A DNA stretch of 62,921 nt, from contig JAJYTS010000002.1 of assembly GCA_021792935.1 (NCBI GenBank), positions 1 through 62,921 of the forward strand. The letters are read 5' to 3'. The notes under the pieces were generated by a model that saw only the letters and a program-made list of their open reading frames with translations, was not told the origin of the DNA and ran no database searches. Each line of letters begins with the position of its first letter. Position 1 is the first letter of the stretch. Shown in pieces: positions 1 through 62,921 of the stretch. The position numbers and the translations under genes were made by a program. Origin of the DNA: Bacillota bacterium. GTDB taxonomy: Bacteria > Bacillota > Sulfobacillia > Sulfobacillales > Sulfobacillaceae.

Positions 1-367
1 CTAAGTGATTGGTTCCGCTTCCTGGGGCCAAAGCGCGAACAACAGGCTATCGGCCCCGATTTTGGGGGCGGAAGCCTTCAACGTCAAGTTGCGCGTACAA
101 GCTTTACTGGGAGGGAAGGCCTCCCCAACGTGAACTCTCGCAAAAGTTTTACGCCTCATACGCCCACACGGAGTCAACGGCGCCTAATCCGCCCCTCAAT
201 CGTTGTACGGTGTAAGAAGAATATGTCTGGCAGCTAAATGCATGGACAGACAAGTCCATGCCATTGCTGTCGTGACGTTGTTGGCCCGTATGCGGGCCTG
301 CGATGACGTGCTAGGATGTGGGCAGAGGTTAATCTAGTCGAATTTGATGTGGAGGGTTTGAGTACGG
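1..367. other. No recognisable gene
   Basis: I see no convincing gene here. A 68-codon open frame at 9-215 has no recognisable domain, a biased Ser/Pro/Arg composition and no ribosome-binding site. The stretch looks like decayed intergenic sequence leading into the broken VOC gene. Confidence 0.5.
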
Positions 368-750
368 ATGGCGAAGCTTACCCCTTATTTTTTTTCGGAT
401 AATGCAAGAGAACAAGCGGCGTTTTATATGGGTGCGCTGGGAGGCGAAATACCGGGGAGGCCCCAGGCACGGAAGCGTCCATGAAGGACCAAATTATTCA
501 TATGGCTTTTAAAGCCGCAGGTGCCGACTTTTATATTGCGGACACCGCGAGCGAACCATCACGGCAAGGCGGCGTTGAGCTTGCTCTGGAGTTCGCGACC
601 GATGGCGAAGCCCAAGAAGCGTTTCAAAAGCTATCTACTGATGGCACCGTACTTATGGCACTTGAAAAGCAATTCTGGGGTACATTGTTCGGCCGTCTGC
701 AGGATAAGTTCGGTATCCGATGGCAGATAACGACCATATCACAATCGTAA
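368..750 (+). pseudogene. VOC-family (PhnB-like glyoxalase superfamily) protein, disrupted
   Basis: The ATG at 368 opens a typical PhnB/VOC start (MAKLTPYFFSDNAREQAAFY, then GGEI). That frame hits a stop at 482-484. The rest of the domain (GEAPGTEASMKDQIIHMAF through KFGIRWQ) continues in another frame to 750. Relatives usually have about six more residues between GGEI and GEAPG, so the sequence fits a small out-of-frame deletion around 448-455. Members bind a divalent metal through paired beta-alpha-beta-beta-beta units; the exact substrate is unknown. As written, no full-length protein can be made. Confidence 0.7.
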
Positions 751-1098
751 TCGTAGCACCAAGTCCGAATATCTTACGTGTGGAATATGGTCAAAGGATA
801 ATCGGTACCGCCGGATTGCTGGTCGCGCAAGAACATCAATAGGGGCAATCGGGATGTTTCGGGGGCGTTCTTATATTAAGCAGTGGTTACGGGTGAGCGC
901 GATTTACCGATTGCTCACTGAATCTAAGGTTGGATTATCCAAAAGCCTGTCGGTCTATCCATCAGCAATCACGCGACGGTTCCTCTTCCTTTATTGTCTT
1001 CGATAGAACGATTGCTCCGCTGATCGACGCGCTCTGTACTTAATAAAAGGCCCGGGAGAAAGGTCATACGGGATGCTTTTTCACATCAAGAGGGAGGT
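751..1098. other. Intergenic, no supported gene
   Basis: A 51-codon ATG frame begins at 854 and ends near 1009, but it has no recognisable motif and no clear ribosome-binding site. Nothing else is supportable. The region lies between the broken VOC gene and the MNT/HEPN module. Confidence 0.4.
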
Positions 1099-1419
1099 GT
1101 GCAGGTTTTGTTGCAATCGACGGTATCCCAGCATTTGAATGCCCTTCGCGCATTGTGTCATTACGAACATATTGATAAGTGTATTGTTTTTGGTTCGGCG
1201 GCCCGTGCGGACTTTGGATCTGGGAGTGATGTCGACGTGGTGGTGGCGTTTGCACCAGACGAGCGGGTGACATTATTTCGGCTCAGGCGAATTACTCAGA
1301 ACATGGAGCGCGTGATTGGCCGTCCGGTTGACCTGCACACATGGGCGGAAATTCATCCTAAAATCCAAGCCAAAATTCGGCGGGAAGGAGTTCCCATCGT
1401 TGAGCGGCGCACCGGATGA
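1099..1419 (+). CDS. MNT-type nucleotidyltransferase, antitoxin partner of HEPN
   Basis: A 106-residue minimal nucleotidyltransferase. The pol-beta signature is complete: GSAARADFGSGSDVDV gives the GS followed by the paired aspartates (DxD) that bind metal. Members of this MntA family neutralise a neighbouring HEPN RNase, in characterised cases by adding nucleotides to the toxin. The HEPN frame follows and overlaps by about 20 bases, the usual order. The GTG at 1099 sits almost on the AGGGAGG ribosome-binding site at 1091-1097, so the in-frame TTG at 1108 may be the real start. The partner gene is frameshifted, so the antitoxin may now be orphaned. Confidence 0.75.
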   Translation: MQVLLQSTVSQHLNALRALCHYEHIDKCIVFGSAARADFGSGSDVDVVVAFAPDERVTLFRLRRITQNMERVIGRPVDLHTWAEIHPKIQAKIRREGVPIVERRTG

Positions 1420-1776
1420 TGATTTGGCTATTGAGGCGATGTTGGACGCGGCGACGGCCGTGCTGTCGTTCACGGCTGATGAGACCTTCGAGACCTTTTT
1501 AAGTAACCGTATGTTGCGTGATGCCGTGGCGAAAAACTTAGAAGTGTTAGGTGAATCGGCTTCACGCGTTAGTCCTTCCCTCAAAGCCAAACACCTGCAC
1601 ATCAAGTGGGCGGAAATCGTCGGGATGCGTCACCGTTTAGTCCACCATTATGGAGGAACTGATTGGGGCGTCGTCTGGAGATGATTCAGCAAGATTTGGT
1701 CCCGCTCTTGCACCAACTTACCGAACTAGAACAGCTATTACGTTCAGAGCATCCTACCACCGACTCGGAGCAGTGA
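1400..1776 (+). pseudogene. HEPN-domain (DUF86-like) RNase toxin, frameshifted
   Basis: Read from a TTG at 1400, preceded by GGAAGGAG at 1383-1390, the frame encodes a DUF86-type HEPN domain: FTADETFETFLSNRMLRDA, then NLEVLGESASRV, then the catalytic RxxxxH-type motif RHRLVHHY. The frame stops at 1682-1684 just after VVW. The expected C-terminal helix (EMIQQDLVPLLHQLTELEQ) continues from 1681 in another frame to a stop at 1774-1776. One missing G near 1677 explains everything. The active site remains but the last 30 or so residues are lost. A sequencing error is possible. Confidence 0.75.
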
Positions 1777-2139
1777 GCTTCTATCAATACGATCAATTTT
1801 TTGCTAAATATCGTGCTGGAGTGGTAAGGGACCCTTTCCATTTACGCCTTCGAATTTTATAGACGCATAAGCACTTTCCAGCACAGCCCTTTTTGGTGGA
1901 GACTTGTTGCGCGCCTGGTCACTGCAGGCTGTTCATTGGATAGACGTATTTTTCCTGAACGCGTTTTGAAGTGTTACTCGTGGTGCTCGGAACTCTGTGC
2001 GACTGGCGAATTTGGGTGCGGGTGAATTTTAGCTATGCCAATGGCGGCGACGCATTCTGGAATGGAGCGTAATGTGAGCAACGGTGGACCGTTGCGCGCT
2101 AGTCTATCGTTGTCAACTAGAAAACACAAACGGAAGGTG
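1777..2139. other. Intergenic, no supported gene
   Basis: No coding frame with a plausible ribosome-binding site or recognisable motif was found on either strand. It separates the decayed toxin module from the housekeeping gene rlmH. Confidence 0.4.
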
Positions 2140-2162
2140 CTACGATGCTTTTGGCATCGTAG
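2140..2162 (+). promoter_or_regulatory. Perfect hairpin just upstream of rlmH
   Basis: CTACGATGC (2140-2148) and GCATCGTAG (2154-2162) form a perfect 9-bp stem with a 5-base loop. It ends three bases before the first ATG of rlmH. It lacks a T-tract on the plus strand, so it looks like a 5' leader structure or operator rather than a terminator. Confidence 0.45.
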
Positions 2163-2183
2163 GGGATGAAGATTATGGGGCAT

Positions 2184-2642
2184 ATGCGGTTATTGACGGT
2201 TGGCCGGCCTCGCGATGGGCATATGGCGGCGTTGGTTGATGAGTATTTGCGGCGAATAAACGCGAGCTGGCCCATTCGCTGGGAAACCGTGGCTGAGGTG
2301 CCATTTCGCCAGGGCGACGAGCATCATGCCCTAAGGAAAGAGGAAGAACGCCTCTTAAGCCGAATTGCGCCACAAGATTTCGTTGTACTATTGGACGTCT
2401 CGGGACAACTAATTGACTCGTCTGCCTTGGCGGAGCGGCTGGCGCAATGGCGAATGGCCGGGCCATCGGTGGTGCTGGTGATTGGCGGGTCGCTGGGAAC
2501 GGGAGAGCAAGTCCAGGCGCGGGCGCAATGGCGCTGGTCGTTGTCGCCTCTCACCCTTCCGCATGGCTTGGCGCAAGTGGTAGTGGCGGAGCAGTTGTAC
2601 CGGGCTTGGACTATCTTACAAGGGCATCCCTATCATAAATAA
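2184..2642 (+). CDS. rlmH: 23S rRNA (pseudouridine-1915 N3)-methyltransferase RlmH
   Basis: A SPOUT-class methyltransferase that methylates pseudouridine 1915 in helix 69 of 23S rRNA on assembled ribosomes. Family landmarks are all present: the LLTVG N-terminus, VIGGSLGTG in the SAM-binding knot, the LTLPHGLAQVVVAEQLYRA segment and the nearly invariant C-terminal HPYHK. The length of 153 residues is normal. I prefer the ATG at 2184 because MRLLTVG matches the usual N-terminus. Starting at 2166 would add six residues, and that ATG lies right after a hairpin. It is a single-copy housekeeping gene. Confidence 0.93.
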   Translation: MRLLTVGRPRDGHMAALVDEYLRRINASWPIRWETVAEVPFRQGDEHHALRKEEERLLSRIAPQDFVVLLDVSGQLIDSSALAERLAQWRMAGPSVVLVIGGSLGTGEQVQARAQWRWSLSPLTLPHGLAQVVVAEQLYRAWTILQGHPYHK

Positions 2643-2662
2643 CAGGCAGCGAGGTGAGAAGT

Positions 2663-3703
2663 TTGGCAGGGCTATTTGAGCCTTTTCAGTTAAAAGGGTT
2701 AACGCTAAAAAATCGCGTGATGATGTCGCCTATGTGCCAGTATTCGGTTTGGGCCAAGGATGGCGCGCCGAACGACTGGCATTTCGTGCATTATGTTTCC
2801 CGTGCCGTGGGGGGCGCCGGTTTAATCATGACGGAGATGACCGACGTCGTGCCTGATGGGCGGATTACGGTCCATGATCTAGGGATTTGGGATGATGCCC
2901 ACATCCCTGCGTTTGGCCGTGTTATAGATCAGGTGCATGGCTATGGAGCCAAAATTGGCATTCAAATCGCGCACGCCGGCCGCAAGGCGGAGTCGCCGGA
3001 ATTACGGCCGGAAGCCCCATCGGCCATTGCTTTTTCAGAGAAATATCGGGTGCCTCATGCTCTGACTGGGGATGAAGTGAAAGGGGTGGTGGAGGCCTTT
3101 CGCCAGGGTGCCCGCCGCGCCGTGGAAGCGGGCGTGGACACCGTGGAGCTTCATGGGGCCCACGGATATTTGATTCACCAGTTTATGTCCCCCATCTCAA
3201 ACCAGCGCGAGGATGAATACGGCGAGCCTACCCGCTTTGGGGTGGAGGTTATCCAAGCGGTGAAGTCGGTGCTGCCCTCGCAAATGCCTTTGATGATGCG
3301 GCTGTCGGCTACTGAGTTCACGGATCAGGGCTACACTTTTGATCAATTGCTGGAAATGGCCAAAGTCTTTCATCAGCATGGTGTGGATATGTTTGATATT
3401 TCCTCGGGTGGCAATGCCATGGCAAAAATTCATAGCTATCCCGGATTTCAAACGCCCTATGCGGCGGCTCTTAAACGTGCCGTAAACGTGCCGGTGTTAG
3501 CCGTGGGCCGTCTAGAGAGCTATGATTTGGCCGCGTCTTTGCTGGAGCATGATGACGTGGATATGGTGGCGATTGGACGGGGCATGCTGAAAGACCCCTA
3601 TTGGGTCAATTCGGCCGCTCTGCATTTTGAGGGCACGGTTCAGGTGCCGTTTGAGTATCACCGCGCCTTTCCCCAGCGCTTTGTAAAGGGCGAGAAGTCA
3701 TGA
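2663..3703 (+). CDS. namA: NADPH dehydrogenase, Old Yellow Enzyme family (YqjM/NamA-like)
   Basis: An FMN-dependent ene-reductase of the thermophilic-like OYE subgroup. It reduces activated C=C bonds with NADPH. The sequence shows LKNRVMMSPMCQYSV with the regulatory cysteine of the YqjM class, IQIAHAGRKAE, and HGAHGYLIHQF carrying the substrate-anchoring residues. The length of about 346 residues is typical. A GTG at 2654 is also in frame, but GAGGTG at 2651-2656 is better spaced for the TTG at 2663, giving MAGLFEPF. It overlaps the next gene by 4 bases, so the two are probably translationally coupled. Confidence 0.9.
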   Translation: MAGLFEPFQLKGLTLKNRVMMSPMCQYSVWAKDGAPNDWHFVHYVSRAVGGAGLIMTEMTDVVPDGRITVHDLGIWDDAHIPAFGRVIDQVHGYGAKIGIQIAHAGRKAESPELRPEAPSAIAFSEKYRVPHALTGDEVKGVVEAFRQGARRAVEAGVDTVELHGAHGYLIHQFMSPISNQREDEYGEPTRFGVEVIQAVKSVLPSQMPLMMRLSATEFTDQGYTFDQLLEMAKVFHQHGVDMFDISSGGNAMAKIHSYPGFQTPYAAALKRAVNVPVLAVGRLESYDLAASLLEHDDVDMVAIGRGMLKDPYWVNSAALHFEGTVQVPFEYHRAFPQRFVKGEKS

Positions 3704-4035
3704 CCATCGAGCAAATGCAGGCGGAAGTGGATGACTGGATCGGTCGATTCGCGGAAGGGTACTTTTCGCCGGAAATATTGATTTTGCGTCTTGTCGAGGA
3801 ATTAGGCGAACTGGCCCGGGAAGTTAATCATGTCTATGGACCCAAGCCGAAAAAGGCGGATGAGCCGGACGGTTCGATGGCCATGGAGTTGGGAGACATG
3901 CTATTTGTGCTGGCTTGTTTCGCCAACAGTCTTGGGCTGGATCTCGAGGAAATTTTTCATCGGGTCATGGAGAAATATTACCAGCGTGACGCGAATCGCT
4001 GGCCTTTGAAAAACCCGTCGGCGACCAGTGACTAA
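3700..4035 (+). CDS. MazG-like nucleotide pyrophosphohydrolase
   Basis: A 111-residue all-alpha NTP pyrophosphohydrolase that resembles B. subtilis YpjD. The metal-binding signatures are visible: EELGELAREVNH (ExxE) and MELGDMLFVLACFANSLGLD (the downstream ExxD). Such proteins hydrolyse (d)NTPs to monophosphate and pyrophosphate and are thought to clean up aberrant nucleotides. The ATG overlaps the namA stop (ATGA), showing co-translation. The C-terminal YYQRDANRW is typical. The precise substrate cannot be told from sequence. Confidence 0.87.
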   Translation: MTIEQMQAEVDDWIGRFAEGYFSPEILILRLVEELGELAREVNHVYGPKPKKADEPDGSMAMELGDMLFVLACFANSLGLDLEEIFHRVMEKYYQRDANRWPLKNPSATSD

Positions 4036-4045
4036 ATGATATCGG

Positions 4046-5296
4046 CTATCGAACCGTTTTGACCCGGGTTACCAGTGCCGATCCCGCTACAAAATAAACG
4101 GTGGTGATGAGGAAGAGGGCGCGATAGGCGGTGGGATTACTCCAGTGAAGCTCCGCCATGGTGAGAAAGAGGCCGGCGATAACCGTGGCGATAGTCTGGG
4201 CGATAGTTTGCGAGATGGACCAAAGGCCCATGTCTTTGGCGGCCTGGGCAGAGTAGGGCAGTACGTCCACGGCCAGTGCCCAATCGGTGGAGAGATAGGC
4301 GCCATAGCCAAAACCAAAAAGAACGGCCAATAGGGTCACCATTGCCAGACTATGGGTAAAAACAAATCCCAATGCCGCGACCCCCATGATGAGACCGCCG
4401 GCAATCACCATCACTTTTCTTCTTTTAAGTCGGTCGGACAGCCATCCCGCCGACAACACCGAGATGAGCGAGGCCAGGGTGACGGCAATGAGGGCGCGGT
4501 CCAGCATGGGATGAGGATTGGCGAGATGCTGCACAAAGTGCAGATAGTAGTAGAGGTAATATTCCAAGGTGGAAAATCCCAGCATGATAACCAGCCGTGT
4601 GGTAAACACCCACCACCAGTCACGGTGCTGTTTGGGTGAAATCCAAAAGGCGCGCAGAAATTGGCGGCCGCTCCAGCGAGTGGGCTTAGACAGTTCTGGC
4701 GCTTCCGGCACGCCAATTAGAGTGACGGCAAGGCCTAATAATTGGAGTGCGGCCAGCACTTCAAAAGTCGCTCTAATGGATAGGAAAGTGGGAATCAGGA
4801 CGCCTCCCATGACGGCGATTTGACTCATAAGACCCATGTATCCGGATGCCGCGCCCCGCTGGTTTGGAGGCACCACATCCGGGATGAGGGCTTGGTAGGG
4901 TGCTGTCGCTAAATTGGAGAAAATTTGCAGACCCAGATATAGAAGAAGGAATGGTGTGAGTTGTTGCGTGAGGCTCATCCCCACCAACAGGGCTGCTGTC
5001 CCCAGCACTCCGGCCAGCATGAAGGGGCGCCGCCGTCCCCAGGGATGGCGGCTTCGGTCTGATAGGGCGCCAAATAGCGGTTTAGCAGCCGACGCGACCA
5101 GCGCTCCCGCCGCCGTGAGCCAGGACATGGCGCTCCCCGCGTGGTTGGCTCCGACCATAGCCAGCATTAGCTGGGGAACAACAACAATGAGTAGAGCGGT
5201 CCACTGCGCGGTGGACGTTAACCAGAAGAAGCTGAGGGCGAGGTTTTCGTCGACGGTGAGCCGGTGAGGATTCGCGGTTCGAGTTCTGACGGCCAA
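4046..5296 (-). CDS. MFS transporter (SLC45/sugar-porter-like)
   Basis: A 416-residue major facilitator protein with about 12 hydrophobic segments and a loop 2-3 signature (KPLFGALSDRSRHPWGRRRP) typical of the GPH/SLC45-like group. The start is a TTG at 5296 with GGAGGGAGGCC immediately upstream. The second half has STDWALAVDVLP, nearly repeated in the MFS half of the fusion protein at 51.7-54.1 kb, so the two are paralogues. The substrate is not predictable. It runs convergent to the MazG-like gene, with only 10 bases between the stops. Confidence 0.85.
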   Translation of the reverse strand: MAVRTRTANPHRLTVDENLALSFFWLTSTAQWTALLIVVVPQLMLAMVGANHAGSAMSWLTAAGALVASAAKPLFGALSDRSRHPWGRRRPFMLAGVLGTAALLVGMSLTQQLTPFLLLYLGLQIFSNLATAPYQALIPDVVPPNQRGAASGYMGLMSQIAVMGGVLIPTFLSIRATFEVLAALQLLGLAVTLIGVPEAPELSKPTRWSGRQFLRAFWISPKQHRDWWWVFTTRLVIMLGFSTLEYYLYYYLHFVQHLANPHPMLDRALIAVTLASLISVLSAGWLSDRLKRRKVMVIAGGLIMGVAALGFVFTHSLAMVTLLAVLFGFGYGAYLSTDWALAVDVLPYSAQAAKDMGLWSISQTIAQTIATVIAGLFLTMAELHWSNPTAYRALFLITTVYFVAGSALVTRVKTVR

Positions 5297-5334
5297 GGCC
5301 TCCCTCCAGAGATGGAATTTAGAGGAAATTCGCT

Positions 5335-5363
5335 ACAATACGGGGAATTCCTGCCTTTGTGAA
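5335..5363 (-). promoter_or_regulatory. Predicted sigma-A promoter for the MFS gene at 4046-5296
   Basis: On the minus strand, TTCACA (plus 5358-5363) and TATTGT (plus 5335-5340) are separated by exactly 17 bases, about 40 bases upstream of the TTG start. The match is 5/6 and 4/6 to consensus. This is prediction only. Confidence 0.5.
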
Positions 5364-5661
5364 TATAGTCCGCACGCAACTTGCGAGGAATTAATGAAAG
5401 CGTTAGGCTCTAGGTAGATTACTGGGGGGAAGAGGCGCTGTTACAGGGATCTTAAGCTTAGGGCTGGGCGGGACGCTCTTTCCTTGTTATGATTGCCAAG
5501 TGCACTGGGTCAACGGCGTCGATTAGCCGGACTTTCTGGCGGATGGCATCGTGAGACGCCGGGTCTTCTCATGGCATCGAGGTGGCGGGACAATGATTCT
5601 TAGACGGCATCGAGGCGCCTGTGATTTGATGCGCGATCACCAGTGTTAAGGGAGGATAAGG
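5364..5661 (+). other. Leader region of the 2-oxo acid dehydrogenase operon, with direct repeats
   Basis: There is no coding frame here. GGCATCG occurs three times (5545-5551, 5573-5579, 5606-5612), twice followed by AGG, in the 120 bases before the operon. These could be regulator sites. A ribosome-binding site GGGAGGATAAGG directly precedes the lpd ATG. Confidence 0.4.
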
Positions 5662-7065
5662 ATGGCGGAAACCAGTTTTGACGTCGTTGTTTTAGGGGGA
5701 GGAACGGGAGGCTATGTCGCGGCGATTCGGTCGGCGCAGTTGGGACTCAAGACCGCGTTAGTCGATGCCGGAAAAGTTGGCGGAACCTGTTTGCACCGTG
5801 GATGCATCCCCACCAAAGCTCTTTTGCATACCGCCGAGTTATACCATACATTTCAACACCGGGAAGAATTTGGCTTAACCGCGACGAAAGTTGGCCTTGA
5901 TTACGCCAAGACCATGGCTAAGAAAGAAAAAGTGGTCACGCAGCTGTGGAAAGGCGTGGAGTTTCTTCTTAAGAAGAACAAAGTCACCCTGGTTGCGGGA
6001 TGGGGCCGATTGGTGGACGCAGGCCATGTTGAGGTGGAAAGTGCTGAAGGTAAAACTGTTCTAACGGCACGGGATATCGTGATTGCTACCGGTTCGGTGC
6101 CGCGAGAGCTGCCGGACTTGCCATTCGACGGAAAGCAGATATTGAGCTCCGATCACGTTTTGGCTAAGACCGACATTCCCAAATCCATTGTGATTTTAGG
6201 CGGTGGTGCCATCGGAGTCGAGTTCGCGTCTATGTACAATGACTTCGGCGCCGAAGTCACGTTAATTGAGATGCTTCCCCATATTCTGCCTCAGGATGAT
6301 GAGGAAATTGCCGGTGAACTGGCCAAACTGCTAACCCGCCGAGGCATTAAGGTTTTGGCTGGCACCAAGTTTAATCTGAAGAGTGTGGCAAAGACGGCTA
6401 GTGGCATATCCGCGACCGTCACCGGGCCCGATGGCAAGGACGCCAGTGTCGCGGGCGATGCCCTCTTAATCGCGGTGGGACGTCAGGCGATTACGGCGGA
6501 CATTGGGCTGGACAAGGCTGGCGTAAAAGTGGACCGCGGCTTTGTGACAGTGGATGACCATTATCGCACCAATGTGCCGCATATTTATGCCATCGGCGAT
6601 GTGATTGGTGGATATTTGTTGGCACATGTGGCCGCCCACGAAGGAATGATCGCCGTGGAAACTATCGCGGGTCAAAATCCAGAATTGCTGGATTCCACTC
6701 GGGTTCCCCGCGTCACCTATTCGCGTCCCGAAGTGGCCTCCGTGGGTCTAACAGCCAAAGAAGCAGAAGAGCGCGGATATGCCGTCAAGGTTGGGACATT
6801 TCCTTTTAAGGCCAATGGCAAAGCGCTGATTCTGGGTGAAGCCGATGGACTGGTGAAGCTGGTCGCCGACAAGAAGACCGATTCGTTGCTGGGAGCCCAC
6901 ATTGTGGGACCGCATGCCTCCGACTTTATTAATGAAATGGCCTTGGCGCGATTTTTAGAAGCCACCGCTTGGGAAGTGGCGGAGAGCGTGCATGCGCACC
7001 CCACTATTTCCGAGGTGCTGCATGAAGCGGCCTTGGCTGTTGACGGCCACGCGATTCACATCTAA
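5662..7065 (+). CDS. lpdA: Dihydrolipoyl dehydrogenase (E3)
   Basis: A flavoprotein that reoxidises dihydrolipoyl groups on E2 with NAD+. The FAD-binding GGGTGGYVAA motif is at the N-terminus. The redox disulfide is in GGTCLHRGCIP (Cys43 and Cys48). The NAD-binding VILGGGAIGVEFAS follows, and the C-terminal HAHPTISE carries the active-site His. The length of 467 residues is normal. It is the first gene of a run encoding E3, two E1-alpha, E1-beta, E2 and LipB. E3-first order is seen in Bacillus-type branched-chain clusters. Confidence 0.93.
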   Translation: MAETSFDVVVLGGGTGGYVAAIRSAQLGLKTALVDAGKVGGTCLHRGCIPTKALLHTAELYHTFQHREEFGLTATKVGLDYAKTMAKKEKVVTQLWKGVEFLLKKNKVTLVAGWGRLVDAGHVEVESAEGKTVLTARDIVIATGSVPRELPDLPFDGKQILSSDHVLAKTDIPKSIVILGGGAIGVEFASMYNDFGAEVTLIEMLPHILPQDDEEIAGELAKLLTRRGIKVLAGTKFNLKSVAKTASGISATVTGPDGKDASVAGDALLIAVGRQAITADIGLDKAGVKVDRGFVTVDDHYRTNVPHIYAIGDVIGGYLLAHVAAHEGMIAVETIAGQNPELLDSTRVPRVTYSRPEVASVGLTAKEAEERGYAVKVGTFPFKANGKALILGEADGLVKLVADKKTDSLLGAHIVGPHASDFINEMALARFLEATAWEVAESVHAHPTISEVLHEAALAVDGHAIHI

Positions 7066-7086
7066 ACCGTGTAAGGAGGGCGGTAA

Positions 7087-8088
7087 ATGCCCCGCGAGAA
7101 GGGTTTAACCTTGGACTTGGATGCGGACCGGCTTCATTCCATGTATTATTACATGGTATTGAGCCGCGAACTCGATCGCCGCATCTGGATTCTTAACCGG
7201 CAGGGTAAGTCCGCGTTTGTCATTTCGGGGCAAGGGCAAGAAGGTCTTCAAGTTGGGGCCGCCATGGCGCTTAACCCGAAAACCGATTGGCTGGCCCCCT
7301 ACTATCGTGATATGGCGTTAGTCATGGCTTTTGGCATGACGCCTCGTGAAGTGATGCTGGGTCAATTGGGACGCGCCGCCGATCCGGGTTCAGGCGGCCG
7401 TCAGATGCCATCACATTATGGGCATAGTGGAAAGCATATTTTGACGGGATCGTCGCCGGTCGCCACGCAGGTGACGCATGGAGTCGGAATTGCTTGGGCC
7501 ATGCGGATTAAGGGCGAGAACGGGGTCGTTCTCACCTCGCTGGGAGAGGGCTCCACCAACCAAGGGGAGTTTCACGAGGCGCTCAACTTTGCCGCCGTGC
7601 ATCACGTGCCTGTTATTATTCTCGTGGAGAATAACGGGTATTCCATTTCGGTGCCGCAAAGCCGGGAAATGGCTGTGAGGGACGTGGCTTCACGCGCGCA
7701 AGGGTATGGCATTCCGGGAGTAGTGGTGCAAGGGTCGGACCCGCTGGCGGTCTATCAAGTGGTAGCGCAAGCCCGGGAGCGGGCTTTAAAGGGATTGGGA
7801 CCCACGCTCATTGAAGCCAAGACGCATCGTTTTACCGCGCATTCTAGTGACGACGATGACCGGTCATACCGCAGTCGGGAAGAGTTGCAAGAAGAATTGC
7901 GTGACGACGCCGTCGTCCGTTTTCGAGAATGGTTGGAACAAGAAAGGCTATGGGATCAGGAGAAGGAGGATGCGCTGTTAAAGCGTGTCAGACATGAAGT
8001 TGACGATGCTACCGACTATGCGGACGCAGCGGCGCTGCCCCAGGCGGAAAGCATCTACGACCATGTTTACGGCTCCTCCCTGGCATAA
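7087..8088 (+). CDS. 2-oxo acid dehydrogenase E1 alpha subunit, copy 1
   Basis: The thiamine-diphosphate decarboxylase alpha chain. The ThDP/Mg motif is GEGSTNQGEFHEALNFA followed by VENNGYSISVP. The acidic HSSDDDDRSYR segment matches the phosphorylation-loop region of branched-chain and pyruvate E1-alpha. It is 333 residues long with a strong TAAGGAGGG ribosome-binding site. It is paralogous to the next gene and both look intact. It is probably a branched-chain 2-oxo acid or pyruvate dehydrogenase component. Sequence alone does not settle the substrate. Confidence 0.88.
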   Translation: MPREKGLTLDLDADRLHSMYYYMVLSRELDRRIWILNRQGKSAFVISGQGQEGLQVGAAMALNPKTDWLAPYYRDMALVMAFGMTPREVMLGQLGRAADPGSGGRQMPSHYGHSGKHILTGSSPVATQVTHGVGIAWAMRIKGENGVVLTSLGEGSTNQGEFHEALNFAAVHHVPVIILVENNGYSISVPQSREMAVRDVASRAQGYGIPGVVVQGSDPLAVYQVVAQARERALKGLGPTLIEAKTHRFTAHSSDDDDRSYRSREELQEELRDDAVVRFREWLEQERLWDQEKEDALLKRVRHEVDDATDYADAAALPQAESIYDHVYGSSLA

Positions 8089-8121
8089 TGAATTGGGGAT
8101 GTGAGGAAGGAGAGGGTCACA

Positions 8122-9099
8122 GTGTCTGATAAAGGATTAACGCCGGAGCTCATGTTGGACATGTATTACCACATGGCTTTGGCTCGGGCGGTCGACGACC
8201 GGATGTGGATTTTAAACCGTCAAGGTCGCGCTCCGGTCGTGTACACGTCTAACGGGCATGAAGCGGCGCAAGTGGGTTCGGCGTTTGCCTTGAATCGCGG
8301 GGAAGACTGGATTTGTCCTTATTACCGGGATTTGGCGCTCGTATTGGCTTACGGGATGACGCCACGCGAAATTATGCTGCACCTTTTAGGTCGTGCTGAG
8401 GATCCGAACTCGGGTGGTCGACAAATGCCTGCCCACTGGGGGCACATGAAGCTTCATATTTTAACCGGAGGCTCCGTGGTTGCTACTCAGGACATTCATG
8501 CGACCGGGTTGGCTCTTGCCTCTAAAGTGCTTAAAGATGGCCGCGTTTCGGTCGCGTACTTTGGAGAAGGTTCCACGAGTCAGGGTGAGTTTCACGAGGC
8601 CTTGAACTTTGCCGCGGTACATAAGCTGCCCGTTATTTTCTTTAACGAGAATAATGGCTACGCTATTTCCGTGCCGGCCCGGAAACAAATGGCTATCCAG
8701 GATGTCGCCTCGCGTGCCGTGGGCTATGGCATGCCGGGCGTTATTGTTGACGGCAACGACCCCATCAAGGTTTATGAAGTGGTTAAGGAAGCGGCCGACC
8801 GGGCCCGTCGTGGAGACGGCCCTACCTTGATTGAGGCCAAGACCTATCGTTTTGTTCCACACTCCAGCGATGATGACGACCGCGCCTATCGGTCCCGGGA
8901 AGAGGTAGCGGAAGCGAAGAAGCGCGATCCTCTCACCGTGTTCGCGGCCTATCTCAAAGAGGCTGGAATCTTGACCGAGGACAAGTTGGCGGAGATGCAG
9001 CAGAAAATTAAGGACGCGGTTAATGACGCCACGGACTATGCGGAAAAGGCGGCATTGCCCGACCCGTCGACGCTCGCCGACCATGTGTACGGGTCTTAA
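8122..9099 (+). CDS. 2-oxo acid dehydrogenase E1 alpha subunit, copy 2
   Basis: A second E1-alpha directly after the first, with the same ThDP motif (GEGSTSQGEFHEALNFA, NENNGYAISVP) and the same HSSDDDDRAYR loop. I place the start at the GTG at 8122, because the sequence from 8103 is itself the ribosome-binding site (AGGAAGGAGAGG); an in-frame GTG at 8101 is less likely. The protein has about 325 residues. Only one E1-beta follows, so the two alpha chains may compete for it, giving alternative substrate ranges, or mix in one tetramer. Confidence 0.88.
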   Translation: MSDKGLTPELMLDMYYHMALARAVDDRMWILNRQGRAPVVYTSNGHEAAQVGSAFALNRGEDWICPYYRDLALVLAYGMTPREIMLHLLGRAEDPNSGGRQMPAHWGHMKLHILTGGSVVATQDIHATGLALASKVLKDGRVSVAYFGEGSTSQGEFHEALNFAAVHKLPVIFFNENNGYAISVPARKQMAIQDVASRAVGYGMPGVIVDGNDPIKVYEVVKEAADRARRGDGPTLIEAKTYRFVPHSSDDDDRAYRSREEVAEAKKRDPLTVFAAYLKEAGILTEDKLAEMQQKIKDAVNDATDYAEKAALPDPSTLADHVYGS

Positions 9100-9201
9100 T
9101 AGGTCGAAAATGCCCTAACAAGAGATGGTGGGCGTATTAAAACCAATCCGGATAAGGAGGGCAAAGTCCGGCCCGAGGAAAGAGCAGCCGGACAAACCAC
9201 T

Positions 9202-10185
9202 ATGGCGGTATTAAGCTATTTAGAGGCCATTCGAGAGACCTTGCGCCAGGAATTGCGGCGTGACTCGCGCATCATCATTTATGGAGAAGACGTTGGGGTC
9301 CGCGGCGGGGTATTTCGGGTCACCGAAGGGCTACAAAAGGAATTTGGTGAAGAGCGGGTTATTGATTCGCCGTTGGCGGAGGCGGCCATTATCGGAACAG
9401 CTATCGGGGCCGCCGTTAACGGGTTGCGGCCCGTTCCGGAAATTCAGTTTGCCGACTTTATTTTCCCGGCGATAAATCAAATTATTCAAGAGGCCGCCCG
9501 TATTCGCTACCGCTCCAACGGGACGTTCAGCGTGCCGTTGGTGATTCGCGCTCCGTTTGGCGGTGGCGTGCATGGCGCTTTGTATCATTCGCAGAGTGTT
9601 GAGGCGTTCTTTGCCCATGTCCCGGGGTTGAAGGTTGTGGTTCCGGGAACGCCGTACGATGCCAAGGGGCTTTTGGCGGCGGCCATTCAAGATGAAGACC
9701 CCGTCTTGTATTTCGAACACAAGGCGGCATATCGCTCGCTAAAGGGCGAGGTTCCCGACGAGCGTTATATCATTCCCATTGGCCAAGCCGATCTCAAGCG
9801 TCAAGGCCAAGATGTCTCCATCATTACGTATGGCTTAATGGTGAGTTACGCACTAAAGGCCGCCGAGGAATTGGAGAAGGAAGGAATTTCCGTGGAGGTT
9901 CTTGACCTTCGCACGGTGCGTCCTCTAGACGTAGACGCCATCTTGGAAACGGCCAAGAAGACTGGAAAGGTTCTGGTGCTGCATGAAGATAATCTTACCG
10001 GAGGTCTTGGTGGAGAAATCAGCGCCTTGATATCGGAACATGCGCTCTTTTACCTTGACGCTCCGATTATGCGTCTGGCGGGTCCGGATGTTCCAGCGAT
10101 GCCGTATAGCCCTCCTCTCGAGCACGCCTTTATGGTGACACCGGAAAAGATCCGGGATAAAGCGCGGGAATTAGCCAAGTATTAG
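9202..10185 (+). CDS. 2-oxo acid dehydrogenase E1 beta subunit
   Basis: A 327-residue transketolase-like beta chain. It has GEDVGVRGGVFRVTEGLQ, the DSPLAEAAIIGTAIGAA stretch, and VIRAPFGGGVHGALYHSQS at the E1 interface. The C-terminal half has VLDLRTVRPLDVDAI and VLVLHEDNLTGG. It completes the E1 heterotetramer with one or both alpha chains. A strong AAGGAGG lies 42 bases upstream (9154-9160) with no start codon next to it, whereas the ATG at 9202 has only a weak site. No in-frame ATG, GTG or TTG lies between them. Confidence 0.9.
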   Translation: MAVLSYLEAIRETLRQELRRDSRIIIYGEDVGVRGGVFRVTEGLQKEFGEERVIDSPLAEAAIIGTAIGAAVNGLRPVPEIQFADFIFPAINQIIQEAARIRYRSNGTFSVPLVIRAPFGGGVHGALYHSQSVEAFFAHVPGLKVVVPGTPYDAKGLLAAAIQDEDPVLYFEHKAAYRSLKGEVPDERYIIPIGQADLKRQGQDVSIITYGLMVSYALKAAEELEKEGISVEVLDLRTVRPLDVDAILETAKKTGKVLVLHEDNLTGGLGGEISALISEHALFYLDAPIMRLAGPDVPAMPYSPPLEHAFMVTPEKIRDKARELAKY

Positions 10186-10207
10186 CCAAGCGAGAGGAGG
10201 AGAGAGC

Positions 10208-11509
10208 ATGGCAATAGAAGTCGTGACAATGCCGCAATTGGGCGAGTCGGTTACGGAAGGCACCATTGGCGAGTGGCTGAAAAAAGTAGGCGACCCCGTG
10301 GAAAAATACGAGTCGCTATTGGAAGTCGCGACCGATAAGGTGAATGCCGAGGTGCCGTCGCCCATTGGTGGCAAAATAGCCAAGATATTGGTGGATCCGG
10401 GAGTAACCGTTCCCATTGGCACGCCTATTTGTGAAATTGAGGTCGAAGGCTCTGGCGCGGGTCAGGAGGCTGCGGCTGGCGTAACCCCGGCAGCCGAGAC
10501 GCTGGCGAATGCTCCCGCACCAACAACGCCCCCTGTTACGGCTGGTGCCGCTTCATCAGCAGTTGAAGGTCGAGGGCGATTTTCGCCAGCGGTCCGCCGT
10601 TTGGCGCAAGAGTATGGGATCGATCCGGGCCAGATCGCGGGGACCGGAGCGGGCGGGCGCGTTACCCGAAATGACGTTTTGCGGGTGGCGCAGGAGAAGC
10701 CTGCCTCTAAGCCGGCCGCAGCAGTAGGCACGGCACCAGCCCCAGCTCCAGCGGCTGCGTCGGCACCCCAACCAGCCGTTTTGTTGGAATCCGCGCCGGC
10801 TGTCATAGACGAAGGCGACATAGTTCAGCCCTTGTCTTCCGTTCGCAAAGTGATTGCCGAGCGGATGGTTCGCTCTAAGCAAACCGTCCCCCATGCCTGG
10901 CTCATGGCGGAAGTGGATGTGACTGGCTTGGTGGAACTACGGGAGCGCATTAAAGACGAGTTTAAGGGTCGCGAAGGAATTTCCCTAACCTACCTGCCCT
11001 TCATGCTTCGGGCGGTGGTAGAAGGCTTGCGGGCCGTGCCGGAAATGAATGCGCAGTGGAACAATGACAGCATCGTGTTGAAGAAGTCTATCAACATTGG
11101 CATGGCTGCCGCGACAGACCGCGGACTCATTGTGCCGGTGGTGAGGAATGCTGACCAAAAGAATGTGGTAGGACTGGCGCAGGCCACTCAAGATTTGGTG
11201 CGGCGGTCACGGGCCGGGCGTCTAACGTTGGACGATTTGTCGGGCGGCACCTTTACGGTCGACAACACCGGGGCGGTGGGCACCGTATTGACCTACCCTG
11301 TCATCAACGCGCCTGAAGCGGGAATTGTCACCATGGAATCCATCGTTAAGCGTCCCGTGGTGGTGGGTGGAATGATTGCGGTTCGCTCCATGGTCAATGT
11401 CTGTCTGTCATTTGATCATCGGGTTGTCGACGGAGCGGAAGCCGGGAAGTTCATTCAAGTGGTCAAGAAGCATTTGGAAGCGATCGGACCGGACACTTCC
11501 ATTTATTAA
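10208..11509 (+). CDS. Dihydrolipoamide acyltransferase (E2)
   Basis: The core of the complex, 433 residues. The N-terminal lipoyl domain carries EVATDKVNAEV, with Lys44 as the lipoylation site. An Ala/Pro-rich linker follows, then a peripheral-subunit-binding domain at about 125-160 (FSPAVRRLAQEYGIDP). A second Ala/Pro linker precedes the catalytic domain ending in SFDHRVVDGAEAGKF, with the catalytic His404 and Asp408. It transfers the acyl group to CoA. A strong GAGGAGGAGAG ribosome-binding site precedes the ATG. lipB downstream fits its need for lipoylation. Confidence 0.93.
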   Translation: MAIEVVTMPQLGESVTEGTIGEWLKKVGDPVEKYESLLEVATDKVNAEVPSPIGGKIAKILVDPGVTVPIGTPICEIEVEGSGAGQEAAAGVTPAAETLANAPAPTTPPVTAGAASSAVEGRGRFSPAVRRLAQEYGIDPGQIAGTGAGGRVTRNDVLRVAQEKPASKPAAAVGTAPAPAPAAASAPQPAVLLESAPAVIDEGDIVQPLSSVRKVIAERMVRSKQTVPHAWLMAEVDVTGLVELRERIKDEFKGREGISLTYLPFMLRAVVEGLRAVPEMNAQWNNDSIVLKKSINIGMAAATDRGLIVPVVRNADQKNVVGLAQATQDLVRRSRAGRLTLDDLSGGTFTVDNTGAVGTVLTYPVINAPEAGIVTMESIVKRPVVVGGMIAVRSMVNVCLSFDHRVVDGAEAGKFIQVVKKHLEAIGPDTSIY

Positions 11510-11517
11510 GAAGTCCG

Positions 11518-11560
11518 AAACCAAGGCGCTGGAATTCACTGGATTCCGGTCCCTTGGTTT
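11518..11560 (+). terminator. Inverted repeat after E2, possible terminator or attenuator
   Basis: AAACCAAGG (11518-11526) and CCTTGGTTT (11552-11560) can form a 9-bp stem enclosing a smaller imperfect GGAATTC/GGATTCC stem. It follows the E2 stop directly and precedes lipB. The right arm ends in TTT but there is no long T-tract, so termination is likely partial at best. Confidence 0.45.
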
Positions 11561-11601
11561 GTGATGGGCTTCACGCACTCTGTTCACCTGGGAGGTGCAG
11601 C

Positions 11602-12282
11602 ATGGCAGAGGCTAACTTAGTGCAACTGGGCCGCATGTCCTACCAGGAAGCCTGGAATTTGCAGCGCCGGGTGGGGGAGGGCGTCGGTTCGGGAGCTTTA
11701 CTGGATACCGTTTTGTTGGTCGAGCATCCGCCCGTGTATACGGTGGGCCGCTCCGCCCACGGGTCACTAGAAAATTTGCTGTGGGATGAAAAGCGGCGGC
11801 AAGCTGAAGGCATTGACCTTTTTATGGTCGACCGTGGTGGCGATATCACCTATCACGGCCCCGGCCAGTTGGTGGGATATCCTATTTTGAACCTGTCGCA
11901 TCACGGCAAGGACTTGCACCGTTATCTGCGCTTTTTGGAAGAATCCCTTATACGGGCGTTGCAGCATTTTGGTATTTGGGCAGGGCGCATGCCTCCTCAT
12001 ACCGGTGTCTGGGTTGGCGACGAAAAAGTGGCAGCAATCGGGGTGAAGGCGAGCCATTGGATTACGCAGCACGGCTTTGCCTTAAACGTCTCCCCTCAAC
12101 TCGAGCATTTTTTGGGAATTGTTCCCTGCGGCATCGAGGATAAGGGGGTCACCTCGATGGAGCGTTTACTGGGCCGACAGGTAAGTTTGCAGGAAGTGAC
12201 TCCGATGGTTGTCGAGCAATTAGCCCGCGTTTTTGAATTTCAGTTTCGGCATGTGACCCCGGCTGATTTGAATATCGAATAG
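11602..12282 (+). CDS. lipB: Octanoyl-[acyl-carrier protein]:protein N-octanoyltransferase LipB
   Basis: It transfers octanoate from ACP to lipoyl domains, the first step of lipoate synthesis. The signature DRGGDITYHGPGQLVGYP is complete. The catalytic pair is present: the Lys in KVAAIGVKASHW and the Cys in GIVPCGI. The start is the ATG at 11602 behind GGGAGGTG; a longer frame from 11554 would begin inside the inverted repeat. The protein has 226 residues. Its position right after E2 suggests it serves this dehydrogenase complex. Confidence 0.92.
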   Translation: MAEANLVQLGRMSYQEAWNLQRRVGEGVGSGALLDTVLLVEHPPVYTVGRSAHGSLENLLWDEKRRQAEGIDLFMVDRGGDITYHGPGQLVGYPILNLSHHGKDLHRYLRFLEESLIRALQHFGIWAGRMPPHTGVWVGDEKVAAIGVKASHWITQHGFALNVSPQLEHFLGIVPCGIEDKGVTSMERLLGRQVSLQEVTPMVVEQLARVFEFQFRHVTPADLNIE

Positions 12283-12324
12283 TAATCCAGTAGGGCGCAG
12301 CAAGAGTGAGGCGGAGGTGATGAC

Positions 12325-13044
12325 GTGGCTGGTGAGTTGCCTCAGCACTCGGAAGCAAAAGTTCATACTCCTCGGGCGCGTTCCATTCGGGAAGTCGTCT
12401 TTGGGGTTAATGACGGGCTGGTATCCATTACCGGCATCATTGTGGGCGTTACCGCATCCCGGCTGTCTTCTCATCAGATCATCATCGCGGGTCTAGCCGC
12501 CGTTATTGCCGCCGCGGTTTCTATGGCGCTTGGCCAGTACTTGTCGACCGTGGCGCAAAACGAATATTTTATGGCGGAGCGGCGCCGTGAATACCAAGAA
12601 GTGGAAGATATTCCCGACGAGGAGCGGCGCGAGGTGGAGACCATCTTTCGTGATCAAGGCTTCACCCACGCGGAAGTAAACATCTTGACTAATCGGGTCA
12701 CGGCCGATCGCGACCGTTGGGTGGACTTTATGATGAAGGAAGAACTGGGAATTTTAATGGATTCGTTAGATAGCCCGTGGTCCAGTTCTTTGGTGATGGG
12801 AGTGGCAGTGGTTGCGGGTGCCGTGCCGCCGATCCTGCCCTACCTGCTCATTCACAACACGCAGGTGGCGGAGAAGTGGGCGATTGTGTTGGCGGTGATT
12901 GTGGCGTTCGGGTTAGGGGCTTTGAAGGCTAAGGTGGCAAAATCAACATGGTGGAAGAGCGGAATGCAATTTCTGTTGGTCACGGCGGCCGCCGTGGTGG
13001 TAGGGGTAGCGGGCGGTACTCTGTTGGGACGGATTTTTGGTTAG
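12325..13044 (+). CDS. VIT1/CCC1-family iron/manganese transporter
   Basis: A 239-residue membrane protein. The family N-terminus is clear: IREVVFGVNDGLVSITGIIVG on TM1, then AVSMALGQYLSTVAQNEYF. A charged cytosolic segment follows (residues about 85-145, rich in Glu/Arg, the metal-binding domain of the family), then three more hydrophobic segments. Relatives move Fe2+/Mn2+ out of the cytosol. The start is a GTG at 12325 with GGAGGTGAT upstream. It follows lipB by about 40 bases. Confidence 0.88.
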   Translation: MAGELPQHSEAKVHTPRARSIREVVFGVNDGLVSITGIIVGVTASRLSSHQIIIAGLAAVIAAAVSMALGQYLSTVAQNEYFMAERRREYQEVEDIPDEERREVETIFRDQGFTHAEVNILTNRVTADRDRWVDFMMKEELGILMDSLDSPWSSSLVMGVAVVAGAVPPILPYLLIHNTQVAEKWAIVLAVIVAFGLGALKAKVAKSTWWKSGMQFLLVTAAAVVVGVAGGTLLGRIFG

Positions 13045-13055
13045 GTGACGCCTCT

Positions 13056-13157
13056 TTGCTCTATGAGGCCTTATTGATTGATCTGGCCGAGGAAGAGGAT
13101 GAGGCCGGGGCCGAACGGTTTGACCCCGAGCACGCGGCGATTCGTCGGCGGGCTTAA
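13056..13157 (+). CDS. Possible small acidic protein (33 aa)
   Basis: A TTG at 13056 with AGGTGA at 13043-13048 opens a short frame reading LLYEALLIDLAEEEDEAG and ending in HAAIRRRA. It is strongly acidic with a basic tail and has no recognised domain. The only support is the ribosome-binding-site spacing and the non-random composition. It may equally be noise downstream of the VIT gene. Confidence 0.25.
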   Translation: MLYEALLIDLAEEEDEAGAERFDPEHAAIRRRA

Positions 13158-13217
13158 GTGCTGGGTCGGCGATCGTCAAATCTTTTTCGAAGATCTTCTA
13201 TCTCCTTCTCACCCTCC

Positions 13218-14279
13218 CTATACCAAGTTTGACCGGCTGGGGTTTTGCGCGGCTTGTTCATCCGTAGACCGCGACGAAGATCCGTGTGGCGTCAGCAGGG
13301 CATAGCCAGCCAGGATTAACAATAGGATGGCGCCGCTATTGGCATCGGTTCCCATTCCTCCCAGCACACCGAAGTCTTGGCCAAGCCACCACGTTAAGAA
13401 TGTGATTAAGGTGGTCACGCCCCAGGTCAAAGGCGATTTGGGAAATATCACCCAAAGCAGCGCCAAGATGCCAAAGATGGCAACCAAGGTGCCATTCCAC
13501 GCGATCGGATGGGCATGGATTAAGTGAGCCCAGATATATAACGGAGCGGACAATACCTCTGGTTGTGGTGCCTGCGCCATGCTGAGCACCCCATGATAGA
13601 GGCTGGCGCCCCACCATCCTGATGCTGGCAGGACTTGAAGTACCGTGCTAAGTCCCCATAGCCCGGCAAATCCCCAGCGAAGCCCCCGGCTAGCCCGGCT
13701 ATTCCAGTTTTCCGCTGGCAATAAAAGCAGAATGGCGACCAAAATATAGAAAAGCACCGAACCGGGACTGCCGGCGATGACCCAACTACCTTCCACGAAA
13801 AGACTTCCCATCGCTTCCCCGACTATCCAGACAATCAATCCCCACCCGAGCGACATCCAAAGGGCCCGGCGTCGCCATACGCTTAACCCCCCCAACAAAA
13901 TCATGAGGCCGATGGTAATTTGGACCCACACGGCGACTTCATTCCAAGCCACGGGATTCCAGGCCCAGAGGCGAATCCCCAGTTTGATGGCAAATGCCAG
14001 CGGGGCGGGCTGGCTTTGGATTGAGGGAGCTAAAATCCCGTTGATGAAATGGGTGTTCATGAGTGGTTGGGCTTGCAAAAGTCCGTCTAATATCCATAGT
14101 CCAGCTAGACCACGCGCCAACCATCGATAGGCTTGGGGATACGGATAGTCCGTCGCGTTATGGCACTGTCTTTGTCGGCGGACCCAAACTGCGACCGTGA
14201 TTATGCCGACCATGGCGAGGACCGCGAAAACCTGATAAAAACGCACTATCGCTATGGCTGACGGCAGGGCCCTCCCCAT
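13218..14279 (-). CDS. Integral membrane protein with internal duplication
   Basis: A 353-residue protein with about ten hydrophobic segments. Two halves repeat each other: RGLAGLWILDGLLQAQPLM...QSQPAPL near residues 50-110 matches RWGFAGLWGLSTVLQVLP...QAPQPEVLSAPL near 190-250, each followed by a WNPVAWNE/HPIAWNG element and another hydrophobic stretch. AAGGAGTGAAGG precedes the ATG at 14279. I do not recognise a characterised family. The C-terminal 30 residues are polar and likely cytosolic. A transport or quinone-linked role is possible but unsupported. Confidence 0.7.
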   Translation of the reverse strand: MGRALPSAIAIVRFYQVFAVLAMVGIITVAVWVRRQRQCHNATDYPYPQAYRWLARGLAGLWILDGLLQAQPLMNTHFINGILAPSIQSQPAPLAFAIKLGIRLWAWNPVAWNEVAVWVQITIGLMILLGGLSVWRRRALWMSLGWGLIVWIVGEAMGSLFVEGSWVIAGSPGSVLFYILVAILLLLPAENWNSRASRGLRWGFAGLWGLSTVLQVLPASGWWGASLYHGVLSMAQAPQPEVLSAPLYIWAHLIHAHPIAWNGTLVAIFGILALLWVIFPKSPLTWGVTTLITFLTWWLGQDFGVLGGMGTDANSGAILLLILAGYALLTPHGSSSRSTDEQAAQNPSRSNLV

Positions 14280-14388
14280 GGGCCTTCACTCCTTGTTAGA
14301 TTCCTAGAATAGTCAAAAGTTATTAAAAGGATAGCATAATCTGGGAATTGGCGTTGGAAGCGGATAGGGCACGAGTCTTGTGCGACAT

Positions 14389-16476
14389 TTAGGGACCGCT
14401 GGCGTGGATGATGGATTGCAAAGTGTTGGAATAACCTCCGTAGGAACCCGAGTTGGAGAAGCGAGAGCCGTTTCCGCATCCGGGGCTTACCCCGGTAGGC
14501 TCGTGGCCGCTAATAAACACTTCCTGAGAGGTGCTGCCGCAACACCCATTGGCGAGCAATCCGGTGGTGTTGCAGATGGTGCGGGTAACAATGCCGCTTG
14601 GCTTGGAAAAGTAAGTGGGCGGAACATTGCTCAGAGCATCGGCCATGAAGTGCGCCCATACGGGTCCGGCACCGTGATCGCCGGTCAAGCCAATCGGGGA
14701 GTTGTTGTCATTGCCCACCCACACTGCAGCCGTTAATTGCGGGGTAAAACCCACCAACCAGCTATCACGTTGCAGAGAAGAGGTTCCGGTTTTCGCTGCT
14801 GCGGGACGGCCTTGCAAGATGGCGTTTAGATTATGCGCGGTACCGTTCTGGTTAAGGAGCGGCGCGTGAAAAAGATTTTGCGTCACGAAGGCGGTTTGCG
14901 GGGTTAGCACTGAGGTTCGGCTGGGGGGAGAGGCTTGGTAAACGACATGGCCCTGAGAATCGCGCACTTGCAGCACCGCCCTTGGTTGCACGCGATAACC
15001 GCCGTTCGCGAGTGGCGCCACCCCGGCGGCCATTTCCAGGGGTGTTACCGAGGATGAGCCTAGCGCGGTGGTTAAATTATTGGCCAATGGGCTGGTAATT
15101 CCCATGGCGTGGGCGGTGGAAATCATTTGCGACGGCGAGACCGTGTTCATCCATTTTAGGGCGACAATATTGTCAGATAGAGCAATCGCCCGGCGAATCG
15201 TTAATGGTCCGTTATACACGTCGCCGAAGTTATGGGGCACATACCACTGGCCGTTTCCCGCAGGAAACCGAACCGGCGCGGAATTCTTTACGGCTGAGGT
15301 TGAGTAGCCATCTTGGATGACCCTGCTGTAGAGGAAATATTTCATGGCGGACCCCGGTTGCCGGGCGGACTGGGTGGCCCGATCAAACGAGGAATTGCTA
15401 TAGCTGTCGCTGCCGACCAAGGCTTCAACATATCCATTTTGGGGGTTAATGGCCGCCAAGGCGGTTTGTGGCTCAAAAACCCCTTTCACTTTGCCATTTA
15501 TGGGGGCGTAGGCGGCAATGTCGCGTTGCGCCGCCTGTTGCGCCGTCCAACTCATGGTGGTGGTGACGCGGTATCCTCCGGTATATAAGCGGCTGCCAAC
15601 ACCAGGATCGATTTGCTGTAGCCGTTGCGCCACAAATTGCGTAAAAAACGGGGCGCGATTGCCCAACGGAGTGGTGGGATTGAGGCCCAAAGGCGCGTTC
15701 ATGGCAGCCTGAGCCGTAGGCTGACTAATATAATTCAATTTAGCCATGCGGGAGAGAACCAAATTGCGCCGCGCCAGCGAGGCGCTGGGATTAATAAGGG
15801 GATCATAATAGCTGGGGGCGTTGACGAGTCCCGCCAGCAGTGCGGCTTGGGGGAGTGACAGAGTGGACGCGCCATGCCCAAAATAGCGCTCAGAGGCGGC
15901 TTGCACGCCGTAGGTTCCTTCGCCAAAATAGACGTCATTCAGATACATGGTGATGAGGTCTTTTTTAGAATAGATGGTGGACAGCTTTAGGGCGAAAAAA
16001 AGTTCTTTGAATTTTCGAGTGAGGGTGCGGCGATTGGATAAATAGAGATTTTTCGCCAGTTGCTGGGTGAGGGTGCTGCCCCCTTGAAGAATTTTGCGAT
16101 GGGCCACATCGGTGGCGGCGGCCCGTAAAATCCCCACGGGATCGAATGCTGGCTCGATCCAAAAAGTATCGTCCTCAATGGCCACGAGGGCATTTTGCAT
16201 CACTGGGGGAATTTGCCCATAGATCACCGGCATGCGGTTGATACTGGAATAGACCACGCTGACCAATTTGCCGTGTTGATCATAGATGGTGGTGTCGGCC
16301 GGAAGATTGGGAGGGGGGACAAATGCCCAGACAGTGGGAATGAGGACTATGCCAGCCGCGATAACGAGGGCGGGCAGGCTAATGACCGCTCCAGTCCCCC
16401 GGATCTTGTCCCAAACGGACGCCAGGTACGGATGAAGTCTATCGTTAGATGCTTTGCGGTGGCGTCCGGGCGCCAT
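14389..16476 (-). CDS. Class A penicillin-binding protein (PBP1A-type)
   Basis: A bifunctional peptidoglycan glycosyltransferase/transpeptidase of about 695 residues. It has one N-terminal TM (LPALVIAAGIVLIPTVWAFV). The GT51 domain has AIEDDTFWIEPAFDPVG with the catalytic Glu, then GGSTLTQQLAKNLYLS. The transpeptidase has SAMK (SxxK), SDN in ALSDNIVALKW, and KTGTSS. I start at the ATG at 16476, which follows GGGGGCGGGAGC; 22 more in-frame residues upstream seem untranslated. The C-terminal tail has a Cys-rich TICNTTGLLANGCCG segment. It is divergent from an MFS gene. Confidence 0.92.
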   Translation of the reverse strand: MAPGRHRKASNDRLHPYLASVWDKIRGTGAVISLPALVIAAGIVLIPTVWAFVPPPNLPADTTIYDQHGKLVSVVYSSINRMPVIYGQIPPVMQNALVAIEDDTFWIEPAFDPVGILRAAATDVAHRKILQGGSTLTQQLAKNLYLSNRRTLTRKFKELFFALKLSTIYSKKDLITMYLNDVYFGEGTYGVQAASERYFGHGASTLSLPQAALLAGLVNAPSYYDPLINPSASLARRNLVLSRMAKLNYISQPTAQAAMNAPLGLNPTTPLGNRAPFFTQFVAQRLQQIDPGVGSRLYTGGYRVTTTMSWTAQQAAQRDIAAYAPINGKVKGVFEPQTALAAINPQNGYVEALVGSDSYSNSSFDRATQSARQPGSAMKYFLYSRVIQDGYSTSAVKNSAPVRFPAGNGQWYVPHNFGDVYNGPLTIRRAIALSDNIVALKWMNTVSPSQMISTAHAMGITSPLANNLTTALGSSSVTPLEMAAGVAPLANGGYRVQPRAVLQVRDSQGHVVYQASPPSRTSVLTPQTAFVTQNLFHAPLLNQNGTAHNLNAILQGRPAAAKTGTSSLQRDSWLVGFTPQLTAAVWVGNDNNSPIGLTGDHGAGPVWAHFMADALSNVPPTYFSKPSGIVTRTICNTTGLLANGCCGSTSQEVFISGHEPTGVSPGCGNGSRFSNSGSYGGYSNTLQSIIHASGP

Positions 16477-16713
16477 GCTCCCGCCCCCTTTGCCAATAGT
16501 ATGGCAACGGCGGGGAGCGTTACTCGTAAAGGAATGGAACACGCGGAGGTTTTTACGGAGCGGATCGGCCCGTCGGGTTTTGTCTCATGGCTTTTTAGAA
16601 ATTCTTCCGAAAGCAACTTAGCGTATAGCCGTCCCGCGCGCCACAATTTTCGCCCCCGGGCATACGCCGAAGGTCTTATGGTCGTCTCCAAGCCCCTCCG
16701 CTAGGATGGATCC

Positions 16714-17997
16714 ATGCCAGTGTCACTGCACATCGCGATTCCGGCCGAAAATGGGGTGGCCCGCACGAGCACATATCGTACACTTACTCGCAACAAATTT
16801 TTCGGTATCTACTGGACCGGTTCTACCCTGGTTTTGCTCGCCTTAGAATTTGTCTCGATTGCGCTGGCATGGTTCGTGCTGAAGACAACCGGGTCGTCGG
16901 TTCGGGTCGCCATCATCCTAGCGGTTTTCCCGATGGCCCGTATGGCCACCAGCCCGTTCATCGGCCGACTGCTTGACCGGCTGCCACGTCGACGTTTGAT
17001 GGTGATCGATAATGTGGTGCAGGCGTTGCTCTACCTGTCCATTCCCATCATGACATGGATGCACGTCCTCACGTTTCCAATTTTGGTTGGCGTGGTGACG
17101 GTGGCCGCCGGCCTATCACCGCTGTCCATGATTGGGCGCGGTGTGCTCTTGCCTAACCTCGTGAGCGCTAATGACCTCGAATTGGCGAATGGGCTTTCCC
17201 AATTCCGCAGCGGTCTGGTAGGCCTCTTGGGCCCGGCCGTGGGAGGCATTTTAGTGGCGGCGATCGGAGCTCCCTTGACTTTGTTTGTGACTTCCGTGTG
17301 TTACGGGGCGTATGTTTTGTCCCTCATGGGTATTCCCGCCACGCGGTATCGCGCGGGCTTGCCTCGCGACCCGTCAACCACGTCCGATCCCGCACCAAAT
17401 CCATGGCGCTTCTTATGGAACAGTCCGGCCCTGTTGATCGTCGGCGTGGCCACTCTATTTTTCCATCTCACCTACGGGCCGTTGGAGCCAGCTATGCCTG
17501 TGATGGTCGATCGGGTCTACCATTCGGGAGCTGGGACTCTCGGTCTCGTCTGGAGTAGTTTCGCCGTCGGCTCGCTGCTGGGCACGCTCCTGTGGAGCCG
17601 CTTTAGGCCCCAGTGGAGCCTGCGATGGGTTATAACAGGCGTCATCATCGGGTGGGGACTGTTCAGTGGGTTAACGGGGTTCACGACCCATCCCTGGGAG
17701 GCTATGCTCACCTTGTTCGGTGGAGGCCTGGTGTACTCTCCCTACAATATTGTAGTGGCCACATGGCAACAGCGACTCATTCCGGATCACCTGCGGGGGA
17801 GTATCTTTGGGGTGTTTCAGTCCGTGACGAGTTCCGGCCTGCCGGTGGGTCAATTGATTGGTGGGGTGGTAATCAGCGTCTGGGGTGCCGGAGCCACGAT
17901 CGCTGTTGGAGGCGCTTGCACGGTGCTTCTCGGACTTGTTATCGCCTTGCTTCGCGCTCTTTGGAGTCGGGTGTCTGACACATCCCTGTCTCAATAG
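16714..17997 (+). CDS. MFS exporter (MFS_3/EntS-like)
   Basis: A 427-residue major facilitator protein with 12 hydrophobic segments. It has SPFIGRLLDRLPRRRLMVID between TM2 and TM3, and GRGVLLPNLVSANDLELANG, a stretch typical of the MFS_3 group of exporters. The N-terminal 25 residues are polar. No strong ribosome-binding site precedes the ATG. It is transcribed divergently from the PBP gene. The substrate is unknown; efflux of a small lipophilic compound is the family norm. Confidence 0.83.
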   Translation: MPVSLHIAIPAENGVARTSTYRTLTRNKFFGIYWTGSTLVLLALEFVSIALAWFVLKTTGSSVRVAIILAVFPMARMATSPFIGRLLDRLPRRRLMVIDNVVQALLYLSIPIMTWMHVLTFPILVGVVTVAAGLSPLSMIGRGVLLPNLVSANDLELANGLSQFRSGLVGLLGPAVGGILVAAIGAPLTLFVTSVCYGAYVLSLMGIPATRYRAGLPRDPSTTSDPAPNPWRFLWNSPALLIVGVATLFFHLTYGPLEPAMPVMVDRVYHSGAGTLGLVWSSFAVGSLLGTLLWSRFRPQWSLRWVITGVIIGWGLFSGLTGFTTHPWEAMLTLFGGGLVYSPYNIVVATWQQRLIPDHLRGSIFGVFQSVTSSGLPVGQLIGGVVISVWGAGATIAVGGACTVLLGLVIALLRALWSRVSDTSLSQ

Positions 17998-18341
17998 CAA
18001 AGTGTTCGAGCCTTGGGCATCCGTTTCCCACGCATCGGCTCCCTGAGATGAGTGGCTTTTATGCGCATAGGCCGTTTAGTCCCTCATTCGCGTCGTTAAG
18101 TACTCCCCGCTTGCTGAGATTGTCGGGCACAATACCCGATAGGGAAAGACGTGGCGGATGGTCATGGGGCCGTTGTCAGTGCGTCATCGTGCCAAGTACT
18201 GCCGACCTCTCCAACGTCATTACGGGACGGCAGCGTCATCGAGCGCGATAAAGGTGTTCTGATAGGATCTCTGTGGGACGGCCGACCTCAGCCCGCGAAG
18301 GGATTGCCGAAGATCGTGCCTTAGTTCCCCCAGGAAACGAG
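17998..18341. other. Intergenic, no supported gene
   Basis: The only sizeable open frame (18048-18251) shows no domain, no usable ribosome-binding site and low-complexity composition. The region ends in the promoter of the antitoxin-like gene. Confidence 0.4.
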
Positions 18342-18370
18342 TTGCGTTTGTTTCGGTTAATTCGTATAAT
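18342..18370 (+). promoter_or_regulatory. Sigma-A-type promoter for the antitoxin-like gene
   Basis: TTGCGT (18342-18347), a 17-base spacer and a perfect TATAAT (18365-18370) lie 44 bases before the TTG start at 18414. This is one of the best promoter matches in the window. Confidence 0.65.
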
Positions 18371-18413
18371 GCGATTAGGAACGGGGAGACTAAGCTGCAG
18401 AGGAGGGGGCATT

Positions 18414-18875
18414 TTGGCTGATCAAATATTAATCGGGCCAGACGAGCACGATCTCGAAACCATTAAGCGAGTGGCTGGCGACTTGGTTGCACACCCGAAC
18501 ACGAACTATGTCCTGGTGGATGAGCAGCGCGTTGAGGTGAAACTTCCCACTCCGCTGGTTCGCGTTTTAATGGAGGCAGCAAGACAATTGGCTAAGGGCA
18601 ATTCTGTGTCCATTTTGCATTACGAAGAGGCGCTTACGACACAGCAGGCTGCAGATTTGCTGCAGGTGTCCCGTCCGTATTTGATTCGTTTGTTGGAAGA
18701 GGGGAAGATTCGTTATCACCTCGTGGGATCTCACCGTCGGGTACGGTTGGGCGATCTTTTGGACTACAAGAGCACACGGGACAGTCTGCGTAAAGCCAAT
18801 GTCAATGCGATGGTGCGGGTGTCGGAGTCCTTAGGGTTGTACGAGTCGGATGATTTCGACGAACGGGAGCCATAG
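18414..18875 (+). CDS. Helix-turn-helix (excisionase-type) protein, PIN-toxin antitoxin
   Basis: A 153-residue protein. Its C-terminal half is a MerR/excisionase-like HTH: ALTTQQAADLLQVSRPYLIRLLEEGKIRYHLVGSHRRV. The N-terminal half resembles the regulator that sits beside PIN_3-type VapC toxins. The start is a TTG at 18414, preceded by AGAGGAGGGGG. A truncated PIN frame begins 3 bases after its stop, so it is most likely an antitoxin that autoregulates a module whose toxin has been lost. Confidence 0.75.
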   Translation: MADQILIGPDEHDLETIKRVAGDLVAHPNTNYVLVDEQRVEVKLPTPLVRVLMEAARQLAKGNSVSILHYEEALTTQQAADLLQVSRPYLIRLLEEGKIRYHLVGSHRRVRLGDLLDYKSTRDSLRKANVNAMVRVSESLGLYESDDFDEREP

Positions 18876-18877
18876 AC

Positions 18878-18976
18878 ATGGCTTTCGTTGCGTTTCTGGA
18901 TACTTGCGTGCTATTTCCTACGAATCTTCGCGATGTCATTTTGACCATAGCGGAAGTCCTTCAGGGCGGCGCATAG
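18878..18976 (+). pseudogene. Truncated PIN-domain (VapC-like) toxin, N-terminal remnant
   Basis: An ATG at 18878 encodes FLDTCVLFPTNLRDVILTIAE, the first strand and helix of a PIN_3 RNase with the first catalytic Asp. It ends at a TAG after 32 codons, where about 150 residues are expected. The remaining acidic residues are missing, so it cannot be an active nuclease. A C-terminal fragment of the same family lies at 45.9-46.2 kb on the other strand. Confidence 0.7.
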
Positions 18977-19000
18977 CCATTTTTTTTGCGCTCTCCCACA

Positions 19001-19030
19001 TTTATGGTTGTGCGGCTTGTCTGCTATAAT
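19001..19030 (+). promoter_or_regulatory. Predicted promoter of the polyamine operon
   Basis: A perfect TATAAT (19025-19030) lies 66 bases before the pdaD start. The best upstream element is TTTATG (19001-19006) at 18 bases, a weak -35. It follows a run of eight T residues (18980-18987) that may end transcription from the antitoxin gene. Confidence 0.4.
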
Positions 19031-19096
19031 ATCGATTCGGGGTTATCTTCTTTTCCCTATTATCCCACCTCAAAATATTATGGAGGAGGCGCAAGC

Positions 19097-19558
19097 GTGT
19101 TACCGACCCCACGCAAGTTTACGGTTATGGCCGGCGCAGCCGAGGGACCCACGCGGCTCAATGCCTTTGATAACGCTTTATTGGAAGCCGGGATCGGCAA
19201 TTTAAACTTATTGCGCGTCAGCTCAATCTTGCCTCCCCACGCCGTGGAGACAACGCCATTTCAAGTGGAGCCGGGCAGTTTAGTTCCCACCGCGTTTGGC
19301 ACCATTACCTCGGAAGAGCCGGGAGCTATTATTTCCGCGGCCGTGGCCATCGGGATCGGCGGGCCGGAGGAATATGGCGTGATTATGGAGTTTTCTGGAC
19401 ATTGCTCGCGTGAAGAAGCGGAGGAAACGGTGGAACGCATGGCGCGGGAAGCCTTTCGCACGCGTCAGCGAAAAGTTGAGCGTGTGATCGTACGTGGCGT
19501 AGAGCATCAGGTGCGGTCCATTGGCTGTGCATTCGCGGCGGTGGCGCTATGGGATTAG
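19097..19558 (+). CDS. pdaD: Pyruvoyl-dependent arginine decarboxylase
   Basis: It converts arginine to agmatine with a covalently bound pyruvoyl group made by self-cleavage. The cleavage region LLRVSSILPPHA is present, with the serine that becomes the pyruvoyl group. The rest of the small-subunit fold (EEPGAIISAAVAIGIGG, YGVIMEFSGHCS) is intact. It has 153 residues from a GTG at 19097 with GGAGGAGG upstream; the longer frame from 18986 crosses the promoter. It overlaps speE by 10 bases. The next genes consume agmatine and putrescine. Confidence 0.92.
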   Translation: MLPTPRKFTVMAGAAEGPTRLNAFDNALLEAGIGNLNLLRVSSILPPHAVETTPFQVEPGSLVPTAFGTITSEEPGAIISAAVAIGIGGPEEYGVIMEFSGHCSREEAEETVERMAREAFRTRQRKVERVIVRGVEHQVRSIGCAFAAVALWD

Positions 19559-20391
19559 ACGCGAACAAGCAGCAAACCTGGTTTACGGAATATCAAACAG
19601 ATTCCTTAAGTCTGGGGTTGCGCGTTGAAACGATATTAGCGTCAGACACTACCCCTTTTCAGAAATTGTTGGTGGCGGAGACAGAGACTTTTGGACGGCT
19701 ATTGGCGTTGGATGGGGCTGTGCAGACCACCGCGCGGGACGAGTTTGTGTATCATGAGATGATTACTCATGTCCCCTTATTTATGCTGGACGCTCCCAAA
19801 AAGGTGGCGGTTATCGGGGGAGGGGATGGCGGGGCCATTCGTGAAATTCTTAAGCACCCCTCAGTTGAGGAAGCGCATCTGGTGGAAATTGACGCTGAGG
19901 TGGTGGAGGCGTCCCGTCGCTTCTTCCCCGAGATTTCCTGCGCGCTTGACGATCCTCGGACGTCCATCCATTATACGGACGGGATTCGTTGGGTGAAAGA
20001 GGCGCGGAACTTTGATTTGATTATTGTGGATTCTACCGACCCGGTAGGCCCAGCCGAAGGGTTGTTTCAGCCTCAGTTTTATCAAACAATCGCGGACGCC
20101 CTCACGGATGACGGCCTTATGGTGGCTCAGTCAGAATCGCCCTTTTTGCACCAACCCCTGATTCGTCACATGCGCGAGGGCTTAGAAACGGCATTTCCCC
20201 ATATCAAGCTTTATTTGGCCGCCATCCCCACCTATCCCAGCGGGCTATGGAGCTTCCTCATGGCGTCCCGCAAATCTCCTGCGCCGTCGCCGCGGCATCT
20301 CACCCTAAATCTGGAGACGCGCTACTGGACTCCTCAGTTGCAAACGGCCGCGTTCGTGCTGCCCCGTTTCGTCGAGGAGCTGATGGCGTGA
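19549..20391 (+). CDS. speE: Spermidine synthase (polyamine aminopropyltransferase)
   Basis: It transfers aminopropyl from decarboxylated S-adenosylmethionine to putrescine or a related amine. Motifs are VAVIGGGDGGAIREILKH for the nucleoside-binding fold, VEIDAEVVE, and DLIIVDSTDPVGPAEGLF with the catalytic Asp. It has 280 residues, the normal size. It starts inside the end of pdaD and overlaps speB by 4 bases. No speD (AdoMet decarboxylase) is in the window, so that enzyme must be elsewhere. Confidence 0.93.
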   Translation: MGLDANKQQTWFTEYQTDSLSLGLRVETILASDTTPFQKLLVAETETFGRLLALDGAVQTTARDEFVYHEMITHVPLFMLDAPKKVAVIGGGDGGAIREILKHPSVEEAHLVEIDAEVVEASRRFFPEISCALDDPRTSIHYTDGIRWVKEARNFDLIIVDSTDPVGPAEGLFQPQFYQTIADALTDDGLMVAQSESPFLHQPLIRHMREGLETAFPHIKLYLAAIPTYPSGLWSFLMASRKSPAPSPRHLTLNLETRYWTPQLQTAAFVLPRFVEELMA

Positions 20392-21245
20392 ACTGGCTAT
20401 ATAAAACCGATCGGTTTTTGGGTTTGAATGCGGAGTTTTCGCAGGCTCAGTGGGTCTATTTTGGTATTCCTATGGATTTTACCGCGTCATTTCAGCCCGG
20501 ATCGCGGTTTGGTCCTGCTCGCGTGCGGGAAGCGTCTTACGGAATTGAGACCTATTCCCTGGCACAAGACCGGGATCTGGAAGATTTGTTGGTGGCGGAT
20601 GCCGGAGACATTGAATTGCCGTTTGGAAATGTGGAGGAAAGCCTTCATCGAATCGAAGAGACGGCAAAAGCGGTCTTGGACCAGGGGCGCCGCTTTTTCG
20701 CTTTGGGCGGGGAGCATTTGGTTACGCTTCCTCTCATCCGTTCTGCGGTAAGCCGCTTTCCTGATTTAGCCGTAATTCATTTTGACGCGCATGCGGACTT
20801 GCGTGATCAGTATCTCGGGGAACGGCTCTCTCATGCCACGGTACTGCGGCGCGTCAGCGAACACTTGCGGCCTATGCATTTATATCAGTTTGGAATTCGG
20901 TCCGCTACGCGTGATGAGGTGGCCTATGCCCGAAATGCGACACATTTTTACCCGCATCAGGTATTGACCCCTCTGAAGCGGTGCTTGGATGAGTTGAAGG
21001 GACGGCCGGTCTATGTCACCATAGACATAGACGTTATCGACCCGGCGTTTATGCCGGGAACCGGCACCCCCGAGCCGGGTGGAATCTCTTCCGCTGAGGC
21101 CTTGGAAGCGGTGCGCCTTTTTTCCGAGCTTAACGTGGTGAGCATGGATTTGGTGGAAACGATGCCTGCGTATGATATATCCCAACGGTCGGCCGTGCTG
21201 GCGGCAAAATTAGTTCGTGAAGCATTGTTGGCAATTTGTCGATAG
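20388..21245 (+). CDS. speB: Agmatinase (ureohydrolase family)
   Basis: It hydrolyses agmatine to putrescine and urea. The dinuclear Mn site is complete: GGEH, DAHADLRD (DxHxD) and TIDIDVIDPAFMPG (DxD), with the loop GTGTPEPGG of agmatinases. The start is the GTG at 20388, which overlaps the speE stop (GTGA); an upstream in-frame start at 20247 lies inside speE. It has 285 residues. With pdaD and speE it makes a complete arginine-to-spermidine route apart from decarboxylated AdoMet. Confidence 0.92.
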   Translation: MNWLYKTDRFLGLNAEFSQAQWVYFGIPMDFTASFQPGSRFGPARVREASYGIETYSLAQDRDLEDLLVADAGDIELPFGNVEESLHRIEETAKAVLDQGRRFFALGGEHLVTLPLIRSAVSRFPDLAVIHFDAHADLRDQYLGERLSHATVLRRVSEHLRPMHLYQFGIRSATRDEVAYARNATHFYPHQVLTPLKRCLDELKGRPVYVTIDIDVIDPAFMPGTGTPEPGGISSAEALEAVRLFSELNVVSMDLVETMPAYDISQRSAVLAAKLVREALLAICR

Positions 21246-21256
21246 GGAGGAGCGCA

Positions 21257-22927
21257 ATGTCTGCCGTATCTCGGTTGGATGAGGCCCGCCACGCGATTCG
21301 GCGGGTCATTGTAGATTTTCTGGAAGACTTGGGGTTAGCGGACCTGGAATCGCTGGTACGGGTGGAAGTCCCCACGGAAAAAGGTCATGGCGATTTAACC
21401 ACAAGCGTTGCCCTAAAAATTCGCGGTCGTGCGCATATAACGCCCCAGGAATTGCTTGACCGTCTTGGTCCCTCTTTACGACTGCTCCCATCCGTGGAGT
21501 CCGTCGAGCTGGCCGGTCCCGGTTTTTTGAACTTTACGCTGCGCACGCAGTGGCTGGTCCAAGTGGTGGCTTTCATACGGGAGAATTCCGATCGGTATGG
21601 CAACAGTGATGTCGGGGCGGGGCAAAAAGTTTTGCTGGAATACGTATCCGCGAACCCCACGGGACCAATGGTGGTGGTCAGCGGCCGAGCGGCCGCCGTG
21701 GGGGACAGCTTGGCGCGGGCTATGAGCGCGGCGGGTTATGAAGTATGGCGGGAGTTTTACGTAAACGACGCCGGCCAGCAGATTGCTAAGTTAGGTCAGG
21801 CCCTGGCGTTGCGGCTTCGTGAACTGGACGGGGAAGAGGTGCGGTCAACGTGGCCTCAGGATGTCTATCCCGGGGATTATGTCATCGCCCTGGCCCAAGA
21901 ATACCGGCGCCAGCATCCCGGGGTGCGCGGCGTGGACCTGGGTCCTTCCCGCCACCCAGATTTGGGCGCCTGGGCGGCGGAACGCATTCGTGTCGGGCAT
22001 GAAGAAGTATTGGCCCAATTTGGCGTGACATTTGATCGCTGGTTTTCGGAGCGGCATTTGCGGGACGCGGGAGCTGCCGACGCGATTATTGAGCGGTTGC
22101 GTGAGCATCATTCCCTGGTGGAGCGCGATGGGGCGATCTGGTTTCAGTCAAGCCAATTTGGAGACGACAAAGACCGGGTTATGGTCAAGTCTGACGGCAG
22201 CTTCACCTATTTTGTTCCCGATGCGGCCTATCACGCTGACAAGTTTGACCGCGGGTTCGACTACGTCATTGATTTGTTGGGTCCTGACCATCATGGGTAC
22301 GTGAGCCGCATGCGGGCGGTGGTGCAAGCTTTGGGGTACCCGCCGCAGCGTCTGGAGATTCTCATTATACAATTGGTGCGTTTATTGCGCGGGACTGAGC
22401 TGGTGCGTATGTCCAAGCGCGGTGGCACGTTCGTGGCCTTAGACGATTTAATTGATGAGGCCGGGGTGGACCCGGCGCGATTTTTCCTCTTGGAACGGGC
22501 TCCCGAAACCCCGATGGATTTTGACTTAAATCTGGCTACGCTGCGGGCGTCTGACAATCCGGTGTATTATGTGCAATATGCGGGAGCGCGGGTCCACAGT
22601 CTTTTACGGCAGTGGCGCGGATTGGGCCAGCCCGAAGTGCCGGTCGATCTCCGCCTCCTTCAAAGTCTGGAAGAGCGGGAGGTTATCGTGCTGTTGGCGC
22701 GGTTTCCCGAAATTGTGGCGCGCGTGGCGCAAGAGCGCGCTCCTCAGCACTTGCCCAAGTATTTGACCGATCTGGCTTCGGCCTTCCATAGCTTTTATCG
22801 CCAGCATCGCGTTTTAGACGCGGAGCCAAATGTCCGGCAGGCCCGCCTGGCTATGGCGGAAGCGGTCTTGCGGGTCATCACCAGGGGTCTTGGGCTCATG
22901 GGAATTTCCCAACCCGAGGAGATGTAG
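21257..22927 (+). CDS. argS: Arginyl-tRNA synthetase
   Basis: A class I synthetase of about 556 residues. EYVSANPTGPMVVVSGR carries the HIGH-like region, and VRMSKRGGTFV is the KMSK-like loop. The C-terminal DALR anticodon-binding domain starts near NPVYYVQYAGARVHSLL. The start is the ATG at 21257 with TAGGGAGGAGCG. It sits 11 bases after speB, linking arginine use for protein with arginine use for polyamines. Confidence 0.94.
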   Translation: MSAVSRLDEARHAIRRVIVDFLEDLGLADLESLVRVEVPTEKGHGDLTTSVALKIRGRAHITPQELLDRLGPSLRLLPSVESVELAGPGFLNFTLRTQWLVQVVAFIRENSDRYGNSDVGAGQKVLLEYVSANPTGPMVVVSGRAAAVGDSLARAMSAAGYEVWREFYVNDAGQQIAKLGQALALRLRELDGEEVRSTWPQDVYPGDYVIALAQEYRRQHPGVRGVDLGPSRHPDLGAWAAERIRVGHEEVLAQFGVTFDRWFSERHLRDAGAADAIIERLREHHSLVERDGAIWFQSSQFGDDKDRVMVKSDGSFTYFVPDAAYHADKFDRGFDYVIDLLGPDHHGYVSRMRAVVQALGYPPQRLEILIIQLVRLLRGTELVRMSKRGGTFVALDDLIDEAGVDPARFFLLERAPETPMDFDLNLATLRASDNPVYYVQYAGARVHSLLRQWRGLGQPEVPVDLRLLQSLEEREVIVLLARFPEIVARVAQERAPQHLPKYLTDLASAFHSFYRQHRVLDAEPNVRQARLAMAEAVLRVITRGLGLMGISQPEEM

Positions 22928-22930
22928 CGG

Positions 22931-24246
22931 ATGAGATGGGCCGACACCTGGAATATTTGGTGGGGTGAAGGCGTGCGAGTGCTTGCCGTTGAAACCTGGG
23001 ACGAAGAATTGGTGATGCGTGAGGCCCGCCAACTGTCTGATGTGCGGGATGTGCCGCTCTGGCGGTGGAGCCGTGTTTCGGGACTGGTGCGAGCCGGTGA
23101 GACGTTATCGGGTCTTTTGACCCGTGAACCGGAAACGTTTTTGGACAAAGTAGTAGACATGTCGGCAGGGGTAGTTCTCGCCTTCGACTTATGGGAGGAG
23201 CCCCTTTCTCCGCAGATGTTGCGGGCCATTCGCGAGATTGCTGGCCGCAACGCGCCGGTGATGCTGCTGGCGACTTGTCGCTGGGGCATGGCGCTGCCGC
23301 CTGTTTTAGAGCGCAGCGTGGTGAAAGTCACGGTTGGAGACGTTTGGGGACCAAACTTTCACCGCTGGTTAAATGGTGGCGATGAGAAACTGGCGTCACA
23401 GATTCGGCGGCAGAATGTGGAAATGCCGGGACTGGACGTCGTCACCGGCATGGTGGACTGGACACAGGTGGGAGGATTGGAGGGGCTTAAGCGGTGGGCG
23501 CAGCGGCGCCGTTTGGCGCTTCGGACAAGCCGTGGCCTTCCCTTCCCGCGGGGCGTTCTGTTGTACGGCATACCCGGTACCGGCAAGAGTCTTTCCGTGA
23601 AAGCCTGGGCCAACGACTGGAAAATTCCCCTGTTGCGCCTCTCCTGGGGCGGGTTGATGGGGCGATATGTGGGACAGTCGGAAAGCCGGCTGGAGGCGGC
23701 CCTGAAAACGGCCGAGCAATTGGCCCCCGCCATTTATGGCTGGACGAGATTGATAAAGCGTTGGGCACTGGGCGTACCGAGGAAGATGGGGGCGTTAGCC
23801 GGCGTTTGGCGGGAATGCTGTTGACCTGGCTGCAGGAACATGAATCGCCGGTGATGTTGATGGCGACCGCCAACGATATGCGGGGATTGCCTCCCGAACT
23901 GCTTCGGCCCGGGCGCTTTGATGCGCTTTTCTTTGTCGATCTACCGGATGCCGCGGCCCGGCGCGAAATTTTATCCATCCATCTTGATGCCTATGGACTC
24001 CCTAGATCGCCGCGACTGTTGTCGGTGGCTAATGACATGGCGGACTTTTCAGGGGCGGATATTGCCGCCTCGGTGGTGGAAGCGATATTTTTGGCGGAAG
24101 CCATCGGTCAGCCGTTGACGCCCGATATTTTGCGAAAAGGCTGCCAGCAGGTGATTCCTTGGGCGAAAACCTTGGGTGAAGAGCTAGAGGAGCGACGCCA
24201 CTGGTCTCAAGGCCGCTTGCGCCCGGCTCAAGGGGAAAAGAACTGA
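22931..24246 (+). pseudogene. AAA ATPase (Ycf46-like), interrupted by a frameshift
   Basis: The frame from the ATG at 22931 encodes an N-terminal domain and the start of an AAA module: Walker A GIPGTGKS (residues 213-220), then GRYVGQSESRLEAALKTAEQ. It then breaks in LAPAI. The Walker B LWLDEIDKALG, sensor ATANDMRGLPPELLRPGRFD and the C-terminal lid continue in another frame to 24246. One missing T in the TTT at 23733-23735 restores LAPAILWLDEID. Both halves are otherwise well conserved, so this is a very recent mutation or a homopolymer read error. Function in related Ycf46-type proteins is poorly known. Confidence 0.8.
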
Positions 24247-24836
24247 AAAAATGGTTTGGCGTCCGCCTTGATGCGGGTGAGGGGTTGTTCCGGCGGGGCG
24301 GGGCGAACTCGTTCAATATTGTTGGAATGATAGGCCAACCAGACTTGCGCCTCCTCGCGGCTTACACAGGAGGATAGCGGGCGTGTGGCCAGCGCTTCTT
24401 CCGCTAGACGCAACATCTTTTTTTCATTGGCAAGGATGTGCCGAATAACCGCATGGGTGGGTTTAAACCCGGTCCATCGCAAGAACGTCGAAGGCAAGGC
24501 ATTGTTGCGGCTGTGATTGCAGGCGCGGCAGGCCATAACGCAGTTGTCGAGGAGAGTCTGTCCACCCCAACAAAGTGGGATCACGTGATCCAAGGTGGTG
24601 CCAGCTTCTCCGCACCAGCCGCAGCGCCAGCCGTCTCGGCGCTGGACTTGCCGATAGATGCGGCGATAGGCGAGCGGTTGATAGTGTAAATGCAGCACTC
24701 CATCCACATCTAAAGTGGCTAGTCCGTCCGCCACATTTTGAGCCGCTTTTTCCGGGCTGCAGGGGGTTAAGACAATCCCATTCAAATCGACGACGGCAAC
24801 TTTACCATCGGTGGTCGGGGTGGGCGCGAGCACCAT
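24228..24836 (-). CDS. HNH endonuclease family protein
   Basis: A 202-residue protein with a classical HNH core: CGWCGEAGTTLDHVIPLCWGG followed by LDNCVMACRACNHSRNN. Two CxxC pairs would hold a structural zinc. The N-terminal 70 residues carry a short domain seen in front of HNH modules in Firmicutes. The C-terminal tail is basic with no domain I know. Such proteins range from repair-associated nickases to mobile-element nucleases. It overlaps the end of the AAA gene on the opposite strand by 19 bases. Confidence 0.82.
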   Translation of the reverse strand: MVLAPTPTTDGKVAVVDLNGIVLTPCSPEKAAQNVADGLATLDVDGVLHLHYQPLAYRRIYRQVQRRDGWRCGWCGEAGTTLDHVIPLCWGGQTLLDNCVMACRACNHSRNNALPSTFLRWTGFKPTHAVIRHILANEKKMLRLAEEALATRPLSSCVSREEAQVWLAYHSNNIERVRPAPPEQPLTRIKADAKPFFQFFSP

Positions 24837-24874
24837 CTCCTCGTTCCAGCATTTACCCTCAGTATATCACGGCC

Positions 24875-26368
24875 CTAGCCGGGGCGGCGGAACGGGTGTA
24901 CCTTGGCTTGGCCGCGGCGGTCGGCTCCTTCGGAATGAAAAAATAAGCGGCGCGCATTCAAATTAACAATTTTTTGGAAGGCCTCGGCCGACATTTCCGG
25001 CTCCAGCCGCTCCACTTTTTCCCATTCCGCATGGAAGTCTTGGGGAGGACCTCCGCTTCCAAAGAGGACACGGTCAGGGCCAATTGTGCGGATGGCCTCT
25101 TTAATGGCGCCAATGGGGGCGTGGGACGTTTCTAAATAAACATGAAGGTGGCGTTCGGCCAGGGTAATCGCTTCTTCCAGGTAGGGGGAGCGTTGGCCCA
25201 TCGAATGAATGATTACAGGAAAGGCACGAAACTCCATGAGGAATTCGTCCCACAACCCAGGCCCGTCAAACCGCAGCGGGGCTGGTCCAGGGCCGCTGTG
25301 CACCACGAGAGGCTTGCGTAGATGCGAGAGTTCCCGGCCTAGTTGACGGACGGGATCGGACCAGGGATAGGCGTGGTCAAGGCCGGGATAAGCAAAGGCG
25401 CCGCTTGCGCCCCCGTCGACGAATCGCGCCAACATATTTGGGGAGTCCGGCCTGGCCGGCGCCAATGTCCTCCAGCGGGGATTGCCACGCGCCACGCCTA
25501 ACATTTGCTCGAAGCCGCGATCCCAATCGGTATCCCCTAAGAGCCCCCAGTCAATGAGCACGCGCCGTTCCGCCTCGGGCCCTAACGAGCGCCTGACCTC
25601 TTGGCCCGTGAGGGATTGAGTGAGGGGAAGACCGGCGGTGGAGTCCGTCACTCCCAATTGGATTAAGGGCGCTTCGGGATCCTCGGCGATAAGGACGGTT
25701 TCTTGTTCGTCCGCCATCCCTAACAGGCGTCCTTGATGGGCGATTAAGGCTCCGCCAACATAGGAAGCGCCGGAAAAACGCCCTTGTAAGGGTGCTAAAA
25801 CAACCGTTGCCTGGATGTCCTGACTTCGCTTGATGACGGTCTCTTGCAGAGATTTTCGCTCCGCCAATGTGCGGGGGTTGGCGGCCATCACCACTAAATC
25901 GGGAGAAAGGTCGAGAGTACCTAACCAGATTTCCTCGTCGTAGGCGTCAAGCCCCGGCAAGACCACGACTCTTCCCCATCGGGTAGAAATGGCGTTGACG
26001 CCCAGTCCAGGCTCAAACCAAGGCCTTTCCGTAGGCTGAAAAAACATTTTGGCATGGGAGCCCGCCATGGTTCCATCAGGCTCTATCACTAATGAACGTT
26101 GCTGTTTTTTGCCGCTCTCGGGCTCCAAAGCACGGATGCTGCCGCTGATGACCATCATATTCAGTTCGCGAGCCAAGCGGCTAATTCGCTCGGTATGACG
26201 CGTCGGCAGCGTTTCCACGGGATTCAAGCCTAAACACCATTCCGGAAAGACAATGATGTCCACCCCCCGGGTGGCCGCTTGGCGCATATGCTCTAAACAG
26301 CGGCGCAAGGCGGCATCCAGGTCGCGGATATAAGGCGCTTGTGAGACCGCTATACGAGGGATGGCCAT
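24875..26368 (-). CDS. Nitrilase-like domain fused to amidohydrolase-like domain
   Basis: A 497-residue fusion. Residues 1 to about 270 form a carbon-nitrogen hydrolase fold: Glu43 in VFPEWCLG and Lys107 in HAKMFFQP are kept, but the nucleophile Cys is replaced by Ala142 in LDAYDEE. Residues about 310-490 resemble an amidohydrolase_2 TIM barrel (RKPLVVHSGPG, VIIHSMGQ, VLFGSGGPP, IVNLNARRLFF), lacking the N-terminal HxH and with Gly where GxD is usual. Both catalytic sites look degenerate. The start is the ATG at 26368 with GGGAGGGTAAGG. It lies between an HNH gene and the tusA/nitrilase pair. Confidence 0.72.
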   Translation of the reverse strand: MAIPRIAVSQAPYIRDLDAALRRCLEHMRQAATRGVDIIVFPEWCLGLNPVETLPTRHTERISRLARELNMMVISGSIRALEPESGKKQQRSLVIEPDGTMAGSHAKMFFQPTERPWFEPGLGVNAISTRWGRVVVLPGLDAYDEEIWLGTLDLSPDLVVMAANPRTLAERKSLQETVIKRSQDIQATVVLAPLQGRFSGASYVGGALIAHQGRLLGMADEQETVLIAEDPEAPLIQLGVTDSTAGLPLTQSLTGQEVRRSLGPEAERRVLIDWGLLGDTDWDRGFEQMLGVARGNPRWRTLAPARPDSPNMLARFVDGGASGAFAYPGLDHAYPWSDPVRQLGRELSHLRKPLVVHSGPGPAPLRFDGPGLWDEFLMEFRAFPVIIHSMGQRSPYLEEAITLAERHLHVYLETSHAPIGAIKEAIRTIGPDRVLFGSGGPPQDFHAEWEKVERLEPEMSAEAFQKIVNLNARRLFFHSEGADRRGQAKVHPFRRPG

Positions 26369-26422
26369 TTCCTTACCCTCCCCTAGGCCGGTGGGATAAC
26401 TAATATTACCCCGAATGGCAAT

Positions 26423-26449
26423 TTGTGGCAACCAAAGAATTGATACAAT
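26423..26449 (+). promoter_or_regulatory. Predicted promoter of tusA-like gene
   Basis: TACAAT (26444-26449) lies 19 bases before the ATG. Upstream TTGTGG (26423-26428) is at 15 bases, a short spacer. This is a weak prediction, but the region is the only divergent gap available. Confidence 0.35.
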
Positions 26450-26468
26450 AGTATCGGAGGGCTGCATT

Positions 26469-26714
26469 ATGAGTGACATTCGGTTTGAAGCACATGCCAC
26501 GGTGGACGCACGCGGCCTTCAGTGTCCATTGCCAATCATTCGTGTGAAAAAGGCGTTGTCTTCTGTGGCGGTCGGTGAAACGTTGGAAATTTTGACGACC
26601 GATCCCGGCTCGATATCAGACGTGGCCGCGTGGACCCGTTCCACCGGACATGAGCTGGTTCATATGGAAAGCGAGAAATCGCCGTTTAAATTTTGGATTC
26701 GCCGTCAACGATAG
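26469..26714 (+). CDS. tusA: TusA-family sulfurtransferase
   Basis: A sulfur-carrier protein of 81 residues. The signature DARGLQCPLPIIRVKKAL holds the single Cys that carries persulfide. Then come LEILTTDPGSISDVAAW and a C-terminal FKFWIRR. Relatives pass sulfur for tRNA thiolation or, in sulfur oxidisers, in the sHdr/TusA pathway. The ATG at 26469 follows GGAGGG. Its last 29 bases overlap the tail of the nitrilase gene on the other strand. Confidence 0.88.
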   Translation: MSDIRFEAHATVDARGLQCPLPIIRVKKALSSVAVGETLEILTTDPGSISDVAAWTRSTGHELVHMESEKSPFKFWIRRQR

Positions 26715-27741
26715 CGAAATCCCATTGCGCGTGTATGACCGCATCGGCGTTGGCGCCCGTAACCTCTTGACTAGACGCCAGAGTATGCACCTGGCTTCCC
26801 TTTCTGCCGAAAATCCGGCTTTGGCCGTCAAAATGAAGATCGAGAAACTCTAATTGCAGTTGAGGGTTGATAATGACTTCGATGGCGTTGCACTCTGCCA
26901 AAGCGGTGGGCGCCCCTTCCTCATCCCATTGTTGGGAGCGCCGCCGCTGCTGCGGGGGACTATCGAATGGCCATGCTTCATTCCATCGCCAGGGATTCGC
27001 GGAGGGCTGCGCCACTAGTCTTGCGCCCAGTCGGTCCAATTGCCGCAGAACGTTGACGAATCGAGGTTCATTTTGTGTGTGGGGCCGCCAGAATCCGTCG
27101 TAGCAAATAGCGGTTGCCATGGGAACCCTGGTGCCAGGTAGTTCCGCCATGACGCAGCTTTCCCGTAAGGTGCCGGCGGTTAAGTCTAGCTCGTCTTCTT
27201 GCGTGGGGACTAGATTCACTTTGCGGGTGGTGTATAGGATCTGTCCATTGGGCCCGGCCGTAAAGCTTAAATTGTAAACCCGAGCGTTTTTCGGACGAAA
27301 GTCTGCCGTGTCGTATGTTCTTTGAGCGGCGGGAAGCAGCGCCGATCCCGCTACGACTGTCATGTTGTACTGACGGGCGAACTGCGTCATGGTGCTGTAC
27401 CAGATTCGCCAAACACGAGACGCCCCTTCCAAGAAAAAAGCCCGTCGAATGCGGGGAGTGCCATATCGCAGCATGGTTCCGAGCAAGGCCGCAACACGCC
27501 TCTTGCCAATGGCGACAAATGCCTGATCCATTGAACGGAGTTCTTTAAGGATATCGGACTCTCCTAAAAGAAGTAAAAAGGTGGCCAGATCCTCTGGGAA
27601 TACCAGGCACGCGGGGAGGCCCGGTTGGCGATTGGTTTGGCAAGCTTTAAAATAGCGCTCAATTTTCCTCGCGAATGCTTGCGGAGAGAAATAATCTTGA
27701 GCTTCCATATAGGGTTGCGCCGCGAATAGATCAACCTTCAT
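26686..27741 (-). CDS. Carbon-nitrogen hydrolase (nitrilase superfamily)
   Basis: A 351-residue hydrolase with a complete catalytic triad: Glu50 in VFPEDLA, Lys174 in TTRKVNLVP and Cys213 in TAICYDGFW. The family hydrolyses amides or nitriles. The substrate is not evident and the close subfamily is not known to me. It shares family membership with the N-terminal half of the fusion protein next door, which lacks the Cys. It lies beside urocanase on the opposite strand, so involvement in amino-acid nitrogen metabolism is a guess. Confidence 0.82.
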
Positions 27742-27865
27742 AGCCGTCTCCCGCCGGGGTCACGATTGGAATGGACCCCACTCAATGATATCATCGAGAA
27801 GGCTATGGAGCGAACGGTGGTGCGGGCATATCGGGGCCGTGTGGCACATGCGGGAGGGTGGAGCC

Positions 27866-29569
27866 GTGGACAAAAGGCAAGTGGATACCGTACAGCGTGA
27901 GACGCTGAAGCAGCGGGTCAAGACGCGACAGCTGAGGGCGCTGCGGGGGACCGAGTTAGTATGCCGAGGATGGCCGCAAGAGGCGGCATTGCGCATGCTG
28001 ATGAATAATTTGGATCCAGAAGTGGCGGAGAATCCGGCTGAATTGGTGGTATATGGAGGGCGTGGCAAGGCGGCTCGCAACTGGAACGCATTTTCCGCCA
28101 TTGTGAATGCCTTAACCGAACTAGGGGATACCGAAACCCTTTTAATTCAATCGGGCAAACCGGTGGGAGTATTTGAGACCCATTCGCGCGCGCCGCGAGT
28201 GCTCATCGCCAATAGTCTCTTGGTACCGCGATGGGCAACTTGGGAGGAATTTTGGCGTTTTGAAGCCATGGGGCTCACCATGTATGGACAGATGACGGCT
28301 GGCTCATGGATTTATATCGGCACCCAGGGGATATTGCAAGGAACCTATGAGACTCTGGCCGAATGTGCCGCGCGGCATTTTGGCGGCGATTTGTCGCACC
28401 GGGTAGTATTGACGGCGGGGTTGGGCGGTATGGGAGGCGCTCAGCCGCTGGCCGTAACCATGAATGGTGGGGTGGCGCTGGTCATTGAGGTGGATCCCGA
28501 TCGGATTCGCCGCCGGCTGGAGACGCGTTACCTAGATCGGCAGGCCCTGGACATGGAGGATGCCTTACAACAGGTACAAAAAGCCAGGCGAGAGGGGACG
28601 GCCGTTTCGATTGGGCTTTTGGGCAACGCCTCGGAAGTGCTTCCGGAATTGGTGCGCCGGGGGTTCCATCCCGATATTGTGACAGACCAAACATCAGCGC
28701 ACGATCCGCTTAACGGCTACGTTCCGGCAGGTTTTTCCTTACAAGACGCTCTGCGATTGCGGACTTCTGACGCTGCTCAATATGTTGAGCGAGCACGCGC
28801 CTCCATGGCCGCTCACGTGGAAGCGATGCTGGCGTTTCAAGAAGGTGGAGCGGTAGTTTTTGACTACGGCAATAATTTGCGGGGTGAGGCGCGTGACCAG
28901 GGTGTGGATCGTGCGTTTGACTATCCCGGATTTGTTCCCGCCTATATTCGTCCACAATTTGAGGAAGGTCGCGGACCGTTCCGTTGGGTCGCTTTGTCGG
29001 GGGATCCTGAAGACATTCTGCGTACGGATGCCAAGGTGTTGGAACTTTTTCCTCATGACCAGCGGCTGGCGCGCTGGATTCATATGGCGGAGGAACGGGT
29101 ACAGTTTCAGGGTTTGCCCGCGCGGATTTGCTGGCTGGGTTATGGGGAGCGGGCCCGGTTCGGGCTGGCCATTAATCAAATGGTGCGCGATGGCGAACTC
29201 AAGGCCCCCATTGTGATTGGCCGCGACCATCTCGATTCGGGTTCGGTGGCGTCGCCCTATAGGGAAACTGAAGCCATGAAAGATGGGTCTGACGCCATTG
29301 CCGACTGGCCTATTTTGAACGCTTTGCTCAATACGGCGGCCGGTGCGACCTGGGTGTCTGTACATCATGGTGGCGGCGTCGGGATTGGCAATTCTTTGCA
29401 CGCGGGAATGGTGGTAGTGGCCGACGGCACCGAGGACGCGGATTGGCGGCTTCAGCATGTTCTGACGACGGACCCTGGCAGCGGGGTGATGCGTCATGCG
29501 GATGCCGGTTATGAAAAAGCGCGACGGGTAGCCCGTGAGCGGGGCATAAAAATTCCCATGTTGGATTAA
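27866..29569 (+). CDS. hutU: Urocanate hydratase
   Basis: It converts urocanate to imidazolone propionate in histidine breakdown using tightly bound NAD+. The sequence has the family stretches [42 protein letters not shown] and [19 protein letters not shown]. It has about 567 residues. I start at the GTG at 27866, which follows GGAGGGTGGAG. No hutH, hutI or hutG is in the window, so the pathway is completed elsewhere or the gene is isolated. Confidence 0.93.
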
Positions 29570-29626
29570 TACCGTATCAGTTCAGGATGTGATGGCTGCC
29601 GGACGACTCCCCTGTGGTTTCTCGCG

Positions 29627-30007
29627 TCATGCCCTATCAGTCGATTCGACACTGGCGGCCAACACGTCTTGGACAAGGGACTGTAGTTTCGCTAATTTGA
29701 AGGGCTTTTCCAAGATGCTTATTTTTTCGGGGTTCACGCCAATGGGCATGATTTCCGAGGCGGCGGACACAAAAATTATTGGAATATTGGCGTGGGTTTG
29801 GTGGATTTTTTGAACCAGTTGCAGGCCATCCATGAAGGGTAAATGAATGTCGGTGATGATGGCATCGGGGGGCGGTGACGCGAACGCGATGGTTAGGGCT
29901 TGTTCCGCCGTTTGCGCCTCGGTGACAGTGACGTTAATACGCGCCAGCGCTAAGCGGATGATGTGGCGAATTTCTGATTCATCGTCTACCACCAAGACCG
30001 TACTCAC
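29627..30007 (-). CDS. Stand-alone response-regulator receiver domain (CheY-like)
   Basis: A single receiver domain of 126 residues. The acidic pocket is VVDDE (Asp8/Asp9), the phosphoacceptor is Asp53 in ITDIHLP, Ser81 is the switch residue, and Lys101 is in EKPF. No output domain is attached, and no histidine kinase is nearby. It probably relays to a partner by protein contact, like CheY or Spo0F. Confidence 0.88.
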   Translation of the reverse strand: MSTVLVVDDESEIRHIIRLALARINVTVTEAQTAEQALTIAFASPPPDAIITDIHLPFMDGLQLVQKIHQTHANIPIIFVSAASEIMPIGVNPEKISILEKPFKLAKLQSLVQDVLAASVESTDRA

Positions 30008-30104
30008 TCGCCTGGCACCCCCTCCGTGGATCTCCTCTCATAGTTTACCAGGTGGGTAAATCCGGTATGATTGTATAAGCTTTGTTGAAAGAGGGCAAGG
30101 GAAA

Positions 30105-30929
30105 GTGGGATGGTCGGCAATGCGGTTGATTCGGCATGCCTGGACCGAACTGTGGCGCGGCAATCGGGGAGGCGGGGTATTAACCCTGGCGTTTTGGTAT
30201 ACGGTGGTGGTGACCTTGTACCAATACTTTGTCGCCAGTCGCCTGGGTCCCTCATTGCCCCACGGTTTGGTGAGTTTAGTCAATCGTCCCGGGACACTGA
30301 CAACGTTGCCTCATTTGTCAGCCTCGCTGTGGCTAAAAATTATTCTGGTGTATTTAACATTTGTCGTGATTATTCTTCCTTACACCGTGGGCGGGTTATA
30401 TGGCGGCATAGCTACGGTTATACGGGAGCGGCCGCAATTCATGGGATTTTTCGCGTTCTTTCGGTATGGTTACTTGAATTTTTGGCGGGCGCTGGGTCAA
30501 ATTGTAGCCGCCGTTCTATACGGGGGCATTGTGTTGGCGTTGATGATGGGTATTTTTGCGGGATTAAGCGCCATTGGAGCGAATAACGCGGTGGTTAGCG
30601 TAGCCGCTCTCATCGTGGGGGCTGTCATTGCCCTTTGGCTTGTGGCTACGCTGCTGTATTGGTTTGGCCGTACGTTTGGCGGGGAAAATTCTTGCGTTGA
30701 AGGTTTTGTTCCAACGTTGCGATGGGGATTTTCCCATCTGGGCCAGCTTTATGGGCAAACGTTGGTTCTTCTGGTGGTTTTGCTAGCCGCGCTTTACGTG
30801 GTGGCATTGTTGGCGCGGATCATTCCTGTTTTCGGTCCGGCGCTGCTGGTGTTGGCCGTGGGAATGGTTGCGCCAGCCTTTTTGGCCATTTATGCGATTT
30901 TGCTCTTCCAACAAAGTGTTGCCGAGTAG
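30105..30929 (+). CDS. Integral membrane protein of unknown function
   Basis: A 274-residue protein with about six hydrophobic segments and a basic N-terminus (MRLIRHAWTELWRG). Loop motifs include VIRERPQFMGFFAFFRYGYLNFWRALG, which recalls uncharacterised membrane proteins of Firmicutes with a glycerophosphoryl-diesterase-like membrane domain, but I cannot assign a family. An alternative ATG at 30120 would remove five residues. It stands alone between the receiver gene and the J-domain gene. Confidence 0.68.
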   Translation: MGWSAMRLIRHAWTELWRGNRGGGVLTLAFWYTVVVTLYQYFVASRLGPSLPHGLVSLVNRPGTLTTLPHLSASLWLKIILVYLTFVVIILPYTVGGLYGGIATVIRERPQFMGFFAFFRYGYLNFWRALGQIVAAVLYGGIVLALMMGIFAGLSAIGANNAVVSVAALIVGAVIALWLVATLLYWFGRTFGGENSCVEGFVPTLRWGFSHLGQLYGQTLVLLVVLLAALYVVALLARIIPVFGPALLVLAVGMVAPAFLAIYAILLFQQSVAE

Positions 30930-30963
30930 TGGGGATGAGGGCAGAGAAAACGTGAGGCGGTTA

Positions 30964-31596
30964 TTATTGTAGGTGTGCGGCCCGGCCCCAGTCTCGAAGA
31001 CTTTCCAGCAAACTCCACACGCCCGCCAGCACTAAACTATAGGGCAGCAGCAAAAGCGCCAGACACCCCAGCCAGTGGCGCGTAACGAGCAGGCGCAGAC
31101 CTAAAAGCGCCAGGTACGCACCGACGGCTAGAGCGATTGCCACCCCGGGAACATTGAAACTTTTTAAGGCGACGATGCCTGCGATAAGGGGCGCCCATTC
31201 CCGTAGTGCGCGCCCGCGAGTTTTTCGCCGTCTTACGGCGGGGTAGTGGCGAGTGCATAGGGACTGGCGGAATCCGGGACATTTTGGGCAAATAGGCTGG
31301 CGGCAACGCCGACAAAGGCGGTCAGACGACTGATGATGCTCTGGGCAAACGTTGGGAGATGCCGAACGAGCCGTCATCGGTTGCCGGGGAGCGGGTGGGT
31401 TGTTTAAAGCCCATCGGTAGGCTGCGTTAATCGTTTTCATATACTCTTCTTGTTGATGATACCGGGTGGGGTCTTGTCGAAACTGGTCGGGATGATGGTG
31501 GCGCACCTGGGTTAGGTATGCCTGGCGGATGCGCGCCGGGTCGTCCGTCGGTATAATATTTAATATTTTCCAGGGATCTTGTGGGTCTTGCGGCAG
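30964..31596 (-). CDS. Membrane-anchored J-domain/zinc-finger protein, probably CTG start
   Basis: The conventional GTG at 31506 would start in the middle of a J-domain, right at RHHHPDQF. The same frame stays open upstream and gives DPWKILNIIPTDDPARIRQA, the missing helices I and II. The only codon near a good ribosome-binding site (AAGGGAGGG) is a CTG at 31596. Read so, the 210-residue protein has a J-domain with HPD (residues about 10-55), a Cys/His zinc finger (CPEHH...CRRCRQPICPKC...CTRHY), then two or three TMs. It likely recruits DnaK to the membrane. No ATG, GTG or TTG fits better. Confidence 0.65.
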   Translation of the reverse strand: MPQDPQDPWKILNIIPTDDPARIRQAYLTQVRHHHPDQFRQDPTRYHQQEEYMKTINAAYRWALNNPPAPRQPMTARSASPNVCPEHHQSSDRLCRRCRQPICPKCPGFRQSLCTRHYPAVRRRKTRGRALREWAPLIAGIVALKSFNVPGVAIALAVGAYLALLGLRLLVTRHWLGCLALLLLPYSLVLAGVWSLLESLRDWGRAAHLQ

Positions 31597-31734
31597 TGAA
31601 AGACCCTCCCTTCTCGGGGTGCTCGCCGTGTTTACGCGGAATTCGGAATCTAGTATAGCGGCCAGGCGAGCGCCTCTTTGTCGATTGTGAAGGGACCGGT
31701 TTAGGATATTTAGTCGAAAGTTGATCGAAAGAAG

Positions 31735-32766
31735 CTATGCCCGAAGGGTGCTATGGATAAACTGGCTGGGAGGGACTTCGTCCACGAAAAATAATTGTGA
31801 CGCCCACGAGAACCCGGCGCCGAACGCGACAGACAAAAGGCGTTGTCCGGGTTTCACAAGTTTTTGCTCCAGCATGTCGGACATGGCTAGTCCGATGGAA
31901 GCTGAGCCGGTATTGGCAAAGTGCGCGACGTGGGAAAACACCCGGCTGCTGGAAATGCCAATTTGGCGGGTGACCGCATCAATAATGCGTTGATTAGCTT
32001 GGTGAGGCACGACCCAATCGATTTGCTCCAGATTTAAGGCGGCTTCTTTCAGCACGCGGCGCCCGATGTCGCTCATTAACGCCACCGCATGCTTAAACAC
32101 CTTGGGTCCTTCCATGTGAATGGTGTGGGTCTCCTCTTTTTCCACGACTTTGGCGGTAATAGGGTGACGTGTGCCGCCATAAGGTTTTCCCAGTATGGTA
32201 GATTGGCTTCCGTCGCTTTGTGACAGGCCGGGGCCCACGCGGATGCCCTTGGGCCCGCTGTCGGAAGGCCCCAGAAGAAAGGCGCCGGCACCGTCTCCAA
32301 ATAAGACGGCGGTCGAACGGTCATTCCAATTGAGCGCATGGGTGAGGAGCTCGGTGCCAATCACCAATAGGCGCTTTCCCGCCGCGGCCAAGGGACTCAT
32401 AATTTGCAGGGTTTGCAAAAATCCAGCGCAGCCTCCGGTTAAATCGATGGCGGACGCGCGTTGCGCACCGATAGATTCCTGCACGAAGCAAGCCGTGGCC
32501 GGAGACCACATTTCCGGCGTATCGGTGCAGACCACCACCCAATCCAGATTGTTCGCCTTAAAATCGGCAGCGTCCAAGGCGGCCTGGGCCGCTTTAGAGG
32601 AGACGCTCGCGGTTGTTTCATCGTCGCCAGCGGACCGCCGTTCACGGATACCCGTACGGGTTTGAATCCAGTCGTCGTTTGTGTCCATCCGCTCACTTAA
32701 CATATCGTTGGTAATAATGTGAGGCGGGGCGTAACCGCCAATGGACCAAATCATTGCGTCTGCCAT
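31735..32766 (-). CDS. fabH: 3-oxoacyl-ACP synthase III (KAS III)
   Basis: It starts fatty-acid chains by condensing an acyl-CoA with malonyl-ACP. The triad is visible: Cys113 in DLTGGCAGFLQTL, His in VPHQANQRI, and Asn in HFANTGSAS. The length of 343 residues is normal. The N-terminus TNDDWIQTRTGIRERR is classical. In organisms rich in branched or omega-alicyclic lipids, this enzyme chooses branched starters, which would link it to the 2-oxo acid dehydrogenase at 5.6-11.5 kb. That link is inference. Confidence 0.92.
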   Translation of the reverse strand: MADAMIWSIGGYAPPHIITNDMLSERMDTNDDWIQTRTGIRERRSAGDDETTASVSSKAAQAALDAADFKANNLDWVVVCTDTPEMWSPATACFVQESIGAQRASAIDLTGGCAGFLQTLQIMSPLAAAGKRLLVIGTELLTHALNWNDRSTAVLFGDGAGAFLLGPSDSGPKGIRVGPGLSQSDGSQSTILGKPYGGTRHPITAKVVEKEETHTIHMEGPKVFKHAVALMSDIGRRVLKEAALNLEQIDWVVPHQANQRIIDAVTRQIGISSSRVFSHVAHFANTGSASIGLAMSDMLEQKLVKPGQRLLSVAFGAGFSWASQLFFVDEVPPSQFIHSTLRA

Positions 32767-32978
32767 ATTTTTTATGTGCCCTCCTCATCAATATTTTCGC
32801 TGACGCGGGTTATTTTTCCTGCCCACCACGATGCACTGTCACGCTTTGGTTAAAAAATGGTGTTAGAAGGTTTCTCGCCGATGCGTCCTGGTGTAAACTG
32901 TATGATAGGGTTTTTTGGCTTTTGGGTTGTGTGGCTTATGGATTTGCATTATTATGCGTCAATGGGAGGAGGGGACAT

Positions 32979-33854
32979 ATGGGCTGGGAGGAATATCTTG
33001 CCGAGGCGGTCGGCGAAATTGCCGACAAGTATCAGGCACGGCGCTATAAGGCCCATTTGCGTGCCCAACTTTTAGAACGCTATCAATCCCACTTCGCGAA
33101 GGGCGCGACCAAAGAGTCCGCGATGGAATTAGCCATGGCGGATATGGGCGATGCTAAGCACGTGGCGATGCGGGTTGCCCGGCCCCTCTCTCACCAACGC
33201 GGATGGCTGTGGCTATTATCGGTAGCGCAGTTAATTGTGGGGCTCTCCATTGTCGCGTTTAGCTTAAAGACGGAGTCTTTCGCGGCGTTGGCGCTGGGAC
33301 GGGTGATGGCCTTATGGGGGGTAGTGACGACCGGATTTCAAGCCCGCCGCGGTCGTCGTTTTCGCGCGGGATTCCATTTGTTGCAGCTTCGGCTTCGCTA
33401 TGCGCATCGCTCTCTTTTGCTGCGCGACTTCTGGCGTATGGTCGCCGCTGGCTTCGTTACAGGGGTTCTGATGGCTCTGGTCGCCAGCCTTCCCTGGAAT
33501 GTGGTGAACGCGAATATGTTTCATCCGGTAGTTCTTTCTACCGGGGGTTCCATGATATTAAGCGGACTAGCGGTGGTGGTTCCCTGGACGCGCCTGCGCC
33601 GGTGGGTTGGGCAAAGTTTTTATCTGGTGACGATGCAAGCCTGGGCCGCCTTGGGCGGCGCTCTTGGCGCGACCGTCGTTATTCTGTGGAATCAAGGGTT
33701 CGCTCCGCCCCCATTATTTAACTGGCAGCCAGAACTGTTGTTTGTAGGCGCTTGGGTATTCCAATTTATGCTGTTGCGGTTTGTGGCCGCGCTCACAACC
33801 TTGCGCGAACGGGTTTTGGTCGGTTGGGATCACGACCGATTTACTTCGTTTTAA
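32979..33854 (+). CDS. Membrane protein with N-terminal HAAS/DUF1700-like segment
   Basis: It has about 291 residues from the ATG at 32979, which sits behind GGGAGGAGGGGACAT; the longer frame from 32754 crosses the promoter region. The N-terminal 70 residues (MGWEEYLAEAV...AHLRAQLLERYQSHF...MADMGDAKHVA) form the helical permease-prefix type seen before membrane domains. About six hydrophobic segments follow. The function is unknown; it is divergent from fabH. Confidence 0.7.
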   Translation: MGWEEYLAEAVGEIADKYQARRYKAHLRAQLLERYQSHFAKGATKESAMELAMADMGDAKHVAMRVARPLSHQRGWLWLLSVAQLIVGLSIVAFSLKTESFAALALGRVMALWGVVTTGFQARRGRRFRAGFHLLQLRLRYAHRSLLLRDFWRMVAAGFVTGVLMALVASLPWNVVNANMFHPVVLSTGGSMILSGLAVVVPWTRLRRWVGQSFYLVTMQAWAALGGALGATVVILWNQGFAPPPLFNWQPELLFVGAWVFQFMLLRFVAALTTLRERVLVGWDHDRFTSF

Positions 33855-33975
33855 TCGAGACGGGTCTCCCTCGAATAAGACGGCTTGCCTTAGCAACAGC
33901 ATCAATCCATTCCAGGCAAGTATTCCCGCCAGGGCTTCGAACAGTAAATCACGGAGAGGAATATGAAATTCCCGC

Positions 33976-34521
33976 ATGAATGGCAAACTTCCGGGTCCCA
34001 TAGACATTATCGCCTCTGAACTGGATGTAATTTTTGTTGGATATAATCCCGGCATGCGTTCTCAGCAAAAAGGCCATCACTTCGCCGGCTCCGGCAACTA
34101 TTTCTGGCGTTTGCTGGCGGATTCGGGACTGACGCCGCGCCTGCTCACCTACTATGAGGATGGGGAGCTTTTAGCTTATCAGTTGGGATTGGTCAATTTG
34201 GTCACGCGGGCCACTCCTGGTTCAGCCGATTTGGATAGGCAGGAATTAAGCCAAGGGGCTCCAATGCTTCGCCAGGCTTTGGTTCAATACCAGCCAAAGA
34301 TTGTGGCGTTCTTGGGCAAGGATGTTTTTCGCGGTTATCGTCAACTGCGGTATACCAAACCGTGTGACTGGGGGGTACAACCGGACTCTCACCGGGCCGG
34401 AATATGGGAAGTTGTCTTGCCTAACCCGAGCCGTCGCTCAACCATTCCATATAGTTTGCGACTTCATTATTTTTGCCTGTTAAAAGCGCTTGTTGATGAT
34501 GGACCGCACCCAAGGCCTTAA
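33976..34521 (+). CDS. mug: Mismatch-specific uracil/thymine-DNA glycosylase (Mug/TDG)
   Basis: It removes U or T from G mismatches. Motif 1 is IFVGYNPGMRSQQKG, with Asn as the water-activating residue, and motif 2 is LPNPSRRST near the C-terminus. HHFAGSGNYFWRLL is also typical. It has 181 residues, a normal size. It is useful in a hot acidic habitat where cytosine deaminates quickly. It is followed by a long gap with no gene. Confidence 0.9.
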   Translation: MNGKLPGPIDIIASELDVIFVGYNPGMRSQQKGHHFAGSGNYFWRLLADSGLTPRLLTYYEDGELLAYQLGLVNLVTRATPGSADLDRQELSQGAPMLRQALVQYQPKIVAFLGKDVFRGYRQLRYTKPCDWGVQPDSHRAGIWEVVLPNPSRRSTIPYSLRLHYFCLLKALVDDGPHPRP

Positions 34522-34871
34522 ATTCTCCGTCAATTTGAAGGGGAGCCTTCCGCGTTAAAAATGGTTTTAGGAAAGATTTGAGAATTCTGTCCTCGGTATG
34601 GCATTTCAATTCCGGGTTGCCGGTTTGCCGAGGAGAACCCCGGCATCGTTTTTTCTAAATCGTTCGCAGCGGTTTGGCAAATCAGTCGCGTGACTCCTCT
34701 CCTGGCCCCTGGATATATCGGTTCAGGTGGCGCATGGGTCTTGGAGAATTCCCAGGGAAGTGCTGCGTCACGGTCAGAAAGGTATTGTAAGGCCGTGCTG
34801 CCTCCCGAAAGAGCCTAGAGCCCCTTCCAATTAAGCGGTTGACACTCGTTTTGGTAAAATAAATGATGTCT
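34522..34871. other. Intergenic; isolated TTGACA element
   Basis: No gene was recognised. A consensus TTGACA at 34839-34844 is followed 17 bases later by AATGAT, a possible plus-strand promoter. It points at the 3' end of the small membrane protein on the other strand, so it could drive an antisense or leader RNA for the peptidase gene 250 bases downstream. Confidence 0.35.
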
Positions 34872-35039
34872 CTAGGGAGTATTATGGTGTTTTGGGGTTT
34901 GTGGCGGATTCATGGAACCAAGGATAACCGCCGATACTCCTAGGGCGAGTTCCAAGCCCAACCGCAGCCAACTGGACCCCGTCAACTCGAATATGGCGAC
35001 TCCGGCGGCGATGAACGCGGTGGCAAGTAATTTGTACAT
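34872..35039 (-). CDS. Small membrane protein (55 aa)
   Basis: From the ATG at 35039, with GGAGTTGAAATC upstream, it encodes MYKLLATAFIAAGVAIFE, a turn, then LELALGVSAVILGSM and a polar tail: two TM helices. It is divergent from the M24 peptidase. There is no recognisable family. The longer frame from 35093 lacks a ribosome-binding site. Confidence 0.55.
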   Translation of the reverse strand: MYKLLATAFIAAGVAIFELTGSSWLRLGLELALGVSAVILGSMNPPQTPKHHNTP

Positions 35040-35128
35040 GATTTCAACTCCAAACCATAACGGCTTTATGGATATAACGTCGTCATGTACCATAAGGTTT
35101 CAAGAGCGGAAAAATTTGGAGGTCCTCT

Positions 35129-36202
35129 ATGCGCCTTTCTGTAATTCAAGAACAATTGGCCCGGGTAAACGCTGTATTGGCTTTATCGCCGGGGGATGAT
35201 TTTCGTTATGTGGCGGGTTGGTCGCCTTTGCCGGACGAGCGGCTGACATTTTTAATTGTTGCCCCTGAAGGCGCACGGCTAGTGATTGCCTCGGTGAACG
35301 CCGAGGAGGCGGTCACGCATCTTAAGAATGGTGTTCCCATCGATCGGTTCACGGACGATGCCGGGCCCGTTGAGGTTCTTACGGGGGCGGTGTCTCCCTA
35401 TGAAGGTTTACGTTGGCTCGTTTCCGACGACGCCCGTTTTGATCACAGCCTCATTTTAGCGGGGGTTGTCGGTCAAACGCCGGGCTTGGCATCAGAAATT
35501 ATGGCGCCATTGCGCATGCGCAAAGACGAGGAGGAATGTAAGCGCCTAGCAGGTAGCCAGTCGATTAACGATTTGGCTATGAGGGCCGCTTTTGAGGCCT
35601 TGACGCCGGAAATGACGGAGTTGGAGCTGGCGGACGTCATTCGACGCAGCTTTATGGCTAATGGCGCCGATAAAGAGGCGTTTATTATTGTTGCCGCCGG
35701 AGAACATAGCGCGTTGCCTCACCATACCCCAACCTCAACAGTATTGGGTCAGGGGCCGGTTTTGCTGGATATTGGATGCTACTATCAAGGCTATGCCTCC
35801 GACATGACTCGGGTGGCTTATTTGGGAGAACCCTCGCAAGAGTTTCGCCGCATTCATGCGTTGGTGGAGCGTGCCGTGCAAGCTGCGCAGCGTGCCGCTC
35901 GCCCTGGAACTGAGGCCCAGTCCGTCGATCGGGCGGCACGGGCGGTGATTACCGAGGGTGGGTTTGGCGAAGCGTTCGTGCACCGAATTGGCCACGGCAT
36001 TGGTCTATCCGTTCATGAACCTCCGTCGGTTGCGGAAGGGAATATAATGAAGTTGCCGGAAAACGCCGCCTTTTCCATTGAGCCGGGGATTTATCTCCCG
36101 GGGAAGTTTGGTGTACGGTTGGAAGAAGTGGTTATCAACCGCGCGACGGGGGCGGAAGTATTGTCGAAAGTATCCCGAGACATCTATGTCAAAGCGATCT
36201 AG
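35129..36202 (+). CDS. M24-family aminopeptidase (Xaa-Pro dipeptidase type)
   Basis: It has 357 residues. The creatinase-like N-terminal domain (about 1-125) is followed by a pita-bread catalytic domain. The dinuclear metal ligands are all visible: Asp in LLDIGCYY, Asp in ASDMTRVA, His in GHGIGLSVHEPP, Glu in SIEPGIYLPG and Glu in RLEEVVI. It cleaves residues N-terminal to proline. A strong TTTGGAGGTCC precedes the ATG. Confidence 0.9.
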   Translation: MRLSVIQEQLARVNAVLALSPGDDFRYVAGWSPLPDERLTFLIVAPEGARLVIASVNAEEAVTHLKNGVPIDRFTDDAGPVEVLTGAVSPYEGLRWLVSDDARFDHSLILAGVVGQTPGLASEIMAPLRMRKDEEECKRLAGSQSINDLAMRAAFEALTPEMTELELADVIRRSFMANGADKEAFIIVAAGEHSALPHHTPTSTVLGQGPVLLDIGCYYQGYASDMTRVAYLGEPSQEFRRIHALVERAVQAAQRAARPGTEAQSVDRAARAVITEGGFGEAFVHRIGHGIGLSVHEPPSVAEGNIMKLPENAAFSIEPGIYLPGKFGVRLEEVVINRATGAEVLSKVSRDIYVKAI

Positions 36203-36267
36203 TCATTGTCGGGAATGGGAGTTTCGCCAGGTCATTGCTGGCATGAGTGAGGGGTGGGGAGGACGTT

Positions 36268-36738
36268 ATGGAAGACGCACTGGTAGGGACGAAGGCGCCG
36301 GATTTTACGTTGCCTGGCACCGAGGGGCCAGTTCATTTGGAGGCATTGCGGGGCCGGGTGGTGGTGCTGTATTTTTACCCGCGTGATAATACGCCTGGGT
36401 GCACCACGGAAGCCTGCGACTTTCGTGACGCCTACGCGGATTTGAATGACGAAGGTGTCGTGGTGTTAGGGGTGAGTACGGACTCACTCATTAGTCACGA
36501 GAAGTTTCGCGCCAAGCATCAACTGCCGTTTCCGCTGTTGGCGGACGAGAATGCGGCGGTGGCTAAGCTGTATGGTGTGTACAAGCAAAAGAACATGTAT
36601 GGGAAACTTAGCTGGGGCATTGAGCGCAGCACCTTCGTGATTGATTCGGACGGAATTGTTCGCAAGGTCTATCGCAAAGTGCGCGTGGCGGGTCATGTCG
36701 AGGATGTGCGTGCCCAGGTGCAGAAGGTTCGGCTATGA
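36268..36738 (+). CDS. bcp: Thioredoxin-dependent thiol peroxidase (Bcp/PrxQ)
   Basis: An atypical 2-Cys peroxiredoxin of 156 residues. RDNTPGCTTEACDFRD holds the peroxidatic Cys45 and resolving Cys50, spaced five apart as in E. coli Bcp. It reduces H2O2 and lipid hydroperoxides. I start at the ATG at 36268 behind GGGGAGGAC; the frame from 36247 is slightly longer. It overlaps nth by 4 bases, pairing peroxide removal with oxidative DNA repair. Confidence 0.92.
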   Translation: MEDALVGTKAPDFTLPGTEGPVHLEALRGRVVVLYFYPRDNTPGCTTEACDFRDAYADLNDEGVVVLGVSTDSLISHEKFRAKHQLPFPLLADENAAVAKLYGVYKQKNMYGKLSWGIERSTFVIDSDGIVRKVYRKVRVAGHVEDVRAQVQKVRL

Positions 36739-37397
36739 CCGACAAGGTTGGCCGGGTATTAGATAAGTTGGAGCGGTTGTATCCAGATGCCATCACTGAG
36801 CTGCACCACGAAACACCGTTTCAGTTGCTGGTGGCCACCATGCTGTCGGCTCAATGCACGGATGCCCGGGTTAATTTGATTACCCCTGGGTTATTCGAAC
36901 AATACCCGGATGCCCGCTCCATGGCTGACGCCTCAGTAGAGGCGATCGAGATGTTAATTCGCAATTGCGGATTGTTTCGCACCAAGGCTCGCAACATTCA
37001 GCGCACCGCCCAACTCTTGATAGAACGTTGGCAGGGGGAGGTCCCGCAAGACCGCGCCCTGCTTTTGTCGTTGCCGGGTGTTGGCCGCAAGACGGCCAAC
37101 GTGGTGCTAGCTAATGCTTTTGGACAAGATGCCATTGCCGTGGATACCCACGTGTTCCGAGTGGCTCATCGTTTAGGATGGACCACGGCGAAGGACGCGG
37201 ATGGGACGGAAGAGGATCTCATGCGTCTGATACCTCAGGAAAAGTGGTCGCGGGCCCACCATTGGCTTATTTTGCATGGTCGACGGGTTTGCTTCGCGCG
37301 AAATCCCAACTGTGCCGAGTGCGTGTTGTATCCCGAATGTGAAAGAGTTGGCGTGGAAAAAGCTATGGATAAGTCTCAGGTGGTGTCACCCCAATAG
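36735..37397 (+). CDS. nth: Endonuclease III
   Basis: A DNA glycosylase/AP-lyase for oxidised pyrimidines, 220 residues. The helix-hairpin-helix LPGVGRKTANVV carries the catalytic Lys119, and VDTHVFRVAHRLGW carries Asp137. The [4Fe-4S] cluster ligands CFARNPNCAECVLYPEC are in the canonical C-x6-C-x2-C-x5-C spacing. Its ATG overlaps the bcp stop (ATGA). It is followed by small GC hairpins (37389-37417). Confidence 0.94.
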   Translation: MTDKVGRVLDKLERLYPDAITELHHETPFQLLVATMLSAQCTDARVNLITPGLFEQYPDARSMADASVEAIEMLIRNCGLFRTKARNIQRTAQLLIERWQGEVPQDRALLLSLPGVGRKTANVVLANAFGQDAIAVDTHVFRVAHRLGWTTAKDADGTEEDLMRLIPQEKWSRAHHWLILHGRRVCFARNPNCAECVLYPECERVGVEKAMDKSQVVSPQ

Positions 37398-37417
37398 GGG
37401 GTTCGGGGATTCGCCCC
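37389..37417 (+). terminator. Two small GC hairpins after nth
   Basis: CCCC-AATA-GGGG (37389-37400, overlapping the stop) and GGGG-ATTCG-CCCC (37405-37417) lie back to back. Neither has a T-tract, so any terminator function is tentative. Confidence 0.3.
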
Positions 37418-37569
37418 ACCCGTCGGACTAAACAGGTGCGGTACGCGCAATCATGAGGCAGTGATCCGCAAAAGGTGAAAATACGCCGCCGATAAGGGGC
37501 GGGCCATTCATTTTAGTGAAGTGGCCCGCTTTAACGTCAAGACTGACGGTTGCATCACGGTCAACCCCA

Positions 37570-38343
37570 TTATTTTTCAACAGGAGTTCCATCGACAACG
37601 AGTTGATCAACCTTTTCATGGTAGAAGCAGAGGAGTTGGCGAATTTTCGGAATTTCTGGGATTGGCTGCGGATAACCCCACACGATGTCCGGGTGGACCT
37701 CGTCATTGACTGTCGCCGACCAGTATGAGGCGGTGCCTTTGTAAGGGCAAACGGTGTGGGTATTCGTAGGTGTCAGGTATTCCATCCGTACGTCTTCGCG
37801 AGGGAGGTAGTAGCGCGTCGGCATTCCCGTTTCGAAAACGAGTACCGGTCGATGACTATCTGCCAGCAACGTCCCGCCAAGATAGATTTTCACGTGACGC
37901 GAACTCGGAATCGCGTCCACCCGTTTAAATGGATCGCGCGGGTGCTTGAAGACTTCTTCCTCTTCCTCATACCAATGGTCGACCTGGTCCCAGTAGAAAG
38001 CGCGGTAGTCTTTAATTTGTTCACATGCTGGCAACGGATGCGTGTAACTCCACACCGCGTTTTCGGATTCCCGATCGCCAGCCTTGATGGTCCAATAGGA
38101 TGCTTGGCCTTTATAGGGACACGTTGTGGTGTGGTCGGTCCGCTTCAGCCACTGGTCATCAACGTCCTCGCGCGGAAAATAGTACACCGGCATTTGATTG
38201 CGTTCCCGCAATAGCAGCACGCGCCGGCTGTTGGCGATTGTCTGACCGTTGAAAACGACCCGCACCCAGCGGGGGCTCTCGAGTATTTCGAGGACTTGTC
38301 CTGTAGGCAGCCCTGGTGTGGCATTGTACTTCATTGTCATCAC
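37570..38343 (-). CDS. Tandem DUF427-domain protein
   Basis: 257 residues made of two copies of DUF427. The motif YYFPREDV...TCPYKGQASYW in the first half recurs as YYLPREDV...VCPYKGTASYWS in the second. The family is common and uncharacterised, with a beta-rich fold. It lies 28 bases downstream of the ABC permease genes on the same strand, so it is probably the last gene of that operon. Whether it acts on the imported substrate is unknown. Confidence 0.85.
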   Translation of the reverse strand: MMTMKYNATPGLPTGQVLEILESPRWVRVVFNGQTIANSRRVLLLRERNQMPVYYFPREDVDDQWLKRTDHTTTCPYKGQASYWTIKAGDRESENAVWSYTHPLPACEQIKDYRAFYWDQVDHWYEEEEEVFKHPRDPFKRVDAIPSSRHVKIYLGGTLLADSHRPVLVFETGMPTRYYLPREDVRMEYLTPTNTHTVCPYKGTASYWSATVNDEVHPDIVWGYPQPIPEIPKIRQLLCFYHEKVDQLVVDGTPVEK

Positions 38344-38371
38344 CCACCCTCGTTAGTGAATTGTTAGATCG

Positions 38372-39301
38372 TTAAGAGCCCATACGAACTCTGGGATCGA
38401 TCCAAAGATACAACAGATCCGTCACCAGGTTGGCGAGAATGATCCAACCTGCCCCAAAGAGGACTGTACCGACTATGAGTGGAATGTCGAGGTTTTGGAT
38501 GGCCATCCATGCCTGCCAGCCGATCCCGGGCCAGCCAAATACGACTTCAACGACGACGACGCCGCCCATAAAGTAGCCCCAGTCCATTCCCATTTGCGTG
38601 AGTAGAGAAGGTAGGACGTTGGGGCCGATGTGGCGAATGACCACTTGGCGATAGGAGAGGCCCTTGGCCTGTGCCACGCGGACAAAAGGCTGGTCCATCA
38701 CGTCGAGGACGCGGGCGCGCAAAAGACGTGCGTAATAGGCCGCGCCCCCAATACCTAGTGTTAGAGCGGGTAGTAATAGGTGGGCGGCCCATGGCGCGCC
38801 ATAGCCTCCGATTGGCAGTAGTTTTAGGCGATATCCCAAAAGAAAGAGAAGCACTGTCCCCACCCAAAAGGGCGGCATCGCCAGTCCTAAAAACACAAAC
38901 CCCGAGGACAAGTGGTCCCAGATTGAATGCCGCTTAAATGCGGAAATGAGACCTAAAGGCAATCCGATCAGTACTTCTAAGATGACGCCGCCAATAGTGA
39001 GTAGAAGAGTCGCAGGGAAATGCTGCCATAAGAGCCTGATGACGGGCACATCATATTGTATGGACGTGCCAAAATTTCCGCGTACAACCCGTCCGATATA
39101 TCGTAAGAATTGCCAATACACCGGTTGGTCTAATCCGAGCTGGTGACGAATGATTTGGATGGTGGCGGCGTTAGCATGGGGACCGGCGATAGCGCGGGCC
39201 GGATCCGCGGGAACCAAGTAAATCAGAAAGAACGTGATGGCTCCAACCATGAGGAGCTCTATCACGGCCCATCCTAGACGCCTTAATGAATAAACGACCA
39301 T
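38372..39301 (-). CDS. Peptide/nickel-type ABC transporter permease (DppB-like)
   Basis: A 309-residue inner-membrane permease. It shows the six-TM pattern and the family start (MVVYSLRRLGWAVIELLMVGAITFF), LVPADPARAIAG, and the EAA-type loop YARLLRARVLDVMDQPFVRVAQAKG that docks the ATPase. It is separated by 3 bases from the other permease gene. No ATPase gene (DppD/F) is found in the window. Confidence 0.9.
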   Translation of the reverse strand: MVVYSLRRLGWAVIELLMVGAITFFLIYLVPADPARAIAGPHANAATIQIIRHQLGLDQPVYWQFLRYIGRVVRGNFGTSIQYDVPVIRLLWQHFPATLLLTIGGVILEVLIGLPLGLISAFKRHSIWDHLSSGFVFLGLAMPPFWVGTVLLFLLGYRLKLLPIGGYGAPWAAHLLLPALTLGIGGAAYYARLLRARVLDVMDQPFVRVAQAKGLSYRQVVIRHIGPNVLPSLLTQMGMDWGYFMGGVVVVEVVFGWPGIGWQAWMAIQNLDIPLIVGTVLFGAGWIILANLVTDLLYLWIDPRVRMGS

Positions 39302-39304
39302 CGT

Positions 39305-40171
39305 TTACCTCCGTACTTTCGGTGTGCGGCTGAGTTGTTCAGCCAGCGCCTCACCAGTCATCGAGAAAGCCGCGACGGTTAGGATAATCGCCAACCCGGG
39401 CCAAAACATGAGCGATGGATCGCTGCTGTAATAGTTTTGCGCTTGCGCGATCATGAGCCCCCAATCCACTTGCGGCGATTGCACTCCAGCCCCTAAAAAC
39501 GATAAGCCCGAGGCCAGCAGCACGACTTGGCTCACCGTCAGAGTGAAACGGGCGACGGCCGTGCGGATGACTTGAGGCAGGACATGCACCGCCATCACGC
39601 GCAGGTCCCGGGCACCCAGGGCCCGTGCCATCGCCACGTACTCAGCCTCTCGAATGGTGAGAACTTCCTGACGGATGAGCCGTGCCGTGTATGACCAACT
39701 GACAAACACGATGACGCCAATAAGCGAGCCGAGGTTGGGCTCTGTTACCATCACCATGGCAATCGCCAACAGGGTAACGGGAAGGCTCATGACAATGTCG
39801 GTAAACCGGGCAATGAGGTTGCCCCAAAAGCCCTCCCAATACGCGCTGGCAATGCCCACAACCGTTCCAATCGCGGTGGCGAAAAAGCCCGACACTCCGG
39901 CGATTAGCAAGGTTACCCGTCCGCCGTACAGCAGACGAGAGAGTTCATCGCGGCCATACGCGTCAGTGCCTAGTGGAAACACTCTGCTGGGCGGAAGCGG
40001 TGTCCCCGCCGCCGTTAGCCCGTTTGGGAAGAGTGTAGCCGGATTGTGCGGGGCCAATTGGGGTGCGAATAGAGCTATTAGCGTCAGAGCAACAATGAGT
40101 CCTCCGCCCACGACGAGCCCAGGTGGCAGGTTGCGGCGCCATTGCGCCACCAGGGTCTCGTATCGCGTCAT
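39305..40171 (-). CDS. Peptide/nickel-type ABC transporter permease (DppC-like)
   Basis: A 288-residue permease. It has the N-terminal TM followed by APHNPATLFPNG and PLGTDAYGRDELSRLLYGGR (the DppC hallmark), then the EAA-type loop LTIREAEYVAMARALGARDLRV. It pairs with the DppB-like gene. The order SBP, C, B, DUF427 on the minus strand is unusual compared with the common A-B-C-D-F order. Confidence 0.9.
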   Translation of the reverse strand: MTRYETLVAQWRRNLPPGLVVGGGLIVALTLIALFAPQLAPHNPATLFPNGLTAAGTPLPPSRVFPLGTDAYGRDELSRLLYGGRVTLLIAGVSGFFATAIGTVVGIASAYWEGFWGNLIARFTDIVMSLPVTLLAIAMVMVTEPNLGSLIGVIVFVSWSYTARLIRQEVLTIREAEYVAMARALGARDLRVMAVHVLPQVIRTAVARFTLTVSQVVLLASGLSFLGAGVQSPQVDWGLMIAQAQNYYSSDPSLMFWPGLAIILTVAAFSMTGEALAEQLSRTPKVRR

Positions 40172-40209
40172 GCTCGAAATTCCTCCCAGGCGGAACTAGT
40201 CATCACCGG

Positions 40210-41799
40210 TTACCGCGAATAAAACGCGGCGAAGATGGCGGGGCCGAATACCGGGTTGTGGAGATGAGGATGAATGCGGGTTGAATAAAAGATGGTGGTC
40301 ATCGGTACATACAGAGGTACGTAGGCCGCATCCTTCATAGCCTGTTCGTCTGCGTTCTTAAAGGCTTTGGTGCGTTGTGGGCCCAATGGCATGGCCTGGG
40401 CTTGTTTCGCCATCTGATCAAGCTTGGTGTCACATAAAAAGGCTGGATTTGAGCCTCCCACCACAGCAGCGCTGCAGCTGGTAAATCCATTGATGAAATC
40501 GGCCGCGTCTGGATAATCCATAAACCAAGAGTACGTCAGCATCGGTATTTGGGCCACGGCGGTCGTTTCTTGCGGCAACGGCTTTAAGTGTACCGTGATG
40601 CCAATTGCTTTCAGATCGTTTTGAACTTCTGTCCCAATCACTTCCCCATCCGGACCCTCCGCCGCCATTCCTAGCGTGGTCGTAAATCCCTGCGGGAATC
40701 CCGCCTGATCGAGAATCTGCCGGGCTTTAGTGGGGTTGTATGGATACATATTGGGAATATCTTTCTCAAATCCCGGAAGCGTTTTCGGCAATATGCCGTT
40801 AGCGGGGGTGCCTCGATTTTGCAAGAGCCGCACCAGGTGCTGCTTATTGATGGCCATTTCCACCGCTTGACGAACCGCCAGTTTATTAAATGGTGCGACC
40901 CGTGTATTTAAAGCGAGGAGGTAAATTCCGACGTTCGCAAACTTCACCATATCCTTAGACCATTTGGGATTGCTTTGAAGCCCCGCGTACTGCGACGATG
41001 GGATGCCGTCAAAAATCCAATCCGCTTGCCCCGATTGAACTCGGAGGATGCTTGTGCTGGGGCTGACGCCCATATCGACCACGAGACCGGAATATCGAGG
41101 TTTTTGGGCGAGGGTGTAGTGCGGGTTAGGCGCTAACGTCATTTTGGTGCCGACTTCCCATGTGCGCAAAATCCAGGGACCGTCCGTGACGGGCTTGGTG
41201 CTAATTTGGCTTACCGCGGCCGGATTAATCGGGAATCCTGCCGGGGTGGCCAAGATTTCCGGAAATGCTGAGTATGGTTTGCTTAAGTGGTATTGGATGG
41301 CTAGCGGGTTTACCACGGTGACGCCTGAGAGAGTCTTGGCTTGACCAGATTCGTAGGATTGGGCGCCTTGCAGCATGGTCCAAAGATAGCCGTCAGGCGA
41401 ACCGGTTTTTGGGTTGAGTTCGCGCTTGAGAGAATCGGCAAAATCCTGGGCGGTTATGGCACTCCCATTGCTCCATTTGAGGCCCGGCTTGAGGTGAATG
41501 GTGTATGTCAATCCATTATTGGAAACTTGCGGCATACCCGACGCAACAGCGGGAACCATCTGCGCGGAGGCATTGAGCATGTAGAGTCCGCGATACAAAA
41601 GATAACCCGCGTTCCATTCGTCGCCGCTATAAATTTTGTTGGGATCAATCGTGCCAACTGTTCCGGACATGGTTGCCACCAGAGGGCTTTGGGAGTGTGT
41701 CGTACCTTCCGAGCCTGGGGCTTGGCCCCCGGTCGTTCCGCATCCCGCTAGAACGAGCGCTAAGGAAATCAGCCCGAATCGCTTCCATTGAGCAAACAT
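40210..41799 (-). CDS. ABC transporter solute-binding lipoprotein (family 5)
   Basis: An extracytoplasmic peptide/nickel-type binding protein of 529 residues. The N-terminus is a lipoprotein signal ending in LVLAGCG, with the Cys to be lipidated. It contains the SBP_bac_5 core: GLTYTIHLKPGLKWSNGSAITAQDFADSL split across strands, and RQAVEMAINKQHLV. I start at the ATG at 41799, behind AAGGAGGCTTCAC; the frame is open to 41955 but the extra part is not signal-like. It is first in its operon and likely feeds the two permeases. Confidence 0.9.
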   Translation of the reverse strand: MFAQWKRFGLISLALVLAGCGTTGGQAPGSEGTTHSQSPLVATMSGTVGTIDPNKIYSGDEWNAGYLLYRGLYMLNASAQMVPAVASGMPQVSNNGLTYTIHLKPGLKWSNGSAITAQDFADSLKRELNPKTGSPDGYLWTMLQGAQSYESGQAKTLSGVTVVNPLAIQYHLSKPYSAFPEILATPAGFPINPAAVSQISTKPVTDGPWILRTWEVGTKMTLAPNPHYTLAQKPRYSGLVVDMGVSPSTSILRVQSGQADWIFDGIPSSQYAGLQSNPKWSKDMVKFANVGIYLLALNTRVAPFNKLAVRQAVEMAINKQHLVRLLQNRGTPANGILPKTLPGFEKDIPNMYPYNPTKARQILDQAGFPQGFTTTLGMAAEGPDGEVIGTEVQNDLKAIGITVHLKPLPQETTAVAQIPMLTYSWFMDYPDAADFINGFTSCSAAVVGGSNPAFLCDTKLDQMAKQAQAMPLGPQRTKAFKNADEQAMKDAAYVPLYVPMTTIFYSTRIHPHLHNPVFGPAIFAAFYSR

Positions 41800-42309
41800 T
41801 TGTGAAGCCTCCTTAAAATATTTGAGATCACAGGTGGCTGGACCGCTTTTCGTTGGGGGGACACGGGACTCCAAGGATAGCCCAGAGCAGTTTGAAGTGA
41901 GGCGGTGCACCATTTCACAAGCACGGACTAGGGTGGGCCGGTACGCCCAGCGCAACGCAAGTTTTTTCAGCCATCAATAAATTTTATCAGATGCTTCGTA
42001 AAACTTCCCATTCAGGGTCGAGATATAACGCGCTGACGTTGTCGGGCGGAAAGAAGAGGCGGCCGCATAGGCCCGGACCGTCGTTGCCGTGGGGCTCTTG
42101 CGCCCGGTCCCCGGGGACGTCACACGGTGGTCGTTTTGCTCCATTCGTAAAGAATTTAGGAGTCTCTGTTGCCTGGAATCGTCCGTGATATGGCCCATTT
42201 AATAATGATTTTGCCAGTGGCCCAGCCACGGGTTATAGACGTGGGGGAATAGGGTGAGGAGGGTCAGGGTAGACGAAGAGGCTGCCCTGACCTACCATAC
42301 GCACCGGGG
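41800..42309. other. Mostly non-coding; possible gene remnant on the minus strand
   Basis: A minus-strand open frame (42229-41987) ends in EPHGNDGPGLCGRLFFPPDN and VSALYLDPEWEVLRSI, which looks protein-like. It lacks a convincing start or family, so it may be the tail of a decayed gene. Otherwise I see only the leader of the solute-binding protein gene. Confidence 0.3.
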
Positions 42310-42774
42310 TTAAATTTCTTCGATATCGGCATCCCATTGGACATCGATGGCGTTTTTGACACTTTCGTGAGCGGGGCATCCTTGGGCATGAACCTGGAGA
42401 GCCCGTTCGGTTTCTGGACGTTGATCTTTGGGGACAGCCAGCCGGTAGTGCATGATAATTTGGGTGATATGAATGGTTTTGTCTTCTCCTTCAATGACTC
42501 CTTCAACCGTTGCCGTGTATCGTGTACGGTCGAACTTGACATGGCGCGCTGCCAGTGCGCCGGCCAGGGTGCCATACATTCATCCGCCGACCGCAGCCAC
42601 GATGTGGTCTAGCGTCGAGGCCATAGGCACGCCTTCGCTCACGCCGTAATATTCGCGTAAATTTCCCTGCATCCCATAGACTACGGGAGCGGGAACCTCG
42701 CCCATGTACGCGTGACGTAGCCCGTGCCGATACTCTAATTGGTTTCGCGAGATGTACCGAAAAGCCTTTGCCAA
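42310..42774 (-). CDS. OsmC/Ohr-family protein with in-frame TGA at the catalytic Cys (candidate selenoprotein)
   Basis: A 154-codon frame from a TTG at 42774 (AAAGGAGG eight bases upstream) to a TAA. It is interrupted once, at codon 65 (42582-42580), by TGA. The context is STLDHIVAAVGG-U-MYGTLAGALAAR, and OsmC proteins have their peroxidatic Cys exactly there. The second conserved Cys is kept (Cys133 in AQGCPAHESV). Both flanks are clean OsmC sequence in one frame, so UGA read as Sec (or Cys) is the simplest explanation. Such proteins reduce organic hydroperoxides. A 5-bp hairpin starts 15 bases after the TGA, which is a weak SECIS candidate. A nonsense mutation remains possible. Confidence 0.75.
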
Positions 42775-42899
42775 TCGACGTTCCTCCTTTAGGGACCATA
42801 TCGCTGGCTGCACGAGTTCGCCGATAATCTCTGGCAAACCGGGGATCCCCTACGCCAGCCTCGTCTTCCGCACTAATGTGACACAAAACTTTGAAACTC

Positions 42900-42918
42900 A
42901 CAATAGATTGTCTATTGT
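42900..42918. promoter_or_regulatory. Perfect palindromic operator upstream of OsmC gene
   Basis: ACAATAGA-TTG-TCTATTGT is an exact 8-3-8 inverted repeat about 126 bases upstream of the OsmC start. ACAAT/ATTGT arms resemble the operators of MarR/OhrR-type peroxide regulators. No such regulator lies in the window. Confidence 0.5.
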
Positions 42919-43056
42919 CGCACATTGAAAACGCAGATTTAGGTTATGGCGTTTTGCTAATTCCACAGACCCATGGGGACGGGGTGAGGTTTCCTGGTGA
43001 CTATATGGACAGAAATTGGAGAACTCGAGCGCTGAATAGCGAACTCGTTGAATAGG

Positions 43057-43242
43057 CGAATCTTGCTGGATGAATCGGATGGTGCGATGGGTAATCGCCA
43101 AACCCGCCTATCCCTGGGTGAACGGATCCTCGTGCTGGTGATGGACGTGTTGTCCGGGAAAACCCCGTTGCAGCGGTTTGCAACGGAACGAACCGGGCAG
43201 TAGGCGGAATTGTTCTCGTCGTTCCGATGCGGACCAATATTG
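43057..43242 (+). pseudogene. IS1634-type (DUF4277) transposase, N-terminal remnant
   Basis: One frame reads SLGERILVLVMDVLSGKTPL then QRFATERTGQ, a stop (TAG), then AELFSSF. This matches the N-terminal DUF4277-like segment of IS1634-family transposases (typically SPGERILALVLDILTGKTPL). No start, DDE core or ends are left. A C-terminal remnant of the same family lies at 49.9-50.6 kb in the same orientation. Confidence 0.55.
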
Positions 43243-43459
43243 CGGACCCACCATCAGCCTATCGCTAGTGCGAAAGGGGGCGAGAGTCTCGCAAGACATC
43301 TTCACGATCGGTCGTGTCCATAATAACCGGTAGAGACCGTGATGTAGCGGACACACCGGGCGAATTACCAGCCTTTATGGATTGGCCCGCTGGAGCGAGC
43401 GTTTCAGCAAGCCCCGTGGGTTAAGATGTCTTGCACACGTGCGGATGGGCGTGGGCAGA

Positions 43460-43927
43460 CTAAACATTTCGGCGAAACATTCCCTCAATCATCAATTTAA
43501 TGAGTTGATCAGGACGATCGCTAAAAAGATATTTTATTACGTAGCCCAAAAGAGTACCCGCTTGGGCGAACACTGGCGTAAAAAAGACGCTGGTTTCCCA
43601 CTGCGTAAGTTTCAAACGATCTCTGCCGACTAGCGAGAGCAAATGGAGAGCCCATGCCGACTCCCCGCCAAATAACAGGAGCAACACACCGCCAAAGACC
43701 ACGCGCATCCAACGTTCGTGCCGTGTCTGGTCTTTTAGCGGGCCCATTAGTTGAGTTACCAGAAGTTTTCCGTGAAAGGCTCGCTGCCGCAGAACATCGG
43801 CCTGAGCGTCAATGAGAGTGGAATCATCAGGCTTAGTATCCTCATCGGGAACCAGTAGGGATTCCAGTTGACTGCGGTACCAGAAACAATGGACGGATTT
43901 GCCATTATCGACGTACGTACAACCCAT
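43460..43927 (-). CDS. Small membrane protein coupled to the ImmA-like protease
   Basis: A 155-residue protein beginning MGCTYVDNGKSVHCFWYRSQ. It has a charged region and then two hydrophobic segments (VVFGGVLLLLFGGESAWALH and FFTPVFAQAGTLLGYVIKYLF). Its ATG overlaps the end of the protease gene by 23 bases, so the two are translationally linked. No family is recognised. It could be the substrate, sensor or effector of the protease. Confidence 0.6.
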   Translation of the reverse strand: MGCTYVDNGKSVHCFWYRSQLESLLVPDEDTKPDDSTLIDAQADVLRQRAFHGKLLVTQLMGPLKDQTRHERWMRVVFGGVLLLLFGGESAWALHLLSLVGRDRLKLTQWETSVFFTPVFAQAGTLLGYVIKYLFSDRPDQLIKLMIEGMFRRNV

Positions 43928-44447
43928 CTTCCAACCGAATGCGCATGGCTTCGGCGGAGACTCCGAAAATGCTACCTAACGCAACAGCGTCGGACACAGG
44001 TCCGTATTCTCGAACCAGCGTCTCGGGCATCAGCAAAGCGGCCGCAAACTGATTTGCCTCGCGTTCTTCGATCGACGAGTCCCCAGCACGCCGAAAAACC
44101 GTCCGAATCGTGGACTGACTGTCGCGGAACCCACCGTTGTCGCGTTTCCCTCGAAGATGGAGAATATAGTGGCCCAATTCATGGGCGATGGTGAAGCGCT
44201 TGCGGGTTTTTGGTTCGTCGCGGTTTACGTAGATAGAAAACTGGCCATCTCGCCCGATAATCAGCCCCGAAACCCCGGATTCCGTGAAAAGGGTTTCGCG
44301 AACCTCGACCCCTTCGCGGTTGCACAATTCGATAATGGGAACCGGGACGGTTTCAGCCATGTCGTGCTGCCGGAGCAAATCTAGCGCAACATCTTTTACG
44401 CCCACTCTAGCACCTCCCGGATTGGGAAAAGGAACCATGTGCCCCAC
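43905..44447 (-). CDS. ImmA/IrrE-family metallopeptidase
   Basis: A 180-residue zinc protease of the COG2856 type, with HELGH at residues 89-93 (FTIAHELGHYILH) and the downstream Glu in EEREANQFAAALLMPE. Relatives cleave HTH repressors to switch on mobile elements, stress genes or defence modules. The GTG at 44447 follows GGGAGGAAAATC. No obvious repressor is adjacent. The partner membrane protein overlaps its 3' end. Confidence 0.85.
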   Translation of the reverse strand: MGHMVPFPNPGGARVGVKDVALDLLRQHDMAETVPVPIIELCNREGVEVRETLFTESGVSGLIIGRDGQFSIYVNRDEPKTRKRFTIAHELGHYILHLRGKRDNGGFRDSQSTIRTVFRRAGDSSIEEREANQFAAALLMPETLVREYGPVSDAVALGSIFGVSAEAMRIRLEDGLYVRR

Positions 44448-44647
44448 GATTTTCCTCCCTCATTGTATCTTTGTCCTTTTGCATTGGTAAAGTGTCCCTG
44501 CCTCACCATGTTATGCAGAGCATCTCGACAACAGATGTAAATGCTGTCGTTCTGGCTTGTGCGTGCCTGCCCCCGACATAGCCAAACGAAGCCCTCGGGG
44601 TAACGAGATATTTTTGAGACATGCCATTGCGCTATTCTCAAGAACAC
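44396..44647 (-). CDS. Possible small DNA-binding or remnant protein
   Basis: An 83-codon frame upstream of and overlapping the ImmA gene. The C-terminal part (ALHNMVRQGHFTNAKGQRYN, then GKSWGTWFLFPIREVLEWA) looks like real, conserved-type protein. The N-terminus and the GTG start at 44647 have no ribosome-binding site. It may be the remains of the regulator normally paired with ImmA. I do not recognise a family. Confidence 0.35.
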   Translation of the reverse strand: MFLRIAQWHVSKISRYPEGFVWLCRGQARTSQNDSIYICCRDALHNMVRQGHFTNAKGQRYNEGGKSWGTWFLFPIREVLEWA

Positions 44648-44738
44648 ATATTTAACGCGAAGACATCAGCTCCGGAGGCGACAGTTTACATGGACCAGCA
44701 CTGGTATTTTCGTTCCGCAGAAAAACTAAGGAGGCCTA

Positions 44739-44831
44739 ATGACTGGTCGAGTTAAGTTATGCCAAAGGTGTGGCGGAGGTTCTTTACATACGCGAAGGGG
44801 CTCCCTTTCGATTAGACTAAAACGCGCGTGA
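44739..44831 (+). CDS. Small CxxC peptide (30 aa) with strong ribosome-binding site
   Basis: The ATG at 44739 follows a very strong AAGGAGGCCTA. The frame reads MTGRVKLCQRCGGG, then basic residues, and ends in TGA at 44829-44831. If that TGA were read through, the frame would run to a TAA at 45019 and add a segment with FLACPGNDWTGGAG. A stable hairpin (44852-44878) follows the TGA, but no Cys is expected at this point, so I treat it as a normal stop. Confidence 0.35.
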   Translation: MTGRVKLCQRCGGGSLHTRRGSLSIRLKRA

Positions 44832-45191
44832 ATTAAGGTGGTGGGGGTGGCGGGCAAACGCCGTTTTCTGGCGTGCCCAGGCAACGATTGGACAGGTGGA
44901 GCAGGAAAAAGCGTATGGCCAGCCGACACGGATGCTTTCGGCGGCGACGATCCTAAAGAAAACATCGCTGTGTGGCGTGCGAGATCCAGTTCCTTACTTG
45001 AATGCCGAGGTCGCATGGCTTAACCGAGATGACCACAACCATTGCCCAGCGGGAACATCCTTTGGCCGTTACCGGTCCGCCCGCGGTGAGTCTAGGATGG
45101 GATACACTTGGGCTACTATTTGTCGTAAAGGCTTAGACTGTGGATACTAAATGTGTAGCCGCGTCCGGAATCAAGGGACAGGAGGACCAGG
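44832..45191 (+). other. Leader of the selenoprotein pair; small frames only
   Basis: It contains the hairpin at 44852-44878 and a 35-codon frame from the ATG at 45029 to the TAG at 45134-45136 (MTTTIAQREHPLAVTGPPAV then SLGWDTLGLLFVVKA). That frame looks protein-like but is unidentified and has no clear ribosome-binding site. It may be a gene remnant. Confidence 0.3.
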
Positions 45192-45434
45192 ATGGCTAAC
45201 AAAGTTGCAATCTATCATGCCCCAGGGTGAGTGTCGTGTGGTGCGGCCATGCGGTTTCTGGCCGATCAAGGAGTGCCCTTTGATGTGAAGGATGTCGTAG
45301 CACATCCAGAGTACTTGGAAGAGCTTTTGGCGTTGACGAACGGTGCCCCGGGGACGCCAGTGATTGTGATCAATGATATTGTTTATCGTGGTTTTGATCG
45401 GGGAAAGATTACACGCGCTTTAAATCTTGGTTAG
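45192..45434 (+). CDS. Glutaredoxin-like protein with U-x-x-C active site (candidate selenoprotein)
   Basis: An 80-codon frame from the ATG at 45192 (ACAGGAGGACC upstream) to TAG. Codon 13 is TGA (45228-45230). The N-terminus reads MANKVAIYHAPG-U-VSCGAAMRFLA, with U-V-S-C where glutaredoxins have CxxC. The rest is a normal small thioredoxin fold: FDVKDVVAHPEYLEEL, TNGAPGTPVIVIND with the cis-Pro, and a C-terminal helix. A 6-bp hairpin with a 9-base loop follows the TGA at SECIS distance. Starting after the stop would delete strand 1 and the active site. It is likely a thiol/selenol oxidoreductase. The next gene begins 10 bases later. Confidence 0.8.
45228..45264 (+). promoter_or_regulatory. 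Candidate bacterial SECIS element in the glutaredoxin-like gene
   Basis: After the TGA, 13 bases lead to CGGCCA (45244-45249), a 9-base loop TGCGGTTTC and TGGCCG (45259-45264). The loop begins 19 bases after the TGA and has a G in its first two bases, within the usual bacterial SECIS limits (about 16-37 bases). Confidence 0.6.
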
Positions 45435-45444
45435 GAGGAGCCTA

Positions 45445-45732
45445 ATGGCACGGACTGTACAATGCCCGGATTGTAGGGAGGACGTTCTTGTGCCGGCCCA
45501 GATCCAAGTCGGGAACCGGTTCGAATGTCCCCGATGAGCGGGGACTTATCTCCGGCTCGGTGAGTCGGATGAGGGGTGGACCGCCACCCGCGTTTATGTC
45601 GTAAGTTGTCCCGACTGCGAGGAGGAGATTGAACTCAAAGCCGGCGCGAAAGCGGGGGACCATTATCGGTGCTGTGGCCACGATTATGTGCTGACGTGGG
45701 ATTACGGGAGTTATGCCCTAGAAACCTCTTAA
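45445..45732 (+). CDS. Double zinc-ribbon protein with Sec/UGA as fourth ligand (candidate selenoprotein)
   Basis: A 95-codon frame from the ATG at 45445 to TAA, with TAGGAGGAG upstream overlapping the previous stop. The first ribbon is CPDC (residues 7-10), then RFECPR-U at 26-31, with TGA at codon 31 (45535-45537) where CPxC is expected. The second ribbon has VSCPDCEEE and YRCCGHDYV, where a His takes the matching place. The ribbon resembles LysW-type carrier proteins, but I do not recognise the family. The frame is intact after the TGA. It may be the partner or substrate of the glutaredoxin-like protein. Confidence 0.75.
45535..45569 (+). promoter_or_regulatory. Candidate bacterial SECIS element in the zinc-ribbon gene
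   Basis: TCCGGCTC (45551-45558) pairs with GAGTCGGA (45562-45569) in an 8-bp stem with one G-U pair, capped by the loop GGT. The loop starts 21 bases after the TGA. A loop GG-U is very like that of the E. coli fdhF SECIS. Confidence 0.65.
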
Positions 45733-45904
45733 TGCGCATACTAATTTGCTGAAGTACTGAGCGAAAACCCAGGCCCTCTATTAAAAGCTTCGGTTTTCTC
45801 CCTTTATGGCAGATAATCGGCCAGCATGGTTCGGGCTTGGGACGCAAATTGGGGAACCGTCTTTTGCAATGAGTTGAGGGATTCCAGGGACCGAATTCAG
45901 GGGC

Positions 45905-46246
45905 CTATGTCTGTTCGACGCCAGGTTCTTGAGGACACGGAAACGACGCAAGCTCCAAATGGTAGCGCAAAAAATTGTCTGGATGCTGAACGTCGGTGTC
46001 ACAGAATCCCGCTGGCATATGGAAATCTTTCAGGTTGGCCGTAACCAAGACGTCTGCTCTGCAGGCAATCGCGGCAGCGAGTACATGGCGATCCTGTGGC
46101 GCATTCGGCATCCCGGCAATCATATGGACATCGTGGTTGCGCTCGACCATGGCATCGGGGAAAGCGTCCTGCATGATGCCGAGCAAATAGCGCACGCCAG
46201 CTTCGGCTTTGGAGCCATCGACATGGGATCCGACCTCCCAAACGCA
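45905..46246 (-). pseudogene. PIN-domain (VapC-like) toxin, C-terminal remnant
   Basis: The minus strand encodes the C-terminal two thirds of a PIN_3 RNase: LGIMQDAFPDAMVERN, then NAPQDRHVLAAAIACRADVL with the central Asp, VTANLKDF, and VQHPDNFLRYHLELA. The first 50 or so residues with the initial Asp are missing, and the open frame begins after a stop at about 46247. No antitoxin gene is next to it. Confidence 0.65.
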
Positions 46247-46779
46247 TTATACGCATCAACTGAAATAAACGTAACATGATCTTCCGGAATACTTTACGTG
46301 GTGAATAATGTTATCCGGCTCGAGGGATACGCATGAAGAACGCCTAACTCACGCAGCGATTCCAACCATGCTTGCACAAACCAGCGGGTGATTCCAAAGG
46401 CCCAATCAATGAGATTTTGCACAAAACCGGTTGAATCCCTTGAGATGAGGCAGAAGACCATTCAACCCTAGATTGTAAACAGCCATTTTTTGCATGAGAC
46501 TAGAGGGAAGTTTTATTGTGTTAAGAGTGGCCGCCGTCAGCCTTGATTCCACAGCCCAATAAATAAAAGCCACGAATGTATAGCCGTTACGCCGGATATG
46601 GGCGCAACTGCCATCAACAGCGTGTCGTACAAGAACCCATTGTGGCACTTTGGACGTAAAATTCTCCGGATCAGCACCGACTTCAACGACATAACCCCTA
46701 TCCCCGCATCATCAACTATTTTGGTTTTGGATGATGCCTGGGAAATGCCTTGACTAAAGCCAGCAAATGCTAACCTACC
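46247..46779. other. Accessory intergenic sequence, no supported gene
   Basis: An 80-codon minus-strand frame (46648-46406) has no recognised motif or ribosome-binding site. I see no repeat or RNA gene. It probably represents decayed island DNA. Confidence 0.35.
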
Positions 46780-47238
46780 TTAAGAGCCTATTTTTGCTGC
46801 CACCCGATCCCAAGCCGCCTGAAAGGCCGCCTCTGGGATATATCCATAACCATCCCGACTAAAAGGCGCGAAAGACGCTTGAAACGTTTCCAGCACCTGC
46901 TGCTCCTGCCTGGTCGCCTGATGATGCAAACGGTCATATTGCGCTTTTTCCAAATACGGCACAACCGTATTGGCATTTGATATCCCTAACCGGGAGAGAG
47001 GTAACAACGCACTAACTAGTGAGCCAATCCCTTGATTGGACCAAGCCTCTGCCGCCGCCACATGACCTTGTGCCAACGCACTGTCCGCCTCGCGAAATAA
47101 GGCAAATCCGTACATCACGTCTTCCTGGGCAGTTTGTCGCACTGCAAAGGCCGGGGACATCCGACCAAACCATATTCCCAGTACACCGCCCAGAATAAAG
47201 AGGCCGGCGCCAGCAGCCACCCATTGCCTTTTGGTCAT
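46780..47238 (-). CDS. Signal-anchored protein of unknown function
   Basis: 152 residues from the ATG at 47238, with GGGGGAATTAAA upstream. A single TM anchor (WVAAGAGLFILGGVLGIWFG) follows a basic start MTKRQ, then a helical, mostly soluble domain of about 125 residues (DVMYGFALFREADSALAQGH, ending in AAWDRVAAKIGS). The topology suggests an extracytoplasmic protein. There is no family match I know. It stands alone. Confidence 0.6.
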   Translation of the reverse strand: MTKRQWVAAGAGLFILGGVLGIWFGRMSPAFAVRQTAQEDVMYGFALFREADSALAQGHVAAAEAWSNQGIGSLVSALLPLSRLGISNANTVVPYLEKAQYDRLHHQATRQEQQVLETFQASFAPFSRDGYGYIPEAAFQAAWDRVAAKIGS

Positions 47239-47746
47239 TTTAATTCCCCCACGAAACAGAGCCTCTTTCATATCTTAGCTGACAATGAAGGCTCGTGCTT
47301 CCAGTCCTTTCATCCCTAAAAGAGTTAACAAAGACGGTCACGTGTTGTGGAATAACCTTGTCATCCGGCCATCCTGCAAAAGAGCAGAATTAGCCTACCG
47401 CTATCATCGTTACCGTAGCTCCGTCCAGCGCGTCTAACCGTGCAACCTGCATTTTCACTCCTGAGACTCGACTTCGTCGACCGAATCTTCATGCCATCCC
47501 CAAAAGCTTCGAGTAAGGACCACGGGCTGATCGTCCCTTCCTCAAATTCGACCAACTCGACGCATACTTCACACGATAGCCACCCTAGTGATCCCCATGT
47601 TCCATCGCGGCGAAACAACAGGAATGCCAAGCGTTCTGTACGTGCAAGCATTGACTACTTAAAATGGAAATGCCGCCCGCGATAAGCCCATAATACGCAC
47701 GCATATTCCACATCATAATCGTGCGCCGTGATGACTGGTGCAGTAT
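47239..47746. other. Intergenic, no supported gene
   Basis: A minus-strand frame (47651-47361) contains DGTWGSLGWLSCEVCVELVE, which looks protein-like, but I cannot place it and no ribosome-binding site is visible. It may be a gene remnant. Confidence 0.3.
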
Positions 47747-48913
47747 TTAATGCCACGTCGCCCGCAGAATAATCATGGCGACTCCTAGAAGAAGGGCAGA
47801 CCCTAGTAACGTTATATTTAGGCCTTGCGGGTTTCTTGCTAATGCCGCGGCTCCTAGTGGTCCAATAATTTGCCCAAGTCCAAAGGCCGCTGTCATTGCC
47901 GCGATAACCCGGTGGCTAGATGCCGGTGCGGCCTTGCGAGCCGACACCAAGCCAAGGGCCGCAATAGCCATAAATGTACCGCCAAAAAGCAGAGCACTTA
48001 CAATAGCTATTGCATCATTGGCACCTAAAGCAGGCAGCAGCACACCGACTGCCTCAATCCCATAAGCTGCCAACAAAGCCGTTCGGCCCCCCCACCGCTG
48101 AGCTGCCCGAGCCCATAGTATGGTAGATGGAATAGCAGCCAGTCCCACCAGGATCCAACTAATATCACCCAACATTTGGCCAGCTGATCGGAAAAACTGG
48201 GTAATAAAGGTCGCCATGATAATATAGCCAAGTCCTTCAAGTCCGTAAGCCGTGATTAATCCCCAAAGTTTAAGGGACTCGCCAGAAGAAGGCAAGGCGC
48301 GCCGTTTCGCCGTTGCCGCAGGCGCTACCAGGGGGCGCATGGACAGCACCGCGGCGACACTTAAAGTGACACCTACCAAGCCGAGTCCAATCCAACCAAT
48401 CCGCCATCCGCCAATTTGCGCCCACCACGGTCCTAACAACCCGGTGAGAACAATTCCCGATCCGACCCCCGCATAGAGCATGCCGGCCCGCTGCTCCTGA
48501 CCATGGGTAGCAAGCCAGTCCAACACGAGACTCGATACAAAGACCTGCGCCCATGCACTAAATACCCCTGCAAGTACTCGCCAGATAAGCCACCAGAAAG
48601 CGTTTCCCGTCAGTCCCATGGCCATAACACTAAAAGATACGACTAAAAGCGCTGTCGCTGCCCATGACAGCCGAGTCCAGCGGGCGGATAAGGGAAGAGC
48701 TCCTGCCGTTAAAGCTCCCAAAAGGTAGCCGCCATAATTAGCGGACGCCACCAATCCCGCAAAGGCTAACGACCAATGCAACTGTTGCTGCATAGCCGGC
48801 AATAGCGGCGTATACGCAAATCTCCCTATGCCCATGGCTACTGCTAAACTAAGAATGCCGCCAATTAGTGGACTAACCCGATAAATAGAAAGAGACTCCC
48901 GCTCGCTGGTCAC
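47747..48913 (-). CDS. YbfB/YjiJ-family MFS transporter
   Basis: A 388-residue, 12-TM protein with the family signature GIGRFAYTPLLPAMQQQLHW near the N-terminus and ASANYGGYLLGALTAG after it. The start is a GTG at 48913 with AAGGAGCGTCGG. It is divergent from a LysR-type regulator with 117 bases between them, the classic arrangement of a regulator and its transporter. The substrate is unknown; efflux of small organic molecules is likely. Confidence 0.87.
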   Translation of the reverse strand: MTSERESLSIYRVSPLIGGILSLAVAMGIGRFAYTPLLPAMQQQLHWSLAFAGLVASANYGGYLLGALTAGALPLSARWTRLSWAATALLVVSFSVMAMGLTGNAFWWLIWRVLAGVFSAWAQVFVSSLVLDWLATHGQEQRAGMLYAGVGSGIVLTGLLGPWWAQIGGWRIGWIGLGLVGVTLSVAAVLSMRPLVAPAATAKRRALPSSGESLKLWGLITAYGLEGLGYIIMATFITQFFRSAGQMLGDISWILVGLAAIPSTILWARAAQRWGGRTALLAAYGIEAVGVLLPALGANDAIAIVSALLFGGTFMAIAALGLVSARKAAPASSHRVIAAMTAAFGLGQIIGPLGAAALARNPQGLNITLLGSALLLGVAMIILRATWH

Positions 48914-48978
48914 GTCCGACGCTCCTTATATTCTCATCCAATCTACGCGTTTTATGATACTGAAGGATATAAACGATG

Positions 48979-49003
48979 TATAATGATGGTTAAAGATATC
49001 ATT
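48979..49003 (+). promoter_or_regulatory. LysR-type operator overlapping a -10 element
   Basis: AATGATG (48982-48988) and TATCATT (48997-49003) form a near-perfect interrupted dyad with a T-N11-A core. TATAAT at 48979-48984 overlaps its left arm. It lies between the divergent transporter and regulator genes, fitting autoregulation. Confidence 0.45.
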
Positions 49004-49030
49004 CATCATTTGTGGTGATGGAGGAGTGTT

Positions 49031-49903
49031 GTGGAGTATAAAGATCTCCTGATCTTTTATCGCGTCGCCCGCCTCGGCAACATGACCCGGGCCGCCGAAG
49101 AGTTAGGCTATGTTCAATCCCATGTTACCGCCCGGATTCGCAAACTAGAAGATGAGCTAGGCCGGCCCCTATTTGAGCGTACTAAGCATGGCGCCATACT
49201 AACAGATGACGGAACCCGCTGGCTCCCCCAAGTCGAAACACTATTAACGCAGTGGGAGCACACTGCCCAAGCGCTCGATGCGCCCGGCACGCCAAGCGGG
49301 TTTTTGCGTCTCGGTTCATTGGAGACAACGGCGGCTGTTCATGCGGCGGGATGGTTGGCAAGATATCATCAGCAATTTCCCGAAGTCGACTTATCTTTAG
49401 AAACCGGAACGACCGACGAACTACTGCAGCGGGTCGCCCACCGCGATTTAGATGCGGCCTTTGTGGCAGGCGCAATAAGCCACCCACGGATCTCGCATCG
49501 GGTCGTGGCCGTAGAAAATCTTCAGGTAATTATGTCATGTAATACTAGCTGGTCAAACATATGCCAGTCAGGAAATTTGGTGATGGTCACATCTCATCAA
49601 GGCTGCGCCTATCGCCACCAATTTGAAACTTGGCTGAGATCCCAAAATATCAAACCTACGCGCGTGATGGAGTGTGCTAGCATCGAAGCAATTTTACAAC
49701 TCGTGGCTGGGGGACTGGGCGTAACCCTGCTGCCAAAGACTCTAGTTGAACCACTGTCTTCCCGAATAGCTGTGCAGTGGCAGCCTATCGACGATGCATA
49801 CGGAAAAATACCCACGTCTATTATATGGAGTAAAACACGACCGCCATCCCACGCCCTGCAGGCTCTGCTGGAGATTTTTGAAAGGCTCGCCGACCTAGCC
49901 TAA
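49031..49903 (+). CDS. LysR-family transcriptional regulator
   Basis: 290 residues. The winged HTH is at 1-60 (FYRVARLGNMTRAAEELGYV, then RIRKLEDELGRPLFERTKHG). The effector domain begins near residue 90 (GFLRLGSLETTAAVH). The start is a GTG at 49031 after GATGGAGGAG. It most likely controls the divergent YbfB-type transporter. It is followed directly by a transposase remnant. Confidence 0.9.
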   Translation: MEYKDLLIFYRVARLGNMTRAAEELGYVQSHVTARIRKLEDELGRPLFERTKHGAILTDDGTRWLPQVETLLTQWEHTAQALDAPGTPSGFLRLGSLETTAAVHAAGWLARYHQQFPEVDLSLETGTTDELLQRVAHRDLDAAFVAGAISHPRISHRVVAVENLQVIMSCNTSWSNICQSGNLVMVTSHQGCAYRHQFETWLRSQNIKPTRVMECASIEAILQLVAGGLGVTLLPKTLVEPLSSRIAVQWQPIDDAYGKIPTSIIWSKTRPPSHALQALLEIFERLADLA

Positions 49904-49914
49904 GCATTCAAAGC

Positions 49915-50577
49915 GAGATATTCCCATCATGAAGAGTAAGCGCTTGGCGGGCCGCGGCCTCTACTTTATCTCTCGGCGCCCGGAAACCTTTACGATGGTT
50001 ACCGCTAAAACTGCCGCCTGGGCGGCGGGTGAATGGAATTTGTTGGATGCAGTGGTACATCGCCGCGACGCGGCTCCGTACTGGATCTCCGAGCAGACTG
50101 GTGAATTTGCCGACCAGCCGTATCGCCTGGTCGTCCACCGGTCGAATACGTTGGATCGGCGGCGGGCGCGCGCCCTGGAACGCCGCAGCACTTTTGTGCT
50201 CATCACCACATCCCGTCCCTCCAATTGTCAGCACGCGATCCGCTCGTCGAATACAAGGGCCAAGTGCATGTCGGGGGGCACTTCCACTTCCTCAAAGATG
50301 CGCTCTTCGTGGATGCCCTTATGTCAAAAATCCTGAAGGTGTGGAAGCTTTAGGGTATGTCATTTTAATGGCATGCCTTTTGCATAGTTTGGTGGAGTGA
50401 CGTCTCCGACTATCGGCTGTCCCCCTTCCGTCCTCCGTGTGCCGCGTCCTGACGCGGCCCACCGGTCACGAAGTGGTCTGCCACCTTCAGAGATTACAGA
50501 TCGTGCGCACAGACACCGGCGAACGCTATACTTCCTTGCCGCCCATATTACATTCGACAATCGAGGCACTCTCTTAG
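49915..50577 (+). pseudogene. IS1634-type transposase, C-terminal remnant
   Basis: Pieces of one transposase lie in several frames: YFISRRPETFTMVTAKTAAW through YWISEQTGEFADQPYRLVVH, then GGHFHFLKDALFVDAL and PEGVEALGYVILMACLL, and last RPTGHEVVCHLQRLQIVRTD to a stop at 50577. These follow the order of the C-terminal half of IS1634-family proteins. At least two frameshifts and an internal deletion make it dead. No terminal inverted repeats were identified. Confidence 0.75.
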
Positions 50578-50740
50578 GGGTGTTGTAGGCTTTTAAGAGT
50601 ACAAAAACAACAAATCGTATAAATCGACGATAAGACGCTATGGGTCAGCGTTGTTTCTTCACGGGGTTGTTTGACCTGCCAATTTTGGGCTTTCATTCTT
50701 CATTGGCCGTCTGCTTCGTACAATATGGCGAGGTGGTGCC

Positions 50741-51619
50741 GTGCTTATTTTGGTGTTGAGCGGGGGCGGTTTGTGGTCTTGCGCGGGAATTGGGGCGGCG
50801 GCCGCTTTACGGGATATGAGCATTACCGTGGAAGGGTATGTGGGAACGTCCGCGGGCGCTCTAGTGGCAGCTTCTTTAGCGGCTGGGCGCAGCCCCGAAT
50901 GGCTGCGTGACGCCGCCGCATCGCTCACCGCGCGTGATTTTCGCCTGGACTGGCGTGCTTGGGCAAGAGGAGCGTTAAAGCGAGAGGTGCCGGTGTCACT
51001 ATTTAGTGCTTCAGCATTTGATGAGCGGTTGGCCTTTTTATGGCACGGCATGAGTTGGGAGGCGCTTAAGGCTCCGCTATGGGTCACGGTGACCTCTCTA
51101 GTACGGCGCCAGGTGGTGGTGTTTGGTTCCCATAAGCCTGAAACTTCTACAGGGAAGCTCTGGGACTTAATCTGGCGCGGGCAGGATATTGACCTGGTTA
51201 CGGTGCTACGGGCGTCCGTGGCTGTGCCAGGATTGTTTCCGCCTGTAGGTGTCCCAGGAGATTGGTATGTCGACGGGGGCGTTGCCGATGACTATCCGCT
51301 CGATGTCGCCGCTTGGGTAGGTGCGTCACAAATCATTGGAGTTTGGGTGGATGAGAGCTCAGCCCTGTTGTGGCCCCCCCGATATCATGGAGGTCATGTG
51401 GTGATGGCCGCGCTTGCGGCCATGATACGGCAATTAACCTTGGCGCGGCAAAAACCGATTGATGTCCCCTGGGTGGATGTGCGCATGGAGATGGAAGGGG
51501 GGCATCGGGTATTTGGCCGTGTGACTGAAATCATTCAGGAAGGCTATGATGCCACCCGTGCCAGTGAAGATCGGATCCGTATGATTTTGGATAATAACGG
51601 CGGAAGCATGGGATCGTGA
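50741..51619 (+). CDS. Patatin-like phospholipase
   Basis: A 292-residue acyl hydrolase with a Ser-Asp dyad. The oxyanion motif is LSGGG, the nucleophile Ser is in GTSAGA, and the catalytic Asp is in YVDGGVADDYP. The GTG at 50741 follows GCGAGGTGG. It releases fatty acids from membrane lipids. The next gene on the same strand, 90 bases on, joins an MFS transporter to an acyltransferase, which could re-acylate the lyso-lipids made here. Confidence 0.87.
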   Translation: MLILVLSGGGLWSCAGIGAAAALRDMSITVEGYVGTSAGALVAASLAAGRSPEWLRDAAASLTARDFRLDWRAWARGALKREVPVSLFSASAFDERLAFLWHGMSWEALKAPLWVTVTSLVRRQVVVFGSHKPETSTGKLWDLIWRGQDIDLVTVLRASVAVPGLFPPVGVPGDWYVDGGVADDYPLDVAAWVGASQIIGVWVDESSALLWPPRYHGGHVVMAALAAMIRQLTLARQKPIDVPWVDVRMEMEGGHRVFGRVTEIIQEGYDATRASEDRIRMILDNNGGSMGS

Positions 51620-51708
51620 GTCTGCTCTGGCTGGGAACCGAATTTTTATGAGACGTTTATAATATCTCTTAGAAATAACTCGTGCATCATTCAAGGACGG
51701 CGGTACGG

Positions 51709-54081
51709 ATGGCTCACTCACTCCAGCCCCGTGTGTCGCCTTCGCTACGACAGCAATGGGGTCTGCAAGGTTATTGGTTTTCATTTAACTTTCAGGGTTC
51801 CGCGCTGTTAACCATCGTCGTGCCGGAAACGGTCCTCCGTTTTTCTGGTCGCGCATCCCACACGGGACTGCTTGCGCAGATCGCCACCCTGGTGGCCCTT
51901 GCCGCCATGATTATGTCTCCTCTTACCGGAGTGTGGTCTGACAAAGAACGGCGCCAGCACGGGCGCCGAATAGGCCTCTTATGGTGGGGAACGGGCTTTA
52001 ACGTGGCGGGGTTGATAGGCGCCATATGGGCCCATTCCTTTGTTGTCATGTCATCGTGCATTATTACGGCGATTTTAGGGCAGACCGCCGCACAATCGGC
52101 CTATCAGGCCATGATGCCAGAGGTGGTGCCGCGCCAACGATGGGGCAGGGCCTCGGGATACATGGGGCTGGCAAGCCTTTCCGGTTCGATTGCCGGGTTG
52201 GGGATCGCGGGATTTTTAGCGGTTGACGACGCCTATGCCTTTATGGCGGCGACCGCGCTGGCTGGCGCCCTGTTGACCACCTGGGCCGTTCCTGCTAAGC
52301 TCGCCCATTCTAATCCGGGCCATGCTGTGGTGCGCAATCATGATATTTTTGTGCGCGTCTTTATGGCTCGCTTCGCCTTGATGTTTGGCCAAACCTTGCT
52401 CATGACTTATGTGCTGTATTTCTTTCGCGATGTTTTGCATGAAGCCCGTCCCGCGGCCGGGACCGCTGTTATTGCCGGACTAGCCATGGTAGGCGCGGTC
52501 GTTTCCACCGTATTGTTGGGGATCGTGTCGGATCGCGCTAAAAATCGGGCGGGACTAGTAGCAATGGCCGGGATTCCCATGGCGACCGCCGCGCTGGGAT
52601 TTTCCTTATGGCCCAAAGCGGATTGGCTGCCTCTTTGGGCGCTGTTGTACGGTGCGGGTTATGGAGCGGTTTTGTCTGTGGATTGGGCGTTGGCATTGGA
52701 TTCCATACCGGATTTAGGCAATGTGGCGCGGGATTTAGGAATTTGGGGAATCGCTTCAGGATTGCCTCCGGTGCTAGCGCCTGCCGTGGGTGGATGGGTG
52801 CTGGCGTGGTCCTTGCCCCTGGCATCCCGCTATCGAATATTGTTTTTATTGGCGGGCCTCACATTTGTGGTGGGCTCCCTCATCGTGTTGACGGCGCGCA
52901 AGCAACCTTTGCCGCGGGAGTGGTCATGGCCGTTGGCGGGCCTCGTGCTGTGTCTTTTATTGGGATATACCCGGCTTCGCTATCGTATTTTCTTGTCGGG
53001 TCGGCTAGCTCGCGAAGCCCCATCACTTTTGGTGGTAGCCAATCATGCGCATGATTTGGAGGGAATGGTTGTTCCCGCTGCCGTGGCTCGTTTGCGGGGG
53101 ATTCGCAAGCCAGTCATTTCGGCCGGGTCCGCTCGCATCTTTGAACCGGGATTTATGACCGAGCGTATTCCCGGGCGCGTCTCTCGCTTTTTCGCGAGGT
53201 GGAACATTGGTTCCATTATGCGACTTTTAGGGGTGCGCCCGATTGAAGACCACCCCTTGTCGCGGCCTTTGGCTAGCTGGGCATATTTAGTGTTCAAGAA
53301 TTTTGGCAATCTATCCATGAGCGAGGTGTTCGAATCGCGCTACATTCCTCCCGGGATGGCCGGGGAGGCGCGGCTTTCCGCTTGCTGGACCCCCCGGCAC
53401 ATCCGAGCCTGTCGCGGGGAAGCAACCATTTCGGCGTTAACGGCGACATATCGATCCTGGGTACGAGACCATGTTCGCGCACAGGTGGAAGACGAAATGG
53501 CGGTATTCCACGGTCTTTTGCGTCGTGGTTATGCCGTGTACACCACTCCGGAAGGGCGATTTAGTGAAGACGGACATCTTCATCGCTTTCGAAAGAGCCT
53601 CGACCTCATGCGGGCTGCCAGCGGTTCATTATGTGTCGTGGGAGTGAGTTACGACGTTTTTTGGCCCGGAAAGCTCACGATGCTGGTAAACTTTGAATCG
53701 CCTCGCTGGCCAGCGAATCTTGAAGAGTCGATTATTGCGGCCCGTCCCATTACCGCGTGCCATTTGGTCATTCAAGCCTGGCTGGGACGGCCTCATGTTC
53801 ACTATGAGGAAATCATCGATGAGGCCTTGATGCTATTACGCCGCGTGCAGGGACAGGCGGTGCTCTCGCCGGATCTTCGCCACGAGCCCGTCCGGGTATT
53901 GCGGGAGGTGCTGCAGGAATTATTGCGCCGTTCACAACAGGGAGGCCCGGTCACCGACCCGCGCTTTCCTTTTGTGCCTGACTTCATCGCATACTACAGC
54001 AATCAGTGGACGGATCTGCTGCGGGTATTGGAGCGGGCGATCCCGTCGGAACGGCGCGGTGATTATGCGTCACTCTCCTAA
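51709..54081 (+). CDS. MFS transporter fused to a PlsC-like acyltransferase
   Basis: A 790-residue fusion. Residues 1 to about 415 are a 12-TM MFS domain, paralogous to the protein at 4.0-5.3 kb (shared SVDWALALDSIP/STDWALAVDVLP). After a last TM, the second half has acyltransferase motifs: VVANHAHDLEGM in place of NHxxxxD and YTTPEGRFSEDGHLHRFRK (the PEGxxS block). I prefer the ATG at 51709 over the GTG at 51682. The layout recalls LplT-Aas fusions, suggesting flipping and re-acylation of lysophospholipids. That role is inference. Confidence 0.8.
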   Translation: MAHSLQPRVSPSLRQQWGLQGYWFSFNFQGSALLTIVVPETVLRFSGRASHTGLLAQIATLVALAAMIMSPLTGVWSDKERRQHGRRIGLLWWGTGFNVAGLIGAIWAHSFVVMSSCIITAILGQTAAQSAYQAMMPEVVPRQRWGRASGYMGLASLSGSIAGLGIAGFLAVDDAYAFMAATALAGALLTTWAVPAKLAHSNPGHAVVRNHDIFVRVFMARFALMFGQTLLMTYVLYFFRDVLHEARPAAGTAVIAGLAMVGAVVSTVLLGIVSDRAKNRAGLVAMAGIPMATAALGFSLWPKADWLPLWALLYGAGYGAVLSVDWALALDSIPDLGNVARDLGIWGIASGLPPVLAPAVGGWVLAWSLPLASRYRILFLLAGLTFVVGSLIVLTARKQPLPREWSWPLAGLVLCLLLGYTRLRYRIFLSGRLAREAPSLLVVANHAHDLEGMVVPAAVARLRGIRKPVISAGSARIFEPGFMTERIPGRVSRFFARWNIGSIMRLLGVRPIEDHPLSRPLASWAYLVFKNFGNLSMSEVFESRYIPPGMAGEARLSACWTPRHIRACRGEATISALTATYRSWVRDHVRAQVEDEMAVFHGLLRRGYAVYTTPEGRFSEDGHLHRFRKSLDLMRAASGSLCVVGVSYDVFWPGKLTMLVNFESPRWPANLEESIIAARPITACHLVIQAWLGRPHVHYEEIIDEALMLLRRVQGQAVLSPDLRHEPVRVLREVLQELLRRSQQGGPVTDPRFPFVPDFIAYYSNQWTDLLRVLERAIPSERRGDYASLS

Positions 54082-54783
54082 CTGATAGACCACCTTGAGG
54101 GTTACGGTATTTTGCTGTTGTCCCGGCAAAATCGGAGTGTTCGCGGCGCTATGGGCAGTGGCAAAAGCCAGCTGGGGGATTATGCCGCTGTTTGTTTGAA
54201 CGACCACCGATCGCGCTCCTAGTACTTTTTCACCCAGGCTTTGGGCAATGCTTAGGGCTTGACTATGGGCATTCTTGAGGGCGTCCCCATAGGCGGTTTG
54301 GTTGTTGGATCCTTCTGGCGCCGTGAAGTTTATTCCGTTAACTTGATTGGCGCCTTCCGCCACGGCTTGGTCAATAACTTTTCCCGCCAGGGCGACGGTC
54401 GTGTTAATCGTTAAATTATCAGACACTTGATAGGCGGTGATGGCGGGCGGATTAGCCTGGTTGTACTGCGGGCTGACGTAAAGCCCATTGGTGGACATGG
54501 CTTTTTTCGGCACGCCCAGTTTTTCCAGGGCGGCGATCACCTGCCCCATCGTCTGATTATTGGTGGAAAGAGCTGTTTGCGCCGAAGCCGCTTGATTTTC
54601 CACCCCCAGGGTGATTTGCGTGGTGGTAGGAGTGACCAGGGTGGTGGCGGAACCGTAGACCGTGACCTGTGTTTGACTAAGATGACTAGCGTGTGCTGGC
54701 GGCGATCCACTTGCTGTTGTCAGGAGCATGGCGCCAATGCCGGCTGCGGCAATGGCCGCGCCGCTGTATAGAATTTTTTTCAT
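54070..54783 (-). CDS. SIMPL-domain (DUF541) secreted protein
   Basis: 237 residues from the ATG at 54783, behind AAAGGAGGATCCTC. It has a signal peptide (MKKILYSGAAIAAAGIGAML, cleavage near AHA-SH), then a DUF541 domain: VTVYGSATTLVTPTTTQITL, a central helix and VTLKVVYQLGE at the end. These proteins form periplasmic or surface oligomers of poorly known role. The last 12 bases overlap the fusion gene convergently. Confidence 0.87.
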   Translation of the reverse strand: MKKILYSGAAIAAAGIGAMLLTTASGSPPAHASHLSQTQVTVYGSATTLVTPTTTQITLGVENQAASAQTALSTNNQTMGQVIAALEKLGVPKKAMSTNGLYVSPQYNQANPPAITAYQVSDNLTINTTVALAGKVIDQAVAEGANQVNGINFTAPEGSNNQTAYGDALKNAHSQALSIAQSLGEKVLGARSVVVQTNSGIIPQLAFATAHSAANTPILPGQQQNTVTLKVVYQLGE

Positions 54784-55179
54784 GAGGATCCTCCTTTGAA
54801 CTATGTTTATGCTCCTCATAACGGCGGTTCGGGGCACGATGTTTCACGGGGATGGAAATCGGGGCGGACGGTTGTGTTAACGACGAGGCATTGCTCTGAG
54901 GACAAGCAAGGCGACACGGCCGACTAATTCCCCACCGGGCGAGGGAAGGGGTTGTTGCGACTCGCGGGGTTGGAGGCGAGTCGGAAGTCGCCTTGCAATC
55001 GTGTTCCTCATATGGTCTAACGTCTTTTCCTCACGTAAGGTTTCAATGTCGGAAAAAATGGGGCGGATATTGCATGAAAGACACTTGCCAGGTGGTGGGT
55101 AAGGTGGGATAACAGGGGTAATGGCAGCGGGAAAAGGTGGCATTGGCCACCATAGGCAGGTAAGAAGCGTGGGGATAAT
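54784..55179. other. Intergenic between divergent genes
   Basis: No supported gene is present. Several overlapping minus-strand frames (54.9-55.3 kb) are Pro/Arg/Ser-rich shadows without ribosome-binding sites. The promoters of the SIMPL and esterase genes must lie here, but no clear -35/-10 pair stands out. Confidence 0.4.
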
Positions 55180-56667
55180 ATGTCGGACATTGTGCAAACC
55201 CAATATGGGCCGGTAAGGGGAGTGCGATCCCAAGGCATAACCGTTTGGAGAGGGATTCCGTTCGCCGGCCCAACGGCTGGGGCAGGGCGATTTCTCCCCC
55301 CACAGCCTCCCCGTCCTTGGACCGAAGTTCTTGACGCCACTCAGTTTGGGCCTGCCGGCTGGCAGGTAAAGGCTCGTGACATTCTTAAGTTTGGTTCGGT
55401 CCCCGATCTACAGCAAAGTGAGGATTGCCTTACCCTGAATGTTTGGTCGCCGAAGGCGGATGGCCGACGACGACCCGTGCTGGTGTGGGTGTATGGCGGC
55501 AGCTTCGTCATGGGTGGGGGGCGATTGCCGGTTTACAGCGGGGCCTCCTTTGCCGGGCTGGGCGATATTGTGGTGGTTACCTTTAATTACCGGCCGGGAC
55601 CGTTCGGGTTTTTATATCTTGGCGATATTGGGGGAAACGCTTATTCAACATCGGGAAATGTCGGGCTTTTGGATCAGATAGCGGCGCTGCAATGGGTGCG
55701 GCAAAATATTGACGCCTTTGGCGGTGATCCAGACCGCGTCACCATCGCCGGTGAATCGGCCGGCGCTATCAGTGTGAGCGCGTTGCTCACCATGCCCGAT
55801 GCCTCGGGTTTGTTTCACCGGGCCATTATGCAAAGCGGGGTAGGATTATTGCCGCCTATCGGGGTGGACGCCCGGGTCCGTACCCGGCAAATCTTTCTCG
55901 ATCGTTTGGGTATACATGATGACGTGTTGGAGCAATTGAGAAGTCGGCCAGCGGAAGAGCTTCACCAACAGAGTGTAGGCTTGCCCTGGGTTCCCATGCT
56001 TGATTCAGCGAGCGTGGCAAAGCCTTTTTGGTCCGCGCTGGCAGCAGGCGCCCTTCCTCGCATCCCTATGCTGGTGGGTTGCAATCATCATGAATTTCGC
56101 TACTTTATGGAATCGGAGTGGCAAGCGCTGGACCCGCCAGTTATGCAGGCTCGTTTTAACCAAACTCTCGCGGGTCCCGTTGATTCCCGGGTGGTGGACG
56201 CATATTGCGGACAGGCTAAGGGACGCGATTTATATTTTGGTTTAGCACGGATTGGCACAGATAAACTGTTTACCGCCCCCACCCATATTTTCGCGGGCAT
56301 TCAGTCTCCCCGAAGTCCCGTCTGGGCGTATCGCTTCGATTGGAAAAGCCGGGTGGAAGATTTGGAGTTAGGCGCTTGCCACGCGCTGGAGGTGCCTTTT
56401 GTATTCAATACCTTGCACGCGCCCGGAGTGCATGATTTTACCGGCTATTCCTCGGACCAGCCCTCGGTCGCGGGGCAAATGCATCGGGCCTGGATTAGGT
56501 TTGTGCGTGATGGCAATCCCCAAATCGCTGACATGCCGCCGTGGCCGGCATATTCTCTACAGAAACGGGAAACGATGCTCATAAGTGGGGAAAGTTTGCT
56601 CGCTTTTGATCCCGATCGTTTCGCGCGGGAGTACTGGGAGCCATTCTTTATGTCTTCGGCGGGATGA
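55180..56667 (+). CDS. Type-B carboxylesterase (PnbA-like)
   Basis: A 495-residue alpha/beta hydrolase. N-terminal GPVRGVRSQGITVWRGIPFA and SEDCLTLNVWSP are the type-B signatures. The oxyanion region is VWVYGGSFVMGG, the nucleophile Ser is in IAGESAGAIS, and the His is in ACHALEVPFVF. It hydrolyses esters of small organic acids. No signal peptide is seen, so it is cytosolic. It is followed by a strong hairpin. Confidence 0.9.
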   Translation: MSDIVQTQYGPVRGVRSQGITVWRGIPFAGPTAGAGRFLPPQPPRPWTEVLDATQFGPAGWQVKARDILKFGSVPDLQQSEDCLTLNVWSPKADGRRRPVLVWVYGGSFVMGGGRLPVYSGASFAGLGDIVVVTFNYRPGPFGFLYLGDIGGNAYSTSGNVGLLDQIAALQWVRQNIDAFGGDPDRVTIAGESAGAISVSALLTMPDASGLFHRAIMQSGVGLLPPIGVDARVRTRQIFLDRLGIHDDVLEQLRSRPAEELHQQSVGLPWVPMLDSASVAKPFWSALAAGALPRIPMLVGCNHHEFRYFMESEWQALDPPVMQARFNQTLAGPVDSRVVDAYCGQAKGRDLYFGLARIGTDKLFTAPTHIFAGIQSPRSPVWAYRFDWKSRVEDLELGACHALEVPFVFNTLHAPGVHDFTGYSSDQPSVAGQMHRAWIRFVRDGNPQIADMPPWPAYSLQKRETMLISGESLLAFDPDRFAREYWEPFFMSSAG

Positions 56668-56688
56668 GTTTAAGAGCTTATTAAACAG

Positions 56689-56723
56689 CACCATCCCACA
56701 CGGGTCGGGAGTGTGGGATGGTG
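56689..56723. terminator. Strong hairpin between convergent genes
   Basis: CACCATCCCACAC (56689-56701) and GTGTGGGATGGTG (56711-56723) form a perfect 13-bp stem with a 9-base loop. It lies between convergent stops of the esterase and DUF981 genes. Reading minus, CTGTTTAATAAG follows, a weak T-tract. It probably ends both transcripts. Confidence 0.75.
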
Positions 56724-56736
56724 TATGAATGGAGGA

Positions 56737-57312
56737 TTACTTGGCCATGCCGGGAGGAAGGTATTTGCCAAAGTCGAGTATGTGGCCCCATCCCGCGTCA
56801 TATCCGGTGTAGAGCCAGATTATGGCCGCTAGTCCCAAGATGATGGCTGTCAGCACGGTTAAGCTGCGGTTGTTGCGCCACTGAATGGCGGGGAGCACCA
56901 ATAGTCCGCCTATGCCGGTCAGAAGAAATCCCAGGAGGGCTACGGTCGGCTGCGCACCCAGTTTGAGGTCTTGAATGCGTACTCCGATAACAATGGCGTA
57001 AATGGCGCCAAAGAAGCCGTAAATGGCGGGAATGAGAGGCTCCCATTCAAAGGTGAGGGTTAGTCCGGCCGCTAGAAACAGCACGCTAAAGTATAGTCCG
57101 GGCTCGCCATAGGCGACGTTGAATCCACCTGGAAGGGGCCATGTCAGTACTAAGGGCAGGGCGGTCACAAGACCTAGCAGCCCTACGGCGAAGAATCCGG
57201 CGGCCCAGCTCTTACGCGCTTCTTTAGGAGGCTTGACATAGAGGTAATGGGCCAGTAGCGCCAGTCCCGCACCAAGGTTAATCAACATAACGGCGAGATA
57301 ATCGATAAACAT
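56737..57312 (-). CDS. DUF981-family membrane protein
   Basis: A 191-residue, six-TM protein (MFIDYLAVMLINLGAGLALL at the start, GFFGAIYAIVIGVRIQDLKLG in the middle, GYDAGWGHILDFGKYLPPG at the C-terminus). It resembles DUF981, a family seen mainly in thermoacidophilic archaea and a few acidophilic bacteria. I use the ATG at 57312 behind AAAAAGGAGCGTGACC; the frame to 57423 is open. Its function is unknown. Confidence 0.75.
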   Translation of the reverse strand: MFIDYLAVMLINLGAGLALLAHYLYVKPPKEARKSWAAGFFAVGLLGLVTALPLVLTWPLPGGFNVAYGEPGLYFSVLFLAAGLTLTFEWEPLIPAIYGFFGAIYAIVIGVRIQDLKLGAQPTVALLGFLLTGIGGLLVLPAIQWRNNRSLTVLTAIILGLAAIIWLYTGYDAGWGHILDFGKYLPPGMAK

Positions 57313-57668
57313 GGCGGTCACGCTCCTTTTTACTTTTCCCGCTATGGCGCGGGTGGTTTCCGGTAATGCTTGCACTGTCATTATCGCGGAGGGGATGTAT
57401 AGAATCAGGGGGCGGATGGGCAATTTTGCGGGCGCTGGATGGCGAAATATGGAGGGACTAATTGGGCGGCAAGCGGCAAGCGACCAGGGCTATTGGATCC
57501 GTCCGTATAGGCCCTTTGGACGTCCGTCCATGATTTATATGCCGTGGCGATTCGCATGGAGCTTGTCGCGGTTAGGTTATCGCCGTAATATTTGAGGGAG
57601 TTGGCCCGTGATGAAAGAAGACGCGGGATGATAAATTACGGGTGGAACGTTTTTGTGGAGGGATTAAT
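57313..57668. other. Intergenic with possible tiny frames
   Basis: A 48-codon plus frame from the ATG at 57452 (ending in MPWRFAWSLSRLGYRRNI) is basic and without a ribosome-binding site, so I do not call it. The promoter regions for the DUF981 and PAP2 genes must lie here. Confidence 0.35.
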
Positions 57669-58289
57669 GTGATTCACGCAGGGGTTAACGCGTTTGACTT
57701 TAATGTGCAGCATTTTATTAATGGTGCGGCCGGACATAATCCGTATTTGGATTTGTTCGGGATTGTTCTGGCCAAATTTGCCCCGGAAATTTGGGCCCTT
57801 ATCTTTTTAATCATGTGGTTTTGGCCGCCTTACCGACGTACTCGGGCTCGCCGTGCCGTAATTTATTCCGTGGTGTCGGGGGCCCTAGCTTTAGTTGTCA
57901 ATGTGTTGATTTCTCATGTAGCCCCCTATAGACCCCGCCCCTTTGTATTAGAACCCCATCTCGTACATCAGTTGCTGCTGCATGCGCGGGATAGTTCATT
58001 CCCCAGCGATCACGCCGCCGGCAGCTTTGGGTTTGCCGCGGGGCTTCTATTTGCCGGGCTTTCGGATGGGGTGTGGGCGCTGTTGCTGGCCTTGGGAGTA
58101 GCTTGGGCACGAGTGTTTGTGGGATTGCATTGGCCCACCGATGTGTTGTTTGGCGGCCTGGTGGGTATTGTGGTCGGGCTTCTCGTACTGGCTTCCCGCC
58201 GGTATCTGGAATGGCTGGTCACTCTCGTGTTTGCGGTATTGCGCGTGCCGGATACGAATCGGCGGATGCGCCGTTCAAGTTGGGACTAG
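57669..58289 (+). CDS. PAP2-family phosphatase (undecaprenyl-diphosphatase type)
   Basis: A 206-residue membrane phosphatase with about six TMs. The three motifs are VAPYRPRPF (weak motif 1), SSFPSDHAAGSFG (motif 2) and ARVFVGLHWPTDVLFG (motif 3 with catalytic His and Asp). It likely recycles undecaprenyl diphosphate for the cell wall. The start is a GTG at 57669 behind GTGGAGGGATTAAT, giving MIHAGVNAFDF. Its cell-wall role fits with the PBP elsewhere in the window. Confidence 0.87.
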   Translation: MIHAGVNAFDFNVQHFINGAAGHNPYLDLFGIVLAKFAPEIWALIFLIMWFWPPYRRTRARRAVIYSVVSGALALVVNVLISHVAPYRPRPFVLEPHLVHQLLLHARDSSFPSDHAAGSFGFAAGLLFAGLSDGVWALLLALGVAWARVFVGLHWPTDVLFGGLVGIVVGLLVLASRRYLEWLVTLVFAVLRVPDTNRRMRRSSWD

Positions 58290-58397
58290 GGGTCAAGGCA
58301 TTGGATTATTTTTCCACGGAAGGAGTCGCGCCCATTTAAGGCGAATGTCTTACCGTGGTTGTAATGAACATAGCGGTCATTAATGAGGAGGCGGATT

Positions 58398-60950
58398 ATG
58401 ACGGAGCAGCTTCCGTATCGGTTGCCGCACACCGTGGTCCCGCGGCGGTACCAATTAGAAATTGAGCCCGATTTACCCCAAGCACGGTTTCGCGGCACGG
58501 TGGTTATTGCCATTGATGTGCGTGAAACAGTACGGGAGATTGTGCTAAACGCTCTTGACTTGACTCTGGAATCTGTCAGGCTGAAACGGGCGGGGGTCCC
58601 GGCGGTAACTGGTTCGGTTTCCTATAACGCGGACGAGCAACAAGTTATTCTTTCCTGGGATCAGGATATCACGCCAGGCGATTGGGACCTGACCATTGAG
58701 TACGCGGGAGAACTTGGCAGCGATATGCGGGGCTTTTATCGAACGGTGGTTACCGGATCGGATGGACAATCCGTGATGATTGCCGCCACGCAATGCGAAC
58801 AGGCGGATGCGCGCCAGGTTTTTCCCTGCTGGGATGAACCGGAATTCAAAGCGATATACGCCATAACCCTCGTGATTGAACCTAATCTGACGGCTCTTTC
58901 TAATGCGCGCGAAATATCCAACACGGTGGACGCTGGCGGAAAGCGCCGGATTGTGTTTGCGGACACCATGGTAATGTCAACCTATCTGGTTGCTTTGATT
59001 GTGGGCCCTTACGAGGTGACAAATCCCAAGATGGCGGGGACCGTTCCCGTGAGGGTGGCGGCGCGCCCCGGGTTTTCTCAAATGACGGAGTATGCGCAAG
59101 CGACGGCGGTTCAAACTTTACAGTTCTTCGAGCGGTATTTTGGCGTTCCCTATCCCGCCGATAAGCTGGATCATGTCGCCGTGCCGGATTTTGCGGCCGG
59201 TGCCATGGAAAACCTGGGCTGTGTCACGTATCGGGAAGAGATCTTGCTGCTGGATCCCGAACGTTCCTCACCGATTGAGCTAAGCCATGTCGTGGAGACC
59301 ATTGCCCACGAAACCGCGCATATGTGGTTTGGTGATTTGGTCACGATGCGGTGGTGGAACGGCATTTGGCTCAACGAAGCATTTGCCACGTTTATGCAAT
59401 TATTGGCGGCCGACGCCCTGCATCCGGATTGGGATACGTGGGCGATTTTTAGCCACAGTCGGTCTATGGCCCTCTTGGTTGACGGGCTGGTGTCCACTCG
59501 CCCCATTGAATTTCCCGTGGGAAGACCTGTGGAATCATGGGCCATGTTTGATGTGCTGACCTATCAAAAAGGGGCCGCCGTGCTTCGCATGTTGGAGCAG
59601 TATCTCGGGCCTGAGGTGTTCCGGCGCAGTATTGTCCACTACTTATCGAAGCATCAATATGGCAACACGGAGACTAGCGATCTGTGGGACGCGCTGGAGG
59701 AAACATCGGGTAAGCCTGTGCGGACTATGATGGATTTGTGGGTGTTTCAACCAGGTTATCCATTAGTGCGGGCCTCCCTTGAGAATGAAGGGGCAAACGT
59801 GGTGCTAACTCAAAAGCAGTTTCGTTATGCCCAAATCGGGGAGGGTCGATGGCAGATACCTGTCACCGTGGCAATGGGCTTCGAGGATGGTACCCGTCGT
59901 CTAGTTCGGGACGTTTTGGGCGACGAGCCCCTCATAATCGCTCTTCCTACGCAGACCAAATGGCTGTTGGTAAACGGAGGTGGATGGGGATTTTATCGCT
60001 CCACTTACGATGATGGGCTATGGGCCCGCCTTTTTCCGGCACTGCCGGACATGACCGCCATTGAGCGCTATCAGCTTGCTGATGATATCTGGGCTGCTGT
60101 TGAAGCTAATGAGTCTCCTCTTTCGCAGGCCGTTGAACTATGGCGGGCGTTGAAACAAGAGACAGATCCGGATGTGTGGGGAGCGGTGGCACCGAATTTG
60201 TTCCGTCTTGAGGCCATGGCCACCGATGAGGAAAGGCGAGTTCTGAGCGGGCTGGTCGATGAAATCGCCTACCCAATATTTTCCGCGCTTGGTTGGGCTC
60301 CCCAGCCGAATGAGGACGTGCGGCAAAGCCGCGTACGAGGCCTCTTAGTGCGGTTGCTGGGCATTTTAGGGCAGAATCCGACCGTTCGTGAGGAGGCGAA
60401 ACGTCGTTGGCGCCAACATGTAGAGGGCGGTGCATCCATTCCCCCAGAATTGCTGACGCCGATTTTGCACGTGGTTGCCCATCGCGGAGACGCCATCGAC
60501 TGGGATCTGATGTATGGTGAGTTTAAGAAAGCCGCCACTCCCCAGGAGGAACATCGATATCTCTACGCCCTGTCGCGTTTTACTGACGATAATCTAATCC
60601 GGCGCACGCTCACCCTCTATTTGTCTGATGAAGTCAAGGCACAGGATGGTCCTTTGGCTTTAGGGCAGCTAATGGGCAATCGGCATGCCAGCCGAATGAC
60701 GTGGGACACTATTGAAGCCCGATGGGATGAACTGCTCAAGCGGTATCCCGCTCGGATGTTTGAAGCATTTTTGGAGCCGGTGGCGCTCATTGTGGACGAG
60801 GATTTGGCCCGGCAGACAGCGGATTGGCTGCAAGCGCACCCCGTTGAGGAAGTTGGCCGCATTATTTCGCAAGCCTTGGAATTTCAGTCGATAACGCAGG
60901 CTTTAGCCCGCCGCCTGAAGGGGCGCTTGATAGAGGCTTTAGGGTTGTAA
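58398..60950 (+). CDS. M1-family metallo-aminopeptidase
   Basis: An 850-residue gluzincin. It has the exopeptidase motif GAMENLG and the zinc site HETAH...NEAFA (HExxH-x18-E). The N-terminal saddle domain and a C-terminal ERAP-like helical domain are present. It removes N-terminal residues from peptides. The start is the ATG at 58398 behind GAGGAGGCGGATT. Relatives exist in Sulfolobus-type archaea and in Gram-positive bacteria. It is followed by a classic terminator. Confidence 0.92.
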   Translation: MTEQLPYRLPHTVVPRRYQLEIEPDLPQARFRGTVVIAIDVRETVREIVLNALDLTLESVRLKRAGVPAVTGSVSYNADEQQVILSWDQDITPGDWDLTIEYAGELGSDMRGFYRTVVTGSDGQSVMIAATQCEQADARQVFPCWDEPEFKAIYAITLVIEPNLTALSNAREISNTVDAGGKRRIVFADTMVMSTYLVALIVGPYEVTNPKMAGTVPVRVAARPGFSQMTEYAQATAVQTLQFFERYFGVPYPADKLDHVAVPDFAAGAMENLGCVTYREEILLLDPERSSPIELSHVVETIAHETAHMWFGDLVTMRWWNGIWLNEAFATFMQLLAADALHPDWDTWAIFSHSRSMALLVDGLVSTRPIEFPVGRPVESWAMFDVLTYQKGAAVLRMLEQYLGPEVFRRSIVHYLSKHQYGNTETSDLWDALEETSGKPVRTMMDLWVFQPGYPLVRASLENEGANVVLTQKQFRYAQIGEGRWQIPVTVAMGFEDGTRRLVRDVLGDEPLIIALPTQTKWLLVNGGGWGFYRSTYDDGLWARLFPALPDMTAIERYQLADDIWAAVEANESPLSQAVELWRALKQETDPDVWGAVAPNLFRLEAMATDEERRVLSGLVDEIAYPIFSALGWAPQPNEDVRQSRVRGLLVRLLGILGQNPTVREEAKRRWRQHVEGGASIPPELLTPILHVVAHRGDAIDWDLMYGEFKKAATPQEEHRYLYALSRFTDDNLIRRTLTLYLSDEVKAQDGPLALGQLMGNRHASRMTWDTIEARWDELLKRYPARMFEAFLEPVALIVDEDLARQTADWLQAHPVEEVGRIISQALEFQSITQALARRLKGRLIEALGL

Positions 60951-60965
60951 TGGCAGAAGTGGAAG

Positions 60966-61000
60966 CCCCCTTGGTGTCAATGGGCACTAAGGGGGTTTTT
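60966..61000 (+). terminator. Rho-independent terminator after the aminopeptidase
   Basis: CCCCCTTGGTG (60966-60976) pairs with CACTAAGGGGG (60985-60995) with one mismatch, then five T residues (60996-61000). It starts 16 bases after the M1 stop. This is the clearest intrinsic terminator in the window. Confidence 0.85.
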
Positions 61001-61341
61001 AGTTGCCGGGGCGAATGACAGTATATTTTCATGACTAAGGTGGGCGGGCTTGCCCAATGGAGACTTTCGCATTCGGAGTGTTCTCCAAGCCAGGTGATGC
61101 AGTGGTTGTTCGTAACGTGGAGGCACTCAACTCAGTAGCCCCGCCCGCGGGATGTAGGGCAGTCAAAATTAAGGCAAGGTCTTACCGCGCATGACCCATA
61201 TTATTGGTTGCTTATATGTCCCTTGTACATCGCGCCATTCCCCATGGGCTCGCTCCCAAGTCATCTCACGCCCTCAGAGATAGTTAGGGTGGGGAGCCAC
61301 AGTCAACGACGCACAAATTGCCAGGCCCCTTGACACCATTT
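61001..61341. other. Intergenic, no supported gene
   Basis: No coding frame or recognisable RNA was found. The sequence includes several short GC-rich palindromes near 61140-61150 (CCCGCCCGCGGG) that may be chance. Confidence 0.4.
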
Positions 61342-61656
61342 TTAAGGGCTTTTTGGGCCCGTGTCTTTCTCGGCGGATGAATCTGACCGTGTTTTTGAAC
61401 CACTCTCCGAGTGTTTAGTTTCGGTTGGACCAAGTACGGCTGCTGCCACCACCATGCCACTCACAACTAATACCAGTGCCGCGCGGACGGTAAGCGGCCC
61501 GTGAAGAAAGCCGCCGGCAAACACCGTTCCTTCTGAAACTCCCCAGGTGCTCCAAGGCTCTGGAGCCTGGGGCCAAGCGGCCTTCAACAAGGTTACTAAC
61601 GCCGTCGTGATCGCCGTTGCCCCCGCCACCGTGAGAAAGTCCGCCATCGTTAACAT
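61342..61656 (-). CDS. Small membrane protein (holin-like topology)
   Basis: 104 residues from the ATG at 61656, behind AGGAGGGACACCCC; the frame is open far upstream but only this start has a ribosome-binding site. Two TMs (FLTVAGATAITTALVTLLKA and ALVLVVSGMVVAAAVLG) are followed by a polar, Ser/Lys-rich tail. Size and topology recall phage holins, but no lysin gene is near. A 21-bp repeat array lies directly upstream and a membrane LuxR-type regulator beyond it, so it may be that regulator's target. Confidence 0.65.
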   Translation of the reverse strand: MLTMADFLTVAGATAITTALVTLLKAAWPQAPEPWSTWGVSEGTVFAGGFLHGPLTVRAALVLVVSGMVVAAAVLGPTETKHSESGSKTRSDSSAEKDTGPKSP

Positions 61657-61701
61657 GGGGTGTCCCTCCTTTATGCTGCCATTAAAACCCAGGCGATCCC
61701 T

Positions 61702-61800
61702 GTGGAGGAAGTGGAAATTAGCGTGGAAGGCGTGGATTTTTACGTGGAGATTGTGGAGCCCGCGTGTAGGGACGTGGAGAAGGCCGTGGAGCGTGTTGGA
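61702..61800. repeat. 21-bp periodic repeat (GTGGA pairs)
   Basis: GTGGA occurs at 61702, 61711, 61723, 61732, 61744, 61753, 61774 and 61786, with degenerate copies at 61765 and 61795. Spacing alternates 9 and 12 bases, a 21-bp unit repeated about five times, or two DNA turns. It fills most of the gap between the membrane regulator and the small membrane protein gene. Confidence 0.6.
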
Positions 61801-61811
61801 TTTAATCGGAA

Positions 61812-62609
61812 CTACCGCAATGACCCGCCCAGTTTGTGTTGGATGTGTGCCATGTGGCTTCGTACCGTAGAGACTTCGATATGGAGATGTTGGGCGATGG
61901 CGGTGGTTGTCCACCCTGCGGCCACCAGCTCGTAGATTTCTCGTTCGCGCACAGTGAGCAAAGTGACCGGCGTGGGCCGCAACGGATGGTATACGGGTGC
62001 CAGTAGTGCGCCCAGGATGAGGGTATCCGCGACGACCCAATAGCCCACTACCGACCAGGGCCATATCGGTGTGGTTCGCAGCCCCGGGATAACGCCTAAA
62101 AGACCATTGGTCACGAGTATGTAACCTTCGGCTAGCAATGCTCCGCGTTGGTTTGGATAATAGGTGAGGATTTCCTGCGCAAACAAGGTTAGCAGCACGG
62201 GCACCAGTGTTTGTGGCGACTGGCTGAAGCTCCAGGCTATCCCCCATCCAATGAGCCCGTCGGCTATTACCGTTATCGGAATGATGCGCGCAATGGCATG
62301 GGGCCACCGCCAGACGGCGATCAGCTCAAGGCCATCGACTACCGCAAGCACAAGCGCTAGTATCCAAGCACGATCCCAGCTCATGTGGGGGAATTGCCAC
62401 CAGACCCATCCGAGGAATCCTGCGGTGAGTCCCCGCAACATGAGTCCACGCCGGTAAAGGGACCCTACACCGAGGCGCGGTGGTGGCGATTGCTGATCCA
62501 TGGATAACGTTGGCAGCACGGCTGTCTTGCCCCCTTCTAGGGACGTCAGACCCTCTGGCTTTGCGAACCGACCTTTCGATCGGAGTGCTTTGAACAACGC
62601 GGCACGCAT
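61812..62609 (-). CDS. Membrane-anchored LuxR/FixJ-type regulator
   Basis: 265 residues: a polar N-terminus, about five or six TMs (residues 50-200), and a C-terminal LuxR-type HTH (LTVREREIYELVAAGWTTTA, IAQHLHIEVSTVRSHMAHIQ). Membrane sensing joined to DNA binding makes it a one-component regulator. A TATAAT on the minus strand lies just upstream. The ATG at 62609 is nearly leaderless, with no clear ribosome-binding site. An internal ATG at residue 37 is possible. It is followed by the repeat array and the small membrane protein gene. Confidence 0.78.
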   Translation of the reverse strand: MRAALFKALRSKGRFAKPEGLTSLEGGKTAVLPTLSMDQQSPPPRLGVGSLYRRGLMLRGLTAGFLGWVWWQFPHMSWDRAWILALVLAVVDGLELIAVWRWPHAIARIIPITVIADGLIGWGIAWSFSQSPQTLVPVLLTLFAQEILTYYPNQRGALLAEGYILVTNGLLGVIPGLRTTPIWPWSVVGYWVVADTLILGALLAPVYHPLRPTPVTLLTVREREIYELVAAGWTTTAIAQHLHIEVSTVRSHMAHIQHKLGGSLR

Positions 62610-62631
62610 GATGTGTTAAATTATGGAATAC

Positions 62632-62660
62632 ATTATAACGCGTTTGCCCAAAAAAGGTAA
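62632..62660 (-). promoter_or_regulatory. Predicted promoter of the membrane LuxR-type regulator
   Basis: On the minus strand, TATAAT (plus 62632-62637) is 17 bases downstream of TTACCT, a weak -35. The -10 is perfect and lies 22 bases before the ATG, which implies a very short leader. Confidence 0.45.
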
Positions 62661-62921
62661 TAAAGGCGACGTGTGAATTCGCAAAAGTTGCAATGGCGTT
62701 GTTAGGCCAGCCCATTATTCTGCTTTTCCGCCAAGGGCATCAATGCACTAGGTTGGGTTTATCTCTGTCAATACCGGAATCTGCTTCGACCTCGCCAGGA
62801 TTCTGGAGACGGTACTTTTACACGCGTTGCCCTCACAGCCCATACGCGCGGATTCGGGAGGCCTAACGGTCGGGCGGGTTATAAACGGGGGTTTTCCGTC
62901 TGTACCAGGCGCTCGGCTATC
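62661..62921. other. Window end, no supported gene
   Basis: No recognisable gene appears in the last 260 bases. The one overlapping minus frame (62715-62326) is a shadow of the regulator gene. Confidence 0.4.

Follow-up and report, generated by a model that had tools for sequence, protein, structure and literature searches.

Selenocysteine at predicted zinc-ribbon ligand positions of a tandem LysW-fold protein encoded beside a UxxC selenoprotein glutaredoxin

In most known selenoproteins, selenocysteine (Sec) is the catalytic redox residue. The nearest precedent for the ribbon family described here is found in the FmdB family (TIGR02605), for which the available sections of PMC2398784 and PMC9312934 report two zinc-ribbon selenoprotein sequences from ocean metagenomes, with the motif U/CxxU. 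Like our protein, these are small CxxC_CxxC zinc-ribbon proteins in which Sec is predicted to take the place of Cys, but they form a separate family of two sequences only, and those sections of PMC2398784 describe no linkage to a Sec glutaredoxin. TIGR02605 was not among the matches of our protein, and the best relative tested scored 18.9 bits against a cut-off of 31.3.

Three further systems resemble parts of the locus. The glutaredoxin encoded beside the ribbon is of the same general UxxC kind as UXX-star/GlrX_YruB (NF041212, TIGR02196), but it falls under the curated cut-offs (56.4 bits on the Uxx_star model NF041212, cut-off 66) and is paired with a ribbon protein. In Clostridium sp. OhILAs, a selenoprotein glutaredoxin reduces a selenoprotein MsrA, as far as this is given in the part of PMC9312934 that cites it (reference 60). 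The likeness is that one selenoprotein glutaredoxin would have another selenoprotein as its substrate, but the OhILAs substrate is an enzyme and the one proposed here is a predicted metal-site protein. The LysW/ArgW carriers (NF041070, TIGR01206, PF21344) share the fold, the CxxC...CxxC ribbon and profile similarity; the new family differs from them in its two tandem ribbons, its Sec ligands, its linkage to a Sec glutaredoxin, and its lack of both the EDWGE motif and a LysX/ArgX ligase above cut-off.

No LysW-like ribbon was seen in the accessible part of a 2026 inventory of 119 prokaryotic selenoprotein families (PMC13188914), whose text uses "ribbon" nowhere and "zinc" once; an earlier mention elsewhere in the literature is possible. 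A literature search joining selenoproteins and zinc ribbons found no relevant paper. The family is easily missed because standard gene calling would cut its genes at the TGA.

The window, the whole 62,921-nucleotide stretch that was analysed, contains two adjacent genes on the same strand, which we read, on slightly better than even grounds, as a two-gene selenoprotein operon encoding a UxxC glutaredoxin and then a tandem zinc-ribbon-type protein with the LysW fold. The features, in window coordinates, are as follows.

45192..45434, + strand: Sec glutaredoxin-like protein with a UxxC motif (MANKVAIYHAPGUVSC...), 80 aa, stop TAG; Pfam Glutaredoxin E=1.5e-12, scored with Cys substituted for Sec
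45228..45230, + strand: TGA codon in frame, read as Sec13 of the glutaredoxin; all 21 linked homologues have a TGA here
45433..45438, + strand: AGGAGG, Shine-Dalgarno-like, overlapping the glutaredoxin stop and separated from the ribbon ATG by 6 nt; from reading the sequence
45445..45732, + strand: tandem ribbon protein with the LysW fold, 95 aa including Sec31, stop codon TAA; from the reading frame, homologues and predicted fold
45463..45537, + strand: predicted metal site 1, C7 (45463), C10 (45472), C28 (45526) and U31 (45535); from the 22-protein alignment
45535..45537, + strand: TGA codon in frame, read as Sec31 at the fourth ligand position of ribbon 1; codon 31, the sole TGA in the ribbon frame
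45551..45569, + strand: bSECIS-like hairpin of 8 bp with one G.U pair, TCCGGCTC-GGT-GAGTCGGA; from folding
45607..45675, + strand: predicted metal site 2, C55 (45607), C58 (45616), C76 (45670) and C77 (45673); from the 22-protein alignment

The ribbon protein reads MARTVQCPDCREDVLVPAQIQVGNRFECPRUAGTYLRLGESDEGWTATRVYVVSCPDCEEEIELKAGAKAGDHYRCCGHDYVLTWDYGSYALETS*, and its ATG lies 10 nt past the glutaredoxin stop codon. The first-pass annotation, made from this one sequence, had described the first ribbon as CPDC plus CPRU with the TGA at codon 31, which is exactly what stands at 45445-45732. For the second ribbon it gave CPDC plus CCGH; the motif is there as stated, but H79 is not conserved, and the likely ligands in the 22-protein alignment are C55, C58, C76 and C77.

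The alignment comprises 22 intact ribbon proteins, aligned over their full length, from two phylum-level groups; the members named here come from metagenome-assembled genomes (MAGs). Among related genomes, a search found relatives with a TGA in G037 and G036 and one with Cys in G047, and profile searches within the class added members in G104, G105, G113 and G111, plus a decayed pair in G096. A profile search also found the ribbon in UBA8248, a MAG labelled Nitrospinota, in whose phylum 14 of 18 genomes encode it; in the window's own genus it occurs in one genome out of eight. A single-sequence search of the genome contigs gave no ribbon match where the profile search did find members, and viral contigs that were searched gave none. 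Partial matches from the phylum (G261, G411 and others; E 1e-7 to 1e-4), mostly with one ribbon, were excluded from the 22. The decayed pair in G096 (L042, around 5064-5900) has lost the glutaredoxin active site and carries a frameshifted ribbon, in a genome that keeps SelA and tRNA-Sec.

All 22 proteins have either Cys or Sec at positions 7, 10, 28 and 31. The 17 in-frame TGAs across these genes are confined to two columns: position 10 accounts for 8 and position 31 for 9. These are the second residues of each CxxC knuckle, ligands 2 and 4. Three proteins have Sec at position 10 only, four at position 31 only, five at both and ten at neither. From the alignment, site 1 is predicted to hold zero, one or two Sec (Cys4, Cys3Sec or Cys2Sec2), with Cys3Sec in the window. 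That the second ligand position, 10, also becomes Sec in relatives, as predicted from their codons, goes beyond the earlier single-sequence observation, which had named as grounds for rejection the absence of any homologue with Cys or TGA at codon 31; homologues with each were found at exactly this position. On the tree, position 10 changed state at least twice (four times in the most parsimonious reconstruction) and position 31 at least twice (most parsimoniously three times), and the sister pair G540 and G545 differ at codon 10, TGT versus TGA. Downstream of the TGA, pN/pS between the window gene and its two closest TGA-bearing relatives is 0.29 and 0.40, rough values since synonymous sites are saturated, which suggests that these codons keep reading-frame constraint. 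It is practically certain, judging from these sequences, that TGA encodes Sec in the ribbon. Sec seems to be dispensable for ribbon function, since 10 of the 22 proteins have none.

Ribbon 2 behaves differently. C55 is kept, but among the 22 homologues position 58 is C, N, T or S, position 76 is C, H or L, and position 77 is C, D, G, N or R, and none of them is ever Sec. The resulting ligand sets vary (for example C/C/H/D or C/N/C/G), and the variation at 58, 76 and 77 suggests a less constrained, degenerating site.

The UxxC Sec glutaredoxin gene lies directly upstream in 21 of the 22 intact ribbon loci, at spacings from a 4 nt overlap to an 18 nt gap; absence of such linkage from other genomes was the other ground for rejection named in the first-pass annotation. 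All 21 linked glutaredoxins carry Sec, whereas only 12 of the ribbons do, and the one ribbon locus without the partner is that of G111, whose genome has neither the glutaredoxin nor SelA. Motifs around the glutaredoxin Sec are SSTTU and STFU in the second phylum and HAPGU and HSPGU in Bacillota, and UBA8248, the sole second-phylum member placed in the glutaredoxin tree, falls apart from the Bacillota proteins. The ribbon is very probably coupled functionally to the glutaredoxin. Eight second-phylum loci have enough sequence past the pair to show what follows it, and each of them encodes a thioredoxin reductase on the same strand no more than about 5 kb downstream (TIGR01292 361-369 bits in the three scored loci, cut-off 343). 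Because NuoI and nicotinate phosphoribosyltransferase genes accompany the reductase gene in a conserved block, its proximity could be plain synteny, and Bacillota ribbon loci do not have this linkage. Genes for putative Fe-S metallochaperones (CopZ_Nterm_CC) lie near the pair in two second-phylum genomes (L148:5170-5628 and L150:7723-8157; G539 and G548).

We give about even chances to the following account of the pair, in which the main role of the glutaredoxin would be to reduce the ribbon and the ribbon would act as a metal-selenolate redox switch or relay. Site 1 may hold zinc or another soft metal. In rubredoxin, Cys9 and Cys42 are exposed ligands. By analogy, the second residues of the site 1 knuckles may be exposed too, which would place Sec within reach of oxidants or of a partner. 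On oxidation the selenolates would form a selenenylsulfide or diselenide, and the metal would be loosened or released; the Sec glutaredoxin would then reduce the new bond by attacking it, itself supplied perhaps by thioredoxin reductase and NADPH, given the gene nearby in one phylum. The ribbon could then serve as a redox switch, a peroxide-consuming relay or a metal-releasing sensor. A chemical precedent is the zinc selenolate PhSeZnCl, which reduces H2O2 by a GPx-like mechanism (PMC10598800). That the two proteins are enzyme and substrate, as the first-pass annotation had proposed, is what we infer from this arrangement. The family is one of selenoproteins with Sec in a ligand set that is predicted to be of zinc-ribbon type, two-Sec sites included, and the stronger idea, of a native metal site that swaps Cys for Sec at both second-knuckle ligands and is reset by a dedicated Sec glutaredoxin, seems to us evenly balanced. 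If it is true, Sec at one or two ligands of a conserved tetrahedral metal site would mean that selenium tunes metal binding or release. Because members with zero, one and two Sec occur naturally, among them sister species in which a single ligand has changed, the role of Sec in a zinc-type site is directly testable, and the linked glutaredoxin offers a ready partner for study of the ribbon.

The alternative that survives best, possible but clearly less probable, is that the pair is a trap or chaperone for soft metals or metalloids, in which Hg, Cd, As, Cu or Ag would bind at the Cys/Sec site and the glutaredoxin would either take over the metal or reload the site. Selenolates are tight binders of soft metals, the available part of the 2026 review suggests that Sec in SaoB, SaoC and UXX-star may be a metal ligand (PMC13188914), and the CopZ-type metallochaperones of G539 and G548 would fit. 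However, the loci examined, where some of the neighbours were classified, showed no mer, ars or metal-efflux genes beside the pair, and the linked partner, a UxxC glutaredoxin, is of reductase type. We therefore favour the metal-selenolate switch over such a trap, and by a wider step over an iron electron carrier.

The predicted fold bears on that last reading and on the relation to LysW. The ribbon structure was predicted with a pLDDT of 90.4 and a pTM of 0.69 from an eight-sequence alignment. Its five best PDB matches are all LysW proteins, at Z scores of 5.8-7.3, which are modest but stand clear of the next match at 3.6, and the top Foldseek rank is LysW 3vpb (E 0.037, probability 1.0). The window protein matches LysW profiles at E=2.6e-8, and one relative reaches 6.8e-13. 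The early description of two LysW-like ribbons is thus supported by both profiles and predicted-fold comparison.

A rubredoxin-like carrier, with iron in the site and the glutaredoxin as its electron-transfer partner, appears unlikely. It would account for the CPxC knuckles and for the resemblance of the linked glutaredoxin to GlrX_YruB, which is named for a gene of a Clostridium pasteurianum rubredoxin operon, but all five top structural matches are zinc-binding LysW proteins, and the knuckle spacing of the ribbon is unlike that of rubredoxin. Less probable still is a LysW-type carrier for biosynthesis with amino-group-protected amino acids that happens to use Sec. Such a carrier would explain the fold and the profile similarity, but the window protein reaches only 33.8 bits on the curated LysW NCBIfam model (cut-off 75), the C-terminal EDWGE with its carrier Glu is absent in all 22 homologues, which end in GSYALE or similar, no LysX/ArgX ligase was found above cut-off in nine genomes (the window genome among them being 60% complete), and Sec would be left without a role. 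With cut-off, partner ligase and C-terminal motif all missing, the ribbon is placed outside the LysW family: on the predicted structure it shares the LysW fold, and family membership is not shared.

The 8-bp stem with a GGT loop described in the first-pass annotation is present exactly as given; the apical loop lies at 45559-45561, starting 21 nt after the TGA, and the hairpin has an energy of -10.7 kcal/mol. Its SECIS-like character is backed by a comparison of 44 codons at the two columns, where hairpins after TGA average 3.4 kcal/mol better than shuffles and those after Cys codons 0.4 worse (Mann-Whitney p=0.0007, an optimistic value because related sequences are not independent). Some position-10 TGAs have weak hairpins, and the 42 nt past the TGA, when folded globally to minimum energy, were not clearly better than shuffles, although local hairpins were. 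Stem covariation was no guide with only three sequences, as 350 of 500 shuffles scored equally high.

The window genome, a 2.02 Mb assembly that is 60% complete, encodes SelA (542.8 bits, cut-off 267.9) and SelB (354.4 bits, cut-off 242.3); tRNA-Sec was not found above cut-off in this incomplete assembly. SelA is present in 8 of 10 ribbon genomes and tRNA-Sec, at more than 69 bits, in 7 of 10, with neither found in G036, and G111, the sole genome with an unlinked Cys ribbon, has neither SelA nor the Sec glutaredoxin. An association of ribbon and SelA within the class was set aside as uninformative, SelA being already in 105 of 154 genomes. A genuine stop at the TGA, followed by a decayed gene or an assembly artefact, as the decayed pair in G096 might suggest, is the least credible reading of all, given the exchange of Cys and TGA in the same columns of 22 proteins, the constraint after the TGA, the hairpins and the Sec machinery.

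Several observations were made around the locus. Genomes of the window's class encode many TGA-bearing UxxC glutaredoxin paralogues each, mostly without a ribbon. The closest ribbon-less Sec glutaredoxins (HSPGUGGC/ASPGUGGC; L101-L103, in G040, G038 and G034) precede a frame that, by eye, is acetyl-CoA synthetase-like. A frame with a CxxC motif running through a TGA upstream of the glutaredoxin (44739-45023) had no family match and was not supported as a gene. In G113 the Cys ribbon is followed, roughly 0.8 kb further downstream, by a YtxJ bacillithiol-system gene with a TGA at its active-site Cys (TTUPVS; L007:2281-2634, DAHVAF010000119.1), which scores 104 bits on TIGR04019 (cut-off 77). No Sec-YtxJ was seen in the accessible part of the 119-family table (PMC13188914), and no paper pairing the two words was found. 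Finally, a c-di-GMP-I riboswitch (47 bits) lies at 62509-62599 on the minus strand of the window.
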